Positions 1 through 64,000 of a DNA stretch of 64,000 bases are shown piece by piece. Position 1 is the first letter of the stretch. Every line of letters starts with the position of its first letter. This stretch comes from Candidatus Gastranaerophilales bacterium (GTDB taxonomy: Bacteria; Cyanobacteriota; Vampirovibrionia; Gastranaerophilales; JAILCC01): contig JAQVHS010000002.1 of the NCBI GenBank assembly GCA_028696075.1, forward strand, positions 161,701 to 225,700, written 5' to 3'. The notes under the pieces are model-generated. The model searched no databases and was not told the DNA's origin. It was given only the letters and a program-made list of their open reading frames with translations. The position numbers and the translations under genes were made by a program.

Positions 1-2838
1 AATACTTATACGTTCGAAAAAACAGACGCAAGTCTTTCGTTTGATTTATACAAGCTGCAGCCTGACAGTGAAACAGCTGTTATTAATAAAGAAAATATAG
101 AAGCTGCGCCTGACGTTGAAGTTCAGAGAAATAACGTTTTCGGCGAACTTTTACAGCAGCTTGAAAAAACCGACAAAGGTTACGTCGCCTGCTTAAATGC
201 ACCTGACGGGATGGGTAAAACCAATATTTTTGCGCTTTTTAGAAATTCGCTTGAAGATAACAAAAAACAAATTTGGCTTATGGGGCAATGTTCGCTTGCC
301 TGCCGGCATGATATAGGTGCGTATTTTAAAGATGTTCTTCGTAATATGTTTGATTTGCCTGCTCTGAATATTGACGTTGATAATATGAAAAACAGAGTGT
401 ATGAAGCTATTGCCCAAAAACTCGGTATTGCTGATGAAGACGTAATGCAGGATATTTTTACTTTTCTTTTCTATGATGAAAGTTATTTGGCTCACAATAT
501 TTTTGAAAATAAAAATCGTATCTATATGGCAATCTCAAAAATTTTGATGAAACTACTTTTTGATAACAGGGTATTTTTGCAAATCGAAGATATTGAATAT
601 ATAGATGAGCTTTCTTTGTATATTTTAAGGAGAATGTTTGCTGACGGAATTTTAAATTATGATATTAAAATTTTAATTTCTTCAAATACACAAAAGAGTC
701 TGAATGAGATATTTGCAGTTGAAGCTTTAACCGCTGAAAATTCCGCTTTTTACGAATTTCCGCCTTTAACAAAAGACGAAATAGATAATTTTATTAACGG
801 TTTGCTTCAAAATAAAGATATTCTCGGTGATAATCTGCTCAATCAGCTTTATGCAAATGCAAACGGGCTGCCTATTTATATGGAAGAATTTTTGTATGTA
901 TTGCTTCAGATAGGAATTATTAAATTTGACCGGGAAATTCCAAATAAAATTAACATCGCGCCTGAGGCGCAGCAGTTTACGCTGCCTAAAAATGCCGAAG
1001 GGATTATTAAGCTCAGGCTGAATACTGTTTCTCAGGTTAACCCTAATGCGTTTAAAGCGCTTTATTATGCGGCTATTTTGGGGTATAAGTTTGTACCGCC
1101 TTTATTGCGGGAAATCCTGAATGTTGAAGAGGGTGAATTTAACGATATTATTACCTATCTTGCGATGAATAATTTCATTTATGCTTTTGACAGCTTTAAT
1201 TATGCTTTTAAAAACAAAACAATCTGGACCGTTGTAAGAAATCTTGAATTAAGCCCTGAAAACAAAAACTTTAGCCTTATAACCGCCACTAATATAATAG
1301 CCAAAGCTACAACGGGCGGGTTCCCTCTTGTAGTGAAAAACCTTGAAGATGCACAAACCCCTCCTGCGGGTTTACTGTCATTTGTTGAAAGTGCAGCCAA
1401 AGAAGCTTATATCGCAGGTGATGAGGTTTCATACATATATTACAAGAAAAAACTCCTCGAAATAGTTGAACAATCGGAATATGAGAATAAAACGGAAATT
1501 CTTCTCTCTATCAAGGAAGAACTGGCAAGAATGACTTATTTGGCGCACAGCGAGGAGTCCGTCAGTTACTTTAAAGATTTGATAACTCATTATGAGCCTG
1601 TAAATACACCTAAAACAATTGAATTATTAGGGTTTATGAGCCGTGCTTTTGAGAATTTCGGTAACTATACCGTGGCTATAGAGTGCGTAGATAAGGCAAT
1701 CGAGAAGATTAATATCGCCACAAACCCTGTTTCTTATATGACTTTGTGCTATTCAAAGCTTGAACATCTGCTCAATTCAGGTACTTATGAAGAGTTGATT
1801 AATCTTGCCACAACTGCAATTTTGCCTGCCGTTGCAAATATCGGAAAACTCTCCCAACAGGAAGAAACCACCCTGAAACCCGAGGAAATTGCTTATATCG
1901 AGCTTGATACCAAATATTTATGCGGTTTTGCACTTGCGATGCAGGGTAATATCGATTGTGTAGCTATGCTTGAAAATGTCTATGCTTCTGCTGTTGAATA
2001 CGGCTACGATGATTTTTCGATAAAAGCACAGCTTGCAATGGCGACACTGAGAGTTTTGCAGGGTGATATCCCTGAAGCTCAAAATATTCTGCTCACGCTG
2101 CAGGGGCTTATCCCCGCCTCGCCTGATTCTTCTTATAATACCCTGCAATGGTATCTTCTTAAAAATATAGCGGCAATTCTTGAAGGTATTTCTACGGGAG
2201 TAAAAGATGAGTTAAATATGCTTTTGAATTTTGCCGTTAATATCCGCCAATTTTCTTATGCGGCAATTATTAAAGCTTTAATCGGGAAATTAATGATTTC
2301 TGAAAATCCTCAGGATGCAAAAAATTATCTTTACAATATTATTATTGAAGCTACCAACCAAAAACTTGCTACTGCAGCATTTTTGGGATGGCATTTCCAC
2401 AGCGAAGCCGATATTTTATTGCAGGATTATGATAACGCTTTGCATGTTGCCCAAAATGCCCTTGAAGTGGCACAAAACCCTAAAATAAGAAGCTTGTATT
2501 TTGAATCGTTGTTGTCTGCTAAGGTTGCTGAAATTTTCTACCTGAAAAATGACCCCGAGATGGCAAAGATACATCTTGAAATGGCGTTAAAAATTGCGAT
2601 GCAAAATGAAAATATTTATCAGCAGGCTATAATAAGCCTGCTTTATGCCCAAATTTGTCTTGATGAAGTTAAGACAAACCCTTCTTTGATTGCTGCTAAT
2701 GTACAAAAGGCTTATAAGTTGCTGTGCGCGGCTCAGGAATGTCTGAAAAATTCGCAAAACAAAAACCTAACAATAGAGCTTCAGCAAAAAATGAACATAA
2801 CTACGACAATTGCTAATGATAACCAAATTAAACTTTAA
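1..2838 (+). CDS. STAND-type ATPase with TPR-like C-terminus (5' end missing)
   Basis: The reading frame is open from base 1, so the gene starts before the window. A P-loop is visible at about bases 199-228 (residues APDGMGKTN). It lies upstream of the first ATG at 211, so an annotation starting there would lose the nucleotide-binding motif. Just before it, the stretch around FGELLQQL resembles the segment that precedes the P-loop in STAND/AAA ATPases. Residues LFDNRVFLQIEDIEYID look like a Walker B region. The second half is alpha-helical with TPR-like pairs. In this family an N-terminal effector, often an adenylate/guanylate cyclase domain, is common, but it would lie outside the window. 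The role is probably a regulatory ATPase; the substrate is unknown. No overlap with pheS, which follows after about 65 bases. Confidence 0.75.
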   Translation, partial: NTYTFEKTDASLSFDLYKLQPDSETAVINKENIEAAPDVEVQRNNVFGELLQQLEKTDKGYVACLNAPDGMGKTNIFALFRNSLEDNKKQIWLMGQCSLACRHDIGAYFKDVLRNMFDLPALNIDVDNMKNRVYEAIAQKLGIADEDVMQDIFTFLFYDESYLAHNIFENKNRIYMAISKILMKLLFDNRVFLQIEDIEYIDELSLYILRRMFADGILNYDIKILISSNTQKSLNEIFAVEALTAENSAFYEFPPLTKDEIDNFINGLLQNKDILGDNLLNQLYANANGLPIYMEEFLYVLLQIGIIKFDREIPNKINIAPEAQQFTLPKNAEGIIKLRLNTVSQVNPNAFKALYYAAILGYKFVPPLLREILNVEEGEFNDIITYLAMNNFIYAFDSFNYAFKNKTIWTVVRNLELSPENKNFSLITATNIIAKATTGGFPLVVKNLEDAQTPPAGLLSFVESAAKEAYIAGDEVSYIYYKKKLLEIVEQSEYENKTEILLSIKEELARMTYLAHSEESVSYFKDLITHYEPVNTPKTIELLGFMSRAFENFGNYTVAIECVDKAIEKINIATNPVSYMTLCYSKLEHLLNSGTYEELINLATTAILPAVANIGKLSQQEETTLKPEEIAYIELDTKYLCGFALAMQGNIDCVAMLENVYASAVEYGYDDFSIKAQLAMATLRVLQGDIPEAQNILLTLQGLIPASPDSSYNTLQWYLLKNIAAILEGISTGVKDELNMLLNFAVNIRQFSYAAIIKALIGKLMISENPQDAKNYLYNIIIEATNQKLATAAFLGWHFHSEADILLQDYDNALHVAQNALEVAQNPKIRSLYFESLLSAKVAEIFYLKNDPEMAKIHLEMALKIAMQNENIYQQAIISLLYAQICLDEVKTNPSLIAANVQKAYKLLCAAQECLKNSQNKNLTIELQQKMNITTTIANDNQIKL

Positions 2839-2904
2839 TAATCTTATGGTTTAACATTTTTGTTTATCTTATAATAATTCCGGATGGATTTTATTGAGGG
2901 TATT

Positions 2905-3939
2905 ATGAAACAGCAACTGGAAGAAATTTGTAATATTGCCCTTCAAGAAATTGAAAAGGCAGCTGCTTTAAATGATATTAAAGAAATTGAACTCAAATTT
3001 TTAAGCCGTAAAGGCGATTTGAACACTATTAAAAAAGGGCTTAAAGATTTATCAAACGAAGAAAGACCGATTATAGGCGCTTTGGCAAATGAAATTGCCC
3101 AAAAAATAGAAACAGAACTAAGAAATAAAGAAGAAATTCTTTATGCAAAAGAATTAAACGAAACACTGGAGTCACAAAAGATAGATGTTACGCTTCCCGG
3201 CAGAAGAGTAGCCGCAGGCAGGCTGCATCCTTTGACTCAGACCGTTAATGAAATTGTCGATATATTTCAGGTTTTGGGTTTTTCGCTTGTTGACAACGCT
3301 ATGTCGCCTGAGGTTGAAACAGAATACTACAATTTTGATGCGCTTAATTTCCCTAAAGACCACCCCGCAAAAGACATGCAGGATACCTTCTATACAAAAG
3401 TCGCGCCGAATGTGCTGTTAAGAAGCCAAACATCCAACTCCCAGGTTCGTACGATGGAGGATAAAAGACCGCCTTTGCGTGTGATATCTCCGGGGCGGGT
3501 TTATCGCTGCGAAGCCGTGAGCGCTCGTAAAAATAACCTTTTCCATCAGATTGAAGGGTTGGTCGTCGACAAGGAAATTACTTTTGGCGATTTAAAAGGC
3601 ATTTTGAACGAGTTTACACGAATTTATTTTGGCGAAGCGCGTCCTACAAGATTTAGAACAAGCTTTTTCCCGTTCACAGAGCCGAGCGTTGAAATAGACG
3701 TACAATGTATTATGTGCCGCGGCAAAGGCTGCAGAACCTGTTCTCAAACAGGCTGGCTTGAAATTCTCGGCGCTGGTATGGTTGACCCTAACGTGCTTAA
3801 AGGTGTCGGCATAGACCCTGAAGTATACACGGGTTTTGCCTTTGGTATGGGTGTTGAGCGTTTGGCAATGTTGAAACACGCTATTTCTGATATAAGGCTG
3901 TTTTTCAACAATGACGTTAGATTTTTAGAACAATTTTAG
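2905..3939 (+). CDS. pheS: Phenylalanyl-tRNA synthetase alpha subunit
   Basis: Catalytic alpha chain of the alpha2beta2 class II synthetase that charges tRNA-Phe in the cytosol. Visible features are an N-terminal helical coiled-coil arm, the class II motif 2 region (SPGRVYRCEAVSARKNNLFH), motif 3 near the C-terminus (GFAFGMGVERLAMLKH) and a cysteine cluster CIMCRGKGCRTC. The start at 2905 is preferred over the ATG at 2884 because GAGGG (2896-2900) sits four bases upstream; it gives 344 aa, the usual length. pheT follows after 10 bases, so the two form an operon. Very secure. Confidence 0.97.
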   Translation: MKQQLEEICNIALQEIEKAAALNDIKEIELKFLSRKGDLNTIKKGLKDLSNEERPIIGALANEIAQKIETELRNKEEILYAKELNETLESQKIDVTLPGRRVAAGRLHPLTQTVNEIVDIFQVLGFSLVDNAMSPEVETEYYNFDALNFPKDHPAKDMQDTFYTKVAPNVLLRSQTSNSQVRTMEDKRPPLRVISPGRVYRCEAVSARKNNLFHQIEGLVVDKEITFGDLKGILNEFTRIYFGEARPTRFRTSFFPFTEPSVEIDVQCIMCRGKGCRTCSQTGWLEILGAGMVDPNVLKGVGIDPEVYTGFAFGMGVERLAMLKHAISDIRLFFNNDVRFLEQF

Positions 3940-3949
3940 AGAGGTTATA

Positions 3950-6412
3950 ATGCAAATTTCGTTAGAATGGTTAAGTGAATTTGTTGATATAAAGGGTTTA
4001 ACACCGCAAGAAATTGCCCACGGGCTTACAATGAGCGGGCTTGAGGTAGAAGCGATTGAAACTTTGGGCGCTGAATTTACCGATGTAAAAACAGCAAAGA
4101 TTTTGGAAGTTAACGCTCACCCTAATGCGGATAAACTCCACTTGGTAAAAGTTGATACAGGAAGTGTTATAAAAACCGTAGTTTGCGGCGCTCAAAATAT
4201 TGAAGCGGGGCAAATTATACCCTATGCTTCTGTCGGTTCAAAAGTATTGGACAGAAAAACCGGCGAGCAATATGCACTTACACCTGCTGTTATAAGAGGG
4301 GTAGAATCACAAGGTATGCTATGCTCTCAAGATGAGCTTGGGTTGGATGAGTTTAAACTTCAAGAAGAAGACGGCATTTTGATTTTGAACCGTATTTATC
4401 CTGATTTGGGGTTAGGCAAGGATTTAAGAGAAGTTTTAAACATAGTTGAAGATGTCATTATTCATGTTGCACCGACTGCCAATCGTGGTGATGAAATGTC
4501 TGTTATCGGTATAGCAAGAGAGATTGCGGCTGTTTTTGACAGGGATTTTAAATTCAGTAAACTAACCTCTGTATCAGAAATAAAATCACCTGATTTTGAG
4601 GTGGATATTTTGGATGAAAGTGTTTGTAAATACTATGCAATAGGCGTTTTAAAAAAATTAAAAGTGCAAAAATCTCCCCAATGGATGCAAAGACGTCTGA
4701 ATGCTTGCGGTGTTCGCTCTATCAGTAATGTGGTTGATATAACAAACTACGTTATGTTGGAATACGGTCAGCCGCTTCACGCTTTTGACCTTGATAAACT
4801 GAACGGATACCTGTGCGTAAGACGTGCAAATGAAGGCGAAAAATTCGTCACTCTTGACGATGTCGAAAGAAGGCTTACAAATGACTCTGTTTTAATTGCT
4901 GCAAAAGAAAAAGCGGTGGCGTTAGCAGGAGTGATGGGCGGAGCTAACAGCGAAATTGATGATAATACCGTTAATATTGCGCTTGAATCCGCGTATTTTA
5001 ACCCTGCAACAACAAGAAAATCTTCAAAAAGCGTTGGTCTGCGCTCTGAAGCTAATGCAAGATTTGAGCGCGGGATAGATATTGAATCCGTAAAATCAGC
5101 ATTGTACCGTGCGGTTCAACTTTTGATTGAGCTTGCAGGCGGAGAATTTGACGGTATTTGTGAAGCAGGTGATGATAAGCTTGAAGAACAGGTGATTACT
5201 TTGCGCTTTGCTCAAATTAAACGTTATTTGGGCATTGATATTCCGCAGGAGGAATGTGTAAGAATTCTTGAAAAACTGGGTTTTGCTTTAAACGGTCAAA
5301 ACCAGATGGCAGCAAGGTTTATAGTCCCTTCTTTCAGAGCGGTTGATGTAACAAGAGAAATTGATTTGATTGAAGAAGTTGCGAGAATTTACGGTTATGA
5401 CAAGGTTACGCCTACTTTGCCAAACAAAACTTTTTCGTCTGAGAAAAATTTTGATGATACGCTTATAGGCAAGCTGCATCAGCTTCTTTTGGGTAAGGGT
5501 TTAAGCGAGGCTATAACGTCTTCTTTGGTAGGGCAGCCGCTTTATAAATTTGCGGGTGTGGATTACATTGACGAGAAGGCTGTTAAAGTCCTTAACCCTC
5601 AATCGGAAGACCATACTATGCTTCGCCAAAGTGTTGTACCTAATCTGCTTAGTGTTTTGAAAAATAATATTGATAACGGCAACAAAAATGTATGGCTTTA
5701 TGAATTCGGCAAAACGTTTTCAATTGAAGAACCCTCAGATACCAAAAATCCCGGTGTTAAAGAAAAAAGAATGCTTTGTGCCGTAATATCCGGAAACATT
5801 GATAAAAACTGCTGGCTTGAGGGGCAAAATATTGATTTTTACTTTATAAAAGGCTTGGTAGAAGATATCTTTGAGCTTTTAAAACTTGATAACAGAATTG
5901 TTTACGAAGCGCAGGACGGAGCTTCTTATTTTCATCCGAAGCGCAGCGCAAACGCTGTTTTGCTTGGCAAAAACAAGTCACCTGCGGCTGTTTTCGGGCA
6001 GCTTCATCCGCTGATTCAGGACAAGTTAAAATTAAATCAGGAAGCTTACCTTATTGAAATTGACCTTGACTTATTGCTTGAAAATGCGCCAAAATCGACT
6101 GTTATTTACAAGGAACTGCCAATTTTTCCCGCTGTAGTGAGAGATATTGCGTTTGTCATACCCAAAGATATTACAGCACAGGATATTGCAAAAAATATCA
6201 AGAAGAGTATTAACCCTGCTTTATTCAAGAGTGTTGATATTTTTGACATATATCAAGGCGATAAAATGCAAGAAGGCTTCAAAAGCGTAGCTTATCACAT
6301 TTGTTTGCAGGATAAAAACGCTACTTTGACAGATGAAATTGTAGACGCTGAGATTAAAAAATTAAAAGACAGCCTCAAAAAAGTTTACCCCGAAGCGGCT
6401 TTTAGAGAGTAA
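3950..6412 (+). CDS. pheT: Phenylalanyl-tRNA synthetase beta subunit
   Basis: Beta chain of the PheRS tetramer, 820 aa, which is normal for the long bacterial form. Order of domains: the N-terminal B1 segment and tRNA-binding OB fold (about residues 40-155), the B3/B4 editing region, B5 (about 400-480), a catalytic-like core, and a C-terminal ferredoxin-like anticodon-binding (FDX-ACB) domain (about 725-820, beginning near KELPIFPAVVRDIAFV). AGAGG lies just before the ATG, and the gene follows pheS by 10 bases. The beta subunit carries editing and tRNA recognition. Nothing unusual is seen. Confidence 0.97.
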   Translation: MQISLEWLSEFVDIKGLTPQEIAHGLTMSGLEVEAIETLGAEFTDVKTAKILEVNAHPNADKLHLVKVDTGSVIKTVVCGAQNIEAGQIIPYASVGSKVLDRKTGEQYALTPAVIRGVESQGMLCSQDELGLDEFKLQEEDGILILNRIYPDLGLGKDLREVLNIVEDVIIHVAPTANRGDEMSVIGIAREIAAVFDRDFKFSKLTSVSEIKSPDFEVDILDESVCKYYAIGVLKKLKVQKSPQWMQRRLNACGVRSISNVVDITNYVMLEYGQPLHAFDLDKLNGYLCVRRANEGEKFVTLDDVERRLTNDSVLIAAKEKAVALAGVMGGANSEIDDNTVNIALESAYFNPATTRKSSKSVGLRSEANARFERGIDIESVKSALYRAVQLLIELAGGEFDGICEAGDDKLEEQVITLRFAQIKRYLGIDIPQEECVRILEKLGFALNGQNQMAARFIVPSFRAVDVTREIDLIEEVARIYGYDKVTPTLPNKTFSSEKNFDDTLIGKLHQLLLGKGLSEAITSSLVGQPLYKFAGVDYIDEKAVKVLNPQSEDHTMLRQSVVPNLLSVLKNNIDNGNKNVWLYEFGKTFSIEEPSDTKNPGVKEKRMLCAVISGNIDKNCWLEGQNIDFYFIKGLVEDIFELLKLDNRIVYEAQDGASYFHPKRSANAVLLGKNKSPAAVFGQLHPLIQDKLKLNQEAYLIEIDLDLLLENAPKSTVIYKELPIFPAVVRDIAFVIPKDITAQDIAKNIKKSINPALFKSVDIFDIYQGDKMQEGFKSVAYHICLQDKNATLTDEIVDAEIKKLKDSLKKVYPEAAFRE

Positions 6413-6443
6413 AGACAATATAACTGAAAAACAACCATTGCAA

Positions 6444-6620
6444 TTAAAAATAATTCAAACATTTTTCTAATTTCTTTTGCATTTTTCTTGCTGTATAACT
6501 ACCGCTTTCAAGTATAAGACCTTTGTCTTCTGCATAAGCCAGTGCATACATTAATATTTCATTCAGCATGGCTATATTTAAAAGTTCTGCCTCAATTTTA
6601 TTAAGTTGTTTTTTATTCAT
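6444..6620 (-). CDS. Small protein of unrecognised family, module A (58 aa)
   Basis: A 58-residue ORF with a good ribosome-binding site (AGGGG, about nine bases before the ATG). The sequence is mostly helical and amphipathic, with an acidic middle and a basic C-terminus (TARKMQKKLEKCLNYF). No known family is recognised. It is clearly homologous to the 46-aa ORF at 43511-43651: FLNEVLTYALKY there matches MLNEILMYALAY here, LILEGRSY matches LILESGSY, and both end in a Cys-Leu-x-Tyr-Phe motif. Both copies are divergent from a small XRE-type regulator gene across a palindromic spacer. Conservation of sequence and arrangement argues that it is translated. A target of, or partner for, the regulator is plausible, but no function can be assigned. 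Confidence 0.72.
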   Translation of the reverse strand: MNKKQLNKIEAELLNIAMLNEILMYALAYAEDKGLILESGSYTARKMQKKLEKCLNYF

Positions 6621-6635
6621 AAAATTAACCCCTAT

Positions 6636-6683
6636 TTTTACTGGATATTTGCCAGTAAATAAATGTTACTATATCCAGTAAAA
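6636..6683. promoter_or_regulatory. Operator region between module A genes
   Basis: A perfect 13-bp inverted repeat (6636-6648 TTTTACTGGATAT and 6671-6683 ATATCCAGTAAAA) fills the spacer between the divergent genes. Nested within it is ACTGG-N7-CCAGT at 6640-6656; TTACT-N6-AGTAA occurs around 6667-6682. These resemble operator half-sites for a dimeric HTH repressor, most simply the XRE protein encoded at 6691. The plus-strand ATG at 6691 has no visible Shine-Dalgarno sequence, so the regulator may be translated from a leaderless or very short-leader mRNA. Confidence 0.6.
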
Positions 6684-6690
6684 TAATCAA

Positions 6691-6915
6691 ATGGATTTTA
6701 ATGATTTTTATAAAAAACTGGGTTTGAAGATAAAATTTCTAAGAGAAGAAGTCGGCTTAACTCAAGAAAATTTAGCGGAGAAAGCAGGAATAAGTATTGA
6801 TTACCTGGGTAAAATTGAGGTTAATATAAATAGACCGGGTCTTATTTCGTTATTAAAAATAGCAAATGCCCTGGGTATTGAGCCGAAAGATTTGTTGGAT
6901 TTTGATTTAGATTAA
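6691..6915 (+). CDS. XRE-family (Cro/C1-type) HTH regulator, module A
   Basis: A 74-aa single-domain DNA-binding protein. The HTH_3 fold covers almost the whole protein: GLTQENLAEKAGISIDYLGKIE gives the positioning and recognition helices, followed by ISLLKIANALGIEPKDLL, typical of the fourth and fifth helices. Proteins this short are usually dimeric repressors or the antitoxin-like half of a two-gene module. It faces the 58-aa gene divergently across palindromic DNA, which suggests autoregulation. No extra ligand or toxin domain is present. Confidence 0.9.
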   Translation: MDFNDFYKKLGLKIKFLREEVGLTQENLAEKAGISIDYLGKIEVNINRPGLISLLKIANALGIEPKDLLDFDLD

Positions 6916-6965
6916 TACAAATGATGCTTTAGACCCGGGTTGAATGTAATGGGATTTTTACACCA

Positions 6966-6993
6966 AAAAGGACGGTTCTTAGACCATCCTTTT
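6966..6993 (-). terminator. Rho-independent terminator of the ferredoxin gene
   Basis: Eleven-base stem (AAAAGGACGGT / ACCATCCTTTT) with a six-base loop. On the minus strand the one odd pair becomes a U-G wobble and the stem is followed by a short U-run, so it best serves the ferredoxin gene ending at 7018. It may act weakly on the plus strand for the XRE gene. Confidence 0.6.
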
Positions 6994-7017
6994 ATTGTTG
7001 AAATAATTATTAATAGA

Positions 7018-7197
7018 TTATTCTTCTATTTCAATTACGCTTACAGGGCAAGCGTCAGCAGCTTCTCTGACGGCATCTGCGTTAGCGGCAACAGCGGCTT
7101 CGTTTACGATTGCTGTATCTTCAATTGAAAAAACATCGCTGCAAATTGATTCGCAAGCGCCGCAGCATATACATCCATCTAAAATAGTAACTTTCAT
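7018..7197 (-). CDS. Monocluster 4Fe-4S ferredoxin
   Basis: A 59-aa small electron carrier. The start at 7197 is preferred because AAGGAG lies just upstream; a longer in-frame extension lacks a site. Cluster ligands are seen in CICCGACESIC near the N-terminus and in the later DACPVSVIEI. It resembles the single-cluster ferredoxins of Thermotoga and clostridial type, where remote cysteines complete one 4Fe-4S cluster. The usual Pro after the third cysteine is Ser here. The strongly acidic C-terminus is typical. It stands as a single gene between divergent or convergent neighbours. Confidence 0.9.
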   Translation of the reverse strand: MKVTILDGCICCGACESICSDVFSIEDTAIVNEAAVAANADAVREAADACPVSVIEIEE

Positions 7198-7290
7198 TTG
7201 ATTCTCCTTACTAAGTTTCACATACACCATTATATAAAATAAATGAAACAAGGCAATAGTTAGTTGAGGAATTAAATTTTTAGCACATGG

Positions 7291-7863
7291 CTATAATTTT
7301 AGAGCGATTAATAACCCGGTATCAAAATTCAGCATTTGTATCTGATATTTTGGGTTGTTTTGAATTGCTTCCAAAAGAGGGGCAACTTTTTCTTTATGAG
7401 AAATCATATTATCAAATGCAATCATACCGTATTTTCTTAATTTTGGGTCAATCAGCCTGTAATAATCTATATATTGAGCTTTATTGGCATCGACAAAAAC
7501 AAAATCTAAAAAAGCTTCTTCACTAGAGTTGTAATCTTCTTTTGATAAAGATTCTATAACCTCACAAGCCATTCCCTGTCTTACTGTTATAACATCATCC
7601 AAGGCGCATTCTTTAAAGTTTGCTTCCGCTTTTACAACCCGTTTTTGGTGAAATTCTATTGTAATAACCTTACCGCCGGTTTCTTTAGCTGCAAGCGCAA
7701 GCCATATACCCGAATATCCGTTTGAGGTTCCTGCTTCAAGAATGTTTTTATAACCGTTTGATTTTATTGTCATATTCAGAAAATTGGCACAATCATGGTC
7801 TATATTCCAAAAGTCTTTTTTGGTGATTTCAAGCTCTTTCAGTTTATTACAAATCTTTTCCAT
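7291..7863 (-). CDS. SAM-dependent O-methyltransferase family protein
   Basis: 190 aa, class I Rossmann methyltransferase of the catechol/caffeoyl-CoA O-methyltransferase type (Methyltransf_3/24 group). The SAM-binding region ILEAGTSNGYSGIWLALAA is motif I; VITIEFHQKRVVKAEANFKE is the acidic second loop; DFVFVDANKAQYIDYYRLIDPKLRKYGMIAFDN carries the metal or substrate-binding Asp residues expected for this group. Its start overlaps the end of the beta-propeller gene by 17 bases, so the two are probably co-transcribed. The substrate cannot be deduced; such enzymes in bacteria act on catechols, some tRNA bases or unknown small molecules. Confidence 0.85.
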   Translation of the reverse strand: MEKICNKLKELEITKKDFWNIDHDCANFLNMTIKSNGYKNILEAGTSNGYSGIWLALAAKETGGKVITIEFHQKRVVKAEANFKECALDDVITVRQGMACEVIESLSKEDYNSSEEAFLDFVFVDANKAQYIDYYRLIDPKLRKYGMIAFDNMISHKEKVAPLLEAIQNNPKYQIQMLNFDTGLLIALKL

Positions 7864-9886
7864 ATTTAGGCGCTTTATCTACTACAAGTACATGATGAAC
7901 GTTAATTAACAACGGAAGTTTAGTTATTATGGTATCTTTTTGGACGTCAATAATATTTAACTCTTTTGAAGAAATATTTGTAATCATTCCGAACTTAATA
8001 TCAGGATTGATTTTTATACTGTTATAAAACCCTTTTTTATCAAGCGGAATGGTTTTAATTAAATCGCCCGACTTAATATTGTAGATATTAACAGTGTATT
8101 CATGAGGATTTATAGTGTACAATTTCTCCTGATAAACAGCGAAATCATTCGATTTTTCAGATACTTTGATAAATTGAACTTGTGAATAATCTGCGGTTTT
8201 TGTTGATGAAGTATCTTGTTTGGGACCGGCGCCGCTTGTATTGCTTCCTATGTTAACCAAATCAGGGTTAACAGGGTTGTAATCTCTGCTTACAATATCT
8301 ACACGTCTTTGTTCTTCTTCTTTTTCAGCTGCTATTTCTTCTTTTGTTTTTTGTACTGTTGCTTCTTTAGGCTCTTTTTTCTTTTTATCCGAATTATATT
8401 TTTTGGCAGGTGCAGGGGTTACTTCCTGAATGTTTGATATTTCTTTTATGGGGTCTGCCTCTGTCACTCCTTGCGAAGTTTCGTTGCTTTTTTCTTCAAG
8501 AATTTTTGTAACTTTAGCTTCTATATTTTTGCCCGCCTGAATATCTGTTTTTGGCGCGTCCTTACTTGGAGCCGCTTTAGTCTTTTCTGTTTTTGTTGCC
8601 TGAATTTTTTCTTCATCGGAAGGTTTTACTGTTTTATCGGTTTGTTTATGGGTTGAAATTTCTACAAGCTCATCCGAAGGTTTTAGCGTCAATTCTTTTT
8701 GCGGCTTAAAATAGAATACTTCAACTTCATTTTGTCCTCTGTTTAAAGTTATAATTTTATCTTCTTCGACAATGATTTTTTGAATATTAGAAGAAGTGAA
8801 TAAATTTATACATTTATACCCTTCAAAGTAGTCTTCCGCTTTTACAATCTGATAAACACTGCCTGCAGTGCTGTCGAGATAGTATAATTTTGTTTGGTCG
8901 GGTGATACGGCAAGATAGCTTGGATTTCCGGTTACTTTTATTGTTTCCTGAACTTCCATTTTTGTTAAGTCGATAATGCTTATGGTACCGTCGTCTTTAT
9001 TTGCGATAAAAGCCTTATTCTGCCGGTCTGCTATTGCAATGCTAAAGGGTTTTTTGCCTACTTTAATTTCTTTGATTACTTTTGCTTTTTCACTGTCTAT
9101 AATAAATAAAGAGTCTGTACTCATTGTTGTGAGCAAAATATACTGTCCCGAGTGCATGATTTTCACGTCGGAAGGAATTGAGCGAAAGGCTATTTCTCTA
9201 AAAGCTTTGCCGTTTGCTGTATTTAAAACGGTTAATGTATTTTTGTCAAAACTTGTTGAGTAGAAATTTTTATTTGCAAGTTCTTTAATTGAACTTACAG
9301 GCTGCGTGTCAGCTGTATTTTGGGAAGAACGCTTAGAAGTGACGGGCTTGTTTGTAACAATATTAGTTTCTTTAAACTCATCGCTTGGTGCTATGGAGAT
9401 AATTAAATCACCTAAAATAATTCTTAAATCAGAAGGGATTTTAAGCCCTGTCGGTACGAGCAAATCCTGCGGAAGCATTCCCATTTTTACTTCGGAGGGG
9501 ATTTGGTCGCTTGATAAGAGAGTCGGAGCTTGATTAGGTTTTGTTATAATTTTAAAGAATGCAAAATTTGTATTGTACATGAAAAAATCAGGACGGTCTT
9601 TTAGCTGCTTGCCGGCAGGTAATACTTTTGTTACTTTTACCTCTTCTTTAGGGAACTCACTTTTTAACGGGTAAACTGGCACATATAAAGTTCCGTCGGG
9701 CAATTCCACCAACGCGTCAAATCTGACTTTTAACTGAGGGAAGTTTTGTTTGAATATGGCGAGTTCTTTTTCGGGAATTTGAGAGCAAAATACCTGCTCT
9801 GCAAATCCTGCTAAAAATAAAAACAGAAAAAATGCTGTAAAAAGCTTTAACAAAGGACTAAATTTAATCGTGGTTGAGTTTTTCAT
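7847..9886 (-). CDS. Secreted YVTN-type beta-propeller protein with disordered insert
   Basis: 679 aa. The N-terminus has a signal peptide (basic start, hydrophobic LFTAFFLFLFLAGFA). Residues about 205-365 contain YVTN-like blades (GQYILLTTMSTDSLFIIDSEKAKVIKEI, NKAFIANKDDGTISIIDLTKM, DQTKLYYLDSTAGSVYQI). Next comes a long Lys/Glu/Ser/Thr-rich low-complexity stretch, about 385-555. The C-terminal 120 residues return to beta-propeller-like repeats (KLYTINPHEYTVNIYNI). So the propeller is either split by a flexible insert or there are two. A binding or scaffold role outside the cytoplasm is likely; no enzyme motif is seen. It overlaps the methyltransferase gene downstream. Confidence 0.72.
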   Translation of the reverse strand: MKNSTTIKFSPLLKLFTAFFLFLFLAGFAEQVFCSQIPEKELAIFKQNFPQLKVRFDALVELPDGTLYVPVYPLKSEFPKEEVKVTKVLPAGKQLKDRPDFFMYNTNFAFFKIITKPNQAPTLLSSDQIPSEVKMGMLPQDLLVPTGLKIPSDLRIILGDLIISIAPSDEFKETNIVTNKPVTSKRSSQNTADTQPVSSIKELANKNFYSTSFDKNTLTVLNTANGKAFREIAFRSIPSDVKIMHSGQYILLTTMSTDSLFIIDSEKAKVIKEIKVGKKPFSIAIADRQNKAFIANKDDGTISIIDLTKMEVQETIKVTGNPSYLAVSPDQTKLYYLDSTAGSVYQIVKAEDYFEGYKCINLFTSSNIQKIIVEEDKIITLNRGQNEVEVFYFKPQKELTLKPSDELVEISTHKQTDKTVKPSDEEKIQATKTEKTKAAPSKDAPKTDIQAGKNIEAKVTKILEEKSNETSQGVTEADPIKEISNIQEVTPAPAKKYNSDKKKKEPKEATVQKTKEEIAAEKEEEQRRVDIVSRDYNPVNPDLVNIGSNTSGAGPKQDTSSTKTADYSQVQFIKVSEKSNDFAVYQEKLYTINPHEYTVNIYNIKSGDLIKTIPLDKKGFYNSIKINPDIKFGMITNISSKELNIIDVQKDTIITKLPLLINVHHVLVVDKAPKYGKDL

Positions 9887-9905
9887 ATTGCACCTCTAAT
9901 CAGTA

Positions 9906-11042
9906 TTATTTGGTACTCCCTGAGATAGCATCTCTTACTTTATCCAAAATTGATTCTTTGGATTTCTTGTGATTTTCTATTTCAAAAAGCCGTTGGTAAA
10001 GCTTTCTTTCCTCTTCCGAAACATTAACGGGCGTGGAAAGTACCAGCTTTACATAAGCATCCCCCCTTTTTGAAGGGTTGTTAAGGTAAGGAACGCCCTG
10101 GTTTTTAATTTTAATAATGGTATCTGTCTGGGTAGAGGGCGCTACTTTGATTTTGTGAGTGCCTTCAAGTGTTTCCACTTCAATTTCATCACCCAGTACA
10201 GCTTGGGAAAAAGAAATATATTCCGTAGAGAAAATATTGAAATCGTCTCTTTTGAATTTTTTGTCGGCTGCTGTATGTATAACTATATACAAGTCGCCGT
10301 TAGGTCCGCCTTTTGTTCCCGCATCGCCTTGTCCCTGTACTCTCATTTGAGCGCCGTTATCGACTCCTGCGGGGATTTTTATGTTTATCTTTTTGGAAAC
10401 GGTTTTTCTTCCTTCGCCGTTGCAATCAGGACACTTCTCAAGTATTTTTTTACCCGTACCGCTGCAGTCGGGGCAAATACCTACTTGTGTAAAAGTACCC
10501 ATAATGGTTCTTGTTGTTTGTCTGATTTGTCCCGCGCCGCCGCAAGTCGGGCATGTTACAGGCGAACTGCCTTTTTTTGCGCCTGTTGCATCGCAGCTTT
10601 CGCAGGTTTCCAGGTGGTCTATTTCCACTTCTTTTTCAATGCCGAAAACAGCCTCTTTGAATGCTATATTGATATCCAGCCTTAAGTCGCTTCCCCGTTG
10701 AGGTGCGTTAGGATTGCTTCTTGAATATCCGCCGGCAAAGCCTGCACCAAAAAAGCTTGATAAAATATCGCCCAAATCTCCAAACCCGAAGTCAAACGGT
10801 CCTGATGTATCAAATCCCGCATTTTTCAATCCGTCAAAGCCGTAGCGGTCATACATTGAGCGTTTTTCTTCATTGCTCAAAACCTCGTATGCCTGCCCTA
10901 ATTCTTTGAACCGCTCTTCCGCATCGGGAGCTTTATTTACATCGGGGTGTAATTCTCTGGCTTTTTTTCTGAATGCTTTTTTTATATCGTCTTGCGTTGA
11001 TTCTCTGCCTAATCCCAAAATTTCATAATAATCTCGTTGCAT
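9906..11042 (-). CDS. dnaJ: Chaperone DnaJ
   Basis: 378 aa, class I Hsp40. J domain with HPD (LHPDVNK) at the N-terminus, a Gly/Phe-rich linker ([12 protein letters not shown]), four zinc-binding CxxCxG repeats ([32 protein letters not shown]) and the C-terminal substrate-binding beta domains. It stimulates DnaK ATPase and delivers unfolded clients. grpE is eight bases upstream, so the pair forms an operon; dnaK is not in this window. No CIRCE element is obvious before grpE. Confidence 0.97.
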
Positions 11043-11050
11043 CTGTAAAT

Positions 11051-11632
11051 TTACTCTCCCGTTGCCACATTAACTAATGTAGGTCTTAATACTCTATCCC
11101 CCAGAGTGTAGCCTGTTTGCAGCTCATCTATTATACTTTGGTCAGGATGTTCGTTTGTCGGGGTTTGCATCACTGCATCATGTATATTAGGGTCAAATTG
11201 CTGTCCCAGCGCTTCTATTTTTTTAACTCCGGCTTTTTCCAATATGTCAAACAATTGCTTGAACACCATTTCAAAGCTTTCCTTTAATTGCGCCGTATCT
11301 TCCATATTTTCGCAAGATTTTTTGGCACGTTCATAAGTATCTAAAACAGGTATAAGTTTTTTTATGGTGTCTTCGGCGCCGTATTTTAGAAGCTGCTCCC
11401 GCTCTTGAACCTGTCTTTTTCTATAGTTATCGAAGTCTGCGGCAAGCCTTAGATATTGATTTTTCAGCGTTTCGAGTTCTTGCGCCTGCGCATTATCTTT
11501 TTCAACAACTTCTTCCTGCGCTTGTGCTTCAGGTTCTGTTTGTTGTTCGTTTATATTTTCCTGAACTTCCGCGTTATTTTGTTTGAAAGGGTTGAGCCCT
11601 TTTTTTTCATTGTGTTGCTTATGTTTTGACAT
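11051..11632 (-). CDS. grpE: Nucleotide exchange factor GrpE
   Basis: 193 aa. Charged, Gln/Glu-rich N-terminal tail (about 1-50), long dimerisation helix ([21 protein letters not shown]) and the C-terminal beta domain ending in the family signature [11 protein letters not shown]. It releases ADP from DnaK. It lies immediately upstream of dnaJ in the same orientation, without dnaK between them. Confidence 0.96.
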
Positions 11633-11715
11633 AATAACTCCTCATTCAAAAAATATTTCCTAATAACATTTAAACATAAAAATAATATTATCCCATAGTC
11701 AAATGAGTATTAAAT

Positions 11716-11940
11716 TTATTTTGTAAAGCTGTATTCCCAACAGTTGATTTCCCCGCAGTAGCTGCACACTGCATGTCCGTTCATAAAATTAAGGTCCGGA
11801 ATAAATGTATACCCGTCAACGGTTATTACAATCTGCCCCTTTTCGTTAAAGACTTTAGACATGTCGCCTTTGCCTTTGTAATCGGGACTGAACATAAGTT
11901 CAAACTTGTCTATCTTTTTGCATTTTGTACATTTAAACAT
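11716..11940 (-). CDS. Small zinc-ribbon-like protein
   Basis: 74 aa with paired CxxC knuckles: CTKC near residue 4 and CSYC near residue 59, spaced like a treble-clef zinc ribbon. The middle has a Gly/Asp-rich turn and a beta strand (IVITVDGYTFIPD). No known family is recognised. It follows the membrane protein gene by one base on the same strand, so the two are likely co-expressed. A structural or nucleic-acid/protein-binding zinc finger is the best guess. Confidence 0.6.
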   Translation of the reverse strand: MFKCTKCKKIDKFELMFSPDYKGKGDMSKVFNEKGQIVITVDGYTFIPDLNFMNGHAVCSYCGEINCWEYSFTK

Positions 11941-11941
11941 A

Positions 11942-12973
11942 TTATTTTTTCTTGGACTTGTTTTCTTGTTTTGTAATTATTTGTTCCGGGTTTTTTGCTT
12001 CCAGCTTGCTTTTAGCATTGTTGTATAAAAGAACGTAATAGCATATTCCCAAAGGCATCATCAGCATGGAAATTACGATGGAGATTATTGTTGCAGCTGC
12101 CTGTTTACCGCCTTCAGAAGCGAACTTTTGGCTTGAACCGTACGAAAACCAGTCGTTCATAATCATAAAATCCGCTGCAATTTTGCTGTTTGCAACGTAA
12201 GAAGAAATGATATTTTCAAAAGGCGCCGCAATTGTATTTTTCAGCATTAAAATATCCGCAAACCATACGATAATTTGAGGAACAACAAGACTGGTAATTA
12301 TGGTCAATACAATAAGGATTAACAGTGTCCGCCAAAAATTGTTGACAATAAGGCTGAAACTGCGCTCAAGAGTTTGAATCGGAGTTAAAGCCGGTTCAAA
12401 CCCGAACACCTGAAAGCTAAGGCTTAAATATACCGACAAAATCATCATTAAAAATATCATTATAGCTTCAAGCCCTACAAGTAAAAAAGGAACCAATAAC
12501 GGCTGAACATCAAATAAAAATATTCCGCACGGTAAAATTATCGCCATAATCCACAACAAAAGCCAAATAAACAGCATTATCAAATAATCTTTTGTACGCA
12601 AAGATATGATTTTTGTATAGTGGGAGTGATGTTTCGGTATTTTTTTCTTGATAATATCGCTTGTGATTAGGTTTAGAGATACCATCTTCAGCATATAATT
12701 CCAAAATGCAAGCTTAAATACGATAAATCCGGGTATTGTAGCTATAAGAGTTGTTATAAGCAAGGTTATAATATTTGAAAATATCGGAATTTGTACTATT
12801 TCAACAGCGTTTTTGCTGACGTAAAAAACAGGCAGCAGTATCAATGCTAAGCCTGCAAGCATCCCTAAAACAGGGGCTAAAACCGGTATTGTTAAGGTTA
12901 TTAAATTCTGGAAATACAGTTTTGTTCCGTTACCTATGATAGTAAACACACTTATCGGTTTTGCTTTTGCCAT
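11942..12973 (-). CDS. Polytopic integral membrane protein
   Basis: About 343 aa from the ATG at 12973; a TTG at 12985 would add four residues. Roughly six to seven hydrophobic segments are visible (for example VLAPVLGMLAGLALILLPVFY, FIWLLLWIMAIILPCGIFLF, LLILIVLTIITSLV, ISIVISMLMMPLGICYYVLLY), with a basic C-terminus rich in Lys. The overall pattern resembles the loosely related 'DUF975/glycerophosphodiester phosphodiesterase membrane domain' type, but no specific motif is secure. It lies upstream of the zinc-ribbon gene with a one-base gap. Confidence 0.6.
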   Translation of the reverse strand: MAKAKPISVFTIIGNGTKLYFQNLITLTIPVLAPVLGMLAGLALILLPVFYVSKNAVEIVQIPIFSNIITLLITTLIATIPGFIVFKLAFWNYMLKMVSLNLITSDIIKKKIPKHHSHYTKIISLRTKDYLIMLFIWLLLWIMAIILPCGIFLFDVQPLLVPFLLVGLEAIMIFLMMILSVYLSLSFQVFGFEPALTPIQTLERSFSLIVNNFWRTLLILIVLTIITSLVVPQIIVWFADILMLKNTIAAPFENIISSYVANSKIAADFMIMNDWFSYGSSQKFASEGGKQAAATIISIVISMLMMPLGICYYVLLYNNAKSKLEAKNPEQIITKQENKSKKK

Positions 12974-13172
12974 ATTCAATCTCAAATAAGTCCAAACTTA
13001 TAACTACTATAATATAAAAGTCATGATTTTAAAAACAATTATTATTTTTTAATTTAGAAAAATTCCATGCCTTCATTAAAATCTAGTGTAAATGAAGGAT
13101 TTTCACATGCTTTCCTAAAGTTTTAAGTGAAATTTTCCGATATCACTAATACAGGTAAGATGAAGGTAAGAA

Positions 13173-14552
13173 GTGTATAACAATACGATTTATCAAACGG
13201 GATACCGTCCGTACACCCCGCAGATAAAGAAAAGAAACATATCTCAAGAACAGCAGGAGGCTCCAACAGAGTCTCAAAAGCAGGCTGTTACCCCGAATAA
13301 TTATCAGGAAAAGGGGCAAAGACAAAGCACGGCTTACCATCACAGTGTGCCTATTCAAACCGGCTCCAAAAAAATAAATATTTCGCAGCTTTTAATAGAC
13401 TTTGAATCTACAATCAACGCAATAGGGGCGCCTCCGGATGTAGAGGAAGAAGTCCGCGCTTACCTTAACCTTGTTGGAAAACAAACCGATAAAGAATTAC
13501 CTTCAAAAAAAATCATAACCTCTAACCTGAAAAGCGCAGCCGAGGTATTGGACGGCTATATTACCAAGGCGCTTAACAAATCCTCAAAAGTAGTTACAGA
13601 CTGGGTGGATGCACTTCTTATGCAAAGTATCGACTTTAAGGCCGATAAAAGCATAAAAAAAGGCGCATTCGAAACCATAACGGGCGAAGCTCCGCAAACC
13701 GCCAGGTTAGCGAAAGAAAATCTTGCCAAGAAAAGCGCCCTGAAAGAAACCGCCCCTTCGGAAACCGCACCTCCCCAAGAAACGATTAAGAGCGGAAATG
13801 ATGAGATTGAAAACACAATTAAAAAAGCCGATGATATTGCGAAGACAAACCCGCAAGAGTCCCAAAAACTTTATTCAAAAGCTTTTGAAATGGCACAAAA
13901 AACAGGTGATAAGTTAGCGATGGCAGAAATCTATTCAAAAATCGCCAACCTGCAAAACTCGCAAAATAATCTCTCACAAGCGCTTGATTGCCTTAACGCT
14001 TCCGCCTTGCTTGCTTATGAAATAAACGATACTTATCTAAGAGCCGGCAATCATACTCTGATGGGCAGGATTTATGACGACAACGGTAATATGGACGCTG
14101 CTATGAACCATTATTTTAAATCCGTAGGGTTAAACGGCGAGAATGACAATATACAAGGTCAAACAGGTGTGCTTACGGCTATCGGCAAAATGTTTACAAA
14201 AGCGTACAGCGCAAAAGAAGCCCTCCAATTTTATAAAGTCGCGCTGGACGGTGCAAAGCAAACTTCTGACCTGAGCGCAATGAGTGAGATTTTCCAAAAT
14301 ACAGCCCTTACCCACAAAAATACGGGCGCTGCGGAAAAAGCGCTAAAATACCTGAAAGATTCCGCCATAATTACAAGTAAACTCGGTGATGAAACCTCTC
14401 TCAGCCAAATTTATGAGCAGGCGGGCGATTTTATGAAAGACAGCGGGCATGCTAAACGTGCAGCTGACTTTTACCAAAAATCATACAAAATAGCCCAACG
14501 CAATAACTTGCAAGATGGGCTAATAAGGCTCAGAGAAAAGCTTTTAGCTTAA
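13173..14552 (+). CDS. TPR-repeat protein
   Basis: 459 aa from a GTG start preceded by AAGGTAAG. The first 60 residues are Gln/Pro-rich and disordered, followed by a helical region and a Pro/Thr/Glu linker (about 185-215). From about residue 220 onward there are at least five TPR-like helix pairs (for example AMAEIYSKIANLQNSQNNLSQALDCL, LKYLKDSAIITSKLGDETSLSQIYEQAGDFM). It has no signal peptide or membrane span. Likely a cytosolic scaffold; the partner is unknown. Its stop overlaps the stop of the opposing 119-aa gene. Confidence 0.65.
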   Translation: MYNNTIYQTGYRPYTPQIKKRNISQEQQEAPTESQKQAVTPNNYQEKGQRQSTAYHHSVPIQTGSKKINISQLLIDFESTINAIGAPPDVEEEVRAYLNLVGKQTDKELPSKKIITSNLKSAAEVLDGYITKALNKSSKVVTDWVDALLMQSIDFKADKSIKKGAFETITGEAPQTARLAKENLAKKSALKETAPSETAPPQETIKSGNDEIENTIKKADDIAKTNPQESQKLYSKAFEMAQKTGDKLAMAEIYSKIANLQNSQNNLSQALDCLNASALLAYEINDTYLRAGNHTLMGRIYDDNGNMDAAMNHYFKSVGLNGENDNIQGQTGVLTAIGKMFTKAYSAKEALQFYKVALDGAKQTSDLSAMSEIFQNTALTHKNTGAAEKALKYLKDSAIITSKLGDETSLSQIYEQAGDFMKDSGHAKRAADFYQKSYKIAQRNNLQDGLIRLREKLLA

Positions 14553-14908
14553 ATTTTTTCTTTAAAATCTTCAAATGCTATTCTTGACATTGAGGCAGCT
14601 TGCTCGTACGAATAGCCTTTTTTGAGTGCAGCTTCAAAAATTGCATTGGATGCTGCAACTGCTTGCGGATTAGCATTCAATTCCGCAAGGTCAGCTTTGA
14701 CACTTTTTGCTAATGCGCCGTCAAACGCTAATTTATTGGTTTTGTTAACCATAGAACGTCCGACAAGAGCGCTGTGAGCCTTATCAAGGTTTTTAATTTC
14801 CTTGGCGGCTTCCTGATTAGCATGTTTAGCTTCTTTAGGTTGAATACCTTCAAAGTTCAAGCCTGTCTGATTTAGCTTGTTGATGTTGTGATTGTGTATA
14901 TCCGTCAT
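14549..14908 (-). CDS. Hypothetical helical protein, N-terminal Phe tag
   Basis: 119 aa, convergent with and overlapping the TPR gene by four bases. A polar, Asn/His-rich N-terminus ends in GLNFEGI, then a mostly alpha-helical, Ala/Lys/Asn-rich body (PQAVAASNAIFEAALKKGY). No recognised family. The short N-terminal motif resembles that of several other proteins in the window. A typical AT-rich codon profile and a Shine-Dalgarno sequence (revcomp of ctcctt near 14915) support translation. Confidence 0.55.
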   Translation of the reverse strand: MTDIHNHNINKLNQTGLNFEGIQPKEAKHANQEAAKEIKNLDKAHSALVGRSMVNKTNKLAFDGALAKSVKADLAELNANPQAVAASNAIFEAALKKGYSYEQAASMSRIAFEDFKEKI

Positions 14909-15049
14909 TTTACTCTCCTTTATTAAAATTTAACCATAGTTACCATTTTTACATTCAGTATATTAAACCGTCGCTTTTTAAAAATTTGCTACTCTGTTTG
15001 TATGATATTAAGAAATTGTAACATAAATATCAAAAGTAATTAATTTGTA

Positions 15050-15069
15050 TATACTTTTGCAAAAGTATA
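15050..15069. promoter_or_regulatory. Perfect 20-bp palindrome
   Basis: tatacttttgcaaaagtata is perfectly self-complementary. It may be a dimer-binding operator or a stem-loop. It lies just beyond the minus-strand terminator and about 140 bases upstream of the divergent 119-aa gene start, so it could also act in that gene's promoter region. Confidence 0.4.
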
Positions 15070-15073
15070 ATAT

Positions 15074-15096
15074 AAAAAAAACGGGCAGATGCCCGT
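15074..15096 (-). terminator. Rho-independent terminator (minus)
   Basis: ACGGGC-AGAT-GCCCGT gives a perfect six-bp GC-rich stem with a four-base loop at 15081-15096. On the minus strand it is followed by at least seven Ts, so it is a strong terminator for transcripts coming from the 69-aa gene at 15206-15415. Confidence 0.75.
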
Positions 15097-15205
15097 AATA
15101 GTTTGGAATTAAGAATAGCTGGAAGTATGAAAAAGATACTATTATATAACCATCTTTTTCACAGACTAACAACTACCCGGTTAGGTATAAATTTTATTTA
15201 ACTGT

Positions 15206-15415
15206 TTATAAATCTTTTTTAGTATTGGAAATCCGCCAAGACGTCAGACTGTCTATCGGTATAGGTCTGTTCAGGTAATATTCCGGCGGAACAGGGATTT
15301 TTTCGCTAAAAACTTCAGATAAAAATTTTGGGCGCTCCAAAACATAGAACACCTGCTGTTTAGTGTCCAAGTCATAATCTGAAGCTTTTGTTAAATACTC
15401 TACCTGAAATGCCAT
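15206..15415 (-). CDS. Hypothetical small protein (69 aa)
   Basis: 69 residues, no signal peptide or transmembrane segment. Contains a Pro-rich central piece (PVPPEYYLNRPIPIDSL) and a basic C-terminus (NTKKDL). No family recognised. A strong terminator follows 110 bases downstream. Coding support is moderate: AGGGGG lies upstream of the ATG at slightly long spacing. Confidence 0.45.
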   Translation of the reverse strand: MAFQVEYLTKASDYDLDTKQQVFYVLERPKFLSEVFSEKIPVPPEYYLNRPIPIDSLTSWRISNTKKDL

Positions 15416-15584
15416 GCCGGCACACCCCCTATAGTCATTTCCTTATTATGATTATATTTTGTGCAAAATACAAAAATTTTAATCGTTTTTTGTAAAGTAC
15501 TCTTAATATTTCTTTATCAAAATTGGCAACTTTTTTTATATTTTGCATTAAAATTTTTATAACGGCTTGAAAGGTTAAAAATCC

Positions 15585-16310
15585 ATGCAAATTTCCAACA
15601 ACTATACACAGTCCCAAAAAACGAGTTTCTCATCTGTTATCCCTGTTTATAATATATTGAACAAGGTTAAAGCTGCAGGCGGAGCGGCAGATACTTTTGA
15701 GCGAATAACCGTTTCGCATGACGGGGTTTTTAAGGCTTTAACAAGAAGGCTTAATGATTATGGCAGTGATTTTGCAAAGAAATTGAAGAAAGCTGATTTT
15801 GATTTTTCCGTTACCCCTTACTCATCATCAACCCATGTAGGAAAGGGAACAATAATAAAACAAAACGTTTTTACGGGACAAGATGCTTACGATTTGCGTT
15901 CCATGCAAAGAAATAATTGCTGTGGATTGGAAAGAGTAGAATACATTGACGGGCGTGTTAAGGCTAACTATATTAATAATCCGAGAAAACAACTAAGGGC
16001 TGCTGATGGGGAGCGCTTGGGCATGAATTTATTTGTTAAAAAACAGGGTAAAGCATGGGTGCTTGAAGATTTTGCAATAGTAAAAGAAAGTCAGCGTAAT
16101 ACAATACTTCAACAACAAGCTCCTCCGGTTGTTACTCAGTCTGTTGTTAAAGAGGTCAAACCGGTTGCTGCGCAGCAACCCTTGCAAACGCCAAAATCGG
16201 TAACTATAGAACAAACCCCTTACAAAGTGGATTTTATGGAGATAAAGCCTAAAAAACGCGGCAGAAAGCCTAAAAATAATGATGATATTCCAAATCTTCC
16301 GGGGTTTTAG
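15585..16310 (+). CDS. Hypothetical protein with AT-hook-like C-terminus
   Basis: 241 aa. The N-terminus is polar, with SQKTSFSSV close to the start. The middle (about 25-165) looks globular and mixed alpha/beta, with a basic patch ALTRRLNDYGSDFAKKLKK. A Gln/Pro/Val linker precedes the C-terminal KKRGRKPKN, which fits an AT-hook core (RGRKP) for minor-groove binding. No catalytic motif seen. The start has GAAAGG about 10 bases upstream. Its stop abuts the stop of the opposing TPR gene. A nucleoid or DNA-associated role is possible. Confidence 0.5.
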   Translation: MQISNNYTQSQKTSFSSVIPVYNILNKVKAAGGAADTFERITVSHDGVFKALTRRLNDYGSDFAKKLKKADFDFSVTPYSSSTHVGKGTIIKQNVFTGQDAYDLRSMQRNNCCGLERVEYIDGRVKANYINNPRKQLRAADGERLGMNLFVKKQGKAWVLEDFAIVKESQRNTILQQQAPPVVTQSVVKEVKPVAAQQPLQTPKSVTIEQTPYKVDFMEIKPKKRGRKPKNNDDIPNLPGF

Positions 16311-17966
16311 TTATTCAAATATAGAATATAATCTTTGTTCTATTTCGTTTTGGTCTAATTTATCCGTGATTTTATTTAAGTCTATTGCCATTTGATAATT
16401 TTTTGCTGCTAAGTCAGGCTCTTGAAGTATTTGATACACCCTGCCAAGGTTGTAATAAGCAATAGTATCGGACGGATTATATTCAACAGCTTTGCTGAAA
16501 AATACCATCGCTTTTTCAACTTCTCCGCAGCTGTCTAAATAAATCGTGCCTAAATTATTATATGCATCTGAATTTTCAGAATCTAAATACAGGCATTGTT
16601 CAAATGCGATAATGGATTCTTCTGTTTTGTCTATCTGCCAAAGAGCAATACCCAGAGCACAGTAGGCTTTGGGTGTTTCCTGAATTTTTAATGAAAGACA
16701 GTAGTTTTCGATTGCATTATCAAACCGCTCTTTTTCATGGTAAATTTCGCCCAAAGAATAAAAAGCGTCATAATTTTCTTTATCAAGTACCGTTGCTGCC
16801 TCATAAGCGGTAATGGCGGCTTCATAGTTCTCCTTTACCTGATAGTAAATGGCTCCTTGTGCCTGACAGACTATTGAGGTCCACTTGTTGTCGGGGTTTA
16901 GGTTTATTGCTTTTTTATATTGAACAAGGGCTTCATCATAGTGTTTTAACTGTATGTAAGTATATGCCAGACTGTTTCTGTAAAACGGGTTATTAGGTTC
17001 AATATCAACAGCCCTTTTGAAGGAATTTAACGCTGAAAATCTGTCATCCACACGGATGTATAAGTTCCCGAGTTCATAGCAAATCCTTGCGTTGCAAGGA
17101 TCAGCTTTTAAGAGGTTTGTATAGCATTCAATTAACTCGTCTTCCTTGTTTTCACAGTAGTTTTGCATAATAGTTGCGAGTTTTAGAATTATTTGAGTGT
17201 TATAAGGGTTATATTCCAGCGCTTTTTTATAAGACTGTATGGCATGGTTTGTATCTTTGGCTTTAAATGCCGTATCGCCGGCTTTGATGTAAAACTGTTC
17301 CGTTTTCGGGGTGTTTTTCGCCGCACATTCATAATTTTGTGTCGCCAAATCGTATTTTTTTACCTGCTTTAAGAAAAACCCTTTTACATTGTAATAAAAC
17401 ACCGAAAGGTTACATATAAAGCTGCGGTAAAATAAATTTAACGTCGGCATATCAAATAATGTAAGCACGCTTCCGCTGAATAAATAGTAGATGGCATTTA
17501 AGAACTTGTTAAAGGAAAGCTCCCCGTTTCTTATACCTTCCAAAAGACTTAAAGCCAGAGCAATTCTGGCAGGGGAAGAGGTGAACAGGTTGGATTTTAT
17601 TGCGCGTAAAAACTCGTATCTTGCTTGTGCGTGATATCCCGCCAAATTCAAAAAATAACCGTAAAATAAACGTGCTTTAGGGCAGGACGGCGACAGCATT
17701 ATCGCCTTTCTGCACTGCTCTATTCCCTGCTCTACGGAAATTTGATTTTTTGTATAAAGTAAAATGGCAAGTTTATAATAAGGCTCTGAAATATGCGGGG
17801 CTATTTTCATTGCCTGGATATAATAGTCAATAGCATTCTGCAGGTCGGCTTCCTGTGATTTTAACAGGTAATTTTCGTGAGATTTTTTTGCCAAGTACAG
17901 CAGCTTTTTAGTGTTCTTAAATTCGTTAATGTCGGTAAAATTCCCGAGCGTCCTTTGATTAGGCAT
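16311..17966 (-). CDS. Large TPR-repeat protein
   Basis: 551 aa with about ten TPRs. Repeat consensus is plain, for example AIQSYKKALEYNPYNTQIILKLA, ALNSFKRAVDIEPNNPFYRNSLAYTYI, ALVQYKKAINLNPDN and KAMVFFSKAVEYNPSDTIAYYNLGRVY. The N-terminal 50 residues lack a signal peptide. A hydrophobic stretch (NAIYYLFSGSVLTLFD) breaks the repeats near residue 165. The role is presumably protein-protein scaffolding. In this lineage such long TPR proteins are numerous and uncharacterised. Confidence 0.75.
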   Translation of the reverse strand: MPNQRTLGNFTDINEFKNTKKLLYLAKKSHENYLLKSQEADLQNAIDYYIQAMKIAPHISEPYYKLAILLYTKNQISVEQGIEQCRKAIMLSPSCPKARLFYGYFLNLAGYHAQARYEFLRAIKSNLFTSSPARIALALSLLEGIRNGELSFNKFLNAIYYLFSGSVLTLFDMPTLNLFYRSFICNLSVFYYNVKGFFLKQVKKYDLATQNYECAAKNTPKTEQFYIKAGDTAFKAKDTNHAIQSYKKALEYNPYNTQIILKLATIMQNYCENKEDELIECYTNLLKADPCNARICYELGNLYIRVDDRFSALNSFKRAVDIEPNNPFYRNSLAYTYIQLKHYDEALVQYKKAINLNPDNKWTSIVCQAQGAIYYQVKENYEAAITAYEAATVLDKENYDAFYSLGEIYHEKERFDNAIENYCLSLKIQETPKAYCALGIALWQIDKTEESIIAFEQCLYLDSENSDAYNNLGTIYLDSCGEVEKAMVFFSKAVEYNPSDTIAYYNLGRVYQILQEPDLAAKNYQMAIDLNKITDKLDQNEIEQRLYSIFE

Positions 17967-18118
17967 GAAAAATCCTTACAATAATGGTTTAGACACGAGT
18001 ATTTATTCAGTTTTGCCTGATTTTACAAACAACAACTAAACATTAGTGTTATCGGATTTTTAGCGTGAAACTTTAGCCTCCAAAGCAAAAAAACATCTAA
18101 ATGGAGTATATAACGGCG

Positions 18119-19453
18119 CTATATTTCTAAAATCGCTTTTCGTGTTATTTCACATAATTCTTCAATTTGCTCATCAGTAATTATATACGGAGTCAGATAA
18201 TAAACCACATTGCCTAAAGGACGCAAAATAGCGCCATATTTGAGTGCGTTTTTATAAAAACGTTTCATTTTGTCATGACCCAAGGGTGTTTTTGAAATTT
18301 TATCCTCTACAAGTTCAACGGCACATATCATACCGAGCTGCCTCACATCTCCGACAAACTCAAGGTCTTTTAATTTTGCAAGTTCTGTTTTAAATTTTTC
18401 AATCTTGCTGTCTAGGCTCTCAAGAACTTTGTCTTCTTTTAAAATTCTTAAATTTTCAACGGCAACGGCGCAAGCCAATGCATTAGCGGTGTAGCTGTGT
18501 CCGTGGTAAAAGGTTTTGTTTTTTTCATAGTCATCATAAAAAGCATTATAAATCTTGTCATTTGTAAGCGTTACAGACAGAGGCATATATCCTGCCGTAA
18601 TGCCTTTAGCAAGGCAAATAATATCGGGAACAACTTTTGTATGCTGATAAGCAAAGAGCTTGCCTGTCCTGCCAAAACCGACTGCAACTTCATCAAAGAT
18701 TAAAATAATTTCGTATTTATCACAGACTTCACGAAGTTTCTCAAGGTATTCTTTTTTGTATATAATCATCCCGCCTGCTGCCTGAATTAAAGGCTCCATT
18801 ATAACGCTTGAGATGGAAGCATGATTTTCTTCTATAATATTTCGCATACTTTCAAAGCATTCTTCATGGCATGTTTCAGGTGTTTCAGAGCAAGGGCAGC
18901 GGTAGCATGAAGGGCTTTGAGCTTGCAATACGTCAAAAATAATCGGTTTGTAAACTTTGTGGTACAAGTCCACCCCGCCTACAGAAACAGCTCCTAATGT
19001 ATCGCCATGGTATGAATTTTTTAAAGCAACAAATTTTGTTTTCTCCGCCCGACCTGTTTGTGATTGGTACTGATATGCCATTTTCAATGCAACTTCTACC
19101 GCAGTAGAGCCGTTATCAGAGTAAAAAACTTTAGTGAAAGCATTATCCGTAAGTTCTACAAGTTCAGAGGCAAGTTTTACGGCATTTTCATGAGTAAACC
19201 CTGCAAACATACAATGTTCCAGTTTTTGAACCTGATTAATTAAAGCTTTGTTTATTTTTGGGTTGCAATGCCCCAAGGTGTTAACCCACCAGGAAGAAAC
19301 GGCGTCTATGTAGCGGTTTGAGTCAATGTCATAAAGATAAATTCCCTCTCCTTTTTCAATTACTATAGGCTTATCTTCTTCTAATTCTTTCATTTGTGTA
19401 AAAGGGTGCCAAACAGTTTCAAAGTCCTTTTTTATTATTCCTTCTTTATCCAT
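18119..19453 (-). CDS. bioA: Adenosylmethionine-8-amino-7-oxononanoate aminotransferase
   Basis: 444 aa, PLP-dependent class III aminotransferase; converts KAPA to DAPA in biotin synthesis using SAM as amino donor. BioA hallmarks include VWHPFTQM near the N-terminus, SSWWVNTLGH, the phosphate-binding SDNGSTAVE, IFDEVAVGFGRTG and the PLP lysine in CLAKGITAGYMPLS. A cysteine-rich insert (CYRCPCSETPETCHEEC) in the middle is unusual but occurs in some anaerobes' BioA; it could bind a metal. No other bio genes are adjacent. Confidence 0.93.
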   Translation of the reverse strand: MDKEGIIKKDFETVWHPFTQMKELEEDKPIVIEKGEGIYLYDIDSNRYIDAVSSWWVNTLGHCNPKINKALINQVQKLEHCMFAGFTHENAVKLASELVELTDNAFTKVFYSDNGSTAVEVALKMAYQYQSQTGRAEKTKFVALKNSYHGDTLGAVSVGGVDLYHKVYKPIIFDVLQAQSPSCYRCPCSETPETCHEECFESMRNIIEENHASISSVIMEPLIQAAGGMIIYKKEYLEKLREVCDKYEIILIFDEVAVGFGRTGKLFAYQHTKVVPDIICLAKGITAGYMPLSVTLTNDKIYNAFYDDYEKNKTFYHGHSYTANALACAVAVENLRILKEDKVLESLDSKIEKFKTELAKLKDLEFVGDVRQLGMICAVELVEDKISKTPLGHDKMKRFYKNALKYGAILRPLGNVVYYLTPYIITDEQIEELCEITRKAILEI

Positions 19454-19504
19454 AATATTCCTCTTTCGTTAGGAGTATAACATAAAGAAATTGCTTAACT
19501 AATA

Positions 19505-19533
19505 TTAGACTAATATTTTTGATATTGTATAAT
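19505..19533 (+). promoter_or_regulatory. Predicted sigma-70 promoter of the pxpA operon
   Basis: TTAGAC (19505-19510) and TATAAT (19528-19533) with a 17-base spacer, about 30 bases upstream of the pxpA ATG. The same spacer holds a repeated ACTAATATT, which may bind a regulator of the divergent bioA gene. Confidence 0.55.
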
Positions 19534-19564
19534 AATAATGTCGTACAAATAGAGAGCACGAATA

Positions 19565-20374
19565 ATGTTATCAATAAATGATTTAAAAAAAGATACGGAA
19601 AAAAAGATTTACTATATAAACACCAACTGTGATTTAGCGCAAAGCTTCGGTGTTTATCACAATGAGCTTGAACTTGAACTTCTACCTTACGCTTCTGCAG
19701 TCAATATTTCTTGTGCTGCGCATTCGGGCGACCCGTTAACTATCAGGAACGCTTTATTGTATGCCAAAAATTACAACGTAGAAATCGGAGCGCATATAGG
19801 ATATCCCGATATTCAGGGTTTTGGTTACAGGACAATGGATTTGAATGAGGAAGAAATGGAAGCCTTGGTACTGTTTCAAATAGGTGCAATATCATCTTTG
19901 GCAAAGGCTTATGGGCTAAAAGTTACGCATGTAAGACCGCATGGTGCGCTTTATGTAAAAGCCGTAAATGATTTTCAGACAATGCTTTCTATGGCAAAAG
20001 CTATTGCAAAAACTGATAAATGGCTTGTTTTGCTGGCTTGCGAATGTCCGAATTTAAGAAAAGCAGCCGAGCTTGCAGGGATAAAATGCGCAGGTGAAGT
20101 ATTTTTGGATAAAAAATATAAAATTGACGGTACTCCTGATTTTGAGGCAAAGGATATTGTAGATATAGACTACAGCGTGAAAGTGCTTGAAAATTTACTG
20201 GAAAACCAATCCGTAGTTAATGAAGAAGGCGGATTAACCAAAGTTAAATTTGAGTCAATACATCTTAATATGAAGAATGAAATTTCACTTGATATAGCGC
20301 AAACAGTAAAGAACAAACTCGAGCGTCCCGTGCCTTTGGCATTGAGTATTATGGAAGATAAGAGCTGGATTTAG
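19565..20374 (+). CDS. pxpA: 5-oxoprolinase subunit A (LamB/YcsF family)
   Basis: 269 aa, slightly longer than the usual 250. Family motifs are clear: NTNCDLAQSFGVY, SCAAHSGDP, IGAHIGYPDIQGFGYR and HVRPHGALYVKAV, which are conserved metal or substrate residues. With PxpB and PxpC it hydrolyses 5-oxoproline to glutamate using ATP. pxpB and pxpC are not seen nearby, so the partners lie elsewhere or this copy acts in another way. It heads a plus-strand run that continues through the YvcK-like gene, panB and panC. Confidence 0.85.
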   Translation: MLSINDLKKDTEKKIYYINTNCDLAQSFGVYHNELELELLPYASAVNISCAAHSGDPLTIRNALLYAKNYNVEIGAHIGYPDIQGFGYRTMDLNEEEMEALVLFQIGAISSLAKAYGLKVTHVRPHGALYVKAVNDFQTMLSMAKAIAKTDKWLVLLACECPNLRKAAELAGIKCAGEVFLDKKYKIDGTPDFEAKDIVDIDYSVKVLENLLENQSVVNEEGGLTKVKFESIHLNMKNEISLDIAQTVKNKLERPVPLALSIMEDKSWI

Positions 20375-20383
20375 GGGAATAAG

Positions 20384-21703
20384 TTGAAATTATTTAATAA
20401 GTATACCACCTGGTTGATTCCGGGTTTGCAGGTTAAAAGATGGTTTTTACTGGTATTATTAGGCGCACTTTTTCTGTTTGTAGGTGCGGTATTTTTCTTT
20501 ACCCTTGAACCTGTGTATGAAATAGTAACGTTTTTGAAATCCATAGCCTCCAAACTTAATCTGCAGATAGCCGGTATTACTCTGATACTTGCGGGTGCAG
20601 GGGCTTTTTATCTGGGGTTAAGAAGAGCGTATATTTCAATGTTCGATGCTATCAACCCTAAAAATAAAGATTTGGTTTTAGAAAATTTATTCAAAAGAAG
20701 GATGCTTAACAAAGGACCGAAAATAGTTGTAATAGGCGGCGGCACCGGCTTGTCCACAATTTTAAAAGGGCTTAAAAATATAACCAATAACCTTACCGCC
20801 ATTGTAACGGTTGGAGATGACGGCGGCAGCTCCGGCAGGTTAAGAGCAGAGTTCGGGGTGCTTCCTCCCGGTGATATCAGAAACTGCATTGCGGCTTTGG
20901 CTGATGAAGAAGATTTGGTAACGGAGCTTTTTCAATACAGATTTAAAAAAGGCAGCGGGCTTGAAGGACATAGTTTTGGCAACCTGTTTTTATCCGTGTT
21001 ATGTGAAATCACAGGTGATATGTATAGCGCAATTAAAGAATCTTCAAAGGTTTTAGCCATAAGAGGCAGGGTACTGCCGTCTACTTTGGACGATATGCGC
21101 CTAAGAGCGGAAATGGAAGACGGCAGGATAATAGACGGCGAGTCTAACATTCCCGAGGCTCAGGGCAAAATAATAAGATTATTTTGCGAGCCTAAGCATC
21201 CTAAAGCGCTTAAAGAGGCTCTGGATAATATTAGTGATGCCGATATAATTATAATGGGACCGGGCAGTCTTTATACCAGTGTAATCCCCAATTTATTGGT
21301 AGAAGAAATTACACAGGCTATAGCCGGCGCCTCTGCACAAAAAGCTTATATTTGCAATGTAATGACACAACCCGGTGAAACCGATGATTATACGGTGTCT
21401 GACCATCTGAAAGCAATTTTAAATCATTCCAAAAACAAAAATATTATAGATACCGTATTTATTAATAACGAATTGCCTGACAATCTGGCTGATAAATATC
21501 AGATAGCAGGTTCGTTCCCCGTAAAATACGATAAAGAAGAAGTTCAGAAATTAGGGCTTAATGTAATAAGAAGAAAACTTATAGAAGAAGACAAAAACGG
21601 TTTTGTCCGCCATAGTCCTACCCGTTTGTCCCGGGTTGTATACATTTGGTATAAGAAAAAATTTGATGCAAATAAAGTAGATTTGCCGTTTGAACCGAGG
21701 TAA
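20384..21703 (+). CDS. YvcK/CofD-like gluconeogenesis factor
   Basis: 439 aa, TTG start with AGGGG upstream. Two N-terminal transmembrane helices (LLVLLGALFLFVGAVFFF region and LQIAGITLILAGAGAFYLG) precede the CofD-like domain: GGGTGLSTILKGLKN, VTVGDDGGSSGRLRAEF, PPGDIRNCIAAL. In Bacillus YvcK is needed for growth on gluconeogenic substrates and binds UDP-sugars; cyanobacterial-type proteins also carry the membrane extension. It follows pxpA by nine bases, so they probably share a transcript. Biochemical activity is not settled. Confidence 0.85.
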   Translation: MKLFNKYTTWLIPGLQVKRWFLLVLLGALFLFVGAVFFFTLEPVYEIVTFLKSIASKLNLQIAGITLILAGAGAFYLGLRRAYISMFDAINPKNKDLVLENLFKRRMLNKGPKIVVIGGGTGLSTILKGLKNITNNLTAIVTVGDDGGSSGRLRAEFGVLPPGDIRNCIAALADEEDLVTELFQYRFKKGSGLEGHSFGNLFLSVLCEITGDMYSAIKESSKVLAIRGRVLPSTLDDMRLRAEMEDGRIIDGESNIPEAQGKIIRLFCEPKHPKALKEALDNISDADIIIMGPGSLYTSVIPNLLVEEITQAIAGASAQKAYICNVMTQPGETDDYTVSDHLKAILNHSKNKNIIDTVFINNELPDNLADKYQIAGSFPVKYDKEEVQKLGLNVIRRKLIEEDKNGFVRHSPTRLSRVVYIWYKKKFDANKVDLPFEPR

Positions 21704-21711
21704 AGTTAAAA

Positions 21712-22554
21712 ATGCAGCACATAACATCAGAAACTTTAATTCAAATGAAAAAAGCTCAACAAAAAATTGTCTGTATAACAGCGTACGATTACTCCACAGC
21801 AAAGATTATAGACAAGTCCGGTATTGATTTGATTTTGGTTGGTGATTCTGCCGCAATGGTCATGATGGGATATAAAGATACTTGCCAAATCGGTATGGAT
21901 GAAATGCTTATATTTACAAAAGGAGTTGCCAACGGAGTGGAGAATGCCCTTTTAATAGCGGATATGCCTGCGGGGACTTATGAAACTTCGCTTGAAGCAG
22001 GAATAAAAAATGCAAAAGCTTTTATAGAGGCAGGTGCTAAGGGCGTTAAACTTGAAACTTGCAATGAACATATACTTAATCTTGTAAGAGAGCTGAAAAA
22101 TCTCAATATTCCTGTTGTGGCGCATTTGGGGTTTACGCCTCAACATGTTGATAAGCTTGGCGGATACAAAGTTCAGGTAAAAGAATTTGCGCAGGCGCAG
22201 GATGTTTTGGCGCAGGCAAAGCAGCTTGAAGAAGCAGGCGCTATTGCTTTGGTGCTTGAAATGGTTCCCGAAATCCCCGCAAAATATATAAGCGAAAACT
22301 TAACCGTACCGACAATAGGAATAGGAGCAGGACAATATTGCGACGGTCAAATTCTGGTAGTTGACGACTTACTCGGGAAGTTCAGCGACTTTACCCCTAA
22401 ATTTGTAAAAAAATATGCTGATTTGAATGAAGTAATTTCACAAGCTGTTTCGAGTTATTCACAAGACGTAAAAAAAGGCAAGTTTCCTGAAGATGTTCAT
22501 AAATTTAATATCACAGAAGAAGAGAAAGAAAAATTTTCAAATGCACGTATGTAA
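21712..22554 (+). CDS. panB: Ketopantoate hydroxymethyltransferase
   Basis: 280 aa. PanB transfers a hydroxymethyl group from methylene-THF to 2-oxoisovalerate in pantothenate synthesis. Motifs: CITAYDYSTAKIID, LVGDSAAMVMMGY (metal and substrate site), ADMPAGTYE and GIGAGQYCDGQILV. It overlaps panC by 14 bases. The C-terminal KKGKFPEDVHKFN is typical. Secure. Confidence 0.96.
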   Translation: MQHITSETLIQMKKAQQKIVCITAYDYSTAKIIDKSGIDLILVGDSAAMVMMGYKDTCQIGMDEMLIFTKGVANGVENALLIADMPAGTYETSLEAGIKNAKAFIEAGAKGVKLETCNEHILNLVRELKNLNIPVVAHLGFTPQHVDKLGGYKVQVKEFAQAQDVLAQAKQLEEAGAIALVLEMVPEIPAKYISENLTVPTIGIGAGQYCDGQILVVDDLLGKFSDFTPKFVKKYADLNEVISQAVSSYSQDVKKGKFPEDVHKFNITEEEKEKFSNARM

Positions 22555-23377
22555 AACAGTAAAAGAAACCGGAGAAATAATCAGGGAATGGAAACAACAA
22601 GGTTTTAATGTAGGGCTTGTTCCGACTATGGGCGCTTTGCATGCCGGACATAAAAGTCTGATAGACAAAGCCCGTACTTCCTGTGATAAAGTAGTAGTCA
22701 GTATCTTTGTTAATCCTACACAGTTTGGTCCTGATGAGGATTTTGATAAATACCCCAGAACTTTTGACAGGGACAAAAAACTGTGCGAACAGGCGGGCGT
22801 TGATTTGATTTTTCACCCTGATGTCAGTGATATGTACGAAGGTAAACATAATTTTACAGTGCAGGTTCCCCGATTTTATAACGATAAACTGTGCGGTAAA
22901 ACAAGGCAGGGACATTTTAACGGGGTTGCAACCGTTGTATTGAAACTCTTTAACATAACAACTCCCGATTATGCATTTTTCGGGCAAAAGGATTTGCAGC
23001 AGCTCATTATTTTAAAACAAATGTGCCAAAATCTTAACATACCCGCGGAGATAGTATTATGCCCCATTATAAGAGAGGAGAGCGGGCTTGCTTTGAGTTC
23101 AAGGAATTCCTATCTTACTGCTAAGGAAAAAGAAAAAGCGGCTTCCATTAATGCTGTTCTTGGCAAAATACAAGAGTTATACACGCAAGGTGTAACCGAC
23201 AAGGATAAGGTTTTTAAGCAAGCACTGGAATTACTTGATAATTCAATAAGAATAGAATATCTTGAAGCGCATAGTCTTAATAATCTTGATTATTCGGACA
23301 AATTACAACATAATACTTTTATAGCTATAGCCGTAAAATTAAATAATGTTAGGTTAATTGATAATGTGATTTTGTAA
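22541..23377 (+). CDS. panC: Pantothenate synthetase
   Basis: 278 aa. It makes pantothenate from pantoate and beta-alanine with ATP. HIGH-like motif VPTMGALHAGHKSL, FVNPTQFGPDEDFDKYPR, GHFNGVATVVLKLFNI and the KMSKS-like ALSSRNSYL loop are all present. The start at 22541 (MHVCKTVKE) is preferred to an upstream in-frame start at 22493 because it matches the family's first strand and lies 14 bases inside the end of panB. Secure. Confidence 0.96.
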   Translation: MHVCKTVKETGEIIREWKQQGFNVGLVPTMGALHAGHKSLIDKARTSCDKVVVSIFVNPTQFGPDEDFDKYPRTFDRDKKLCEQAGVDLIFHPDVSDMYEGKHNFTVQVPRFYNDKLCGKTRQGHFNGVATVVLKLFNITTPDYAFFGQKDLQQLIILKQMCQNLNIPAEIVLCPIIREESGLALSSRNSYLTAKEKEKAASINAVLGKIQELYTQGVTDKDKVFKQALELLDNSIRIEYLEAHSLNNLDYSDKLQHNTFIAIAVKLNNVRLIDNVIL

Positions 23378-23380
23378 AAT

Positions 23381-24274
23381 ATGGGAAATCTTGCAAGAAA
23401 TTTAATAAAGCTGATACAGTTGCTAATCATCCTTATGATACCATCTTTGATTGTATATTGGATAATTTTGCAGATTAATTCTCCTGACTTAAACTCTTAT
23501 CGTGTGCTGCTGGGTACGGTATGTCAGCCTATTATAGAATTTGTGTCAAATTTCGGAGTATATGTTGTCGAAAATATTGATTTAACGCCAATGGTAGCAA
23601 CAGTATTTTTAATTTTGGTCTTTTTCTTAATCGGCACATTGGAAGGCGCCGTAAATTATTTTGAAAAACTTGCAAAAAGGCAACATCAGACTATGACGAT
23701 AAATAAAACTATTGAAGCAAACAAGAAACAGGAGGAAGAGTATTTAACATTCTTATACCAGCAACAAACAATCTATTTAATGACGGAGTTAAATTTTGAA
23801 CGCTTTACAATAAGCAGCACCCCTGAAACGGAAATAAAAAAAACGCTTGCTAAATCAGAAGAGGAGCTTTTTTTAAACGTACGAATGTACAAAGGTCATC
23901 CTCTCTCCTCAAATGACATTGAAGATGATAAGTTAAAGGTGGTAATTTTTTATGCTCAGGAAGATGCTATAAATTTTCTTATAAATTTTGAAAAACTTTT
24001 GGAAAAACAAAATAATGCCCTTAATTCTATCGGATATGCTATCTCTTGCAAGACAGTTTTAGATGCGCAGATGCCGAATGCAATGAACTTCTTTGTACTT
24101 CAAATCCTTAAGCGTATTATAAACAGTATCCAGCATGACAGTATTTATACGACACATTCTTTTAAAGAAAGGTACCAGAAATTCGGCTTAATTAAAGGGC
24201 TTACTTTTATATCACAAGGATTGTACAGTATAAGAGGGGAAAGAATAGAACTTTTTAAATTGAAATTAATTTAA
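23381..24274 (+). CDS. Membrane protein of unknown function
   Basis: 297 aa starting four bases after panC. Two N-terminal transmembrane helices (LIQLLIILMIPSLIVYWIIL and MVATVFLILVFFLIGTLEGA) flank a short extracytoplasmic loop, followed by a cytosolic domain of about 190 residues. That domain begins with a coiled-coil segment (KTIEANKKQEEEYLTFLYQQQ) and continues alpha/beta. No family is recognised. Position in the pan run suggests co-transcription, not function. Confidence 0.6.
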   Translation: MGNLARNLIKLIQLLIILMIPSLIVYWIILQINSPDLNSYRVLLGTVCQPIIEFVSNFGVYVVENIDLTPMVATVFLILVFFLIGTLEGAVNYFEKLAKRQHQTMTINKTIEANKKQEEEYLTFLYQQQTIYLMTELNFERFTISSTPETEIKKTLAKSEEELFLNVRMYKGHPLSSNDIEDDKLKVVIFYAQEDAINFLINFEKLLEKQNNALNSIGYAISCKTVLDAQMPNAMNFFVLQILKRIINSIQHDSIYTTHSFKERYQKFGLIKGLTFISQGLYSIRGERIELFKLKLI

Positions 24275-24289
24275 AAGAAGGCGGTTTTT

Positions 24290-24919
24290 ATGAAAAAAAT
24301 TAAAATACTAATAATTTTTATATTATTTATGTTTGTTTATACACCGTTAATGCTCGCTAACGCTGCTGTTTTAGAAGGCGGAGTTGAGTTTAATTGGCCA
24401 AAACTCACTCAAAATGACAGGGATTTGGAAATACAAAATTTGAAAGACCGGCTTTTTACCGACAAATTAGTTAGAACAATGGATAAGAATTATTTAAAAG
24501 AAAAATACAATGATTTTCAAAAGGATCCAAACTATCCAATGAATATGTATTATCTGAAAACCGGTCAAACTAATCTTCAGGACAGATTAATAGCAGGGTT
24601 TTATATGAAAAAAATACTTTATGCTTATGGTGTAATTTATAAAAAAAATCCTAAACATTGCTATTATTACAACGCAATCGGGAATTTGTTCAGCGTGGAA
24701 ATTTTTGATAAAAATTATAACGACTACCCCGTTTCATCAGCCCAATATTATATGAACGGTAAATTAGGCTCTGTTGTATATGCGCAAAGCGAATACGATG
24801 AATTTGTTTATAATGATAAAGGCAAATTTTTGGGACGCTGGTATCAGGACAAATATTATAATAACAAAGCAAAAGTTATCATGACAAGGGAGCTTCCTTA
24901 CAAATTTCAGGGAAATTAA
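24290..24919 (+). CDS. Secreted protein with signal peptide
   Basis: 209 aa. Signal peptide KKIKILIIFILFMFVYTPLMLANA with a likely cleavage near ANA-A. The mature part is Tyr- and Asn-rich (NPKHCYYYNAIG, KYYNNKAKVI). It resembles small exported proteins with antiparallel sheet repeats (Gly-Lys-Leu-Gly-Ser turns), but nothing specific can be named. SD GAAGGCGG upstream. The next gene follows after two bases. Confidence 0.6.
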   Translation: MKKIKILIIFILFMFVYTPLMLANAAVLEGGVEFNWPKLTQNDRDLEIQNLKDRLFTDKLVRTMDKNYLKEKYNDFQKDPNYPMNMYYLKTGQTNLQDRLIAGFYMKKILYAYGVIYKKNPKHCYYYNAIGNLFSVEIFDKNYNDYPVSSAQYYMNGKLGSVVYAQSEYDEFVYNDKGKFLGRWYQDKYYNNKAKVIMTRELPYKFQGN

Positions 24920-24921
24920 AT

Positions 24922-25695
24922 ATGGTAAAGGTACTGGCACTGCAATTTGAGCCGTTAATCGGTAATCAGGTGAAAAATTATCAAACCGTAAGCAAAATGC
25001 TTAGAGAAAATGTTGATTTTAAGCCGGATGTGGTTATTTTACCGGAGTTGTTTATAACAGGACTTGATTATGACCATATACCCGAAACAGCTCAAAATAC
25101 TATAGGACCTATAAGTACGTTTTTAAGCGGCATTGCCGAAAAATACAATACAAATATAATAGGCGGAAGTTTTTTTGAAAAAACTCATGAGGGTAAATTT
25201 TATAATACAACATTGGTTTTGAACAGAAAAGGTGAAATCATATCAAAATACAGGAAAATTCATACATTTTCGCATTGCGGAAGCACAGAGGGGAAGTTTG
25301 TATCGAACGGTGTTGACACAAAAATAGTTGATATAGAAGGAATAAAATATGCGCTTGCAATATGTTATGATTTAAGATTTCCCGAACAGTTCAGAAAAAT
25401 GGCTCAAGACGGGGCAGAAATATTTGTTGTTCCTGCGGCTTGGGGCGCGGAACGTCTTGAACATTGGATTTTGCTAAACAGGGTAAGAGCTTTGGAAAAT
25501 TTATGCTGTTTGGTATCGTGCGGCGCCTGCTGCAATAATTTTGCAGGACACTCGATGGCGGTCAACCCTTGGGGAGATATAATTATTCAGGCTGAGGACA
25601 AACAAACCGCTCTGCGGATAACCGTTGATGTCGAGGAAATTAAAAAAATCCGCACAAATACAGCGTTCTTAAACGATATTAGAGCGCTTACTTAA
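24922..25695 (+). CDS. Carbon-nitrogen hydrolase (omega-amidase-like)
   Basis: 257 aa nitrilase-superfamily amidase. Glu-Lys-Cys triad residues are seen: VILPELFITG (Glu), SKYRKIHTFS (Lys) and ALAICYDLRFPEQFR (Cys). The pattern fits the Nit2/omega-amidase and YafV-type branch, which remove toxic alpha-ketoglutaramate or similar amides. It is the last gene of the plus-strand run; its stop overlaps the convergent acyltransferase gene by eight bases. Substrate is not certain. Confidence 0.85.
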   Translation: MVKVLALQFEPLIGNQVKNYQTVSKMLRENVDFKPDVVILPELFITGLDYDHIPETAQNTIGPISTFLSGIAEKYNTNIIGGSFFEKTHEGKFYNTTLVLNRKGEIISKYRKIHTFSHCGSTEGKFVSNGVDTKIVDIEGIKYALAICYDLRFPEQFRKMAQDGAEIFVVPAAWGAERLEHWILLNRVRALENLCCLVSCGACCNNFAGHSMAVNPWGDIIIQAEDKQTALRITVDVEEIKKIRTNTAFLNDIRALT

Positions 25696-26503
25696 TTCTG
25701 TTTTTGAAGATTTTTTCAAGAGTTTTGCCGAAGCCGTCCGCTTTTCTCCAGAATATTTCATACTTGTATATTTCACCGTTGGAAATTTCTGTAAGCTGGT
25801 TCTCAAGCATATTGGTAAAATCATTCTCTAAAAATGCGGTGTATTCACTGCGATTAATATCTTTGTCCAAAAAGATAGGTTTGCCCATATCAATTAAAAC
25901 TTCCGGCAGCCCTTGCCTTACAAAAGGATATTGAACTGCAACGGGTATAAGATTAATTTTTTTACATTTTTGCGCTATGTAGGTTAAACCCTTCTGAAAT
26001 TCCAAAGGTCTGTGGTTTGGTGGTTTGATAACACCTTGGGGGAACAGCCATAAGTTAATCTTCTCTTTTGTTAAAAAGTCCGCACAATAATTTACCACAT
26101 GCAAAGTGGATTTTGGCGATTTTTTATCGACAGAAAACGCACCTACATTAGCAAGAAGCGGAAATTTTATTAAATCCTCCACCATAATATTCATAGGAAC
26201 TTTTAAAATATTTCTGCATAAATAATAGCCAATAATACCATCCCACCAGCAATTATGCTGTGCATAAAAAATTGTTGCCGCATCAGGGTCAATCGCGTCA
26301 TAATGTTTCAGGTTTTTTATCCTGATAGAATAAAAGCGCCTGCTAATCATCTGGCTAACAAAAAAATCCCAAATCATCATCCAAAATGGACTAAATTTCG
26401 CCTTAATAAAAGGATCCGCTTTTTTACGGCGAAGTGAAGGCGGGATATAATCGTAAAGTTCTTCTCTAAAATTCTTTTTCATCTTATCTTTTACTATAAA
26501 CAT
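25688..26503 (-). CDS. PlsC-like 1-acylglycerol-3-phosphate acyltransferase family
   Basis: About 271 aa from the ATG at 26503; a TTG at 26512 or ATG at 26482 are alternatives, none with a strong ribosome-binding site. The HX4D catalytic motif is HNCWWD, followed by a second block (LFPQGVIKPPNHRPLEFQKGL) equivalent to the FPEGTRS region. The protein has no clear membrane span but such enzymes bind the inner membrane. The acyl acceptor could be lysophosphatidate or another lipid. Confidence 0.75.
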   Translation of the reverse strand: MFIVKDKMKKNFREELYDYIPPSLRRKKADPFIKAKFSPFWMMIWDFFVSQMISRRFYSIRIKNLKHYDAIDPDAATIFYAQHNCWWDGIIGYYLCRNILKVPMNIMVEDLIKFPLLANVGAFSVDKKSPKSTLHVVNYCADFLTKEKINLWLFPQGVIKPPNHRPLEFQKGLTYIAQKCKKINLIPVAVQYPFVRQGLPEVLIDMGKPIFLDKDINRSEYTAFLENDFTNMLENQLTEISNGEIYKYEIFWRKADGFGKTLEKIFKNRIK

Positions 26504-26627
26504 ATAAATCAAATCTCAGTTTAATTATTATACTATATTATCTGAACATGGGGTCAAATATTAAGTAATAATTAATCTTTTATACTATAATACTAATGAA
26601 GAATCATTGAATTAAGAGTGGAAGCTG

Positions 26628-27473
26628 ATGAAATTTACATTTAAAAAAGTTATTTTATTTACTTTATTTTTAATATCCGTATTTTATATTTATGTATACG
26701 CATTTGATGTGGAAAAAAAGTCTGTCTATCACCCTGAAAAAGCTTATCTGCCTCCGGAATTATATTTGCTTGATAAATTTACGGCAAATTCACAGAGAAT
26801 TGATGATGATACAGTTCTTTCCTACTGGTATATAAGAGGAGAAAAAGATAAACCTACCATATTGTATACAGAGGGTACTTTTCGTAATATGAGCTACTTT
26901 CAGGAGAAAATTAAATTCCTGGTTCAGAATAATTATCCTGTTATTCTATATGATTACAGGGGTTACGGACAAAGTACCAATAAGCCTTCTGAAGAAGGGA
27001 TATACAGTGATTTGGACAAATTTATAGAACATATTTGCAGCGACTATAACATAACCGAAAATGATATTATTATTTGGGGGCATTCTTTGGGCGGTGCTGT
27101 TGCTACCGAAGCCGCAACAAAGCATAAATTTAAAGGTGTTATTATAGAAGCCGCTTTTACAAGTATGGATGATATGAAAAAATACGGAGCAAAACTGCTC
27201 AGTAATAACCCTTTTCAATATGTTTTGAACCGTGTTGTATTTACCCTGGTGCCTGTAACACAAAAATTTGATAATTTGGCAAAGATAGACAAAATCAACT
27301 CAAGTACTCTGATACTCCATTCCAAGCCTGATTCTTTTATCCCTTATGAGATGAGTATAGAGCTTAACAAAAAAAATCCTGCTACAAAATTGTACATTTC
27401 AGAAAAAGGCGAACATGAAGACCCTTATTGGCATAATCAGGAAATATTAAAATTTATAAAAACTTTGAAGTAG
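26628..27473 (+). CDS. Membrane-anchored alpha/beta hydrolase
   Basis: 281 aa. N-terminal signal-anchor (VILFTLFLISVFYIYVYAF), then an alpha/beta hydrolase fold: YDYRGYGQST oxyanion region, the nucleophile elbow GHSLGG, a candidate acid Asp in HSKPDSFIP and a candidate His in GEHEDPYW. It resembles the BEM46/YqiA-type hydrolases (Hydrolase_4). The substrate is unknown. SD GTGGAAG lies upstream. It is convergent with mnmA. Confidence 0.8.
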   Translation: MKFTFKKVILFTLFLISVFYIYVYAFDVEKKSVYHPEKAYLPPELYLLDKFTANSQRIDDDTVLSYWYIRGEKDKPTILYTEGTFRNMSYFQEKIKFLVQNNYPVILYDYRGYGQSTNKPSEEGIYSDLDKFIEHICSDYNITENDIIIWGHSLGGAVATEAATKHKFKGVIIEAAFTSMDDMKKYGAKLLSNNPFQYVLNRVVFTLVPVTQKFDNLAKIDKINSSTLILHSKPDSFIPYEMSIELNKKNPATKLYISEKGEHEDPYWHNQEILKFIKTLK

Positions 27474-27474
27474 A

Positions 27475-28530
27475 TTAGACAATCCTGCCGCCGCAAATTA
27501 AGAAGCTGTTGTCTTCATCATATATAACACATATCTGACCTTTAGCTATGGCAAATACAGGCTCGTCAAATAGGACCCTGAACCCTTCTTTGTCAGGCAA
27601 AACTCTGCAGGGTTTTGCTTCTGTATTATATCTGATTTTAGCAAGAGCTTTAAATTCTTTATCTTTAAATTCGCTCTGCTGCCAGTTTACCTTGTTTGCT
27701 TTAAGTTCACTTGAATATGTATCTTGTTCGTACCCTACATAAACTGTATTTTCTTCAGGGTTTATATCACAAACGTACAAAGGGTAAGTATCCGATACCC
27801 CTATCCCTCTTCTTTGCCCTATTGTATATTGGAAATATCCGTCATGTTTTCCGACGACTTCACCTGTTTTAATGTTAACAAACTTCCCTCTTGTTACTTT
27901 TAGGGTGTTTAAGAGATATTTTTTTACACTAAGCGGTTTTTTTATAAAACAGATACCCTGACTGTCTTTGTTGGATTTATTGGGCAGATTATTTTTTGCG
28001 GCAATTTGTCTGATTTCGTCTTTTGATGAATATTTTCCCAAAGGAAATAAAGTCTTTGCAAGCTGTTCTTGCGTTAAATCAAATAAAAAGTAAAGCTGGT
28101 CTTTATTATCGCAAGCTGCGCGCTCAAGCCTGTATACGCCGTTATGGCAGTTGATGTCAGCATAATGTCCGGTTGCGAAATAATCGCAGCCAAGCTCATT
28201 TATTGCATAATCAAAAATTCTGCCCCATTTGATTTTTTTATTGCAAACACCGCAGGGGTTTGGGGTTTGGGCTTTTTTGTAGGAATTATTAAAATACTCG
28301 ATTACTTCATTTTTAAAATCACAAGTTAAATCCAAGACAAAATGCTCTATACCTATCGCATCCGCAACTTTTTTTGCACCTGCGATGAAGGCAGGGGTAT
28401 CTCTGTCTTCAACCATTAATCCTGTTATACCCAATACTTCACAACCTTGATTTTTAAGCAACAGTGCGGTAACAGCGCTGTCTACCCCACCGCTTAAAGC
28501 AACGGCAACTTTTTTATTTTTATAATTCAT
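27475..28530 (-). CDS. mnmA: tRNA-specific 2-thiouridylase MnmA
   Basis: 351 aa. Makes 2-thiouridine at U34 of tRNAs for Lys, Glu and Gln. PP-loop ALSGGVDSAV near the N-terminus; catalytic cysteines in PNPCGVCNKKIKWG and QGICFI; GQRRGIG in the C-terminal half. The start at 28530 is chosen because residues NYKNKKVAVALSGGVDS fit the family start; a longer in-frame reading from 28572 overlaps the previous gene by 53 bases. It overlaps the 204-aa gene by 11 bases and is the last gene of the GH57-to-mnmA operon. Confidence 0.96.
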   Translation of the reverse strand: MNYKNKKVAVALSGGVDSAVTALLLKNQGCEVLGITGLMVEDRDTPAFIAGAKKVADAIGIEHFVLDLTCDFKNEVIEYFNNSYKKAQTPNPCGVCNKKIKWGRIFDYAINELGCDYFATGHYADINCHNGVYRLERAACDNKDQLYFLFDLTQEQLAKTLFPLGKYSSKDEIRQIAAKNNLPNKSNKDSQGICFIKKPLSVKKYLLNTLKVTRGKFVNIKTGEVVGKHDGYFQYTIGQRRGIGVSDTYPLYVCDINPEENTVYVGYEQDTYSSELKANKVNWQQSEFKDKEFKALAKIRYNTEAKPCRVLPDKEGFRVLFDEPVFAIAKGQICVIYDEDNSFLICGGRIV

Positions 28531-29134
28531 TTGAAAAATACTCTTCCGCTTTTTGCGTGATTTCATACTCAATTATATCCGAAACACCGGTAAAATCAGG
28601 AAGTATTCTTATATAATCTTCGTTAATAGCATTATCGAAGATATCAGAATCAATATCTTTCATTAAAAACGGATAAACTTTTGAGTTAATTTGTTTTTGG
28701 GTAAAACGGTTTAAGCTTTCAAAATGATGCAAACAATGCGCGGCCGTTATTATATAGTCTAAATCAGTTGTCAGGTTTTTGTCCTTTATTATAGACTGCA
28801 TTTGTTGATAAGCATTTTCAAGTTCGGAATTTTGTTTTTCCACCACATTTTGCACATTTTTTTGGAGTTTTTTGCTTAGAATATCCGCAAAATTACCGGA
28901 TGCCGGACTTTCAGCAGGCGTATCTTCTTTAATTTGTTCCTGTTCCGATTGCGGTTGAATATCAGTTTTAACTTCTTTAGTTTTTTTTAAGGTTAGTTTT
29001 TGTTCGCTTTTTTGGCTTTCAGGGTACATAAGATTGAGCAGTTCATCAATTTCGCGTAAAATAAACGCTTTATCATTTGTTGACAAAGAAACGCTAAGCG
29101 TACTATTTGTAATATTGACAGTATAGGTTTCCAC
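28520..29134 (-). CDS. Hypothetical protein with beta/alpha N-terminal motif (204 aa)
   Basis: 204 aa from a GTG start preceded by AGGTAGG. The first 35 residues (YTVNITNSTLSVSLSTNDKA and on) form a probable beta hairpin plus helix. This matches residues 13-42 of the preceding 47-aa protein (shared Tyr, Leu, Asp-x-Ala-Phe-Ile and Asp). A Lys/Gln/Glu-rich linker follows (about 45-75), then a helical domain of about 120 residues. No known family. It overlaps mnmA by 11 bases, which suggests coupled translation. Function unknown. Confidence 0.6.
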   Translation of the reverse strand: METYTVNITNSTLSVSLSTNDKAFILREIDELLNLMYPESQKSEQKLTLKKTKEVKTDIQPQSEQEQIKEDTPAESPASGNFADILSKKLQKNVQNVVEKQNSELENAYQQMQSIIKDKNLTTDLDYIITAAHCLHHFESLNRFTQKQINSKVYPFLMKDIDSDIFDNAINEDYIRILPDFTGVSDIIEYEITQKAEEYFSNEL

Positions 29135-29141
29135 AATATAC

Positions 29142-29285
29142 CTACCTTAGCATTTGTTTCCGCCAAATATCCATCTGTTCCTGAATAAAAGCTTCGTCCG
29201 TGGATTTTAATTCTATTTCGTATTCGCCTTTTTTTAATTTGAATATGTATTCTTTAGGCTGGATTTGTTCTTGTTCTGAGCTCAT
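29142..29285 (-). CDS. Small conserved-motif protein (47 aa)
   Basis: 47 aa. Its ATG overlaps the TGA stop of the GH57 gene (ATGA), and its stop lies seven bases before the next gene's GTG, so it sits between two genes with coupled translation. It is very charged (Gln/Glu/Lys) with a short beta-like part and a helix ending in MDIWRKQM. It resembles the N-terminal 35 residues of the 204-aa downstream protein. Too small for database assignment by eye. Confidence 0.55.
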   Translation of the reverse strand: MSSEQEQIQPKEYIFKLKKGEYEIELKSTDEAFIQEQMDIWRKQMLR

Positions 29286-31783
29286 CTCGGTTCCTTCACA
29301 TTGCTTAGTTTAATATACAATTCTTTGACATCAACATCCAGTAATTCACCTATATTTATAAGATGATTTAACAGAATTTTATCATTTTTTAAACGATGAG
29401 AACTGCCCAAATCTTTAATCATAAGAGGCAGTATTTTAAATATTTTTTGAAAATAAATATTTTGAGCCTCTCTTATTTGCGGATTGATATCAAGCTGTTT
29501 GCTGACACTTAAAATATTTACAAGTTTATGAGCCTGATAAATATCGGTATTTTCAATAAGCCTCTTTATATTTCTGAGGATTTTAGCTTCAAAAATCTTT
29601 CTTGATGGTTCTTTGTGCAATTTGACACTTAAGGTTTGCGCTTCTTTTATATAATACAAGCATTTTTGTACCAATTCATCGTTGATAAGATTTTCAGCAT
29701 TTTTTATCAGGTTATTAAACTTTTTACTTATAATGTACTCTGCAACAATTTTGAACTCCATGGGTGTTTCAAGCCCTATTTCTCTAAGCTGTAAAATTGA
29801 AGGTTTGCCGTCAGAGTACAATTCGTTAAAGGTGTTGACAAATTTGTCCAGTTTTTCGCTTAACAAATTGCTCAAAATAGCTTTCTTTTCCTTTGTGAAC
29901 AGGTTAGTAATAGTGTAGTATTCTTTGCCGAAATATTCGTCAATAGCTCTGACTACATCTGTAAGTGTACATCTGTCATATTTTTCTATAAGGTCTGATT
30001 TCATTGAATTATAATCTGTAATGCCTGTGAAATCTTTAATGGCGCATTGGAAATCCTCTCCGCCAAAGTGCAAAAGAGCAAAAATCATATCATGTTTTTC
30101 CATTGTAATTTTGGATTTTGCTTCTATTCTTCCCACAATCAAGTCGGTCCTGTTTTTGTTTACCATACGGTAATCTTTTTTGACCATTTCATAGCAGTAT
30201 AAATCACTGGTTGTTTCATGCTGTTGATACAAAGACGTGATAGCCCAATGGCTGATAAATTGTTTAACATCAACAACACTGGGTTTTACCCATTTTTCAT
30301 ATATTTGTTTTCCTGTTCCGAATTCAGGGATATTACTTTTCGCCTGATCCAAAATCTCCAAAAACTCGCCTTCGATATCTTTGTCTGAAAATTCACCTGC
30401 TAGTTGTATGGCACGGGCGGCGTATTTCATTATCTGCAAGGTTTCGATACCTGAAATTTCAGAGAAAAACCATCCGCAGCTTGTAAATGACAGTAGAGAC
30501 TGGCGCTGCATTTCAAGCAATTTTATTGCCTGAACAACATCATCATTTTCCAGGGTATATTTTTGATGTTTAGCTATAAATTGTTCTATATTATCTTGAT
30601 TCCTGTCTAATAACACATCAATATAATCATTTCGGGCTTTCCAAACATTTTGGAAATACACTCCGCCTGCTTCTTCAAAGATAGTAATTAACTCGTCACG
30701 CAGGTAATTCAATGCTTGCCTTAAAGGCTTTCTCCATTTTTGATTCCAGCCCGGCTGTGAGCCTGTTTGGCATCCGCAATCGCTGTTCCAGCGCTCTACA
30801 CCGTGGAAGCAGCTCCAGGATGACACAGGTTTCAATTCCACTTCATATTTTGGCGGCTCTAAAGACAGATATTGCGCATAATTTGTGATTGTAAAGCCTT
30901 CTTTTTCAGCTCTGTTTCTAAGAACGTAAGATAGAGCCATATCACCGAATTTAGTATGATGTCCGTAACTTTCGCCGTCTGTGGCAATATTTACAAGCTG
31001 GTTATAATTTCGGCAAGGGCATGTTCCGTCTTTTAATCTGGAAATGAACTTTTCACCGTTTTGCAGTAAGTTATCAAATGCGACTGATTTAGAAATAGAG
31101 CCGTCATAGAAAAATACATCCAGATATTTTTCGGGGTCAGACTTGGAGTAGCAGCGATAAGACCGTGCAGGGTCGATATTACCTGCTGAAACATCAACCC
31201 AAGCGGCAGTTGGTGCCATTTCTTTTGTTTTTAAAGCCTGAAACGGTGATAATATCGTGAATTTTATACCGCAGTCAATTAATACATCAACGGTATCATA
31301 ATCTATAGCTGTTTCTGCTACCCACATTCCTTCAGGCTTACGCCCAAAACGGTATAGAAAGTCTTTTATTCCCCAAATAACTTGTGTATATTTATCCCTT
31401 TCATTTGCAAGCGGCATTATAATATGGTTATAATTTTGCGCCAGTGCGTTCCCATGCCCGTCACGTTCCTGCAGGCTTGCTGTATCGGCTTCTATAATTC
31501 TTTCGTAAGTCTTTGAATCATATTCTTCAAGCCAGGATAACAAAGTCGGTCCAAAGTTGAAACTTATATATTCATAATTATTTACAATATCTATAATCTT
31601 GTTATTGCCGTCAACTATACGTGAAACGCTGTTAGGGTTATAACATTCGTAATCTATTCTTTCATTCCAATCATGAAAAGGTTTGGCACTTTCCTGAACT
31701 TCAATTGCTTCAAGCCAGGGGTTTTCCCTTGGAGGCTGATAAAAATGCCCGTGTATTGTTAAATATTTTTTATTTGTGCTCAT
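29282..31783 (-). CDS. GH57-family glycoside hydrolase (DUF3536 type)
   Basis: 833 aa. N-terminus reads LTIHGHFYQPPRENPWLEAI, the hallmark of GH57/DUF3536 proteins of cyanobacteria and deltaproteobacteria. GMWVAETAID (candidate nucleophile Glu) and ATDGESYGHHTKFGD (candidate acid) follow the catalytic-barrel order. The C-terminal half (about 500-833) is helical DUF3536. Such enzymes probably act on alpha-glucan or related storage polymers in the cytoplasm, since no signal peptide is seen. First gene of the operon that includes the 47-aa, 204-aa and mnmA genes. Confidence 0.88.
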   Translation of the reverse strand: MSTNKKYLTIHGHFYQPPRENPWLEAIEVQESAKPFHDWNERIDYECYNPNSVSRIVDGNNKIIDIVNNYEYISFNFGPTLLSWLEEYDSKTYERIIEADTASLQERDGHGNALAQNYNHIIMPLANERDKYTQVIWGIKDFLYRFGRKPEGMWVAETAIDYDTVDVLIDCGIKFTILSPFQALKTKEMAPTAAWVDVSAGNIDPARSYRCYSKSDPEKYLDVFFYDGSISKSVAFDNLLQNGEKFISRLKDGTCPCRNYNQLVNIATDGESYGHHTKFGDMALSYVLRNRAEKEGFTITNYAQYLSLEPPKYEVELKPVSSWSCFHGVERWNSDCGCQTGSQPGWNQKWRKPLRQALNYLRDELITIFEEAGGVYFQNVWKARNDYIDVLLDRNQDNIEQFIAKHQKYTLENDDVVQAIKLLEMQRQSLLSFTSCGWFFSEISGIETLQIMKYAARAIQLAGEFSDKDIEGEFLEILDQAKSNIPEFGTGKQIYEKWVKPSVVDVKQFISHWAITSLYQQHETTSDLYCYEMVKKDYRMVNKNRTDLIVGRIEAKSKITMEKHDMIFALLHFGGEDFQCAIKDFTGITDYNSMKSDLIEKYDRCTLTDVVRAIDEYFGKEYYTITNLFTKEKKAILSNLLSEKLDKFVNTFNELYSDGKPSILQLREIGLETPMEFKIVAEYIISKKFNNLIKNAENLINDELVQKCLYYIKEAQTLSVKLHKEPSRKIFEAKILRNIKRLIENTDIYQAHKLVNILSVSKQLDINPQIREAQNIYFQKIFKILPLMIKDLGSSHRLKNDKILLNHLINIGELLDVDVKELYIKLSNVKEPR

Positions 31784-31812
31784 TTTGCTAACCTTATCAA
31801 ATTATCAAACTT

Positions 31813-32598
31813 TTATTTTAAATAAGTTACAAGCCAACTTATGACTTTATTTCTTACCGCAATGTTGGTTTTTATAATATTATCGCCTGTACTACTGTTG
31901 TCCAGTATGACAAGCTCTACATGTCCCTGAGCGTACTTATACAATTCCATAGCGGCACTGTGATGGATTTTGTCTTTTTTACCGGCTATAATCATAATCG
32001 GCTTGTTGCCATATTTAACTAAACTATGCCTGATTTCAAGACCCTTAAATGATATAGAAGGGTTAAACAATACCAATGTTTTTATATTGGATTTCCCGCC
32101 TTTTACAGCCGCCAGAATGGCTGCATTAGCGTTAATATCAGAACCTACTATTGCTATTTTGTTTACATCTATTGAAACATAATTTTGTTTAATAAAGTCT
32201 ATACAGGTAATAATATCCGAAGGATATCGGGCAAACTGTTTATTGGAAAAATTTTGCCAATAAGATTTTTTCCCGCTCATATAGGTCAGGCTTTGAGAAT
32301 GCCCTCTGGAGATTACTGCCAAAGAGGCTATATTTTTTGCTTTTAACTCTTCTGCCATAACATCATATACGCTAATATCACCGCCTAAAGAATGGAGGAA
32401 AACTACTAACGGTACTTTATTCTTAGAGGTTGCAGAGGCAGGCAGGGTTAATTTTGATGATATGATAAGCTCGTCGCCGGTTTGAATTTCTAATATTCTG
32501 GTGGTGCGTTTTTTTGATTGTGCAAATGCAATATCAGCGCAAAAACATATTCCAACTGCTAAAATTAATATTAAAATTATTGTGTTTTTCATATTCAT
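31813..32598 (-). CDS. Exported dienelactone-hydrolase-like protein, possibly inactive
   Basis: 261 aa with a signal peptide (IILILILAVGICFCADIAFA) and an alpha/beta hydrolase fold (VVFLHSLGGDISVYDVMAEEL). The usual nucleophile elbow Gly-x-Ser-x-Gly appears as VGSDIN, lacking the final Gly; the Asp loop (AGKKDKIHH) remains, but the expected catalytic His near the C-terminus (ILDNSSTGDNI) is not seen. It may be a binding protein or use a variant triad. It precedes the GH57 gene on the opposite end of a short gap; transcription on the same strand. Confidence 0.65.
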   Translation of the reverse strand: MNMKNTIILILILAVGICFCADIAFAQSKKRTTRILEIQTGDELIISSKLTLPASATSKNKVPLVVFLHSLGGDISVYDVMAEELKAKNIASLAVISRGHSQSLTYMSGKKSYWQNFSNKQFARYPSDIITCIDFIKQNYVSIDVNKIAIVGSDINANAAILAAVKGGKSNIKTLVLFNPSISFKGLEIRHSLVKYGNKPIMIIAGKKDKIHHSAAMELYKYAQGHVELVILDNSSTGDNIIKTNIAVRNKVISWLVTYLK

Positions 32599-32650
32599 AA
32601 TAGTATTTTAGCATATAATTCAAATTTAATAAAAACATTAACGCAGACAA

Positions 32651-32687
32651 AAAATAATGCCCTTAATTATTTATAATTAAGGGCATT
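32651..32687 (-). terminator. Bidirectional Rho-independent terminator after hsp20
   Basis: A perfect 14-bp stem (AATGCCCTTAATTA / TAATTAAGGGCATT) with a TTTA loop at 32656-32687. On the minus strand it is followed by TTATTTTTT, so it ends hsp20 transcripts. Confidence 0.8.
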
Positions 32688-32694
32688 TAGCGTA

Positions 32695-33150
32695 TTATTT
32701 AACCTGTATTTTTTTTGTTTCGTTTTCTTTGGTTTCTGCTTTTTTCAGAGTAATTTTTAAAATACCGTTTTTAAATTCCGCATCGGATTTATCTATTTCT
32801 ATAGGGTTATCAAGAGGAATGCTTCTGTAGAATTTTCCGTATCTGAATTCGCTCAAATGAACATTTTCATCGGAAGTTTCTTCTTCACATTTTGTTTCGG
32901 CGCTGATACTTACCTGATTTTTTTCAATTTCTACCTGAATGTCTTCTTTATTCAGACCCGGAAGCTCAGCTTTGATTTTGTAATCATTTTTATTTTCTTT
33001 GACTTCCAAAGCAGGACGCCATAATTGAGGCATTTTTGCCGTGCTTAAAAAATCGTTATCGCCGAATGAATCTCTTAGGAACCTGTTTAAATCTTCATGC
33101 ATATTTTCAAAAAAATACGACGGTTGTTGTTTTATTAAACTAAATTTCAT
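32695..33150 (-). CDS. Small heat-shock protein (Hsp20 / alpha-crystallin)
   Basis: 151 aa. N-terminal region with hydrophobic residues, an alpha-crystallin domain (about 45-140: RPALEVKENKNDYKIKAELPGLNKEDIQVEI and GILKITL), and a short charged tail. It holds unfolding proteins in an ATP-independent way and hands them to DnaK. SD AAGGAG is eight bases before the ATG. No CIRCE or ROSE-type sequence is obvious upstream. Confidence 0.94.
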   Translation of the reverse strand: MKFSLIKQQPSYFFENMHEDLNRFLRDSFGDNDFLSTAKMPQLWRPALEVKENKNDYKIKAELPGLNKEDIQVEIEKNQVSISAETKCEEETSDENVHLSEFRYGKFYRSIPLDNPIEIDKSDAEFKNGILKITLKKAETKENETKKIQVK

Positions 33151-33275
33151 GACAAATCTCCTTATATTTTCACAAGATTATTGTAGAAAAATATAAGCAT
33201 CTTTTCATTCCCGTAAAGGAGCATGAAAAAAAGACCGAAAAATAAGTTCTTATAGGCTTATCAGGTTAGTTAGTA

Positions 33276-33926
33276 TTAGTTATTTAAAACGTTTAAAATA
33301 TTTTGGTAAACTGCTTCAGGCGAAGTGTTGCCGTCAACTTCTTTTAACAAACTTTTTTGCGCATAATATTCCGATAAAGGACTTGTTTGTTCATTGTAAG
33401 TGTCGAAACGCTTTTTAGCGGTTTCTTCATTGTCATCGCTTCTTTGGTAAAGTTCGCCGCCGCATTCATCACAAATATCGGAAGTATAATTTTTAAGACT
33501 GAATATTTTATTGCAGTTTTTGCACATTCTTCTGTTAATAATTCTGTCTAAAAGCATGTTTTCATCAACTACAAGCTTAACTACAATTCTGTTATCAAAG
33601 TTGTTTTTCCCTGCGTTTGCAAGCGCTTCTTCCAATATATCCGCCTGTTCTATGCTTCTGGGGAAACCATCCAGAATATAACCGTTCCTGGCTTCATCGC
33701 TCATTACTTTTTTAATAATAATCTTGGAAACCAAATCCGCAGGTACCAATTGACCTTGGGACATAAAGCCTTTAGCGATTTTACCTTCTTCGCTGCCTGC
33801 TTCAATTTCTGCTCTTAACAATTTACCTGTATCAATGTGAGGTAAGCTGAACTCTGTTGAAAGTCTGTCTGTTTGCGTACCTTTACCTGACGCAGGAGGT
33901 CCTAAAAAGATTATTTCTGTCTTCAT
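33276..33926 (-). CDS. adk: Adenylate kinase
   Basis: 216 aa, long form with a zinc-type lid. P-loop GPPASGKGTQ, DGFPRSIEQAD and the lid cysteines CKNCNKIF and CDECGG (four Cys) are seen. Interconverts AMP+ATP and 2 ADP. It overlaps secY by four bases (ATGA) as in many spc operons. Secure. Confidence 0.97.
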   Translation of the reverse strand: MKTEIIFLGPPASGKGTQTDRLSTEFSLPHIDTGKLLRAEIEAGSEEGKIAKGFMSQGQLVPADLVSKIIIKKVMSDEARNGYILDGFPRSIEQADILEEALANAGKNNFDNRIVVKLVVDENMLLDRIINRRMCKNCNKIFSLKNYTSDICDECGGELYQRSDDNEETAKKRFDTYNEQTSPLSEYYAQKSLLKEVDGNTSPEAVYQNILNVLNN

Positions 33927-35263
33927 TTTTTCAAAAATCCTTCATACTGTTTTGACAACGAATAAGATTTAATTTGGTTAATTAAATCAAGCGCAACCCC
34001 AACCATGATGATTAGGGAAGTAGACCCAATACCCTGAAGAGTAGTAATCCCCGTAACACCGCTGGCAATGTTAGGAATTAAAGCTATAATGCCCAATCCT
34101 AACGCTCCGAGGAATGTAATTCTGCTTATAATTTTATCTAAAGCATCAGCAGTGGGTTTACCCGGTTTGACTCCCGGAATAGAGCTGCCTGATTTCTTTA
34201 GGTTATTGGCTATGTCTTTTGGCTGCATATTCGGCATAATCGAAGCATAGAAGAAGGTTAGTGAAAATATTAAACCAAAATAAATAAGGTAATAAGGGAT
34301 TTTATTAGGATTTAATATGTGGTTGCTTATGAAGGTTATAGCGCCTTTGAAATAAGGAATAGGAATATTTGCGTTGCCTAAAACTCCTAATATAGTTTGA
34401 GGGAATAGCAAGATAGCGATTGCAAAGATTATGGGCATAACTCCGCTTGGGTTCAGTTTAAAGGGTATAAAAGTGTTTACTCCGCCGTAAACTTTGTTGC
34501 CTACCTGCCTTTTGGGGTTAATGATTACAACTTTTCTTACGGCATCCTGCATAATTACAATAAGAACCAAAGTTGCAAGAAATATTACAAGCAGCAAAAA
34601 CAACGCAAACTGTTTAGTCGGGTCTGCCGCTATCAATGTAGCCGTTCTATCCATATATAGCGGAATACCTGCTATAATACCGACAAAAATCAGCATAGAC
34701 CCGCCGTTGCCGATGCCTTTTTCCGTAATTAATTCTGCAAGCCACATAACAAGCATACTTCCTGCTGTAAGAGCAATGATAGCGCCTACGGAAAATAATG
34801 CAGGGTTTACGTGCGGCATTATAGAATTCGGAAGCTTATGAAGATAAGCTATAAAAATTGTTGATTGGAACATTGCTAAAAATACCGTAAAAATCCTTGT
34901 GTACTGGGAAATTTTACGTCTTCCGGCTTCGCCGTCTTCTTTTTGCAGGGTTTCCAAATGAGGAATAATAGCAGTCATTAACTGCATAATAATTGAAGCT
35001 GTGATATAAGGACCGATTCCGAGGGCAAAGATAGAAACTCTTCCTAACGCGCCCCCTGAAAACATGTCCAAAAATCCTATAATGTTGTTACCTGCCGCCA
35101 AATTCATAAATACCTGATTGTTTATACCAAATAAAGGAATTTGAGCGCCCAGCCTGAAAAGAACAATCATAACGAAAGTGAATATTAACTTTGATTTTAA
35201 TCCTGTTGCTTCCCAATTGCCGACTATGTCATTAAATGTAGGTAACTTCATTTTTTGTTGCAT
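33923..35263 (-). CDS. secY: Preprotein translocase subunit SecY
   Basis: 446 aa with ten transmembrane segments, the central channel subunit. N-terminus LPTFNDIVGNWEATGLKSKLIFTFVMIVLFRLGAQIP; conserved plug region around NIIGFLDMFSGGALGRVSIFALGIGPYI; loops LVIMQDAVRKV. It shares one base with rplO and overlaps adk by four. Typical spc operon linkage. Secure. Confidence 0.97.
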   Translation of the reverse strand: MQQKMKLPTFNDIVGNWEATGLKSKLIFTFVMIVLFRLGAQIPLFGINNQVFMNLAAGNNIIGFLDMFSGGALGRVSIFALGIGPYITASIIMQLMTAIIPHLETLQKEDGEAGRRKISQYTRIFTVFLAMFQSTIFIAYLHKLPNSIMPHVNPALFSVGAIIALTAGSMLVMWLAELITEKGIGNGGSMLIFVGIIAGIPLYMDRTATLIAADPTKQFALFLLLVIFLATLVLIVIMQDAVRKVVIINPKRQVGNKVYGGVNTFIPFKLNPSGVMPIIFAIAILLFPQTILGVLGNANIPIPYFKGAITFISNHILNPNKIPYYLIYFGLIFSLTFFYASIMPNMQPKDIANNLKKSGSSIPGVKPGKPTADALDKIISRITFLGALGLGIIALIPNIASGVTGITTLQGIGSTSLIIMVGVALDLINQIKSYSLSKQYEGFLKK

Positions 35264-35712
35264 TATACTAACTCAGCTTTTCCGCCTGCCGCTTCGATTT
35301 TTTCTTTAGCAGAAGTACTAAAATGTCTGGCTTTAATAGTTTTTGCCGATTTAACTTCTCCGTTGCCGAGTACTCTGAGTGCCTGTGCATTGTTAGGAGC
35401 TAAACCAAGCTCTTTTAATAAATCCAAGTCAATTTCTTTTTCAGAAATTTTATCCAACTTAGACACGTTCAATTCATAATTAACAACCCTGTTAACTATT
35501 TCGAAGCCTTTTAGCTTGGGAGCTCTTCTGTAAGCGGGCATTTGTCCGCCTTCGAACCCTCTTTTTTTGCTTCTTCCGGAGCGTTGTCCTTCTCCGTTAT
35601 GACCACGGGTGCTGGTTTTACCATGCCCTGATGCACGACCTCTGCCCACTCTTTTTTTAGAATGTGTAGCGCCTTCTGCCGGTCTTAAATCTGTTATTGT
35701 TATAGTTTCCAT
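35263..35712 (-). CDS. rplO: 50S ribosomal protein L15
   Basis: 149 aa. N-terminal Gly/Arg/Lys-rich extension (GRGRASGHGKTSTRGHNGEGQRSG) that contacts 23S rRNA and the C-terminal domain ending TIKARHFSTSAKEKIEAAGG. Lies 19 bases after rpmD and shares one base with secY. Confidence 0.97.
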   Translation of the reverse strand: METITITDLRPAEGATHSKKRVGRGRASGHGKTSTRGHNGEGQRSGRSKKRGFEGGQMPAYRRAPKLKGFEIVNRVVNYELNVSKLDKISEKEIDLDLLKELGLAPNNAQALRVLGNGEVKSAKTIKARHFSTSAKEKIEAAGGKAELV

Positions 35713-35731
35713 TGTTTAGCCTCTTTCCTGA

Positions 35732-35920
35732 TTATCCAACTTCTTTTACTAAATGCGAAACTTTATTAATCATTCCGCGGATAGTAGCACTGTCATAGTG
35801 TTCGACTACCTGGTTAAGCTTGCTTAATCCAAGTGATTTTACCACTTTTTTTTGTTTGTCAGATGACCCGATTAGGCTTTTGATTAATTGTACTTTAACT
35901 TTTTTTGTTGCTGTTGCCAT
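35732..35920 (-). CDS. rpmD: 50S ribosomal protein L30
   Basis: 62 aa: KVKVQLIKSLIGSSDKQKKVVKSLGL and the motif NQVVEHYDSATIRGMINKV fit L30. It lies 13 bases after rpsE in the usual S5-L30-L15 order. Confidence 0.96.
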   Translation of the reverse strand: MATATKKVKVQLIKSLIGSSDKQKKVVKSLGLSKLNQVVEHYDSATIRGMINKVSHLVKEVG

Positions 35921-35933
35921 TTTTCTAATCCTC

Positions 35934-36518
35934 TTAACTTAACATTTCTTTTACTGACAGTCCTCTTCTTTGAGCAGCTGTTTTAAACGGTCTTGATTTA
36001 ACAAGAGCATCTATTGTAGCTCTGGCTGCATTAAGAGGTGATTTGGAACCCAATGATTTGCTGAGAATATTTTCAATTCCCGCAAGTTCAAGTACAGACC
36101 TTACAGCACCGCCTGCGATAACTCCTGTACCTACTGAGGCAGGTTTTAATATTACGCTTCCGGCTCCTGACCTTCCTGTTATGATGTGAGGAATAGTTGT
36201 TTTGAATATAGGAACGGAAATGGAATTTTTTCTGGCATCTACTACTGCCTTTTGAATTGCACCGATTACTTCGCTTGATTTTCCGCACCCTACGCCTACA
36301 CGACCTTTTCCGTCGCCTGCGATTACAACTGCACGAAAACTAAGCTTTTTGCCACCTTTTACTACTTTGGTGACTCGGCTAATTTGAACAACCCTTTCTG
36401 TCCAATCAGAAGCAGGTTTTTCAACTTTTGGTTCTTTTCTGGAGCGTTTTGTTCTTTCTACTCTTTCAAGTCTTTCAACTTTTTCTTCGCTCTGCGTGTT
36501 TTCAATGTTTTCTACCAC
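35934..36518 (-). CDS. rpsE: 30S ribosomal protein S5
   Basis: 194 aa. Core S5 begins near [40 protein letters not shown] (double-stranded RNA-binding part) and continues through [36 protein letters not shown]. It has an unusual N-terminal extension of about 30 charged residues ([26 protein letters not shown]). The GTG start at 36518 has AGAAAGG eight bases upstream; a further upstream ATG lacks such a site and would overlap nothing useful. First gene of the block. Confidence 0.95.
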
Positions 36519-36623
36519 GATGTTGACCTTTCTTAGTTTTGTAATTATATTGCAATATACTTTTTGCAATACTGGCATTATTATCTAATCTAAAACATGA
36601 TTTTATGTCAAATAATTTAGCAA

Positions 36624-37544
36624 TTATTTTAATTTTAAATTAACCATTTTTTCGATAGGGGCATAGGCTTTTGCTGCTACGTCTTTATCCACAAAAATCT
36701 CATGCTCTTCGTTTAAAAGTGCGTTGTAAATATCTTCCAGATAATGCCATTTCATGTTGTGGCAAAGGGCTTTTGGTGTAACCAAATAGAATTTTTTATC
36801 GGGTAAATCTCTCTCAAGCCTGTCTACAACTCCTTTTTCCGTTGCAATAATAAATTCATCCGGAGAAGATTTCTTAACCTCGTTCATAATCTGTGTGGTA
36901 GAACCGACAAAATCAGCCATTTTTGCAACCTCTTGATGACACTCAGGGTGCGCTAAAACCATTGCTTCAGGGTATTTTTCTCTCATTGTTTTTATGTCGT
37001 TGGTCAAAATGCGCAAATGCGTAGGGCAAAATCCGGGGTAAGTGATGACTTCCACGCCATCAAGCTGCGACTGGGCAAATTTGCCTAAATACGTATCAGG
37101 CACAAACAAAACCTTAGGCACTCCTAATGATTTGATAACCGCAACAGCGTTAGAGCTTGTGCAGCAAATATCAGATTCGCTTTTAACTTCCGCAGTGGAA
37201 TTAACATAACAGACGACGGGAATATCGGGATTTTTAGCCTTAAACTCTCTCATTTGCTCCAGATTAATCATATCAGCCATCATGCAGCCTGATTCTAATC
37301 TGGGCAATAAGACTTTTTTATTGGGGGACAAAATTTTAGCCGTTTCTGCCATAAAATATACGCCGGCAAAAACAATGATTTCCGCGCGGGTATAAGCCGC
37401 CTGTTGGCTTAAATACAGTGAATCACCGACAAAATCGGCAACTTTATCCACTTCAATATTTTGATAGCAATGGGCTAAAATAACCGCATTTTTTTCTTCT
37501 TTAAGTTTATTTATTTTTTTAATAAAAAACGTTTTATCTGTCAT
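36624..37544 (-). CDS. nadA: Quinolinate synthase
   Basis: 306 aa. NadA condenses iminoaspartate with DHAP to quinolinate for NAD synthesis using one 4Fe-4S cluster. Motifs: LAHCYQNIEVDKVADFVGDSL at the N-terminus, and cysteines CMMADMINLEQM, CTSSNAVAV and GFCPTH, with HPECHQEV later. nadB and nadC are not nearby. It lies 105 bases upstream of rpsE on the same strand. Confidence 0.95.
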   Translation of the reverse strand: MTDKTFFIKKINKLKEEKNAVILAHCYQNIEVDKVADFVGDSLYLSQQAAYTRAEIIVFAGVYFMAETAKILSPNKKVLLPRLESGCMMADMINLEQMREFKAKNPDIPVVCYVNSTAEVKSESDICCTSSNAVAVIKSLGVPKVLFVPDTYLGKFAQSQLDGVEVITYPGFCPTHLRILTNDIKTMREKYPEAMVLAHPECHQEVAKMADFVGSTTQIMNEVKKSSPDEFIIATEKGVVDRLERDLPDKKFYLVTPKALCHNMKWHYLEDIYNALLNEEHEIFVDKDVAAKAYAPIEKMVNLKLK

Positions 37545-37609
37545 GTACTTGTCCTTATGTAAAAATTATACATTAAAGATATTTTTTGACAGAAAAAACT
37601 CAAAAAATA

Positions 37610-37618
37610 TGCTATAAT
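37610..37618 (+). promoter_or_regulatory. Predicted extended -10 promoter of cysK
   Basis: TGCTATAAT (37610-37618) is an extended -10 element (TGn-TATAAT), 31 bases before the cysK ATG. A perfect TTGACA at 37586 lies 21 bases upstream of TATAAT, too far for a standard spacer; the extended -10 may compensate, or TATGCT (37608) may be used with a 16-base spacer. Confidence 0.5.
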
Positions 37619-37648
37619 AATTCGATGGACTGCTATAAGGGGCTTTGG

Positions 37649-38587
37649 ATGAAGGCTTACAAAAACATTTTGGAACTTATAGGAAAAACTCCTCTTGTTA
37701 AAATTAATAAATTAACCCGGGATTGTGAGGCGGAAGTCTTTGTCAAATTAGAATGTTTTAATCCGTCAAGTTCTGTTAAAGACAGAGCTGCTTTAAATAT
37801 GATAGAACACGCAGAAAGGTTATTTTTTATAGAACCCGGCAAATCCACTATAGTTGAGCCTACAAGCGTGAATACCGGCATAGCTCTTGCAATGATATGC
37901 GCACTAAAAGGATACAGGTTGATTTTGACTATGCCATCGAGCGTAAGTGTAGAACGCAGAAGGCTTATGAAGGCTTACGGTGCGGAGATTATTTTGACGG
38001 ACCCTGCTTTAGGAAGACAGGGCGCTGTAAATAAAGCTGTTGAATTATCAAAAACCATTCCTGATGTATTTATCCCAAATCAGTTCAAAAATCCGGCAAA
38101 CCCTGAGATTCATGAAAAAACAACGGCACGTGAAATCTGGGATGACACTGACGGCAAAGTCGATATAGTAATATCGGGAATAGGCACGGGAGGAACCCTT
38201 ATGGGGATTGCCAAAGAGCTTAAATCTAAAAAACCGTTGCTTGAAACGGTGGCTGTTGAACCTTATGAAAGTTCGGTACTTACAGGACACCCTAAAGGTC
38301 CGCATGGCATACAGGGGATAGGACCGGGTTTTATTCCCGCAATTGTAAATTTGGATTACTTTGACACTATAATGAGGGTGCATACCACAACTGCTATAGG
38401 TATGGCGCGCAAACTTGCCAAAAAAGAAGGGATTTTATGCGGCATATCAGGAGGCGCTGCTCTGGCTGCTGCTATTGAACTTGCGAAAGAAGAACAAAAT
38501 AAAGGAAAACTTATTGTCTGTATTTTGCCTGATAACGGCGAAAGATACTTAAACACAGAACTTTTTCATGAAGATTCCAATAAGTAA
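37649..38587 (+). CDS. cysK: Cysteine synthase (O-acetylserine sulfhydrylase)
   Basis: 312 aa, PLP-dependent beta-replacing enzyme. ILELIGKTPLVKINKL, the PLP lysine in NPSSSVKDRAALNMI, and the glycine-rich GIGTGGTLMGIAKELK loop are seen; the TxxNTG-type motif reads TSVNTG. ATG 37649 is chosen because AGGGG lies six bases upstream; upstream ATGs at 37625 and 37586 lack a site. It makes cysteine from O-acetylserine and sulfide. A small gene follows after about 65 bases on the same strand. Confidence 0.94.
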   Translation: MKAYKNILELIGKTPLVKINKLTRDCEAEVFVKLECFNPSSSVKDRAALNMIEHAERLFFIEPGKSTIVEPTSVNTGIALAMICALKGYRLILTMPSSVSVERRRLMKAYGAEIILTDPALGRQGAVNKAVELSKTIPDVFIPNQFKNPANPEIHEKTTAREIWDDTDGKVDIVISGIGTGGTLMGIAKELKSKKPLLETVAVEPYESSVLTGHPKGPHGIQGIGPGFIPAIVNLDYFDTIMRVHTTTAIGMARKLAKKEGILCGISGGAALAAAIELAKEEQNKGKLIVCILPDNGERYLNTELFHEDSNK

Positions 38588-38655
38588 AATATTGAATATT
38601 TTTTACAGATATAATATGCTTAGATTATAAAAAAAGATATATAAGGAACAGAACC

Positions 38656-38958
38656 TTGAACGAGCCAAAACGCTGGTATGATATAGACCCTACGGTAAGC
38701 TTAGCCGTAAGTTTAATCAAAAATTCCGATGAAAGCAAACAAAAAGAGTGTGCTGCTTTTATTATAAAAAAGTTGAAAAAGTTAAATATTAAAAAAACCG
38801 ATAAGTTTGTAGTGTTCAGAGTGTTTGAGCAGCGCTGGTATGACGAAATAGAAGAAGTCTATAACGCCTTTGAATACTTAAGGAACGCTGATTTAAAAAC
38901 TCAAAAAGAAGTAAGCGTAGAAATCATAAACAACCTTTATTATTCTTTTAACGAGTAG
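38656..38958 (+). CDS. Conserved small protein of unknown function (100 aa)
   Basis: 100 aa, TTG start with AAGGAAC upstream. Helical and charged: begins NEPKRWYDIDPTVSLAVSLI and has FEQRWYDEIEEVYNAFEYLRNAD. It looks like a small all-helical protein found in this bacterial group, but no name is secure. Its end overlaps the end of the convergent glycosyltransferase gene by 11 bases. Function unknown. Confidence 0.65.
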   Translation: MNEPKRWYDIDPTVSLAVSLIKNSDESKQKECAAFIIKKLKKLNIKKTDKFVVFRVFEQRWYDEIEEVYNAFEYLRNADLKTQKEVSVEIINNLYYSFNE

Positions 38959-40066
38959 TGAGAATCTCCCAGACTTCGTCTGCAAAACGCTTCCAAGTAT
39001 AGGTTGCGCTTAGTTCTTGTGCGTTTGCACAAATTTCTTTGTAGCGGTTTTTGTCTTTGTAAAACAAATTCAGGACAGTATTCATTTTGGCTGCAAGGTT
39101 AAAAATCCCATGTTTTTGCCGTCTGAAAATAAACCCGTTTTTGCCGTCTTGTAATAATTCGGCGCTGCCTGCAGTAGAGCTTGCGACGGTAGGTACAAAA
39201 TATGATGCCGCTTCAAGCAGCACAAGCCCGAAGGCTTCGTTTACAGAAGGCATAACAAGGCAATCCAGTTCGTTATAAAACTCGTCCATGTCAACATTAT
39301 AGTCGAGGATTTCAACTCTTTTGCCCAAATTAAATAAAGACAAAAGAAATTTCATCAGAACATCTTTTTTGTATTTAGAATGAATGATTTTTGCTTTAAA
39401 ATTGTTGTTTTTTAGGCTTAAAAGCCAAAGCGCCGCCACAAACATGTGTCCGCCCTTGTTTATTGCACTGCCTGCTACAATGCCGAAAGTACATACTTTA
39501 TTTTGCCGCCTTGTCAGATTTTTAGGCTCATCTGCTCCGGGATAGACCGCAAAAATACTGCTTTCATCAAAGATGGTGTTCTCAATATAATCTTTTTTTA
39601 CCATATCAGACATTGCAAACACTTTTTGGTTTAGCCCGGTGAATTGGTTTTGGAATTTTAGTATTTTTTTGCGGTTTAAAATATTAAGTATTGCCGTCAG
39701 CCATAGGGGTTTGCAGTTTTTATTTTTATAAATAACACTGTGTGAATGCACCATGATATTGCCGTAAGGCGCCAAAACATCACTGGATAAAACTATATCG
39801 TAAGAACTTTCGTCAAGCAGTTTTTTTATTTTTTCAAAAAATCCAGCCATATCACTAAAAGGACAAAATCCTAAAATATTAATGTCATTAACCCCTTCTA
39901 TTTTATCAACGGAAGACAGTCCGCAGAAGATATGCAGTTCAATCTCGGGGTTTGCAATGAAATTTTCAATAAGCCGCGCACTTACTTTGTTAGCGCCGCC
40001 TCTTATTTTACCGTCTTGCGGGAAACATTTATCCAAAGAATCAATAATAAGTGCTAACTTCTTCAT
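38948..40066 (-). CDS. Glycosyltransferase family 4 protein
   Basis: 372 aa, GT-B fold. KVCTFGIVAGSAINKGGHMFVAALWLL resembles the start of the nucleotide-binding C-terminal half; the E-x7-E-like motif is in NEAFGLVLLEAASYFVPTVAS, which is the GT4 donor-sugar site. Likely cytoplasmic or membrane-associated sugar transfer for envelope polysaccharide; the sugar is unknown. It begins two bases after cdaA ends, so it is the third gene of the lysA-cdaA-GT transcript. Confidence 0.85.
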   Translation of the reverse strand: MKKLALIIDSLDKCFPQDGKIRGGANKVSARLIENFIANPEIELHIFCGLSSVDKIEGVNDINILGFCPFSDMAGFFEKIKKLLDESSYDIVLSSDVLAPYGNIMVHSHSVIYKNKNCKPLWLTAILNILNRKKILKFQNQFTGLNQKVFAMSDMVKKDYIENTIFDESSIFAVYPGADEPKNLTRRQNKVCTFGIVAGSAINKGGHMFVAALWLLSLKNNNFKAKIIHSKYKKDVLMKFLLSLFNLGKRVEILDYNVDMDEFYNELDCLVMPSVNEAFGLVLLEAASYFVPTVASSTAGSAELLQDGKNGFIFRRQKHGIFNLAAKMNTVLNLFYKDKNRYKEICANAQELSATYTWKRFADEVWEILTTR

Positions 40067-40068
40067 CT

Positions 40069-40935
40069 CTAACTAACTTTTTTTTTAAAGCTAAATCCTT
40101 TTTTACCCTGAGCGTCAAATTCGTTTGAAATTTTTTGCAGTTCAAGTGTAAAGAGTTCAAGAGAGTCAATTTTTTTGATTCTCCCGCTTTCTACCAGCGA
40201 AACATGCCCGGTTTCTTCCGATACGACGATACAAACCGCGTCCGTAATTTCTGTAATACCGATAGCGGCTCTGTGTCTTGTACCGTATTGCCAGCTTAAT
40301 TCAGGGTCGTCAGTCAGAGGCAGCAATACCCCTGCAGCTAAAATTTTATTTTTTGTCATAATAAGAGCGCCGTCATGCAAAGCGGTGTTGGGATGGAAAA
40401 TAGTTAATATCAGTTCGCTCGAAATAGCGGCGTTTAGCCTTGTGCCGACTTCCGAGTATCCCGTCATATTTTCATCATCCTGAATAACAATCAGGGCGCC
40501 TATTTTAGATTTGCTTAGATATTTAACCGATTCAAACAGCTCTTTGGTAAAGTTAACATTCGGGTTTGAGGTTTTAGGCATTGAGAACAGGGTTTTATGA
40601 ATAAAACTGTGCTGACCTAAATAACCTAAGAATTTTCGCAGCTCCGGCTGGAAAATTACCACCAGAGAGAATAGCAAAATTGTACTTATTCCTTCCAAAA
40701 ACCTGCCTAAAATAAGCAAGTTAAGCATAATCAGTATTTTAGAAAAGATAAATAAAGCAATGATACTGAATATTCCGTTGAAGAGCTTTTTTGAAGCGGA
40801 GCGTTTAATAAAATTGAGGTAAAACCCTATGATAATAACGGCTATTACCAATAATTCAAATATTACCGTAGGCTGGCTAAAGCTGTTAACGGCTTCTGCA
40901 AATCTGGTATGAATAATACTGTTAAGAGCTTCCAG
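40069..40935 (-). CDS. cdaA: Diadenylate cyclase CdaA (DisA_N), probable CTG start
   Basis: 288 aa if begun at CTG 40935, versus 260 from the first in-frame TTG at 40851. The longer form is favoured because AAAGGAG lies seven bases before this CTG, directly on the lysA stop, and because it restores the first of three membrane helices (VIFELLVIAVIIIGFYL). The DAC domain has DGA (LHDGALIM) and RHR (GTRHRAAIGI) motifs that bind ATP. It makes c-di-AMP, a second messenger for osmotic and cell-wall homeostasis. Linked here to lysA rather than the usual cdaR-glmM. Confidence 0.85.
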   Translation of the reverse strand: MEALNSIIHTRFAEAVNSFSQPTVIFELLVIAVIIIGFYLNFIKRSASKKLFNGIFSIIALFIFSKILIMLNLLILGRFLEGISTILLFSLVVIFQPELRKFLGYLGQHSFIHKTLFSMPKTSNPNVNFTKELFESVKYLSKSKIGALIVIQDDENMTGYSEVGTRLNAAISSELILTIFHPNTALHDGALIMTKNKILAAGVLLPLTDDPELSWQYGTRHRAAIGITEITDAVCIVVSEETGHVSLVESGRIKKIDSLELFTLELQKISNEFDAQGKKGFSFKKKVS

Positions 40936-40947
40936 CTTGGTTCTCCT

Positions 40948-42285
40948 TTACAATCGCTGCGGAATTTCATCATGACAAATTAAGTCGTCATAAGACTGCC
41001 TTCTTATAATAATATCAGATTGTCCGTTATTTACCAATACCATAGCAGGTTTAAGTACACGATTATAATTGCTGGACATGGAGTAACCGTAAGCCCCGGT
41101 GTTAAAAACACAGATTATATCGCCTTCTTGAGTTATCGGCAGTTCAATATCTTTTATTAAAATATCACCTGATTCACAAAAACGACCCGCAATAGTTACA
41201 ATTTCTTTATTGTCATCATTAACATTATTGGCAACAACCGCGCTGTATTCTGCCTGATACATACTTGGGCGGGGGTTATCAGCCATACCGCCGTCTACCG
41301 CCACGTATTTTTTGCCTGTTTGCGGGATAACTTTTGACGACCCCACTGTGTATAAAGTTACACCTGCTGTTGCGATAATACTTCTGCCGGGCTCAATGTA
41401 AATGACGGGTTCTTCTTTGATATCATATTTTTGCATACCGTCTTTTATAGATTTAATAATTACATCGGCTATTTTAAAAATTGAAGGCGGGGTATCTTCT
41501 TTTATATATGTTACGCCTAATCCGCCGCCGATATTCATCTCTGTTAATTCAATACCAAACTCATCTCTTATTTTTTTGAAAGTTTCACAAAACACCTGAA
41601 CTTCGTCATAATAAACCTGCGTTTCAAAAATTTGAGAACCGATATGGGCATGAAGTCCTTTTAAATTGAGGTTTGTATACTCGTCACGGATTAATTCCAC
41701 AGCTTCTTTCAGCTGGGTTAAATCAAATCCGAACTTGCTGTCCAAATGTCCTGTCTGAATATATTCATGGGTATGGCATTCAATACCGGGGGTGATTCTG
41801 AGCAGAATATCCTGTGTTTTGTTTTTTGACTTCAAAATATTGTCTAAAAGCGCAAGTTCCAGGAAATTATCTGCTGATATGCGTCCCACGCCATTATCTA
41901 TAGCCATTTCCAACTCTTCTTGTGTTTTATTGTTACCGTTGAAAAGGATTTTTGAACAATCAAAATCGGATTTTAACGCTGTATAAAGCTCTCCGCCCGA
42001 AACCACATCAAGCCCAAACCCTTCTTGTGCCATAAGTCTGCACATTGCACGGGAGGCAAAGGCTTTGTTTGCATACATCATATTAATATTTTTATATGAG
42101 GCAAAGGCTTCTTTGTACTGCCTGCAAATTCTTCTTACTGTCTGCTCATCCGCAACATAAAGCGGCGAGCCGTATGTATCAACTAAATCAACGCAATCAC
42201 AACCGCCGATTTCTAAATGATTTTCTTTGTTGATTTTAGCCGTGTAAGGCATAATACTTTGGTTATCCGTTTTTGTTTCTTGCAT
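40948..42285 (-). CDS. lysA: Diaminopimelate decarboxylase
   Basis: 445 aa, PLP fold III. PLP lysine in MMYANKAFAS, glycine-rich NIGGGLGVTY loop, HIGSQIFE and the C-terminal CESGDILIKD and YGYSMSSNYN regions (Cys and Tyr at the active site of the partner subunit). Makes lysine from meso-DAP, so it links cell wall precursor and protein synthesis. First gene of a probable operon with cdaA and a glycosyltransferase. Confidence 0.95.
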   Translation of the reverse strand: MQETKTDNQSIMPYTAKINKENHLEIGGCDCVDLVDTYGSPLYVADEQTVRRICRQYKEAFASYKNINMMYANKAFASRAMCRLMAQEGFGLDVVSGGELYTALKSDFDCSKILFNGNNKTQEELEMAIDNGVGRISADNFLELALLDNILKSKNKTQDILLRITPGIECHTHEYIQTGHLDSKFGFDLTQLKEAVELIRDEYTNLNLKGLHAHIGSQIFETQVYYDEVQVFCETFKKIRDEFGIELTEMNIGGGLGVTYIKEDTPPSIFKIADVIIKSIKDGMQKYDIKEEPVIYIEPGRSIIATAGVTLYTVGSSKVIPQTGKKYVAVDGGMADNPRPSMYQAEYSAVVANNVNDDNKEIVTIAGRFCESGDILIKDIELPITQEGDIICVFNTGAYGYSMSSNYNRVLKPAMVLVNNGQSDIIIRRQSYDDLICHDEIPQRL

Positions 42286-42375
42286 AGCTCTTCTCTGATT
42301 ATCTACTTTAACAATCAGATTTTAACATGAATATTTTTATAATAAAAACAGAAGCGGCTGTAAACCTTGTAGTTG

Positions 42376-43107
42376 TTAAATGTTATTTTTCAGAACTTCT
42401 TTTATTGTACCGTCATCATTAAAGAAGGTGGTTTGATTGTGCGGTTCAAATTCCACAACTAAATCTTTAGTTTTTCCGTTTTTTTTAAACCATGTATCTT
42501 TTACACAACTTTCTGTATTGATATCAAATTCTTTGATATTATTTACGCCTTTTTCCCCGATTTTTAAATCGGTTTTTTGTAAATATTTCCCGTTCTTTAA
42601 TCTGTCTACGCTATACCTTAAGCCATCCTGATAGCTGGTAACTATTTTGGAGCCGTCTTTTTGCAGCGTTGTTTTTTCTGCAATTTTGCCGAGCTCATCG
42701 TATTTAATAACTTGTCTTAACGAATCATCAGCCCTGAAAACAAGAGTGTTTACAGAATGACCGGTAGCTTTGTCTTTTGCAATAATATTGTAGCTGTTAT
42801 ATTTTTTATTAAAGATTTTTTTCAGAGAAAGGTTTTTTGAGGAACCGTCTCCCATGATTTCTTCAAATGCTTTTTTTATTTTGCCGGACTGTTTATGTTT
42901 GACGGCAAAATAAACTCCCGCACCAATAACGGCAAGTCCTATAAGTCCGCCTAATATTGCTTTTGTCGGTGTTGTATTATCATTTTTGTTTGCGGGCGGG
43001 GGGACATTTTCCTGCTGAACTTTTGCAGGCGGGGAGATATTATCCTGTTGAACTCTTGCAGGCGGAGTGAAAGCTTGGAAATGGTATACAGCATTGATAC
43101 TATTCAT
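42376..43107 (-). CDS. Single-pass membrane protein with proline-repeat N-terminus
   Basis: 243 aa from ATG 43107 (AAAGG upstream); a start at 43125 is possible. The N-terminus (NSINAVYHFQAF) is followed by three imperfect 11-residue repeats of the type PPARVQQDNIS, then a Gly-rich transmembrane helix (AILGGLIGLAVIGAGVYFAV). The remainder is beta-rich, with text-like turns (YDELGKIAEKTTLQKDGSKI, DGLRYSVDRLKNGKYLQKTD) resembling MORN-like or antiparallel-strand repeats. Topology and role unknown; the layout is shared with the membrane lysozyme at 47259. Confidence 0.55.
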   Translation of the reverse strand: MNSINAVYHFQAFTPPARVQQDNISPPAKVQQENVPPPANKNDNTTPTKAILGGLIGLAVIGAGVYFAVKHKQSGKIKKAFEEIMGDGSSKNLSLKKIFNKKYNSYNIIAKDKATGHSVNTLVFRADDSLRQVIKYDELGKIAEKTTLQKDGSKIVTSYQDGLRYSVDRLKNGKYLQKTDLKIGEKGVNNIKEFDINTESCVKDTWFKKNGKTKDLVVEFEPHNQTTFFNDDGTIKEVLKNNI

Positions 43108-43207
43108 TAGAACTAACCTTTTCATTGCATAGCACTGTATTAAAACTCATAAAAACAAAATTTGCTATTTATTAATTAATTTATTTAACGGTCACGGAGT
43201 TAAACCG

Positions 43208-43423
43208 TTATTTTGTTTCAAACGTCAGTAAAAATTCAGCGGGAGATTGTCCAAATCCCTTTGCTATTTTAAAAAGGGCATCAAGCTTAATCCCTTGCTT
43301 AAGATTTTCTATTCTCGATAAAACAGCAGGTTCAATGCCGTTCTCTAACGCAAAACCATTTAGAGATTTACCTGCTTTCAGTCTTTTATTTTTAATGTAT
43401 AAGCCCAATTTATCGTATTGCAT
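43208..43423 (-). CDS. XRE-family HTH regulator, module B
   Basis: 71 aa, HTH_3 type. SLNGFALENGIEPAVLSRIENLKQGIKLDALFKIAKGFG covers the helix-turn-helix core. It is similar in size to the module A regulator but clearly diverged in sequence. It is divergent from the 46-aa gene at 43511 across a spacer containing ATTGAT-N4-ATCAAT, mirroring module A. Possible repressor of its own region. Confidence 0.88.
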   Translation of the reverse strand: MQYDKLGLYIKNKRLKAGKSLNGFALENGIEPAVLSRIENLKQGIKLDALFKIAKGFGQSPAEFLLTFETK

Positions 43424-43457
43424 TTTCTCAATTATGTTTTATTGTCAAAATAATGTC

Positions 43458-43473
43458 ATTGATAAATATCAAT
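43458..43473. promoter_or_regulatory. Operator-like dyad between module B genes
   Basis: ATTGAT-AAAT-ATCAAT is a perfect six-bp inverted repeat with a four-base spacer, midway between the divergent XRE and small-protein genes. It is a candidate binding site for the XRE protein, by analogy with module A. Confidence 0.5.
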
Positions 43474-43510
43474 AGGGTAGACCGGTTATGAATAATGATT
43501 TGGAAAAAAT

Positions 43511-43651
43511 ATGACTAATATTTTTTTCTTAAATGAAGTATTAACTTACGCATTAAAATACGTTGAAGAAAATAATCTTATATTAGAAGGCAGAAGCTAT
43601 ATTACGGAAAAAATACAACTCAAACTTAAAGAATGTTTGGAATACTTTTAA
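43511..43651 (+). CDS. Small protein of unrecognised family, module B (46 aa)
   Basis: 46 aa. Homologous over its length to the C-terminal 41 residues of the 58-aa protein at 6444-6620 (shared pattern LNE-[IV]-L-x-YAL-x-Y, LILE, SY, CL-x-YF). An overlapping upstream reading frame, ATG 43488, encodes MNNDLEKI and stops at TGA 43512-43514, sharing bases with this ATG. A -1 shift on the preceding run of six A would fuse it to give a 54-aa protein equivalent to module A. So the gene may use a frameshift, coupled re-initiation, or be damaged. Its stop overlaps the stop of valS by two bases. Confidence 0.6.
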   Translation: MTNIFFLNEVLTYALKYVEENNLILEGRSYITEKIQLKLKECLEYF

Positions 43652-46305
43652 ATCAGATTATTCAAAATTTCCTGCAAAGCTTCGATTTCTTTGTCGAGTT
43701 CCGCTATGCGTGCGTTAGTTTGGTCTACGACTTCTTTTGGCGCATTTTTAACAAAGTTTTGATTAGACATGCGCCCAACCAGGGATTTTTTCTCGGTGTC
43801 GAGCTTTGTAATTTTTTTGTTCTGTCTTTCTATTTCTTTGTCCAAGTCAATAATGCCTGCCAAAGGTACTATGATAGTAGTATCACCTACAACGCAAGAA
43901 GCGCTTTGCGGCGGAACTTGAGAAATTTTTTCATCAGAAATCTCAACATTCTCAACCCTTGCCATACGTTTTAAAAATGCCTGCGTTTGTTCAAATAACG
44001 CTTTATCGCCATATATACTTATATTAATCCTGGTACCTACAGCAACGTTCAGCGACTGTCTTAAATTGCGTAAACCTTTAACAGCTTCAATGGTTTTGTC
44101 CATTTGAGCTACAGCCTCTTGGTAATTCAAATTCAAATCCTGAGGGTAAGGCGCTTTTAAAAGGAATTTTTCACCGTCTTTATAAGTATCAAAAGGTATA
44201 ATCTGCCAGATTTTTTCTGTAATATGCGGCATAATAGGCTGCAATAACCTCAAAGAACGCTCTAAAACATAGCGCAAAACCCTTTGGGTATTAATTTTTT
44301 TAGTTTCATCAGCAAGCTGGATTTTAGCAAGCTCCACATACCAGTCGCAATAAGTACCCCAGAAAAAATCATATAACACAGAAGCGATTTCGCCTATTCT
44401 GTGATTTTTCATATTGTTGTTCACTTCTTTGGAGGTTTCTGACAGTTTTTGCAAAATCCATTTGTCCGCTACGCTAAGCGCTTCTTTATCAATTTCTTTA
44501 TCGTCCACGCCTTCAAGGTTCATAAGTACAAATCTTGAAGCGTTCCAGATTTTGTTGGCAAAGTTGCGCCCGTACTCAAATTTTTCATCGCTTATTTTAA
44601 TATCCTGACCGCCGTAAGTACACATGCTTGTCAAAGTAAATCGCAGCGCATCGCAGCCGTATTTGTCTATGATTTCGACAGGGTCAATGGTATTGCCCCT
44701 TGATTTGCTCATTTTTTGACCGTGTTCATCTCTTATCAGACCGTGGATGTAAACGGTTTCAAAGGGTGATTTGCCCGTAAATTCGTAGCCCATATTGACC
44801 ATTCTTGCTACCCAGAAGAAAATTATATCGAAGCCTGTAACAAGGGTTGTAGTAGGATAGAATTTTTTAAAATCGGCGTTATCCGTACTCGGCCATCCCA
44901 TTGTAGAAAACGGCCACAATCCTGATGAAAACCACGTATCTAAAACATCTTCATCTTGCGTGTATAGATTAGGGTCGGGGTTTTCCTTTGCTACGACCAT
45001 TTCGCCCGTGTCTTTGCGGTAGTATGCGGGAATTTGGTGCCCCCACCATAATTGACGAGAAATACACCAATCACGTACGTTTTCCATCCAGTCCAAATAA
45101 ATCTTCGTCCAACGTTCGGGGATAAACTTCAATTCTCCTGTATGGATAGCCTCTATTGCTTTTTCAGCAAGCGGTTTCATCTTAACAAACCATTGTTCCG
45201 ACAGATAAGGTTCAATAGTCGTTCCGCAGCGCTGACAATGCCCTACGTTATGTTCGTGCGGTTTTTCATCAAGTAAAATGCCTTTGTAGCGTAAAAGTCC
45301 GATAGTTTCTTTCCTCGCTTCTTCTCTTGATAATCCTCTTATAGAGTCGGGTACTAAATCACAATCCAGCATATTAGCATCTTCGTCCATTATCCACAAT
45401 GGTTTTAACCCGTGGCGTTTGCCGACTTCGTAGTCGTTAGGGTCATGGGCAGGTGTGATTTTAACAGCGCCCGTTCCAAAGGAAGAATCCACATATTCAT
45501 CGGCTATGATTGGAATCCGTCTGTTTGTCAAAGGTATAATAACGGTTTCGCCGATTAAGTCTTTGTATTTATAATCGTTAGGGTTAACGGCAATCGCAAC
45601 ATCTCCGAACATTGTTTCGGGACGAGTTGTTGCTACTACAATCGCACCGACTTTGTCGCTCAGGGGATATGATATTTCCCACAAATGCCCCTGTTCTGTT
45701 TTGTATTCCGTTTCAATATCGCTGATAGCACTGCGGCAGCGTGGACACCAGTTAACAATGTAGGCGCCTTTATAAATCAAACCTTTATTATACAAAGAAA
45801 CAAAAACTTCTTTAACAGCTTCGCTGCAGCCTTCATCTAAAGTAAAACGCTCTCTTGAAAGGTCAAAAGATGCACCAAGCCGTTTGAACTGGCTTAAAAT
45901 AGCGCTTTTATGCTCGTTAGCCCAAGCCCAAACAATATCAAGGAATTTTTCCCTGCCTAAATCAAAACGGTTTTTGCCCTCTTCTCTGAGTTTTTTTTCA
46001 ACGACATTTTGGGTTGCAATGCCGGCATGGTCAGTACCCGGCAGCCATAAGGTTTCATAACCCGACATTCTGTGATAGCGTATTAAAATATCCTGCAAAG
46101 TACCGTCAAGTGCATGTCCCATATGCAACACACCCGTAACATTCGGCGGAGGGATGACTATGGAGTATGGCGGCTTTTCAGATTCTGCGTCTGCTTTAAA
46201 GCACTCGTTCTTTTCCCACAGGTTGTATATTTCCGCCTCGGTTTCCAACGCTTCATAAGCGGTAGGCATTGAATTAATATCATATTGCATTTTTGTACTT
46301 TCCAT
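43648..46305 (-). CDS. valS: Valyl-tRNA synthetase
   Basis: 885 aa from ATG 46305 (TAAGG eight bases upstream); the longer TTG start at 46323 overlaps hisG. Class I motifs HIGH (PPNVTGVLHMGHAL) and KMSKS (GQKMSKSRGNTIDP), the CP1 editing domain, and the C-terminal coiled coil (KEIERQNKKITKLDTEKKSL) typical of ValRS. Charges tRNA-Val. It lies downstream of hisG on the same strand. Confidence 0.97.
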   Translation of the reverse strand: MESTKMQYDINSMPTAYEALETEAEIYNLWEKNECFKADAESEKPPYSIVIPPPNVTGVLHMGHALDGTLQDILIRYHRMSGYETLWLPGTDHAGIATQNVVEKKLREEGKNRFDLGREKFLDIVWAWANEHKSAILSQFKRLGASFDLSRERFTLDEGCSEAVKEVFVSLYNKGLIYKGAYIVNWCPRCRSAISDIETEYKTEQGHLWEISYPLSDKVGAIVVATTRPETMFGDVAIAVNPNDYKYKDLIGETVIIPLTNRRIPIIADEYVDSSFGTGAVKITPAHDPNDYEVGKRHGLKPLWIMDEDANMLDCDLVPDSIRGLSREEARKETIGLLRYKGILLDEKPHEHNVGHCQRCGTTIEPYLSEQWFVKMKPLAEKAIEAIHTGELKFIPERWTKIYLDWMENVRDWCISRQLWWGHQIPAYYRKDTGEMVVAKENPDPNLYTQDEDVLDTWFSSGLWPFSTMGWPSTDNADFKKFYPTTTLVTGFDIIFFWVARMVNMGYEFTGKSPFETVYIHGLIRDEHGQKMSKSRGNTIDPVEIIDKYGCDALRFTLTSMCTYGGQDIKISDEKFEYGRNFANKIWNASRFVLMNLEGVDDKEIDKEALSVADKWILQKLSETSKEVNNNMKNHRIGEIASVLYDFFWGTYCDWYVELAKIQLADETKKINTQRVLRYVLERSLRLLQPIMPHITEKIWQIIPFDTYKDGEKFLLKAPYPQDLNLNYQEAVAQMDKTIEAVKGLRNLRQSLNVAVGTRINISIYGDKALFEQTQAFLKRMARVENVEISDEKISQVPPQSASCVVGDTTIIVPLAGIIDLDKEIERQNKKITKLDTEKKSLVGRMSNQNFVKNAPKEVVDQTNARIAELDKEIEALQEILNNLI

Positions 46306-46315
46306 GGTTTTTGCC

Positions 46316-47182
46316 TTATTCAATCATCTGGTCAACCGTCAAAATCAAGATACCTGATGCGCCTAATTTTTTCAGTTTATCTACGCTTTCATAAATTTTA
46401 TTTTTATCTACAACAACATGAACAACGACCGCATTGTCATTTCCGTGCAAAGTTGTAACAGTCGGAGAGCTTAGCCCCGGTAGAAAAGATTTTACCTCAT
46501 CCAAAACACTTTTGGGGATATGAGCCATCAAATATTTCTTTTCCTTTGCCGCAAGAGCTGATTTCACTGCTCTTACAAAGGCTTCTATTTCAGATGATTT
46601 TTCTTTCTTTATATCGGGTTTGCCTATAACAACGGCGCTTGAACAAAAAATTTCACCTATAATTTTTAGCTTGTTGGCTTTTAAAGTAGAGCCGCTTGAA
46701 GTTATATCGACTATTACATCTACTAAATCCATACGGGGCATAATTTCTGTAGCTCCTGAAACAGTTACGATTTCAGGTGTTTTGTTGAATTCGGCAAAGT
46801 ATTTTTTTGCAACGTTGGGAAAAGAAGTTGCAAGTCTTATCCCGTCAGGCAAATCAGCTACACATTTGTAAGAATCCTCTTCTTTAACGGCTACAACCAT
46901 TTTGCAATGTCCAAAATCGAGCGTTAAAATATCATCTACCGCTAACCCCGCCTCATAAACGACATCCTGTCCAGTAAAACCTATATCACAAGCGCCTGAA
47001 TGGACGAAGTTCGGAATGTCTTTTGTTCTTACGAATACTATCTCGTATTTACCGTTTTCGGTTTTGACGTTTAGTGTGCGTTCTGATTTACCTTCAAAAT
47101 TTAAGCCTGCACGTTTCAACAATTCAAAGATATCATCAGACATCCTGCCTTTGTTTGGAATAGCAATTTTTAAGCCGTCCAT
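46316..47182 (-). CDS. hisG: ATP phosphoribosyltransferase (long form)
   Basis: 288 aa. First enzyme of histidine synthesis. KIAIPNKGRMSDDIFELLKRAGL begins the family; the C-terminal ACT-like regulatory domain (PTVTTLHGNDNAVVVHVVVDKNKIYESVDKLKKLGASGILIL) makes it the long, HisZ-independent type, sensitive to histidine feedback. Other his genes are not in the window. It overlaps the longer valS start, so they may be co-transcribed. Confidence 0.95.
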   Translation of the reverse strand: MDGLKIAIPNKGRMSDDIFELLKRAGLNFEGKSERTLNVKTENGKYEIVFVRTKDIPNFVHSGACDIGFTGQDVVYEAGLAVDDILTLDFGHCKMVVAVKEEDSYKCVADLPDGIRLATSFPNVAKKYFAEFNKTPEIVTVSGATEIMPRMDLVDVIVDITSSGSTLKANKLKIIGEIFCSSAVVIGKPDIKKEKSSEIEAFVRAVKSALAAKEKKYLMAHIPKSVLDEVKSFLPGLSSPTVTTLHGNDNAVVVHVVVDKNKIYESVDKLKKLGASGILILTVDQMIE

Positions 47183-47258
47183 ATATTTGCCTCTTGTAAT
47201 CTACAATGACATTATAAGACAAAAGTATGAAAACAGCACAAAAAATCAAATAATCGCT

Positions 47259-48287
47259 TTATTCCCAGCCAAGAAGTGTTGAATAGTTTTGTTTTAACGT
47301 TGAATTTTTATCATCAAGAAGGATTTTTTCCACTTCTTCAAACGAAGATTTTTTCGCAGGGAATCCTTTTACCGCTTTGTTTAACAATCCCATTTGTTCT
47401 ATATATTTGTTATAAGCTGTTGTCAGTTGTTTTTTTGAGGTTTCGGTTAGTTTTCCGTCATTAATGAGGAGTTTCTCTACGTATCTTCTTTTTATAAGTC
47501 CTGACAATGTTGTACCGCCTGCAGAGTAAAAATCCAATTCATCCTGAGCCTTTTCCCAGTCGCCGTTTTTAAAGTTGGTTATGAAATTTGTCGGTGTTCC
47601 GTCTTTTTTCTTTTCTATTTTTCCTTTGCCTACATTAAAACAAAGGCTCAAAATAGCAGCTTGCTTAGCGGCAGGTATTTTGTCCCATTTCTCTTTTCCA
47701 CCTGCCAAACTTATTGCATTTTTTTCGTGTGCCGACATATCCGAATAAAAAAGCATTAAGATTTGATTGGTATTCGGCTTTCCTTTTTCAATTTTGGTTG
47801 AGATATTTTGAATTTTTGTATGTTGTTTTGCGGTTTCTAAATCTTTTTCAAGATTTGCTTCTATATCGCCGGTTTGTTTTGTTATTAAATGTCCGTAGCC
47901 GGTGGTGTATTTACCGGTTGCATCTTTATAAATATCGCTTCGGTATTCTTCGTGCGCCCGTATCAAAGATTGCGCCAAGTATTTACAATTGTCTTTTCCT
48001 TCGCCGATGTGGGTTTTGACAAATTTTTCTATCTCGGTTTTTGCGGCTGTTTCTTCTTTTTCCGCTTTCTTCTTATCAAAATAACGGCTGATTTTTGGCG
48101 CGAAAAATATCATTACCGCTGCGCCGCCTAAAAGACCCGCTCCTAAAAGCCCGCCTTTTACAAGTTTGGACTTTGATATTTTACTGAATATACTTGTAGC
48201 TGAACTTTCAGGCTTTGTTGAAGCTACTAAAGCTTTTCCTGTTTCAGCATAATTATTTATGCCCGTAGGTTTAATCTTATCTACCAC
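47259..48287 (-). CDS. Membrane-anchored GH24-type lysozyme
   Basis: 342 aa from GTG 48287 (AAGGG upstream). The first 50 residues are polar, followed by a single Gly-rich transmembrane helix (GGLLGAGLLGGAAVMIFF) and a basic juxtamembrane segment. The lysozyme domain starts near residue 105: SLIRAHEEYRSDIYKDATGKYTTGYGHL carries the Glu/Asp/Thr triad of T4-type enzymes. It could remodel peptidoglycan at the inner membrane or derive from a phage. Its N-terminal layout resembles the protein at 42376. Confidence 0.75.
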   Translation of the reverse strand: MVDKIKPTGINNYAETGKALVASTKPESSATSIFSKISKSKLVKGGLLGAGLLGGAAVMIFFAPKISRYFDKKKAEKEETAAKTEIEKFVKTHIGEGKDNCKYLAQSLIRAHEEYRSDIYKDATGKYTTGYGHLITKQTGDIEANLEKDLETAKQHTKIQNISTKIEKGKPNTNQILMLFYSDMSAHEKNAISLAGGKEKWDKIPAAKQAAILSLCFNVGKGKIEKKKDGTPTNFITNFKNGDWEKAQDELDFYSAGGTTLSGLIKRRYVEKLLINDGKLTETSKKQLTTAYNKYIEQMGLLNKAVKGFPAKKSSFEEVEKILLDDKNSTLKQNYSTLLGWE

Positions 48288-48333
48288 TGAATATCCCTTA
48301 ATAATTACCCTTACTTTAATAAAAAATTTTCAG

Positions 48334-48368
48334 CCCAAAAAATTGCCCCGTTTAAACTCCGGGGCAAT
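48334..48368 (-). terminator. Rho-independent terminator of the PBP gene
   Basis: ATTGCCCCG / CGGGGCAAT forms a nine-bp stem (48342-48350 with 48360-48368) with a nine-base loop; on the minus strand it is followed by TTTTTTGGG. Eight bases beyond the stop of the PBP gene at 48377. Confidence 0.8.
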
Positions 48369-48376
48369 GGTATTAT

Positions 48377-50443
48377 TTATTGACCTTCGGTATTTCCGGA
48401 AGGTGTTTTAAAATTCGGCTGAATGATTTTCGGCGCCGGCATCGGAGGCATAGAAGGCGCTTGCTGCGCAGATTTTTCAGCGTCAGAAGTTTTTGGACTG
48501 TTTGATTTTACTTCGCCTGTTTCATCTGTGTATCCGGCTTCTGTCGTATTCTGTTGAGCGTCATCGATTTCTGATTGTTCGGAAGTTTCTTCTACAACAA
48601 TTTCTTCTTCTTTAAATTCGTTAGCGTTAAGCTCAATTTTAGGGAACGGGAATTCTTTATCTTTGGTATTTAGAGTTGCGACTCTCATATAGTCTGCCCA
48701 AATTTTAGCAGGAAGAGTACCGCCTGTAAGTCCGCCCATAGGAAGGTTATCATCGTTGCCGACCCATACCCCCGTAACAATATCGGGAGAAAAACCCACA
48801 AACCAGGCATCTCTGTAATCATCAGTTGTACCCGTTTTACCTGCTATGTGAGGTCCAATCTTAGCCGCTTGACCCGTACCTTTTTGTACTACAACTTTCA
48901 TCATTTCAACTACCTTTGCGGCGGTATCAAGAGTTAAAACTCTTTTGTACGAAGGATATGCGCTGTATAATTCTTTGCCTGAAGCCGTAACAACTCTTTC
49001 AACGGAATAAGGTTTGACCCAAATTCCACCGTTTGCCAAAACTCCGTAAGCGTTTGTAAGCTCTATAAGTTTAACTCCGTTTGAACCCAGACAAATAGTA
49101 GGGTCATTCTCAAGAGGGGTGTTAATTCCCATCCTGCCGGCAAGGCGTATAACATTACTAACGCCTGCATCCTGAATTATTTTAGCGGCAATTACATTGG
49201 AAGAATAAGCCAGCGCCATATAAGCAGGTAATTCGCCCCTGTATTTTTTGCCGTAGTTTGCCGGCGACCAATCTCCCATTGTAAAAGGCGCATCTTTATA
49301 CAACATGTTAGGGGACATACCCTGCTCTACGGCTGATGTATAGACTAACACCTTAAACGCGCTTCCGGGCGGTCTTATGGCTTGGGTAACACGGTCAAAT
49401 TGGCTTTTGGAGTAGTCTTTGCCGCCTATATATGCAAGGATTTTACCTGTCGCGGTTTCATATGAAAATAACGCTGCCTGTTGTTTTGGTCCGGTATAGC
49501 CGTAGGCTTTCACATCGCTCCAAAGTCTATCTTGCGCTACCTGCTGATATTCATAGTTTAAAGTTGTGTATATTTTGTATCCGCCCTGCGAAATTTCATC
49601 TTCGCTGAAGCCTAAAGCATTCAATTCCCTCATTACATAGTCTGTGAAATAAGGCGCTTTATTCTGTGAATATGAAACGTACTCGCTTCTTAGTTTGATA
49701 GGGGCATCAATTGCTTTTGCGTACTCTTCTTTGGTTATATATCTGTTAACCAGCATTCTTTTTATAACCTGATTGCGGCGTTTTTGTGCTAATTCGGGGT
49801 TCTGGTACGGCGAATATACCGATGGTGCCTGAGGCAGTCCCGCTATTAATGCAGCTTCCGGCAAGGTGAGCTGGGAAAGTTTTTTGTTAAAGTAAACATC
49901 GGCAGCAGCGGCAACACCATAAGCGCCTTCCCCTAAATAAACATTATTCATATACATTGCCAAAATTTCTGGTTTTGTAAGGGTTTTTTCTATTCTGCGG
50001 GCAATGATAAGTTCTTTGAGCTTTCTTGTCCAGGTTTTTTCGGAAGATAAGAATAAAATCCTTGATAACTGCTGGGTAATTGTACTTGCGCCTTGTTTAT
50101 ATCCTCTTGCCTGCAAGTTAACAACCGTTGAGCGGGTCAATGCCAATAAATCATAGCCTTCATGTTTATAGAAATTTTTATCTTCTATTGATATAAAAGC
50201 ATTCTTGAGTGTATCCGGGATTTCCGCAGCGTCGACTTTGGTTGTTTTATAAACACCGAAAGTTTTAATTATAACATCATCGCTTGATATAATTTGTGTT
50301 ACATAATTGGGGATAAAATTTTCCAGATTTTTTATAGGTTTAAGCGAATTCATGTACAGATTAAATACTATTATCGCAGCTAAAAATATAGCACAGCAAA
50401 ATACTACAAAATATGCGATAAATCCTTGTTTTCGATTTCTCAT
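48377..50443 (-). CDS. Class A penicillin-binding protein (PBP1A type)
   Basis: 688 aa bifunctional peptidoglycan synthase. N-terminal membrane helix (GFIAYFVVFCCAIFLAAIIVF), GT51 domain with EDKNFYKHEGYD and QGASTITQQLSRILF, and transpeptidase motifs: RPPGSAFKV (SxxK), SSN near YSSNVIAAKII, and GKTGTTDDYRD (KTGT). The C-terminal tail is Pro/Glu-rich and disordered. Polymerises glycan strands and crosslinks them in the periplasm. Upstream gene gpmI is divergent. Confidence 0.94.
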   Translation of the reverse strand: MRNRKQGFIAYFVVFCCAIFLAAIIVFNLYMNSLKPIKNLENFIPNYVTQIISSDDVIIKTFGVYKTTKVDAAEIPDTLKNAFISIEDKNFYKHEGYDLLALTRSTVVNLQARGYKQGASTITQQLSRILFLSSEKTWTRKLKELIIARRIEKTLTKPEILAMYMNNVYLGEGAYGVAAAADVYFNKKLSQLTLPEAALIAGLPQAPSVYSPYQNPELAQKRRNQVIKRMLVNRYITKEEYAKAIDAPIKLRSEYVSYSQNKAPYFTDYVMRELNALGFSEDEISQGGYKIYTTLNYEYQQVAQDRLWSDVKAYGYTGPKQQAALFSYETATGKILAYIGGKDYSKSQFDRVTQAIRPPGSAFKVLVYTSAVEQGMSPNMLYKDAPFTMGDWSPANYGKKYRGELPAYMALAYSSNVIAAKIIQDAGVSNVIRLAGRMGINTPLENDPTICLGSNGVKLIELTNAYGVLANGGIWVKPYSVERVVTASGKELYSAYPSYKRVLTLDTAAKVVEMMKVVVQKGTGQAAKIGPHIAGKTGTTDDYRDAWFVGFSPDIVTGVWVGNDDNLPMGGLTGGTLPAKIWADYMRVATLNTKDKEFPFPKIELNANEFKEEEIVVEETSEQSEIDDAQQNTTEAGYTDETGEVKSNSPKTSDAEKSAQQAPSMPPMPAPKIIQPNFKTPSGNTEGQ

Positions 50444-50606
50444 GTCTAATTCCGATTAATTATCTTACAGATATATTGTAATACATTAATGAATTTTGTG
50501 TAAATAATTTAAGCAGATAATAAAATATACTGCCTGAATGCTTATTCCAATTCATTTGTGTTTGATATTTAATGAAGTTAACAGAAGAATTAACGAGGAT
50601 TAAAAG

Positions 50607-52127
50607 ATGAACAACAAAGTTATTTTAACAATCATGGACGGATGGGGCGACGGTAAAAACTACGAAGGCAACGCTATTTTGAATGCAGATTTGCCAAATT
50701 ATGCAAAATTACTGCAAGATTATCCTCATACGGAAATATATGCCGACGGAGAACATGTGGGGCTTCCTCAGGGACAAATGGGCAACTCGGAAGTGGGACA
50801 CTTGAATCTCGGTGCAGGTAGGGTTGTTTATCAGGAGCTAACGAAGATTAACAAGTCTATCAAAGACGGCGACTTTTACGAAAATGAAGAGTTTTTAGCG
50901 GCTATAAACCATGTAAAAAAGAATGACAGCGCACTTCATTTATTCGGGTTGGCGAGTGAAGGCGGAGTTCACAGTTCTTTAAAACACCTGTTTGCTCTTA
51001 TTGAAACAGCTAAAAAAAATAACGTTAAAAAATTATACGTACATGCATTTTTAGACGGCAGAGATACCCCTCCTCAAAGTGCGGTTGATTTTTTGGCAGA
51101 AATAGAAAACAAATTAAAACATGAAGGCTATGCCCAAATTGCATCTATCATAGGCAGATACTATGCTATGGATAGAGATAACCGCTGGGAAAGAGTACAA
51201 AAAGCTTATGATTGTTTGACTATGGGTATAGGCGAAAAGGCATCAAACAGTCATGAAGGTATTAAAAAGTCTTATGAAAACGGTATTAACGATGAGTTTG
51301 TGCTTCCGACTGTAACGCTTGAAAACTCAAGAATACAAGACCATGACAGCATAATATTCTTTAACTTCAGACCTGACAGGGCAAGAGAAATAACAAGAGC
51401 GTTGAACTTTGAAGCTTTTGACGGGTTTGAGCGGAAAAAGGTTTTAAAAGATATTTATTACGTATGTTTTACGCAGTATGACGAAAAATTCGGGCTTCCG
51501 ATAGCGTTCAAGCCTCAGTCTTTGGTAAATATTCTTGGCGAAGTACTTGATAAAAACGCTGTAAAACAATTTAGAACGGCAGAAACAGAAAAATATGCCC
51601 ATGTAACATTTTTCTTTAACGGCGGGTTGGAAAAACCGTTCCCGTCAGAAACGAGGGCTTTAGTTCCATCGCCTTCCGTACCTACTTACGACTTAAAGCC
51701 TGAAATGAGCGCTTTTGAAGTAGTAGAAAAAGTTACAGGTGCTATTGAATCGGAAGAGTATCCTTTTATTTTAGTGAACTTTGCCAATCCTGACATGGTA
51801 GGGCATACAGGAATTTTGGAAGCTGCTGAAAAAGCGGTTGAGGCAGTTGATATATGCATAGGTAAAATTGTCGACGCCGTTAAAAAACACGGTTTTACAA
51901 TGTTGTTAACAGCAGACCATGGCAATGCGGAACAAATGATTGACTTTGCAACGGGCAAACCGTTTACGGCACATACCACAAACCCTGTACCGTTTTTTGT
52001 AATTAATGCGGATAAACCCGTTGAATTGAGAGAAGGCGGTTCGCTTAGTGATGTGGCGCCTACCGTGCTTCAACTATTAGGTATTGAACAGCCTGAGGAA
52101 ATGACTGGTCAATCCTTGATTAGATAG
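50607..52127 (+). CDS. gpmI: 2,3-bisphosphoglycerate-independent phosphoglycerate mutase
   Basis: 506 aa, cofactor-independent, Mn-dependent iPGM. MDGWGDGKNYEGNAI, GNSEVGHLNLGAGRVVYQ (with the nucleophilic Ser), DGRDTPP, NFRPDRAREITRAL and the C-terminal TADHGNAEQM metal site. Interconverts 3- and 2-phosphoglycerate in glycolysis. SD GAGG upstream. Secure. Confidence 0.97.
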   Translation: MNNKVILTIMDGWGDGKNYEGNAILNADLPNYAKLLQDYPHTEIYADGEHVGLPQGQMGNSEVGHLNLGAGRVVYQELTKINKSIKDGDFYENEEFLAAINHVKKNDSALHLFGLASEGGVHSSLKHLFALIETAKKNNVKKLYVHAFLDGRDTPPQSAVDFLAEIENKLKHEGYAQIASIIGRYYAMDRDNRWERVQKAYDCLTMGIGEKASNSHEGIKKSYENGINDEFVLPTVTLENSRIQDHDSIIFFNFRPDRAREITRALNFEAFDGFERKKVLKDIYYVCFTQYDEKFGLPIAFKPQSLVNILGEVLDKNAVKQFRTAETEKYAHVTFFFNGGLEKPFPSETRALVPSPSVPTYDLKPEMSAFEVVEKVTGAIESEEYPFILVNFANPDMVGHTGILEAAEKAVEAVDICIGKIVDAVKKHGFTMLLTADHGNAEQMIDFATGKPFTAHTTNPVPFFVINADKPVELREGGSLSDVAPTVLQLLGIEQPEEMTGQSLIR

Positions 52128-52152
52128 AAATAATTATAAGTATAATATTTAA

Positions 52153-52614
52153 GGCAATAAAAAAAGAGTCAACTCTTGTTAACTCTTGAAACCCATAGAT
52201 ATAGATAAATCGGGGACGACGAGGGGTCGCACGACGAACAAGGCGAAGAATGAGCCGTAGTTTGACGGGTGCTGGCTTTTGCGAAGCAAAAGAACAGTAA
52301 ACCGCAGTTGTAGCAAACTTGTTTGCTAACAAATGCGTAGTGAGAGCAGGCTGACGTACATCGGATTGTTGTGCGAAAAAAGCAATAAAAAAAGAGTCAA
52401 CTCTTGTTAACTCTTGAAACCCATAGATATAGATAAATCGGGGACGACGAGGGGTCGCACGACAAACAAGGCGAAGAATGAGCCGTAGTTTGACGGGTGC
52501 TGGCTTTTGCGCAGCAAAAGAACAGTAAACCGCAGTTGTAGCAAACTTGTTTGCTAACAAATGCGTAGTGAGAGCAGACTGACGTACATCTGATTGTTAT
52601 CCGAAAAAGGCAAT
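52153..52614. repeat. Two tandem 228-bp repeats with tRNA-Asp 3' end
   Basis: Two direct copies with a period of exactly 228 bases, judged by the gagtcaactc element at 52166, 52394 and 52622 (the last in front of the tRNA). Each unit contains the terminator-like AGAGTCAAC-TCTT-GTTAACTCT, then ATAAATCGGGGACGACGAGG, which equals the last 14-15 bases of tRNA-Asp plus its flank, and then about 150 bases with hairpins such as CTTTTGC-GAA-GCAAAAG and GCAAAC-TT-GTTTGC. The copies differ at only a few positions. A 146-aa reading frame across them (52120-52560) is a repeat artefact. The third partial unit runs into the intact tRNA. Confidence 0.8.
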
Positions 52615-52642
52615 AAAAAAAGAGTCAACTCTTGTTAACTCT
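52615..52642 (-). terminator. Rho-independent terminator of tRNA-Asp
   Basis: On the minus strand AGAGTTAAC-AAGA-GTTGACTCT forms a nine-bp stem (one U-G pair) followed by TTTTTT. It lies about 25 bases beyond the tRNA 3' end. The same element recurs in the two upstream tandem units. Confidence 0.75.
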
Positions 52643-52666
52643 TGAAACCCATAGATATAGATAAAT

Positions 52667-52741
52667 CGGGGACGACGAGGCTCGAACTCGCGACCTCTTG
52701 CGTGACAGGCAAGCGCTCTAACCAAACTGAGCTACGCCCCC
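52667..52741 (-). tRNA. tRNA-Asp (GTC anticodon)
   Basis: 75 bases on the minus strand, without encoded CCA. Seven-bp acceptor stem (GGGGGCG with CGTCCCC, one wobble), D-arm GCTCAGTTTGGTTAGAGC, anticodon stem CTTGC/GCAAG around CTGTCAC giving GTC (aspartate), and T-arm GCGAG-TTCGAGC-CTCGT. A single-copy context; upstream of it lie rearranged pieces of the same gene. Confidence 0.95.
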
Positions 52742-52953
52742 ATGTGCTATATCTATTATTTTATTATCAAAACTCAGTTTGGTTAGAGCTAAAATCTAAA
52801 CCTTTGTAAGGCTCCGCCTTACGGGGAAACTGAGCTACGCCCCCATGTGCTATATCTATTAAAACTCAGAACCCCTACTTATGGGGTGTTCCTCGCCTCT
52901 TATTATAATTTGCTGATTTTTTTTTTTCAAGCACAAAGATTAATATTACTTTT
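52742..52953. repeat. Rearranged tRNA-Asp fragments and hairpin
   Basis: About 210 bases without a gene. 52827-52860 is an exact 34-base direct copy of 52724-52757, covering the tRNA 5' end and its leader. 52773-52789 (CTCAGTTTGGTTAGAGC) is an inverted copy of the tRNA D-arm at 52715-52731. Between them is GTAAGGC-TCC-GCCTTAC, a perfect seven-bp hairpin near 52806-52822. The rest holds no feature I can name. Confidence 0.75.
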
Positions 52954-53016
52954 ATGGTAAAAAAATGTTTAATGAATTATAATTTTTTTATTCAAGCCTG
53001 TATAAAGGAGTGTAAT

Positions 53017-54036
53017 GTGTACAGAGAGTTAAATACTAAAGAAAAGTATGAATTTTTTAATCTCTTGTATTCATATGTCAAATCACAAGTTCCTATTTTA
53101 ACTGCCTTGAATTTTATTGCTAAAAGGTCATCTTCTTCTTATTTAAGAACTATTTCCAAACTTATAGTTAATGAAATATCATCAGGTACTACTTTAATCC
53201 AGGTTTTTGAAAAATTTAAACCGATATTCGGCAATATTTATTCTACTCTGCTAATTTCCGGCGAAAGTGTAGGAAAGCTTGAAGCTGTATTATCAAGGAT
53301 TTTACATCTCTTAAAAAGAAAAATTGATTTTCAATCCAAAGTAACATCAGCTTTGACTTATCCTGCGGTTATAGTTAACATGCTGATACTCTCTGTTTGT
53401 CTCTATAATTTCTTTGTTATTCCTTTTATGGAAAAGATACTTGCAAAAGAGGCTGTGGATACGGCTCATATGGCTATACTGGCGGCTATTAAAACAGGGC
53501 TGATAATTGCCTTCCTGGACTTTGCTTTTTTGTTTCTTGCTAACCCCGGTAAAGCTATAGGTAAATTATTTATTAACATAATATTAGCTTTTGTCCCTAA
53601 AGCCAGAAGGTTAGCAGCGTTGCTTTATTGGGCAGAATTTTTCCTTGTTTTTTCTACATCTTATGAAGCCGGAGCCTCGATGGTAACAGCTTGTGAGTTG
53701 GCTGCTTCAACGATGGAACAGCCGGAGATGAAAGGGCAGTTGAATAAGTTGTCCGGTTATATCTTAAACGGCTCCACTCTTACGCAAGCGTTTATTAATA
53801 TAGATGTTATCCCCTCTGAATATATCTCTTTGATTGCGGCAGGGGAAGAAACAGGGGAATTGCACAAAACTTTTGATACCATAATTGCGGATATAGATAC
53901 ACAGGTGGATACGTACATCAATGTACTGACTAAGACATTAGAGCCTCTGATCATATTGCTTATCGGTATTGTAATAGCGAAAATAAGCGCATCTCTTTAT
54001 ATCCGCATGAATAATGCTTTTACATCGGCAATGTAG
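53017..54036 (+). CDS. GspF/PilC-family inner-membrane protein
   Basis: 339 aa from GTG 53017, where AAAGGAG lies six bases upstream; an earlier ATG at 52954 lacks a site. Two T2SSF domains with membrane segments: LTYPAVIVNMLILSVCLYNFFVIPFM, and a final LEPLIILLIGIVIAKISASLYI. The glycine-rich FKPIFGNIYSTLLISGESVGKLEAVL and VIPSEYISLIAAGEETGELHKTF stretches are family signatures. A platform protein for type IV pili or type II secretion. No gspE/pilB or pilin gene is adjacent. Next gene follows directly. Confidence 0.85.
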   Translation: MYRELNTKEKYEFFNLLYSYVKSQVPILTALNFIAKRSSSSYLRTISKLIVNEISSGTTLIQVFEKFKPIFGNIYSTLLISGESVGKLEAVLSRILHLLKRKIDFQSKVTSALTYPAVIVNMLILSVCLYNFFVIPFMEKILAKEAVDTAHMAILAAIKTGLIIAFLDFAFLFLANPGKAIGKLFINIILAFVPKARRLAALLYWAEFFLVFSTSYEAGASMVTACELAASTMEQPEMKGQLNKLSGYILNGSTLTQAFINIDVIPSEYISLIAAGEETGELHKTFDTIIADIDTQVDTYINVLTKTLEPLIILLIGIVIAKISASLYIRMNNAFTSAM

Positions 54037-54042
54037 GTGATT

Positions 54043-54642
54043 ATGAATAATATAACAAAACAATTACAAGAAGTTAAACATAAATGCGAAAACTGCCAAA
54101 AGTGTGCATTAAGTCAAACACGCACAAATACGGTTTTTTCTGACGGCAAACCAAACCATAAATTAATGCTCATAGGCGAAGCCCCGGGATTTTATGAGGA
54201 TAAGCAGGGGTTGCCTTTTGTGGGCAAAGCCGGTCAGCTTTTGGATAAAATCTTTGAATCCGTCGGGTTATCAAGAAAAGAAAACGTTTATATCTGCAAT
54301 ACCATCAAGTGTCGTCCGCCTGATAACAGGAATCCGCTTCCTGATGAAAAAGCGGCTTGCAGAGAATATCTTGATGCTCAGATTGAAATTTTAAAGCCTC
54401 AGATTATACTGATTTGCGGCAAAGTTGCGCTTGAATCAATGCTTAATACAACCACAGGCATTACAAAACTTCGGGGGCAATGTTTTGACGGACCTTATGG
54501 CTCTAAGATGATTCCTATTTTCCACCCGTCTTATTTGCTTCGCAATGATTCAAGAGAAAAAGGCAGCCCCAAGTGGCTTATGTGGCAGGACATTCAGGCA
54601 GTTAAAAAAGCTTACGATAATTTAGAAAAAGTAAAGGTTTAG
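54043..54642 (+). CDS. Family 4 uracil-DNA glycosylase
   Basis: 199 aa from ATG 54043 (AGGTGA upstream). 4Fe-4S cysteines CENCQKCALSQTR near the N-terminus and others further on (ICNTIKC region), GEAPGFYEDKQGLPFVGKAGQLLD is the catalytic/phosphate-binding part, and IPIFHPSYLLRN is the second motif. It removes uracil from DNA, starting base excision repair. Paired with ogt four bases downstream. Confidence 0.93.
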   Translation: MNNITKQLQEVKHKCENCQKCALSQTRTNTVFSDGKPNHKLMLIGEAPGFYEDKQGLPFVGKAGQLLDKIFESVGLSRKENVYICNTIKCRPPDNRNPLPDEKAACREYLDAQIEILKPQIILICGKVALESMLNTTTGITKLRGQCFDGPYGSKMIPIFHPSYLLRNDSREKGSPKWLMWQDIQAVKKAYDNLEKVKV

Positions 54643-54645
54643 TTT

Positions 54646-55110
54646 ATGAAGAAGTTATTTTATTATTCAACTCCTATAGGCAAAGTTGCTATAGCAGAAG
54701 AACACGGATTTATAACCAATCTGTTTATGGAGGACAATATTGATACCTTTGGGTGCAATATAAGAGAAACCGAGGTTTTAAAAAGAGCGGCTTGCCAGTT
54801 AACGGAATATTTTAACAAAGAAAGAAAAACGTTTGACCTGCCGTTAAAACCAAAGGGCAGTGAATTTCAAAACAAGGTGTGGAAAGCACTTAGGGCTATT
54901 CCTTATGGCAGTACCGTTACTTATAAAGAATTGGCAGCAAAAACAGGCAACGAAAAGGCTGCCCGTGCAGTGGGTAGTGCTAATAATAAAAATCCCATCC
55001 CTCTAATAATTCCTTGCCACCGTGTTATAGGTTCAAACGGGGCTCTTGTCGGTTTTGCTTTTGGTTTAGAGTTAAAGCAACGCCTGTTAGATATTGAAAA
55101 ATCACTCTAA
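54646..55110 (+). CDS. ogt: Methylated-DNA-protein-cysteine methyltransferase
   Basis: 154 aa. The active-site IIPCHRVIGSNG and the upstream helix-turn-helix GSTVTYKELAAKTGNEKAARAVGSANNKNP. It takes the alkyl group from O6-methylguanine on its Cys. Follows the uracil glycosylase after three bases, a DNA repair pair. Overlaps the convergent PfpI gene by nine bases. Confidence 0.94.
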   Translation: MKKLFYYSTPIGKVAIAEEHGFITNLFMEDNIDTFGCNIRETEVLKRAACQLTEYFNKERKTFDLPLKPKGSEFQNKVWKALRAIPYGSTVTYKELAAKTGNEKAARAVGSANNKNPIPLIIPCHRVIGSNGALVGFAFGLELKQRLLDIEKSL

Positions 55111-55776
55111 TTCCTCAAGCGTTATTAGTATGCTTTCTGTTAAAAGCTCGCTTGATTGCGGGTTTTGTCCTGTTATCAGGTTGTCATCTATTATCACATG
55201 AGATGTCCATGGGTTTGCTGTTTCAAAATTTGCGCCAAGTTCTTTCAGCCTGTCTTCAAGCAAAAACGGCACTATATCATGTTTTTTGCTTAATTTTTCT
55301 TCTTCATTGGTTAGTGCGGTTAATTTTTTCCCTTTTACAAACGCATCTCCGTTTGTTTTTTTAGCTCCGAGCAGTCCTGCTATCCCATGGCAAATTGCAC
55401 TTATTATCTTGTTATTTATATAAAAATGGTTTACGATTTCCGCCAGTTTATTGTTATTGGCTAAGTCTATCAAAGGTCCGTGTCCGCCCGGTATAAATAT
55501 AACGGCAAAATTTTCATAATCTACTTCATCAAGTTTTTTTGTGTTTTCAAGTATTTCTTTTAACTCCTTCCACTCTTCAGGCGTATTTTCCGCAATACTT
55601 GCCTCATCTATAGGTGCTAACCCGCCTTCAGGACTTGCAACGGTAACGTCATAATCAGCTTTTTTAAAGCCAAGGTACGGAACGGCAAATTCTTCGAGCC
55701 ATATGCCCGTGGGGTGATTTGCTGCAAGTTCTGAAACGTTTGATACTACTATTAAAATATTTTTTGATAAATCCAT
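55102..55776 (-). CDS. DJ-1/PfpI family protein
   Basis: 224 aa from ATG 55776 (AGAGAG upstream). FIPGGHGPLIDLANN, the nucleophile elbow SAICHGIAGLLGAKK with Cys and His, and the start KNILIVVSNVSELAA fit the class I glutamine-amidotransferase-like family; of the Hsp31/YajL-glyoxalase III type. It may detoxify methylglyoxal or act as a deglycase/chaperone. Exact activity not decided. Confidence 0.85.
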   Translation of the reverse strand: MDLSKNILIVVSNVSELAANHPTGIWLEEFAVPYLGFKKADYDVTVASPEGGLAPIDEASIAENTPEEWKELKEILENTKKLDEVDYENFAVIFIPGGHGPLIDLANNNKLAEIVNHFYINNKIISAICHGIAGLLGAKKTNGDAFVKGKKLTALTNEEEKLSKKHDIVPFLLEDRLKELGANFETANPWTSHVIIDDNLITGQNPQSSELLTESILITLEELE

Positions 55777-55899
55777 AAGCTTTCTCTCTGTTAACTTCAT
55801 TATCAGATTAAAACGAAGACGTCAAAATTTTATTACCCAATCGGACATAATAGAGGGAAAAAGGCGGATAAGAAGTGAAGGGGTGATATATTGAAAAAC

Positions 55900-55926
55900 A
55901 AAAAAAATAGGGAACGATTGTTCCCC
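55900..55926 (-). terminator. Terminator after rubrerythrin
   Basis: GGGAAC-GATT-GTTCCC stem (55910-55925); on the minus strand followed by TATTTTTTTTG. It closes the perR-rbr transcript. Confidence 0.75.
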
Positions 55927-55946
55927 TAGGAATGTAAGTGGAAGTA

Positions 55947-56492
55947 TTAGTAATTTGTTGCTGTAAGGGCAAAAAATGCTTTTGGGTGCGCACATACAGG
56001 ACATTTTTCCAGCGCTTTTTCATTTTCGATTTTAAATCCGCAATTTAAGCATTCCCAAACAACAACTGCATCTTTTTCAAATACTTTGCCTGCTGTTATG
56101 TTATCATAGAGCTTTTGGTATCTTTCCTCATGAGTTTTTTCGATTGCAGCTACTTTTTCAAATAAAACAGCTATATCACTAAAGCCTTCTTCCTTGGCCT
56201 CTTTCGCAAAATTAGCATACATGCTTGTCCACTCGTAATTTTCGCCTTCTGCTGCATCTTTAAGGTTTTCAAGAGTATTTTCTCCTACTTTCCCGCCGTG
56301 TAAAAGCTTAAACCATATTTTTGCGTGTTCTTTTTCATTGTTTGCAGTTTCTTCAAATATCTTGGAAATTTGTACATAGCCTTCATTTCTGGCTTGTGAA
56401 GCGAAATAAGTGTACTTATTTCTTGCTTGTGATTCACCTGCAAATGCTTCCATAAGATTTTTTTCAGTTTTGCTGCCTTTTAGTTCCATCAT
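55947..56492 (-). CDS. rbr: Rubrerythrin
   Basis: 181 aa. Ferritin-like di-iron domain with [13 protein letters not shown]-type motifs ([27 protein letters not shown]) followed by a C-terminal rubredoxin-like domain with CLNCGF and CPVC cysteines. It reduces hydrogen peroxide in anaerobes. SD AAGGAG four bases upstream of ATG ATG. Its first 29 bases overlap perR, so it is translated with the regulator. Confidence 0.95.
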
Positions 56493-56925
56493 TTTTCTCC
56501 TTTTTCATCTCTGATATGCATTTGTTGCATATCCCTTTTACCTGTAAATTAACGTGTTTAATTGCTCCGAATTCTTTTGCATTTTCGGGGATAGAAGTCT
56601 TTTCTTTATAAAAAATATCATAGATTTCACCGCACTTGGTACATATAAAATGACAATGGTTGGTCATGTCGGCATCAAATCTTGCTTTTGGGATTTGATG
56701 GTCTACCCTGAAAATTAATTTCAGATTTTCAAGCGTTTGAAGATTTCTGTAAATCGTATCCATGGATATATCCCCCACTTCTTGCTTTACGGTATTAAAT
56801 ACCTGCTCCACATCAGGATGTGAACAAGAATTTGCAACCGCAAGGAAAATTTTTTCTCTTTGGGTAGTATATCTTAAAGAATTTTCTTTGCATGCTTTTT
56901 TTAATTGTAAAATTTTCTTTTCCAA
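56464..56925 (-). CDS. perR: Fur-family peroxide regulator (PerR-like)
   Basis: 153 aa, TTG start with AAGGG upstream. Winged helix (residues 15-80: [15 protein letters not shown] ... [13 protein letters not shown]), the metal-binding [14 protein letters not shown] and CNKC zinc site. It senses peroxide or iron and represses stress genes. Two overlapping 7-1-7 inverted repeats lie in its own promoter. It overlaps and presumably controls rubrerythrin. Confidence 0.9.
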
Positions 56926-56938
56926 ACTATACCCTTAT

Positions 56939-56961
56939 TAAGAATTATTCTTATTAAGAAT
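56939..56961. promoter_or_regulatory. Overlapping Per/Fur boxes
   Basis: Two 7-1-7 inverted repeats that share seven bases: TAAGAAT-T-ATTCTTA (56939-56953) and ATTCTTA-T-TAAGAAT (56947-56961). The architecture equals the Per/Fur box of other bacteria (TTATAAT-A-ATTATAA). About 14 bases upstream of the perR TTG, it fits autoregulation. Confidence 0.7.
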
Positions 56962-56994
56962 ATCATTTTTTTTAAATTAAGGCAAGTTTTTATT

Positions 56995-57996
56995 TTAATC
57001 AGCAATATTGAGAGGTATAGTTACTTTTACGCCTGATGACCTGTTTTTTTCTATAAGATTAGGAATCCAATCTTCCAGTCCTTCTGATTTAAGGGCTTTT
57101 ATTACTTCGGTAAAGCCAAGCCCCGTACCTTTTATGGTATCTCTCGTATGACTTGCTCTATAGCCGGTGCCTGAGAGTATTTTGTCGATTTCAGCATTAG
57201 CTATAGGATGCGTACCTTCGTTGATAACGCTTATGAAGTTTAAAGGTTTTCCTTTAAAAAGTTGTTGCCCGTATTTAATTGTAATTGGTTTATTTTCGCC
57301 ATACTTTACGGCATTTAACACTATTTGGGATACTTTATTGTATGTATCAAAAGGCTTTTTTACTTTTTTATTTATTATTATATTTTCATTCAGGATGGTA
57401 ATATTATTAGATTTCTCTTTTAATAAACTGATAGCGGTGTGAATTGCTTGTTTGAAATCGTCCATAGTTGCAGGCTCCAACGGGTTTTCACCCCATTTTT
57501 CTATTTTGCTCCAATGGGCGCTCATATCAACTATTTTCTTGACTACATCGCCAAATTGCCCTTTTTGATACATTAAATATTGTAAATTATTTAAATGTGC
57601 CATTTCACTTCTGAACATGGTGTTAGTACCTATCATTAATCTAGAATAGGTGCTATTTACCAGTTCATGCCTGAATATTCTCAGTAAGTTTTGTTCTTCA
57701 GGCGAATTAGCAGTAGTTTTGTTTAAAATTTTAATAATTCTGTCAAAAAATTTTTCTGCAAGAAGTTCTATTTTTTCAGAGCTGTTGGATTTTTTGGCGA
57801 AGTTTAAAGCTCTTCTGCTTACATTTAACAATTCTTGTTGGGGAATAATACCGTTAAAAGATATATTATTGTTCAAAGTATTTTTTACAAAAACATCTTT
57901 ATCAAGCGAATTATATAAAGTTTTATTTGTTTTTTCGCCGCTATGTAATTTTATTATCCTGTTGCATGATACGGAATTAACAGAGAGAATATTCAT
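56995..57996 (-). CDS. Soluble histidine-kinase-like ATPase
   Basis: 333 aa from ATG 57996 (AGG upstream; TTG 58002 also possible). The N-terminal 60 residues contain NNNISFNGI. Around residue 110 there is FRHELVNS, an H-box-like helix; the C-terminal HATPase has VLNAVKYGE (N box) and IKGTGLGFTEVIKALK (G2). No transmembrane or receiver domain is present. It may autophosphorylate or act like a cytosolic sensor or switch protein; no partner response regulator is adjacent. Confidence 0.7.
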   Translation of the reverse strand: MNILSVNSVSCNRIIKLHSGEKTNKTLYNSLDKDVFVKNTLNNNISFNGIIPQQELLNVSRRALNFAKKSNSSEKIELLAEKFFDRIIKILNKTTANSPEEQNLLRIFRHELVNSTYSRLMIGTNTMFRSEMAHLNNLQYLMYQKGQFGDVVKKIVDMSAHWSKIEKWGENPLEPATMDDFKQAIHTAISLLKEKSNNITILNENIIINKKVKKPFDTYNKVSQIVLNAVKYGENKPITIKYGQQLFKGKPLNFISVINEGTHPIANAEIDKILSGTGYRASHTRDTIKGTGLGFTEVIKALKSEGLEDWIPNLIEKNRSSGVKVTIPLNIAD

Positions 57997-58110
57997 TTTC
58001 AACCTGATATTTACTAGTATATTAATTCTAAAGAGGTGAATATAAAAATTTGACCTAAAAATTAAATAATTTACATATTTTTACAAAGATAATTTAATAG
58101 CCGAAACAAA

Positions 58111-58740
58111 TTAATATAATTTGAAAGAATTTTTGTGGTAATCAAGGATTTTTTCCTGTTTCATTTTGGATAACTCTCTTGAAAGAGCGCTTCTGTCAGC
58201 ACCTATGTATTCTGCCATTTGTTCCCTTGAATAGGTTATTTCAAATATATTTGTTTTGTGTTTGGTTTTTTCTTTGAATAACATATATAAAATCCGATCC
58301 CTCAAAGTTTTCTTTGAAAGAAGCTCTATGCGCTCTTGCAGCAAAATATTTCTGGTCGCAATGATTTTGACAATATTTTCAAGAAGCGTCTTATGAAACC
58401 TGCAAGAGTTTGAACAAATTGATAATATTTTTTTGCAGTTAAGAAACAAAATTTGTGTATCTTCCATTGCAATAGCACAAATACTGCTTTTTTCTTTTTC
58501 TGCAAAAATAAATGCCTCAGCGAAAGTTTCACCTTTTACGGTATTGGTAATAATTATTTTATTTCCGTCATAACCGTCTTTTACAAGCTGTACTTTGCCT
58601 TCTGCAACATAGCAGACTGAGGTTATTTTATCACCTGCATTAAAAATAATTTCATCTTTTTTGTATGCTTTTTTTACAGCCTGAATACAGCAGGTAAGTG
58701 CCTCAAAGTCTTTTTCATCTATGCCGTCAAAAATATTCAT
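58111..58740 (-). CDS. Crp/Fnr-family regulator, HcpR-like
   Basis: 209 aa. Cyclic-nucleotide-binding-type beta-roll (residues 20-110: AEGKVQLVKDGYDGNKIIITNTVKGETF), a dimer helix, and a winged HTH (YSREQMAEYIGADRSALSRELSKMKQEK). No N-terminal Fe-S cluster cysteines of the Fnr type are seen. It is divergent from hcp, the usual place for HcpR, which senses nitric oxide or nitrosative stress through heme in some species. Regulator of hcp by context. Confidence 0.85.
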   Translation of the reverse strand: MNIFDGIDEKDFEALTCCIQAVKKAYKKDEIIFNAGDKITSVCYVAEGKVQLVKDGYDGNKIIITNTVKGETFAEAFIFAEKEKSSICAIAMEDTQILFLNCKKILSICSNSCRFHKTLLENIVKIIATRNILLQERIELLSKKTLRDRILYMLFKEKTKHKTNIFEITYSREQMAEYIGADRSALSRELSKMKQEKILDYHKNSFKLY

Positions 58741-58760
58741 TCAATTATCTTTCAAAATTG

Positions 58761-58802
58761 GTTGCATGTGCAACAGACTTTCTTATTATAGCAACTTATA
58801 AT
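58761..58802 (+). promoter_or_regulatory. hcp promoter with Crp/Fnr class II site
   Basis: GTTGCA-TG-TGCAAC palindrome (58761-58774) upstream of a TATAAT -10 (58797-58802). With a start point about seven bases after the -10 the dyad centre lies near -41.5, the position of activator sites in class II promoters. No good -35 box is present, which fits activator dependence. Confidence 0.6.
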
Positions 58803-58832
58803 GGATATGAAAAGATAAGGAGACGTTAAAAG

Positions 58833-60365
58833 ATGGATAAAATGTTTTGTTTTCAATGCGAACAGACGGCAGGTTCTACAGGATGTACGAAAGGCGGTGT
58901 TTGCGGCAAATCTGCAGAAGTTGCAAACTTGCAGGACGAGCTTACAAGCTCATTGATTAAGCTTGCTAATGTAGCTGATAAATCTGAAGAAAATACGGAG
59001 ATATTGATTGACGGATTATTTACTACAATTACAAACGTAAATTTTGACGGACAATCAATACAGGAACTAACAAACAAAAATATTGAAAAGTTCGGCTATA
59101 AAGAATTTGATATTCAATCGGTATGGGATTGCAGTGAAGATGTCAGAAGCCTTAAATCGCTTATTCTGTTTGGGCTGAAAGGTATTGCTGCATATGCTCA
59201 TCATGCAAGAATTTTGGGATATAAAAGCGATAGCGTGGATGATTTCTTCTACGAAGCTTTAAGGTCAATTTCCAAAGATTTAAGCATAGAAGCATTGTTA
59301 GGTCTTGTTTTAAAGACAGGTAAAATCAATCTTGAATGTATGGAACTTTTGGATAAAGCAAACACGGAAACTTACGGTAATCCGGTTCCGACAAAAGTTA
59401 CGACTAATATTGAAAAAGGACCTTTTATAGTTGTAACAGGGCATGATTTGCATGATTTGGCACTTTTGCTTGAGCAGTCAAAGGACAAGGGTGTAAATAT
59501 CTATACCCATGGTGAAATGCTCCCTTGCCATGCTTATCCTGAGTTGAAAAAATATTCTCACCTAAAGGGTAATTTCGGTACTGCCTGGCAAAATCAGCAG
59601 AAAGAATTTGATAACCTTCCTGCGGCAATTTTGTTTACGACTAACTGCATAATGCCCGTAAGAGACAGTTATAAAGACAGGGTATTTACCACTTCTGTTG
59701 TTCAGTATCCGCAATGTACCCATATAGGTGCTGATAGGGACTTTAGCGCTGTTATTAATAAGGCGCTTGAGCTTGGCGGATACAGCGAAGATAAAAAAAT
59801 GACCGGTATCAATGGTGGAGATGTATTGACTGTAGGGTTTGGACACAATACCGTACTATCGGTTGCCGATAAAGTAATAGATGCAGTTAAAGCAGGTGCA
59901 TTGAAACATATATTCCTGGTCGGCGGCTGCGACGGCGCAAAACCGGGCAGAAATTACTACACCGATTTCGTAAAACAAACGCCGGCGGATACTTTTGTAT
60001 TGACTTTAGCTTGCGGTAAGTTCAGGTTTAACGACCTTGATTTAGGTGATATCGGCGGGATACCAAGGCTGCTTGATATGGGACAATGCAACGATGCTTA
60101 CAGTGCAATTAAAGTTGCAGTTGAACTCGCAAAAGCATTCAATTGCGGCGTGAATGAGCTGCCGTTATCGCTTGTATTGTCATGGTATGAGCAAAAGGCT
60201 GTTTGTATCTTGCTTACATTGCTTTATTTGGGTATTGAAGATATAAGGCTTGGACCTACGCTTCCTGCGTTTGTATCGCCGAATGTTTTAAATATTCTTG
60301 TAGAAAAGTTTAAAATTAAACCTATTTCAACTCCCCACGAAGACTTGAAAGCTATCCTAGGTTAA
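58833..60365 (+). CDS. hcp: Hybrid-cluster protein (hydroxylamine reductase)
   Basis: 510 aa. N-terminal cluster cysteines CFQCEQTAGSTGCTKGGVCG, and the hybrid cluster ligands distributed downstream (ICTHGEMLPCHAYPEL, NCIMPV, PQCTH, GGCDGAKPGR). Reduces hydroxylamine or nitric oxide and counters nitrosative stress in anaerobes. SD AAGGAG eight bases upstream. Divergent from a Crp/Fnr regulator; cupin gene follows after a GC-rich hairpin. Confidence 0.96.
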   Translation: MDKMFCFQCEQTAGSTGCTKGGVCGKSAEVANLQDELTSSLIKLANVADKSEENTEILIDGLFTTITNVNFDGQSIQELTNKNIEKFGYKEFDIQSVWDCSEDVRSLKSLILFGLKGIAAYAHHARILGYKSDSVDDFFYEALRSISKDLSIEALLGLVLKTGKINLECMELLDKANTETYGNPVPTKVTTNIEKGPFIVVTGHDLHDLALLLEQSKDKGVNIYTHGEMLPCHAYPELKKYSHLKGNFGTAWQNQQKEFDNLPAAILFTTNCIMPVRDSYKDRVFTTSVVQYPQCTHIGADRDFSAVINKALELGGYSEDKKMTGINGGDVLTVGFGHNTVLSVADKVIDAVKAGALKHIFLVGGCDGAKPGRNYYTDFVKQTPADTFVLTLACGKFRFNDLDLGDIGGIPRLLDMGQCNDAYSAIKVAVELAKAFNCGVNELPLSLVLSWYEQKAVCILLTLLYLGIEDIRLGPTLPAFVSPNVLNILVEKFKIKPISTPHEDLKAILG

Positions 60366-60368
60366 TGC

Positions 60369-60391
60369 GGGGGGACTTATTCCCCCCTTTC
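60369..60391 (+). terminator. GC hairpin between hcp and cupin
   Basis: GGGGGG-N7-CCCCCC (60369-60387) followed by TTTCTCTT. It may be a leaky terminator or processing site between hcp and the cupin gene; a second weak CTTTC/GAAAG stem overlaps the cupin ribosome-binding site. Confidence 0.5.
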
Positions 60392-60412
60392 TCTTAAGAA
60401 AGGAGATGTATT

Positions 60413-60727
60413 ATGACAAATTTTGCAAAACAAATTATCAACCTTAAAACATCAATTGAAGTTCAGAAAAATTCAATTGTAAGTAAAACAATTACGACAA
60501 ACTCTAATAGTTCTTTAACATTATTTGCATTTGATGCAGGGCAGTCTATCGCTGCTCATACTGCACCTGTAGATGCTGTTGTTCAGGTAGTGGAAGGCGA
60601 TGTCAGGATAGTTATTTCAGGCGAAGAGTTTATTTTAAAAGAAGGCGAAATAATCCTGATGCCAAAACATGAACCGCATGAGCTTTTAGCTTTAAGCCCT
60701 TTTAAAATGGCGCTTTTTAAGGTATAA
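60413..60727 (+). CDS. Cupin-domain protein
   Basis: 104 aa single cupin barrel. Metal-type motifs: AAHTAPVDAVVQVVEGDVRIVISGEE and ILMPKHEPHELLALS. SD AAAGGAG seven bases upstream. Follows hcp, so probably part of the nitrosative stress response. Function of the cupin unknown. A partial copy of its 3' end occurs at 61912-61944. Confidence 0.85.
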   Translation: MTNFAKQIINLKTSIEVQKNSIVSKTITTNSNSSLTLFAFDAGQSIAAHTAPVDAVVQVVEGDVRIVISGEEFILKEGEIILMPKHEPHELLALSPFKMALFKV

Positions 60728-60766
60728 AGTATTATCTTAGAGGATAAACAACATAAAAATTCTACT

Positions 60767-60795
60767 TTGCAGTATAAGCATAATAGTTGTATAAT
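60767..60795 (+). promoter_or_regulatory. Predicted promoter of the DUF2085 gene
   Basis: TTGCAG (60767-60772) and TATAAT (60790-60795) with a 17-base spacer. A start point near 60802 excludes a TTG start at 60787 and supports the ATG at 60820 (or 60835). Confidence 0.6.
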
Positions 60796-60819
60796 TTCTC
60801 AATAAAAGCAAACGTGAGA

Positions 60820-61293
60820 ATGGTAATAGAAGCAATGAAAAATATTATCAAGAGTATTATTATTTTGTTTTTTATTTTTTATAGTCTGTTTTTTGTGGCA
60901 GGAAGTACTCTATCCCCCGTTTTTGCTTATTTGAAGTTATATGATTATTCCGCGTTTTTAACCGGATTATATATGAGTGCCTGTCATCAGCAGCCTGACA
61001 GATCTTTTTGGATATTAGGCTATCCTTTAGCGTTATGTTGCAGATGTTATGGTTTTTATATAGGCGTTGTACTATCCGCTTTTCTTTCATTATGGAAGAA
61101 CTTTCATCTCAATGTTCGTTCGTTTTATATTATGTTTGTGGTTGCGGCTATAGACATAGTTCTAAATTTTATGTTAAAAATAAATACAGGCAACAGTATA
61201 AGATTTTTAGTCGGGATAATAATGGGCTTTTTATTTATTGCCGTTGTTAATTATTTATTTGAGTATAAAAAGGAGTGGAAGAATGCAAGTTAA
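60820..61293 (+). CDS. DUF2085 membrane protein
   Basis: 157 aa from ATG 60820. Four hydrophobic segments, and the family signature CHQQPDRSF then LALCCRCYGFYIG. DUF2085 proteins are small inner-membrane proteins of unknown function. Sits in the stress island, with its own promoter. Its end overlaps the following secreted-protein gene by 11 bases. Confidence 0.8.
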   Translation: MVIEAMKNIIKSIIILFFIFYSLFFVAGSTLSPVFAYLKLYDYSAFLTGLYMSACHQQPDRSFWILGYPLALCCRCYGFYIGVVLSAFLSLWKNFHLNVRSFYIMFVVAAIDIVLNFMLKINTGNSIRFLVGIIMGFLFIAVVNYLFEYKKEWKNAS

Positions 61294-61906
61294 AAAGTTT
61301 ATTTCAAGTTTCTTAGTTGTTTCGTTTTTATCTTTACTGGCGGCGCCTATATCTGCAGAAGCCCCAAAAACAAGTAATCAGAATTTATATGATTTCTTAA
61401 AAAACACTGAAAATATTACTGCATCTTATACTTATCCTTCTATGAAGTTATCTTCTGCAACATCAGGATAGGTAAAACTTCCCGGTCATACCCCGATTCT
61501 GATTAGAAATAATCAAACCATTACAACCAAAGATGTTGTTGATGGAACAACAGTTGATTTTTCGGTGTTATCGGATGTAAAATCACCGGAAGGATACGTA
61601 GTAATTTCTGCAGGGTCTAATGTAGCTGCAACAATTGAATTTTCGAGTTCTAAAGGAATGATTGGCAAATCGGGTACTGTTACAATAACTGATTTTCATA
61701 CCAGAGCTATAGATGGAACTTATGTTCCTCTTTCATCATCTATATAAGCCAAACCTGAAGATAAAATGGTAATTTCGGTAGTATTAAGCGTTTTAATTTG
61801 TCCCTTATTTCTGTTGATGAAAGGTGATGATGCACAGGTACCTGCAGGCATAACAAAAACTGCATATACCGTTTCTGACGTGTATGTTAAAGTAAATAAA
61901 CAATAG
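61283..61906 (+). pseudogene. Secreted protein gene interrupted by two in-frame stops
   Basis: A 208-codon frame from ATG 61283 (AAGGAG upstream). Signal peptide (KKFISSFLVVSFLSLLAAPISA), then TAG at 61469-61471 after 62 aa and TAA at 61745-61747; the frame is otherwise intact and continues to TAG 61904-61906. The part after the first stop has the flavour of exported beta-domain proteins: KLPGHTPILI, VDFSVLSDVKSPEGYVVISAGS, GKSGTVTITD. No frameshift is seen. Either a fresh pseudogene, or stop readthrough; the pieces at 61238-61471 and 61565-61747 are fragments of it. Confidence 0.7.
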
Positions 61907-61911
61907 TCTTA

Positions 61912-61944
61912 AGCTCTTTTGAAATGGCGCTCTTTAAAGTTTAG
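61912..61944 (+). pseudogene. Cupin gene 3'-end remnant
   Basis: Encodes SSFEMALFKV and a stop, matching SPFKMALFKV at the end of the intact cupin gene (60698-60727). A duplicated or surviving gene tail directly after the interrupted gene, pointing to past rearrangement in this interval. Confidence 0.6.
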
Positions 61945-62026
61945 AAAAGAACAGGTTATCAGGCTTTCAATATTATTATATTTGGGTTATGATTACCTGG
62001 AATAGCTTAGTGAGAGAGTACGATAT

Positions 62027-62647
62027 ATGCTTGATACAATATTAATTCCAATTATTGCTTGGATAGAAGAAGTTATTACACAGATGGGACCGCTTGGTAT
62101 AGTGCTATTGATGGCAATTGAGTCTTGTAACATCCCTCTTCCGAGTGAGGCTATTTTACCTTTTGCCGGATACTTGGTTTCAAAAGGCGTTATGAGCATC
62201 CATATGGCGGCATTTGCGGGTGCTATAGGCTGTGTTGTAGGTTCTATTCCTTCGTATTATTTGGGGTATTTTGGTGGAAGACCTTTTATTGAGAAACATG
62301 GCAAATGGTTTTTAATAAGCAAAAAAGATATTGAAACAGCCGATAAATGGGCTGAAAAATGGGGAGAAATGGCTTTTTTCATTTGCAGAATGCTGCCTGT
62401 GGTAAGGACATTTATTTCTTTGCCCGCAGGGATTTTGAAGGTAAATCTTCCGCTTTTCCTTTTCTATACGTTTTTAGGTTCTTTGATTTGGAGTTATTTC
62501 CTTGTTTATGTCGGGATTAAGTTTGGTGAAAATATTGAGGCTTTCAAGGCTATATGGCACCAGTTTGATATTTTGATTGTTTTGATATGCGCCATTATTT
62601 TTGGAATATATTTGTATCACCACATTAAACACTTAAAAGAATCATAA
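62027..62647 (+). CDS. DedA family membrane protein
   Basis: 206 aa. LLMAIESCNIPLPSEAILPFAGYLVSKG (the DedA signature with conserved Glu and Pro), GSIPSYYLGYFGGR, and FICRMLPVVRTFISLPAGI. Members are inner-membrane transporters that include undecaprenyl-phosphate and phospholipid flippases. SD GAGAGAG. Secure at family level. Confidence 0.9.
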   Translation: MLDTILIPIIAWIEEVITQMGPLGIVLLMAIESCNIPLPSEAILPFAGYLVSKGVMSIHMAAFAGAIGCVVGSIPSYYLGYFGGRPFIEKHGKWFLISKKDIETADKWAEKWGEMAFFICRMLPVVRTFISLPAGILKVNLPLFLFYTFLGSLIWSYFLVYVGIKFGENIEAFKAIWHQFDILIVLICAIIFGIYLYHHIKHLKES

Positions 62648-62651
62648 AAAA

Positions 62652-63200
62652 TTACTTTAAAAATTTCGATACAAACGGTGATGTTTCGCCTATGCGCATA
62701 AAATGCCCGGAAGGTCCTTCCCCTGTCATTTCAGAAAACCACGCTTCATGCTCCAATTCTTCGTTCAGGATTGCCTGAGATAAATCATAAGTACGATGGT
62801 CTTTTCCTGCTGTAAGATTACAAATATGATTATAGTTATAAACAGCGCATATCTCTGCTTCCAGCAGTACCTTAAGAATGGATTCGGTATTTGGGTTTTC
62901 AGGCAGCGAAGCAGGCGGGCAGGCTGAAATATTATGAAATTCAACCATTGAATCAGGCAGTTTGCCGCCAAGCTCATAAATTCTGGGTACCAGCGCCTCA
63001 AAGTGGTTTTTGTCTTCAAGCCTTGCGGTCTCTGTAATTTCTTTTAAACTTTCGGCTTCAACTCCCGTAAGGTTTGCTCTTAAGATTGTATAGTAATAGT
63101 ACGTTGTTAATTCTGCCGCCGCATTTTTTACAAGCAGCTGTACCAGATTATCAACGTCGATGCCTGCCTTTTTAATTATTTCTATAGAGGTTTTAGACAT
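62652..63200 (-). CDS. Dps-like ferritin (DPSL) protein
   Basis: 182 aa from ATG 63200 (GGGAG seven bases upstream). Four-helix ferritin-like domain with the iron ligands ELTTYYYYTIL, ARLEDKNHFEALVPRIYE and LNEELEHEAWF (ExxH). The pattern fits the Dps-like and Dpr type of anaerobes. Stores iron and protects DNA from peroxide. Convergent with dedA. Confidence 0.8.
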   Translation of the reverse strand: MSKTSIEIIKKAGIDVDNLVQLLVKNAAAELTTYYYYTILRANLTGVEAESLKEITETARLEDKNHFEALVPRIYELGGKLPDSMVEFHNISACPPASLPENPNTESILKVLLEAEICAVYNYNHICNLTAGKDHRTYDLSQAILNEELEHEAWFSEMTGEGPSGHFMRIGETSPFVSKFLK

Positions 63201-63286
63201 AATATTCTCCCTGTTTAATTGCATAGAGTATATTAAACGGGTTTTAGAAAATTTTCATTCGCTAAATGATTATAAGCGCTAAGGTA

Positions 63287-63415
63287 TTAACTTTCTTTTG
63301 AAAGCAAAGCGGCGTCCTTATAAATCAATTCAGGTAGGTTTTCCCTGTGGTTTTTTATCATCCATCCGAAATTGATATTTTTGTTATATTGATTGCCTGT
63401 ATTGGTAACTTTCAT
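63287..63415 (-). CDS. Small protein (42 aa)
   Basis: 42 aa with GAGGAAAT ahead of the ATG. Polar N-terminus with NINFGWM, then a charged helix (NHRENLPELIYKDAALLSKE). No family recognised. Coding is supported only by the ribosome-binding site and composition. Confidence 0.45.
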   Translation of the reverse strand: MKVTNTGNQYNKNINFGWMIKNHRENLPELIYKDAALLSKES

Positions 63416-63488
63416 TCTATTTCCTCGGTTATATAATAACCGCTGAAAAATTTTTTGCTACCGGATACAATTAATTTTTTTAAAAAAT

Positions 63489-64000
63489 TTATGATTTGCC
63501 GTTCCACTCATTGAAGAACTCTTCAAGATAGTTTTGCATAAATTCGTGTCTTTTTTGGGCAATGTTTTTGGCGCTTTGTGTATTCATTCGTTCCGAGAGC
63601 AAAAGCAATTTTTCATAAAAATGGTTGACGGTAGTACCTTTTGCATTTTTGTATTCCTCGTAGCTGCTGTGCAGGTTGGGTTTTATCTCGGGATTGTACA
63701 TTTCTTGCTCTGCAAAAGCTCCGTATGCAAAAGACCTTGCTATGCCGATAGCCCCTATTGCATCAAGCCTGTCTGAATCTTGGACAATTTCACCCTCTAT
63801 TGTTTTCATGGGAGTTTTGACATTTGCACCTTTAAACGATAGTGTTGCAATAATATCACTCACATGTTGTGCTGTTTTCTCATCAACCGATATAGACATC
63901 AAAAAATCTTTTGCGATTTTTGGTCCTACAGAATCATCGCCGTTGTTGAATTTCCAGTCTGAAATATCATGCAAAAGAGCAGCAAGCTCTACGGTTAGAA
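63489..64000 (-). CDS. HD-domain hydrolase (5' end off the window)
   Basis: The frame is open to the right edge (LTVELAALLHDISDWKF at the window end), so the gene starts beyond base 64000. LLHDISDW is the HD metal-binding motif, followed by a second Asp (DSDRLDAIG). It resembles the YedJ/YfbR-like phosphohydrolase group (uncharacterised HD superfamily). Only the C-terminal 170 residues are seen. Confidence 0.8.
   Translation of the reverse strand, partial: LTVELAALLHDISDWKFNNGDDSVGPKIAKDFLMSISVDEKTAQHVSDIIATLSFKGANVKTPMKTIEGEIVQDSDRLDAIGAIGIARSFAYGAFAEQEMYNPEIKPNLHSSYEEYKNAKGTTVNHFYEKLLLLSERMNTQSAKNIAQKRHEFMQNYLEEFFNEWNGKS

Follow-up and report, generated by a model that had tools for sequence, protein, structure and literature searches.

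The window analysed here, a stretch of 64,000 nucleotides from a genome of Candidatus Gastranaerophilales, contains two pairs of small divergent genes, modules A and B, both flanked by housekeeping genes (pheT, a ferredoxin gene and valS). In module A a gene encoding a 58-aa protein (6444-6620, minus strand) and one encoding a 74-aa regulator (6691-6915, plus strand) diverge across a 70-bp spacer. The regulator belongs to the XRE / HTH_3 class, matching Pfam HTH_3 with an E-value of 3e-14 and a score of 53.2 bits (cut-off 23), and amounts to little beyond that domain; for the 58-aa protein, Pfam gave no match even with the E-value threshold relaxed to 10. Both ORFs are thus as described in the initial annotation, which had noted a protein without known family facing an HTH_3 gene, and the two spacer features that it reported are also present. 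The first is a perfect 13-bp inverted repeat at 6636-6683, a putative operator with arms TTTTACTGGATAT (6636-6648) and ATATCCAGTAAAA (6671-6683), which none of 3000 dinucleotide-preserving shuffles of the spacer equalled. The second, nested within it, is a palindrome with the core ACTGG-N7-CCAGT at 6640-6656 that extends to TTTACTGG-N7-CCAGTAAA at 6637-6659 and is a putative first operator site. This palindrome lies directly upstream of the AGGGG-ATG start of the small gene, where AGGGG is the likely ribosome-binding site (6629-6633, minus strand, reading TAGGGGTTAATTTTATG on that strand), and the last half-site of the 13-bp repeat lies directly upstream of the XRE start, such that a protein bound at these half-sites could block both genes. 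A search of Rfam for RNA elements gave no match within the spacer or close to it, and a scan of the region for consensus promoters gave matches no more numerous than in shuffled sequences.

Module B is likewise divergent, with a gene for a 46-aa small protein (43511-43651, plus strand) facing one for a 71-aa XRE regulator (43208-43423, minus strand; Pfam HTH_3 E-value 1.2e-7, above the cut-off). Its small protein is a homologue of that of module A (53 % identity over query residues 12-58, E-value 4.7e-11), and in this respect the earlier comparison of the two modules holds, although no inverted repeat in the spacer is significant (341 of 1000 shuffles were equally good) and the small ORF seems to be shortened at its 5' end. 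An out-of-frame MNNDLEKI* at 43488-43514 of the window, before the small ORF, resembles the N-terminus of the family, and module B may be decaying or there may be an assembly error at these positions.

The small-protein family is absent from Pfam, NCBIfam and PADLOC, nothing convincing was found in PHROGs, and the PDB yielded no convincing sequence relative. AlphaFold2 predicts the 58-aa protein to be a two-helix hairpin (pLDDT 96.7) with helices at residues 3-32 and 40-55. This fold does not point to a function, the hairpin being like ribosomal protein L29 in shape only, with no match at an E-value of 0.001 or below. The window's genome encodes three further copies of the 58-aa protein and a C-terminal remnant beside an XRE gene. 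The remnant (locus L005, 1501-1554, corresponding to C2:19801-19854 of the genome) is a C-terminal piece of a small gene, adjoined by an intact 87-aa XRE gene that lies next to a tyrS-like gene. When all HTH_3 genes of this genome were surveyed (28 matches), further divergent helical ORFs of 53-68 aa were found, and from four of these comes a second profile, A6, the window-type profile being A5. The two profiles are linked over 59 columns in a profile-profile comparison (hhalign, probability 94, E-value 1.3e-7), and at the profile level the genome holds nine copies (four A5 and five A6) and one remnant. The copy at L110 looks shortened at its 5' end, as does module B, and two small ORFs with the same arrangement (L098 and L099) lie beyond the reach of the profiles.

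Across the order, A5 matches, with E-values down to 1e-24, occur in 80 of 383 sampled genomes and 21 of 52 genera, and A6 matches in 88 of 146 sampled genomes and 24 of 40 genera, with up to eight matches per genome for either profile; the named relatives are Candidatus Gastranaerophilales / Melainabacteria genomes. Outside the order, neither the phylum and class samples nor a scan of contigs for close relatives gave an intact match. The phylum sample, searched with an earlier profile, contains a single match from outside the order, interrupted by two stops, and the class sample, searched with the A6 profile, contains none. Bacteria outside the phylum were covered by a profile scan of genome contigs that reaches close relatives only, in which a four-member alignment gave no matches and a closer subset gave ten loci. 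Viral contigs (by pattern search) and plasmids yielded no convincing relatives, and the one match among phage records is at chance level. Module A is thus one copy of an unnamed, order-wide family with several copies per genome.

As judged with partner-protein profiles, 58 of the 75 distinct A5 small genes are divergent from an HTH gene that is no more than 450 bp away; for the remaining 17, no HTH gene was found nearby in any orientation. Twenty loci (L191-L210) were taken from the A5 match list by sequence alone, before their neighbours were inspected, and these include 17 with a divergent HTH gene and one with a MazE-like ORF. By comparison, among the 272 large ORFs of the loci examined, which are already enriched, only 18 are divergent from an HTH gene. 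The check proposed in the initial annotation, that homologues should occur in many genomes beside an HTH gene on the opposite strand, was therefore borne out, both over the full set and for the loci picked by sequence, and its proposal of an undescribed, conserved divergent two-gene module stands. Over ten pairs of small genes the pooled pN/pS is 0.31, with 0.35 for the partners, single short comparisons being noisy; it follows from the pooled value that the small ORFs are constrained as proteins. A chance neighbourhood, in which a spurious short ORF happens to lie beside one of many XRE genes, might have been suspected, given how common such genes are in the window's genome and how easily short ORFs are spurious, but the order-wide association and the codon-level constraint already refute it; the strength of the matches across the order, the confidently predicted fold and the rarity of divergent HTH genes beside large ORFs tell the same way.

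The partners are of several types. HTH_3, HTH_26 (E-value 6e-20; loci L054 and L061), RHH_5 and RHH_3 are recognized above their cut-offs and ParG-like and MazE-like proteins below them, and a type without a Pfam family (the unnamed XRE-like type of L056, L058 and L059) has an AlphaFold2 model (pLDDT 83) similar to HTH proteins of the Cro/CI-like and POU kinds, though the E-values are weak. At L016 and L063 the small gene has no HTH neighbour and faces a ribbon-helix-helix gene, and at L134 a small gene without an HTH neighbour faces a similar 48-aa ORF. Within the A6 clade an HTH neighbour is present in 8 of 44 cases, and most of the others belong to a subclade found amid mobile or restriction-modification genes. 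We note that members of this subclade, within L142-L186 (for example L160, L162, L163, L165, L175 and L177), carry the motif YNTATVIDYFCRTQQEIEELYNL and as a rule lack an HTH partner; by eye, the genes beside them resemble type I restriction-modification, methylase and other mobile genes, and in many cases a 71-aa and a 66-aa ORF that belong to no Pfam or NCBIfam family come next.

Such surroundings, together with short CI/Cro-like regulators and palindromic spacers, might suggest that the pairs are chromosomal remnants of the immunity regions of phages or integrative elements, that is, of a CI-like repressor and a small early gene. We consider this most improbable, however, since no relatives were found in viral contigs (by pattern search) or plasmids and the phage match is no better than chance, both modules of the window have housekeeping genes on either side, and the genes are constrained and as a class are not decaying.

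The association of particular small proteins with particular regulators is not a stable one. A tree of the 75 small proteins requires the type of partner to have changed at least 19 times, with only 13 of its 72 inner branches strongly supported, and direct comparisons of loci provide the stronger cases of exchange. The small genes of the paralogous loci L058 and L059, which are in one genome, are 80-100 % alike in every 30-bp window, whereas the spacer and HTH gene are not. At the orthologous loci L126 and L127 the flanks and the small gene are similar, but the HTH gene and spacer are far more diverged. Loci L195, L194 and L198 represent one locus in three genomes, with similar flanks and with small proteins that are 77-88 % identical; an XRE gene is present in L195 and absent from L194 and L198, and dN/dS for the L195/L198 pair of small genes is about 0.2. 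Three direct ACTTAAT repeats lie upstream of the HTH-less small gene in both L194 and L198, and the same heptamer forms the palindrome arms beside the XRE gene in L121 and L192, so that an XRE protein encoded elsewhere might act on the small genes of L194 and L198.

Whole modules have also been lost, as is evident from scars at the rplI locus, where the module is present in G022, G030 and G035, and in three genomes of the genus of G022 (G004, G018 and G020) nothing but the final codons of the small gene remains. These last codons are seen as deletion scars upstream of rplI in L223, L228 and L230, and the module sits in L221 and L131. A clean empty site that would reveal insertion at pheT was also sought, but the nearest relatives differ in gene order around pheT and insertion is not demonstrable there; the idea that the 3' ends of core genes serve as a special site of insertion was rejected, the convergent gaps of the small genes being at the genome baseline.

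Palindromes are more frequent in the spacers than expected by chance. The best inverted repeat reaches p<=0.01 in 14 and p<=0.05 in 23 of 56 testable spacers, as against about 0.6 and 2.8 expected, and in a non-family control, a small set, 2 of 15 divergent spacers reach p<=0.05. The palindromes vary from pair to pair, as expected if each regulator were to have its own operator. More than half of the spacers, including that of module B, have no significant palindrome, and the operator model is thus not general as it stands.

Comparison of the loci reveals a conserved small protein, a divergently encoded regulator, palindromic spacers in a fair share of the pairs, and exchange or loss of the regulator with retention of the small gene. 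We favour a model, with a probability of roughly one half, in which the small protein is an effector under the control of a local, interchangeable autorepressor, rather than one member of a dedicated couple. A small DNA-binding protein, of the XRE type in module A, would bind the palindromes of the shared spacer and, repression rather than activation being assumed, would repress both its own gene and the small gene. The small protein, predicted to be a compact helical hairpin, would probably be a protein-binding effector; a target other than the neighbouring regulator is suggested because its sequence persists as the regulator and operator around it are replaced or disappear. The regulator half would then be an interchangeable local switch, and the small protein the conserved cargo. 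The A6-type relatives, which mostly lack an HTH neighbour, count against this model. A more speculative extension is that the module is a cassette whose conserved small effector acquires, in place, regulators with unrelated folds (XRE, HTH_26, the unnamed XRE-like type, RHH and MazE-like); each genome would then possess similar effectors under differing operators, a lineage-specific network without described counterpart, although we regard this as a tentative possibility.

The initial annotation had instead suggested a two-gene system such as a repressor with its antirepressor or a toxin-antitoxin-like switch, and a dedicated couple of this kind is not supported: the regulators encoded beside closely related small proteins are of the HTH_3, HTH_26, unnamed XRE-like and ribbon-helix-helix types, and at orthologous loci the regulator has been replaced or lost while the small gene is kept and constrained. 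A dedicated antitoxin, or a repressor targeted by an antirepressor and by nothing else in the pair's role, would be expected to evolve together with the small protein rather than be freely exchanged or dropped, and the exchange data thus speak against both; overall, the earlier interpretation is partly supported.

Were the module toxin-antitoxin-like, the hairpin would be the toxin and the HTH protein would silence it by repression, by direct neutralization or by both. Like type II systems, these are small two-gene units with partners of antitoxin kinds (XRE, RHH or MazE-like folds), their distribution is patchy, with many copies and losses of whole modules, and two broken small genes occur beside an intact HTH gene (L005; L021/L046), as expected if the toxin dies first. 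The usual one-strand operon is lacking, however, the genes being divergent in 58 of 75 cases and the rest having no HTH gene on the same strand, and no known toxin fold or family was found, the latter in Pfam, NCBIfam and PADLOC. Constrained small genes that outlast the loss of the HTH gene (L194/L198), alongside the many others without any HTH gene, also speak against this explanation. A further argument comes from the XRE-DUF397 pairs of Streptomyces and other actinobacteria, look-alikes that were predicted to be toxin-antitoxin systems (PMC2701414), although when fourteen pairs were tested they proved to be pleiotropic regulators and none behaved as a toxin-antitoxin system (PMC10364602). 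We thus consider a toxin-antitoxin function unlikely. The XRE-DUF397 pairs are in our view the closest multi-copy analogue of the modules described here, with many paralogous pairs of an XRE protein and a small protein of about 60 aa in each genome (PMC2701414, PMC10364602, PMC6262351). The DUF397 gene, however, is downstream of the XRE gene on the same strand rather than divergent from it, the XRE protein is about 300 aa long rather than a bare HTH domain, and neither the window protein nor 32 relatives has a DUF397 match.

We also doubt that the small protein is a dedicated antirepressor, one that lifts repression by binding the adjacent HTH protein or some other repressor. Its size and its predicted helical shape would suit a small protein-binding antirepressor, and there is a familiar precedent in Bacillus, where SinI, a helical protein of about 57 aa encoded beside the XRE repressor SinR, relieves repression by SinR. 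The SinI domain was not found, however, in a Pfam search of the window protein and 32 relatives, and our modules differ from SinI/SinR in their divergent layout, in a regulator with little beyond the HTH domain and in having partners of unrelated folds. Closely related small proteins are encoded beside regulators of differing folds, which would not be expected of a dedicated partner, and small genes remain constrained without an HTH gene; the swapping of partners makes a dedicated complex of the small protein with XRE less likely. The divergent layout of regulator and small protein is also like that of modules in Vibrio and Aeromonas prophages, in which a transcription factor activates a divergent smORF and the small protein inactivates the phage cI repressor (Silpe et al. 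2023, PMC10432266). These provide what appears to be the closest published logic, a DNA-binding factor (XRE in some cases) divergent from a small-protein gene, and the regulatory logic is expected to be similar. Those modules, however, are carried by phages, whereas the modules described here are chromosomal and no phage relative was found, and their small proteins are without homologues, whereas those described here form one order-wide family.

A literature search found no paper covering both Melainabacteria and XRE proteins. The order consists mostly of uncultured relatives of cyanobacteria, and the family occurs in many of its genomes yet is absent from every library searched. The usual pairing of the small protein with a divergent regulator that is exchanged around it points to a widespread unnamed regulatory module. 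Changes of regulator at fixed loci, with the small protein persisting, constitute a natural record of the exchange of regulators and operators, one that makes the choice between toxin, antirepressor and effector directly testable and that bears on the wider question of the role of XRE-plus-small-protein pairs. Finally, we note that at two loci (L064, 2246-2386, and L070, 2269-2394, both on the minus strand) homologous helical ORFs of 41-46 aa (MEKL...VDDLFNA) occupy the place of the HTH gene and are possibly a further type of partner.
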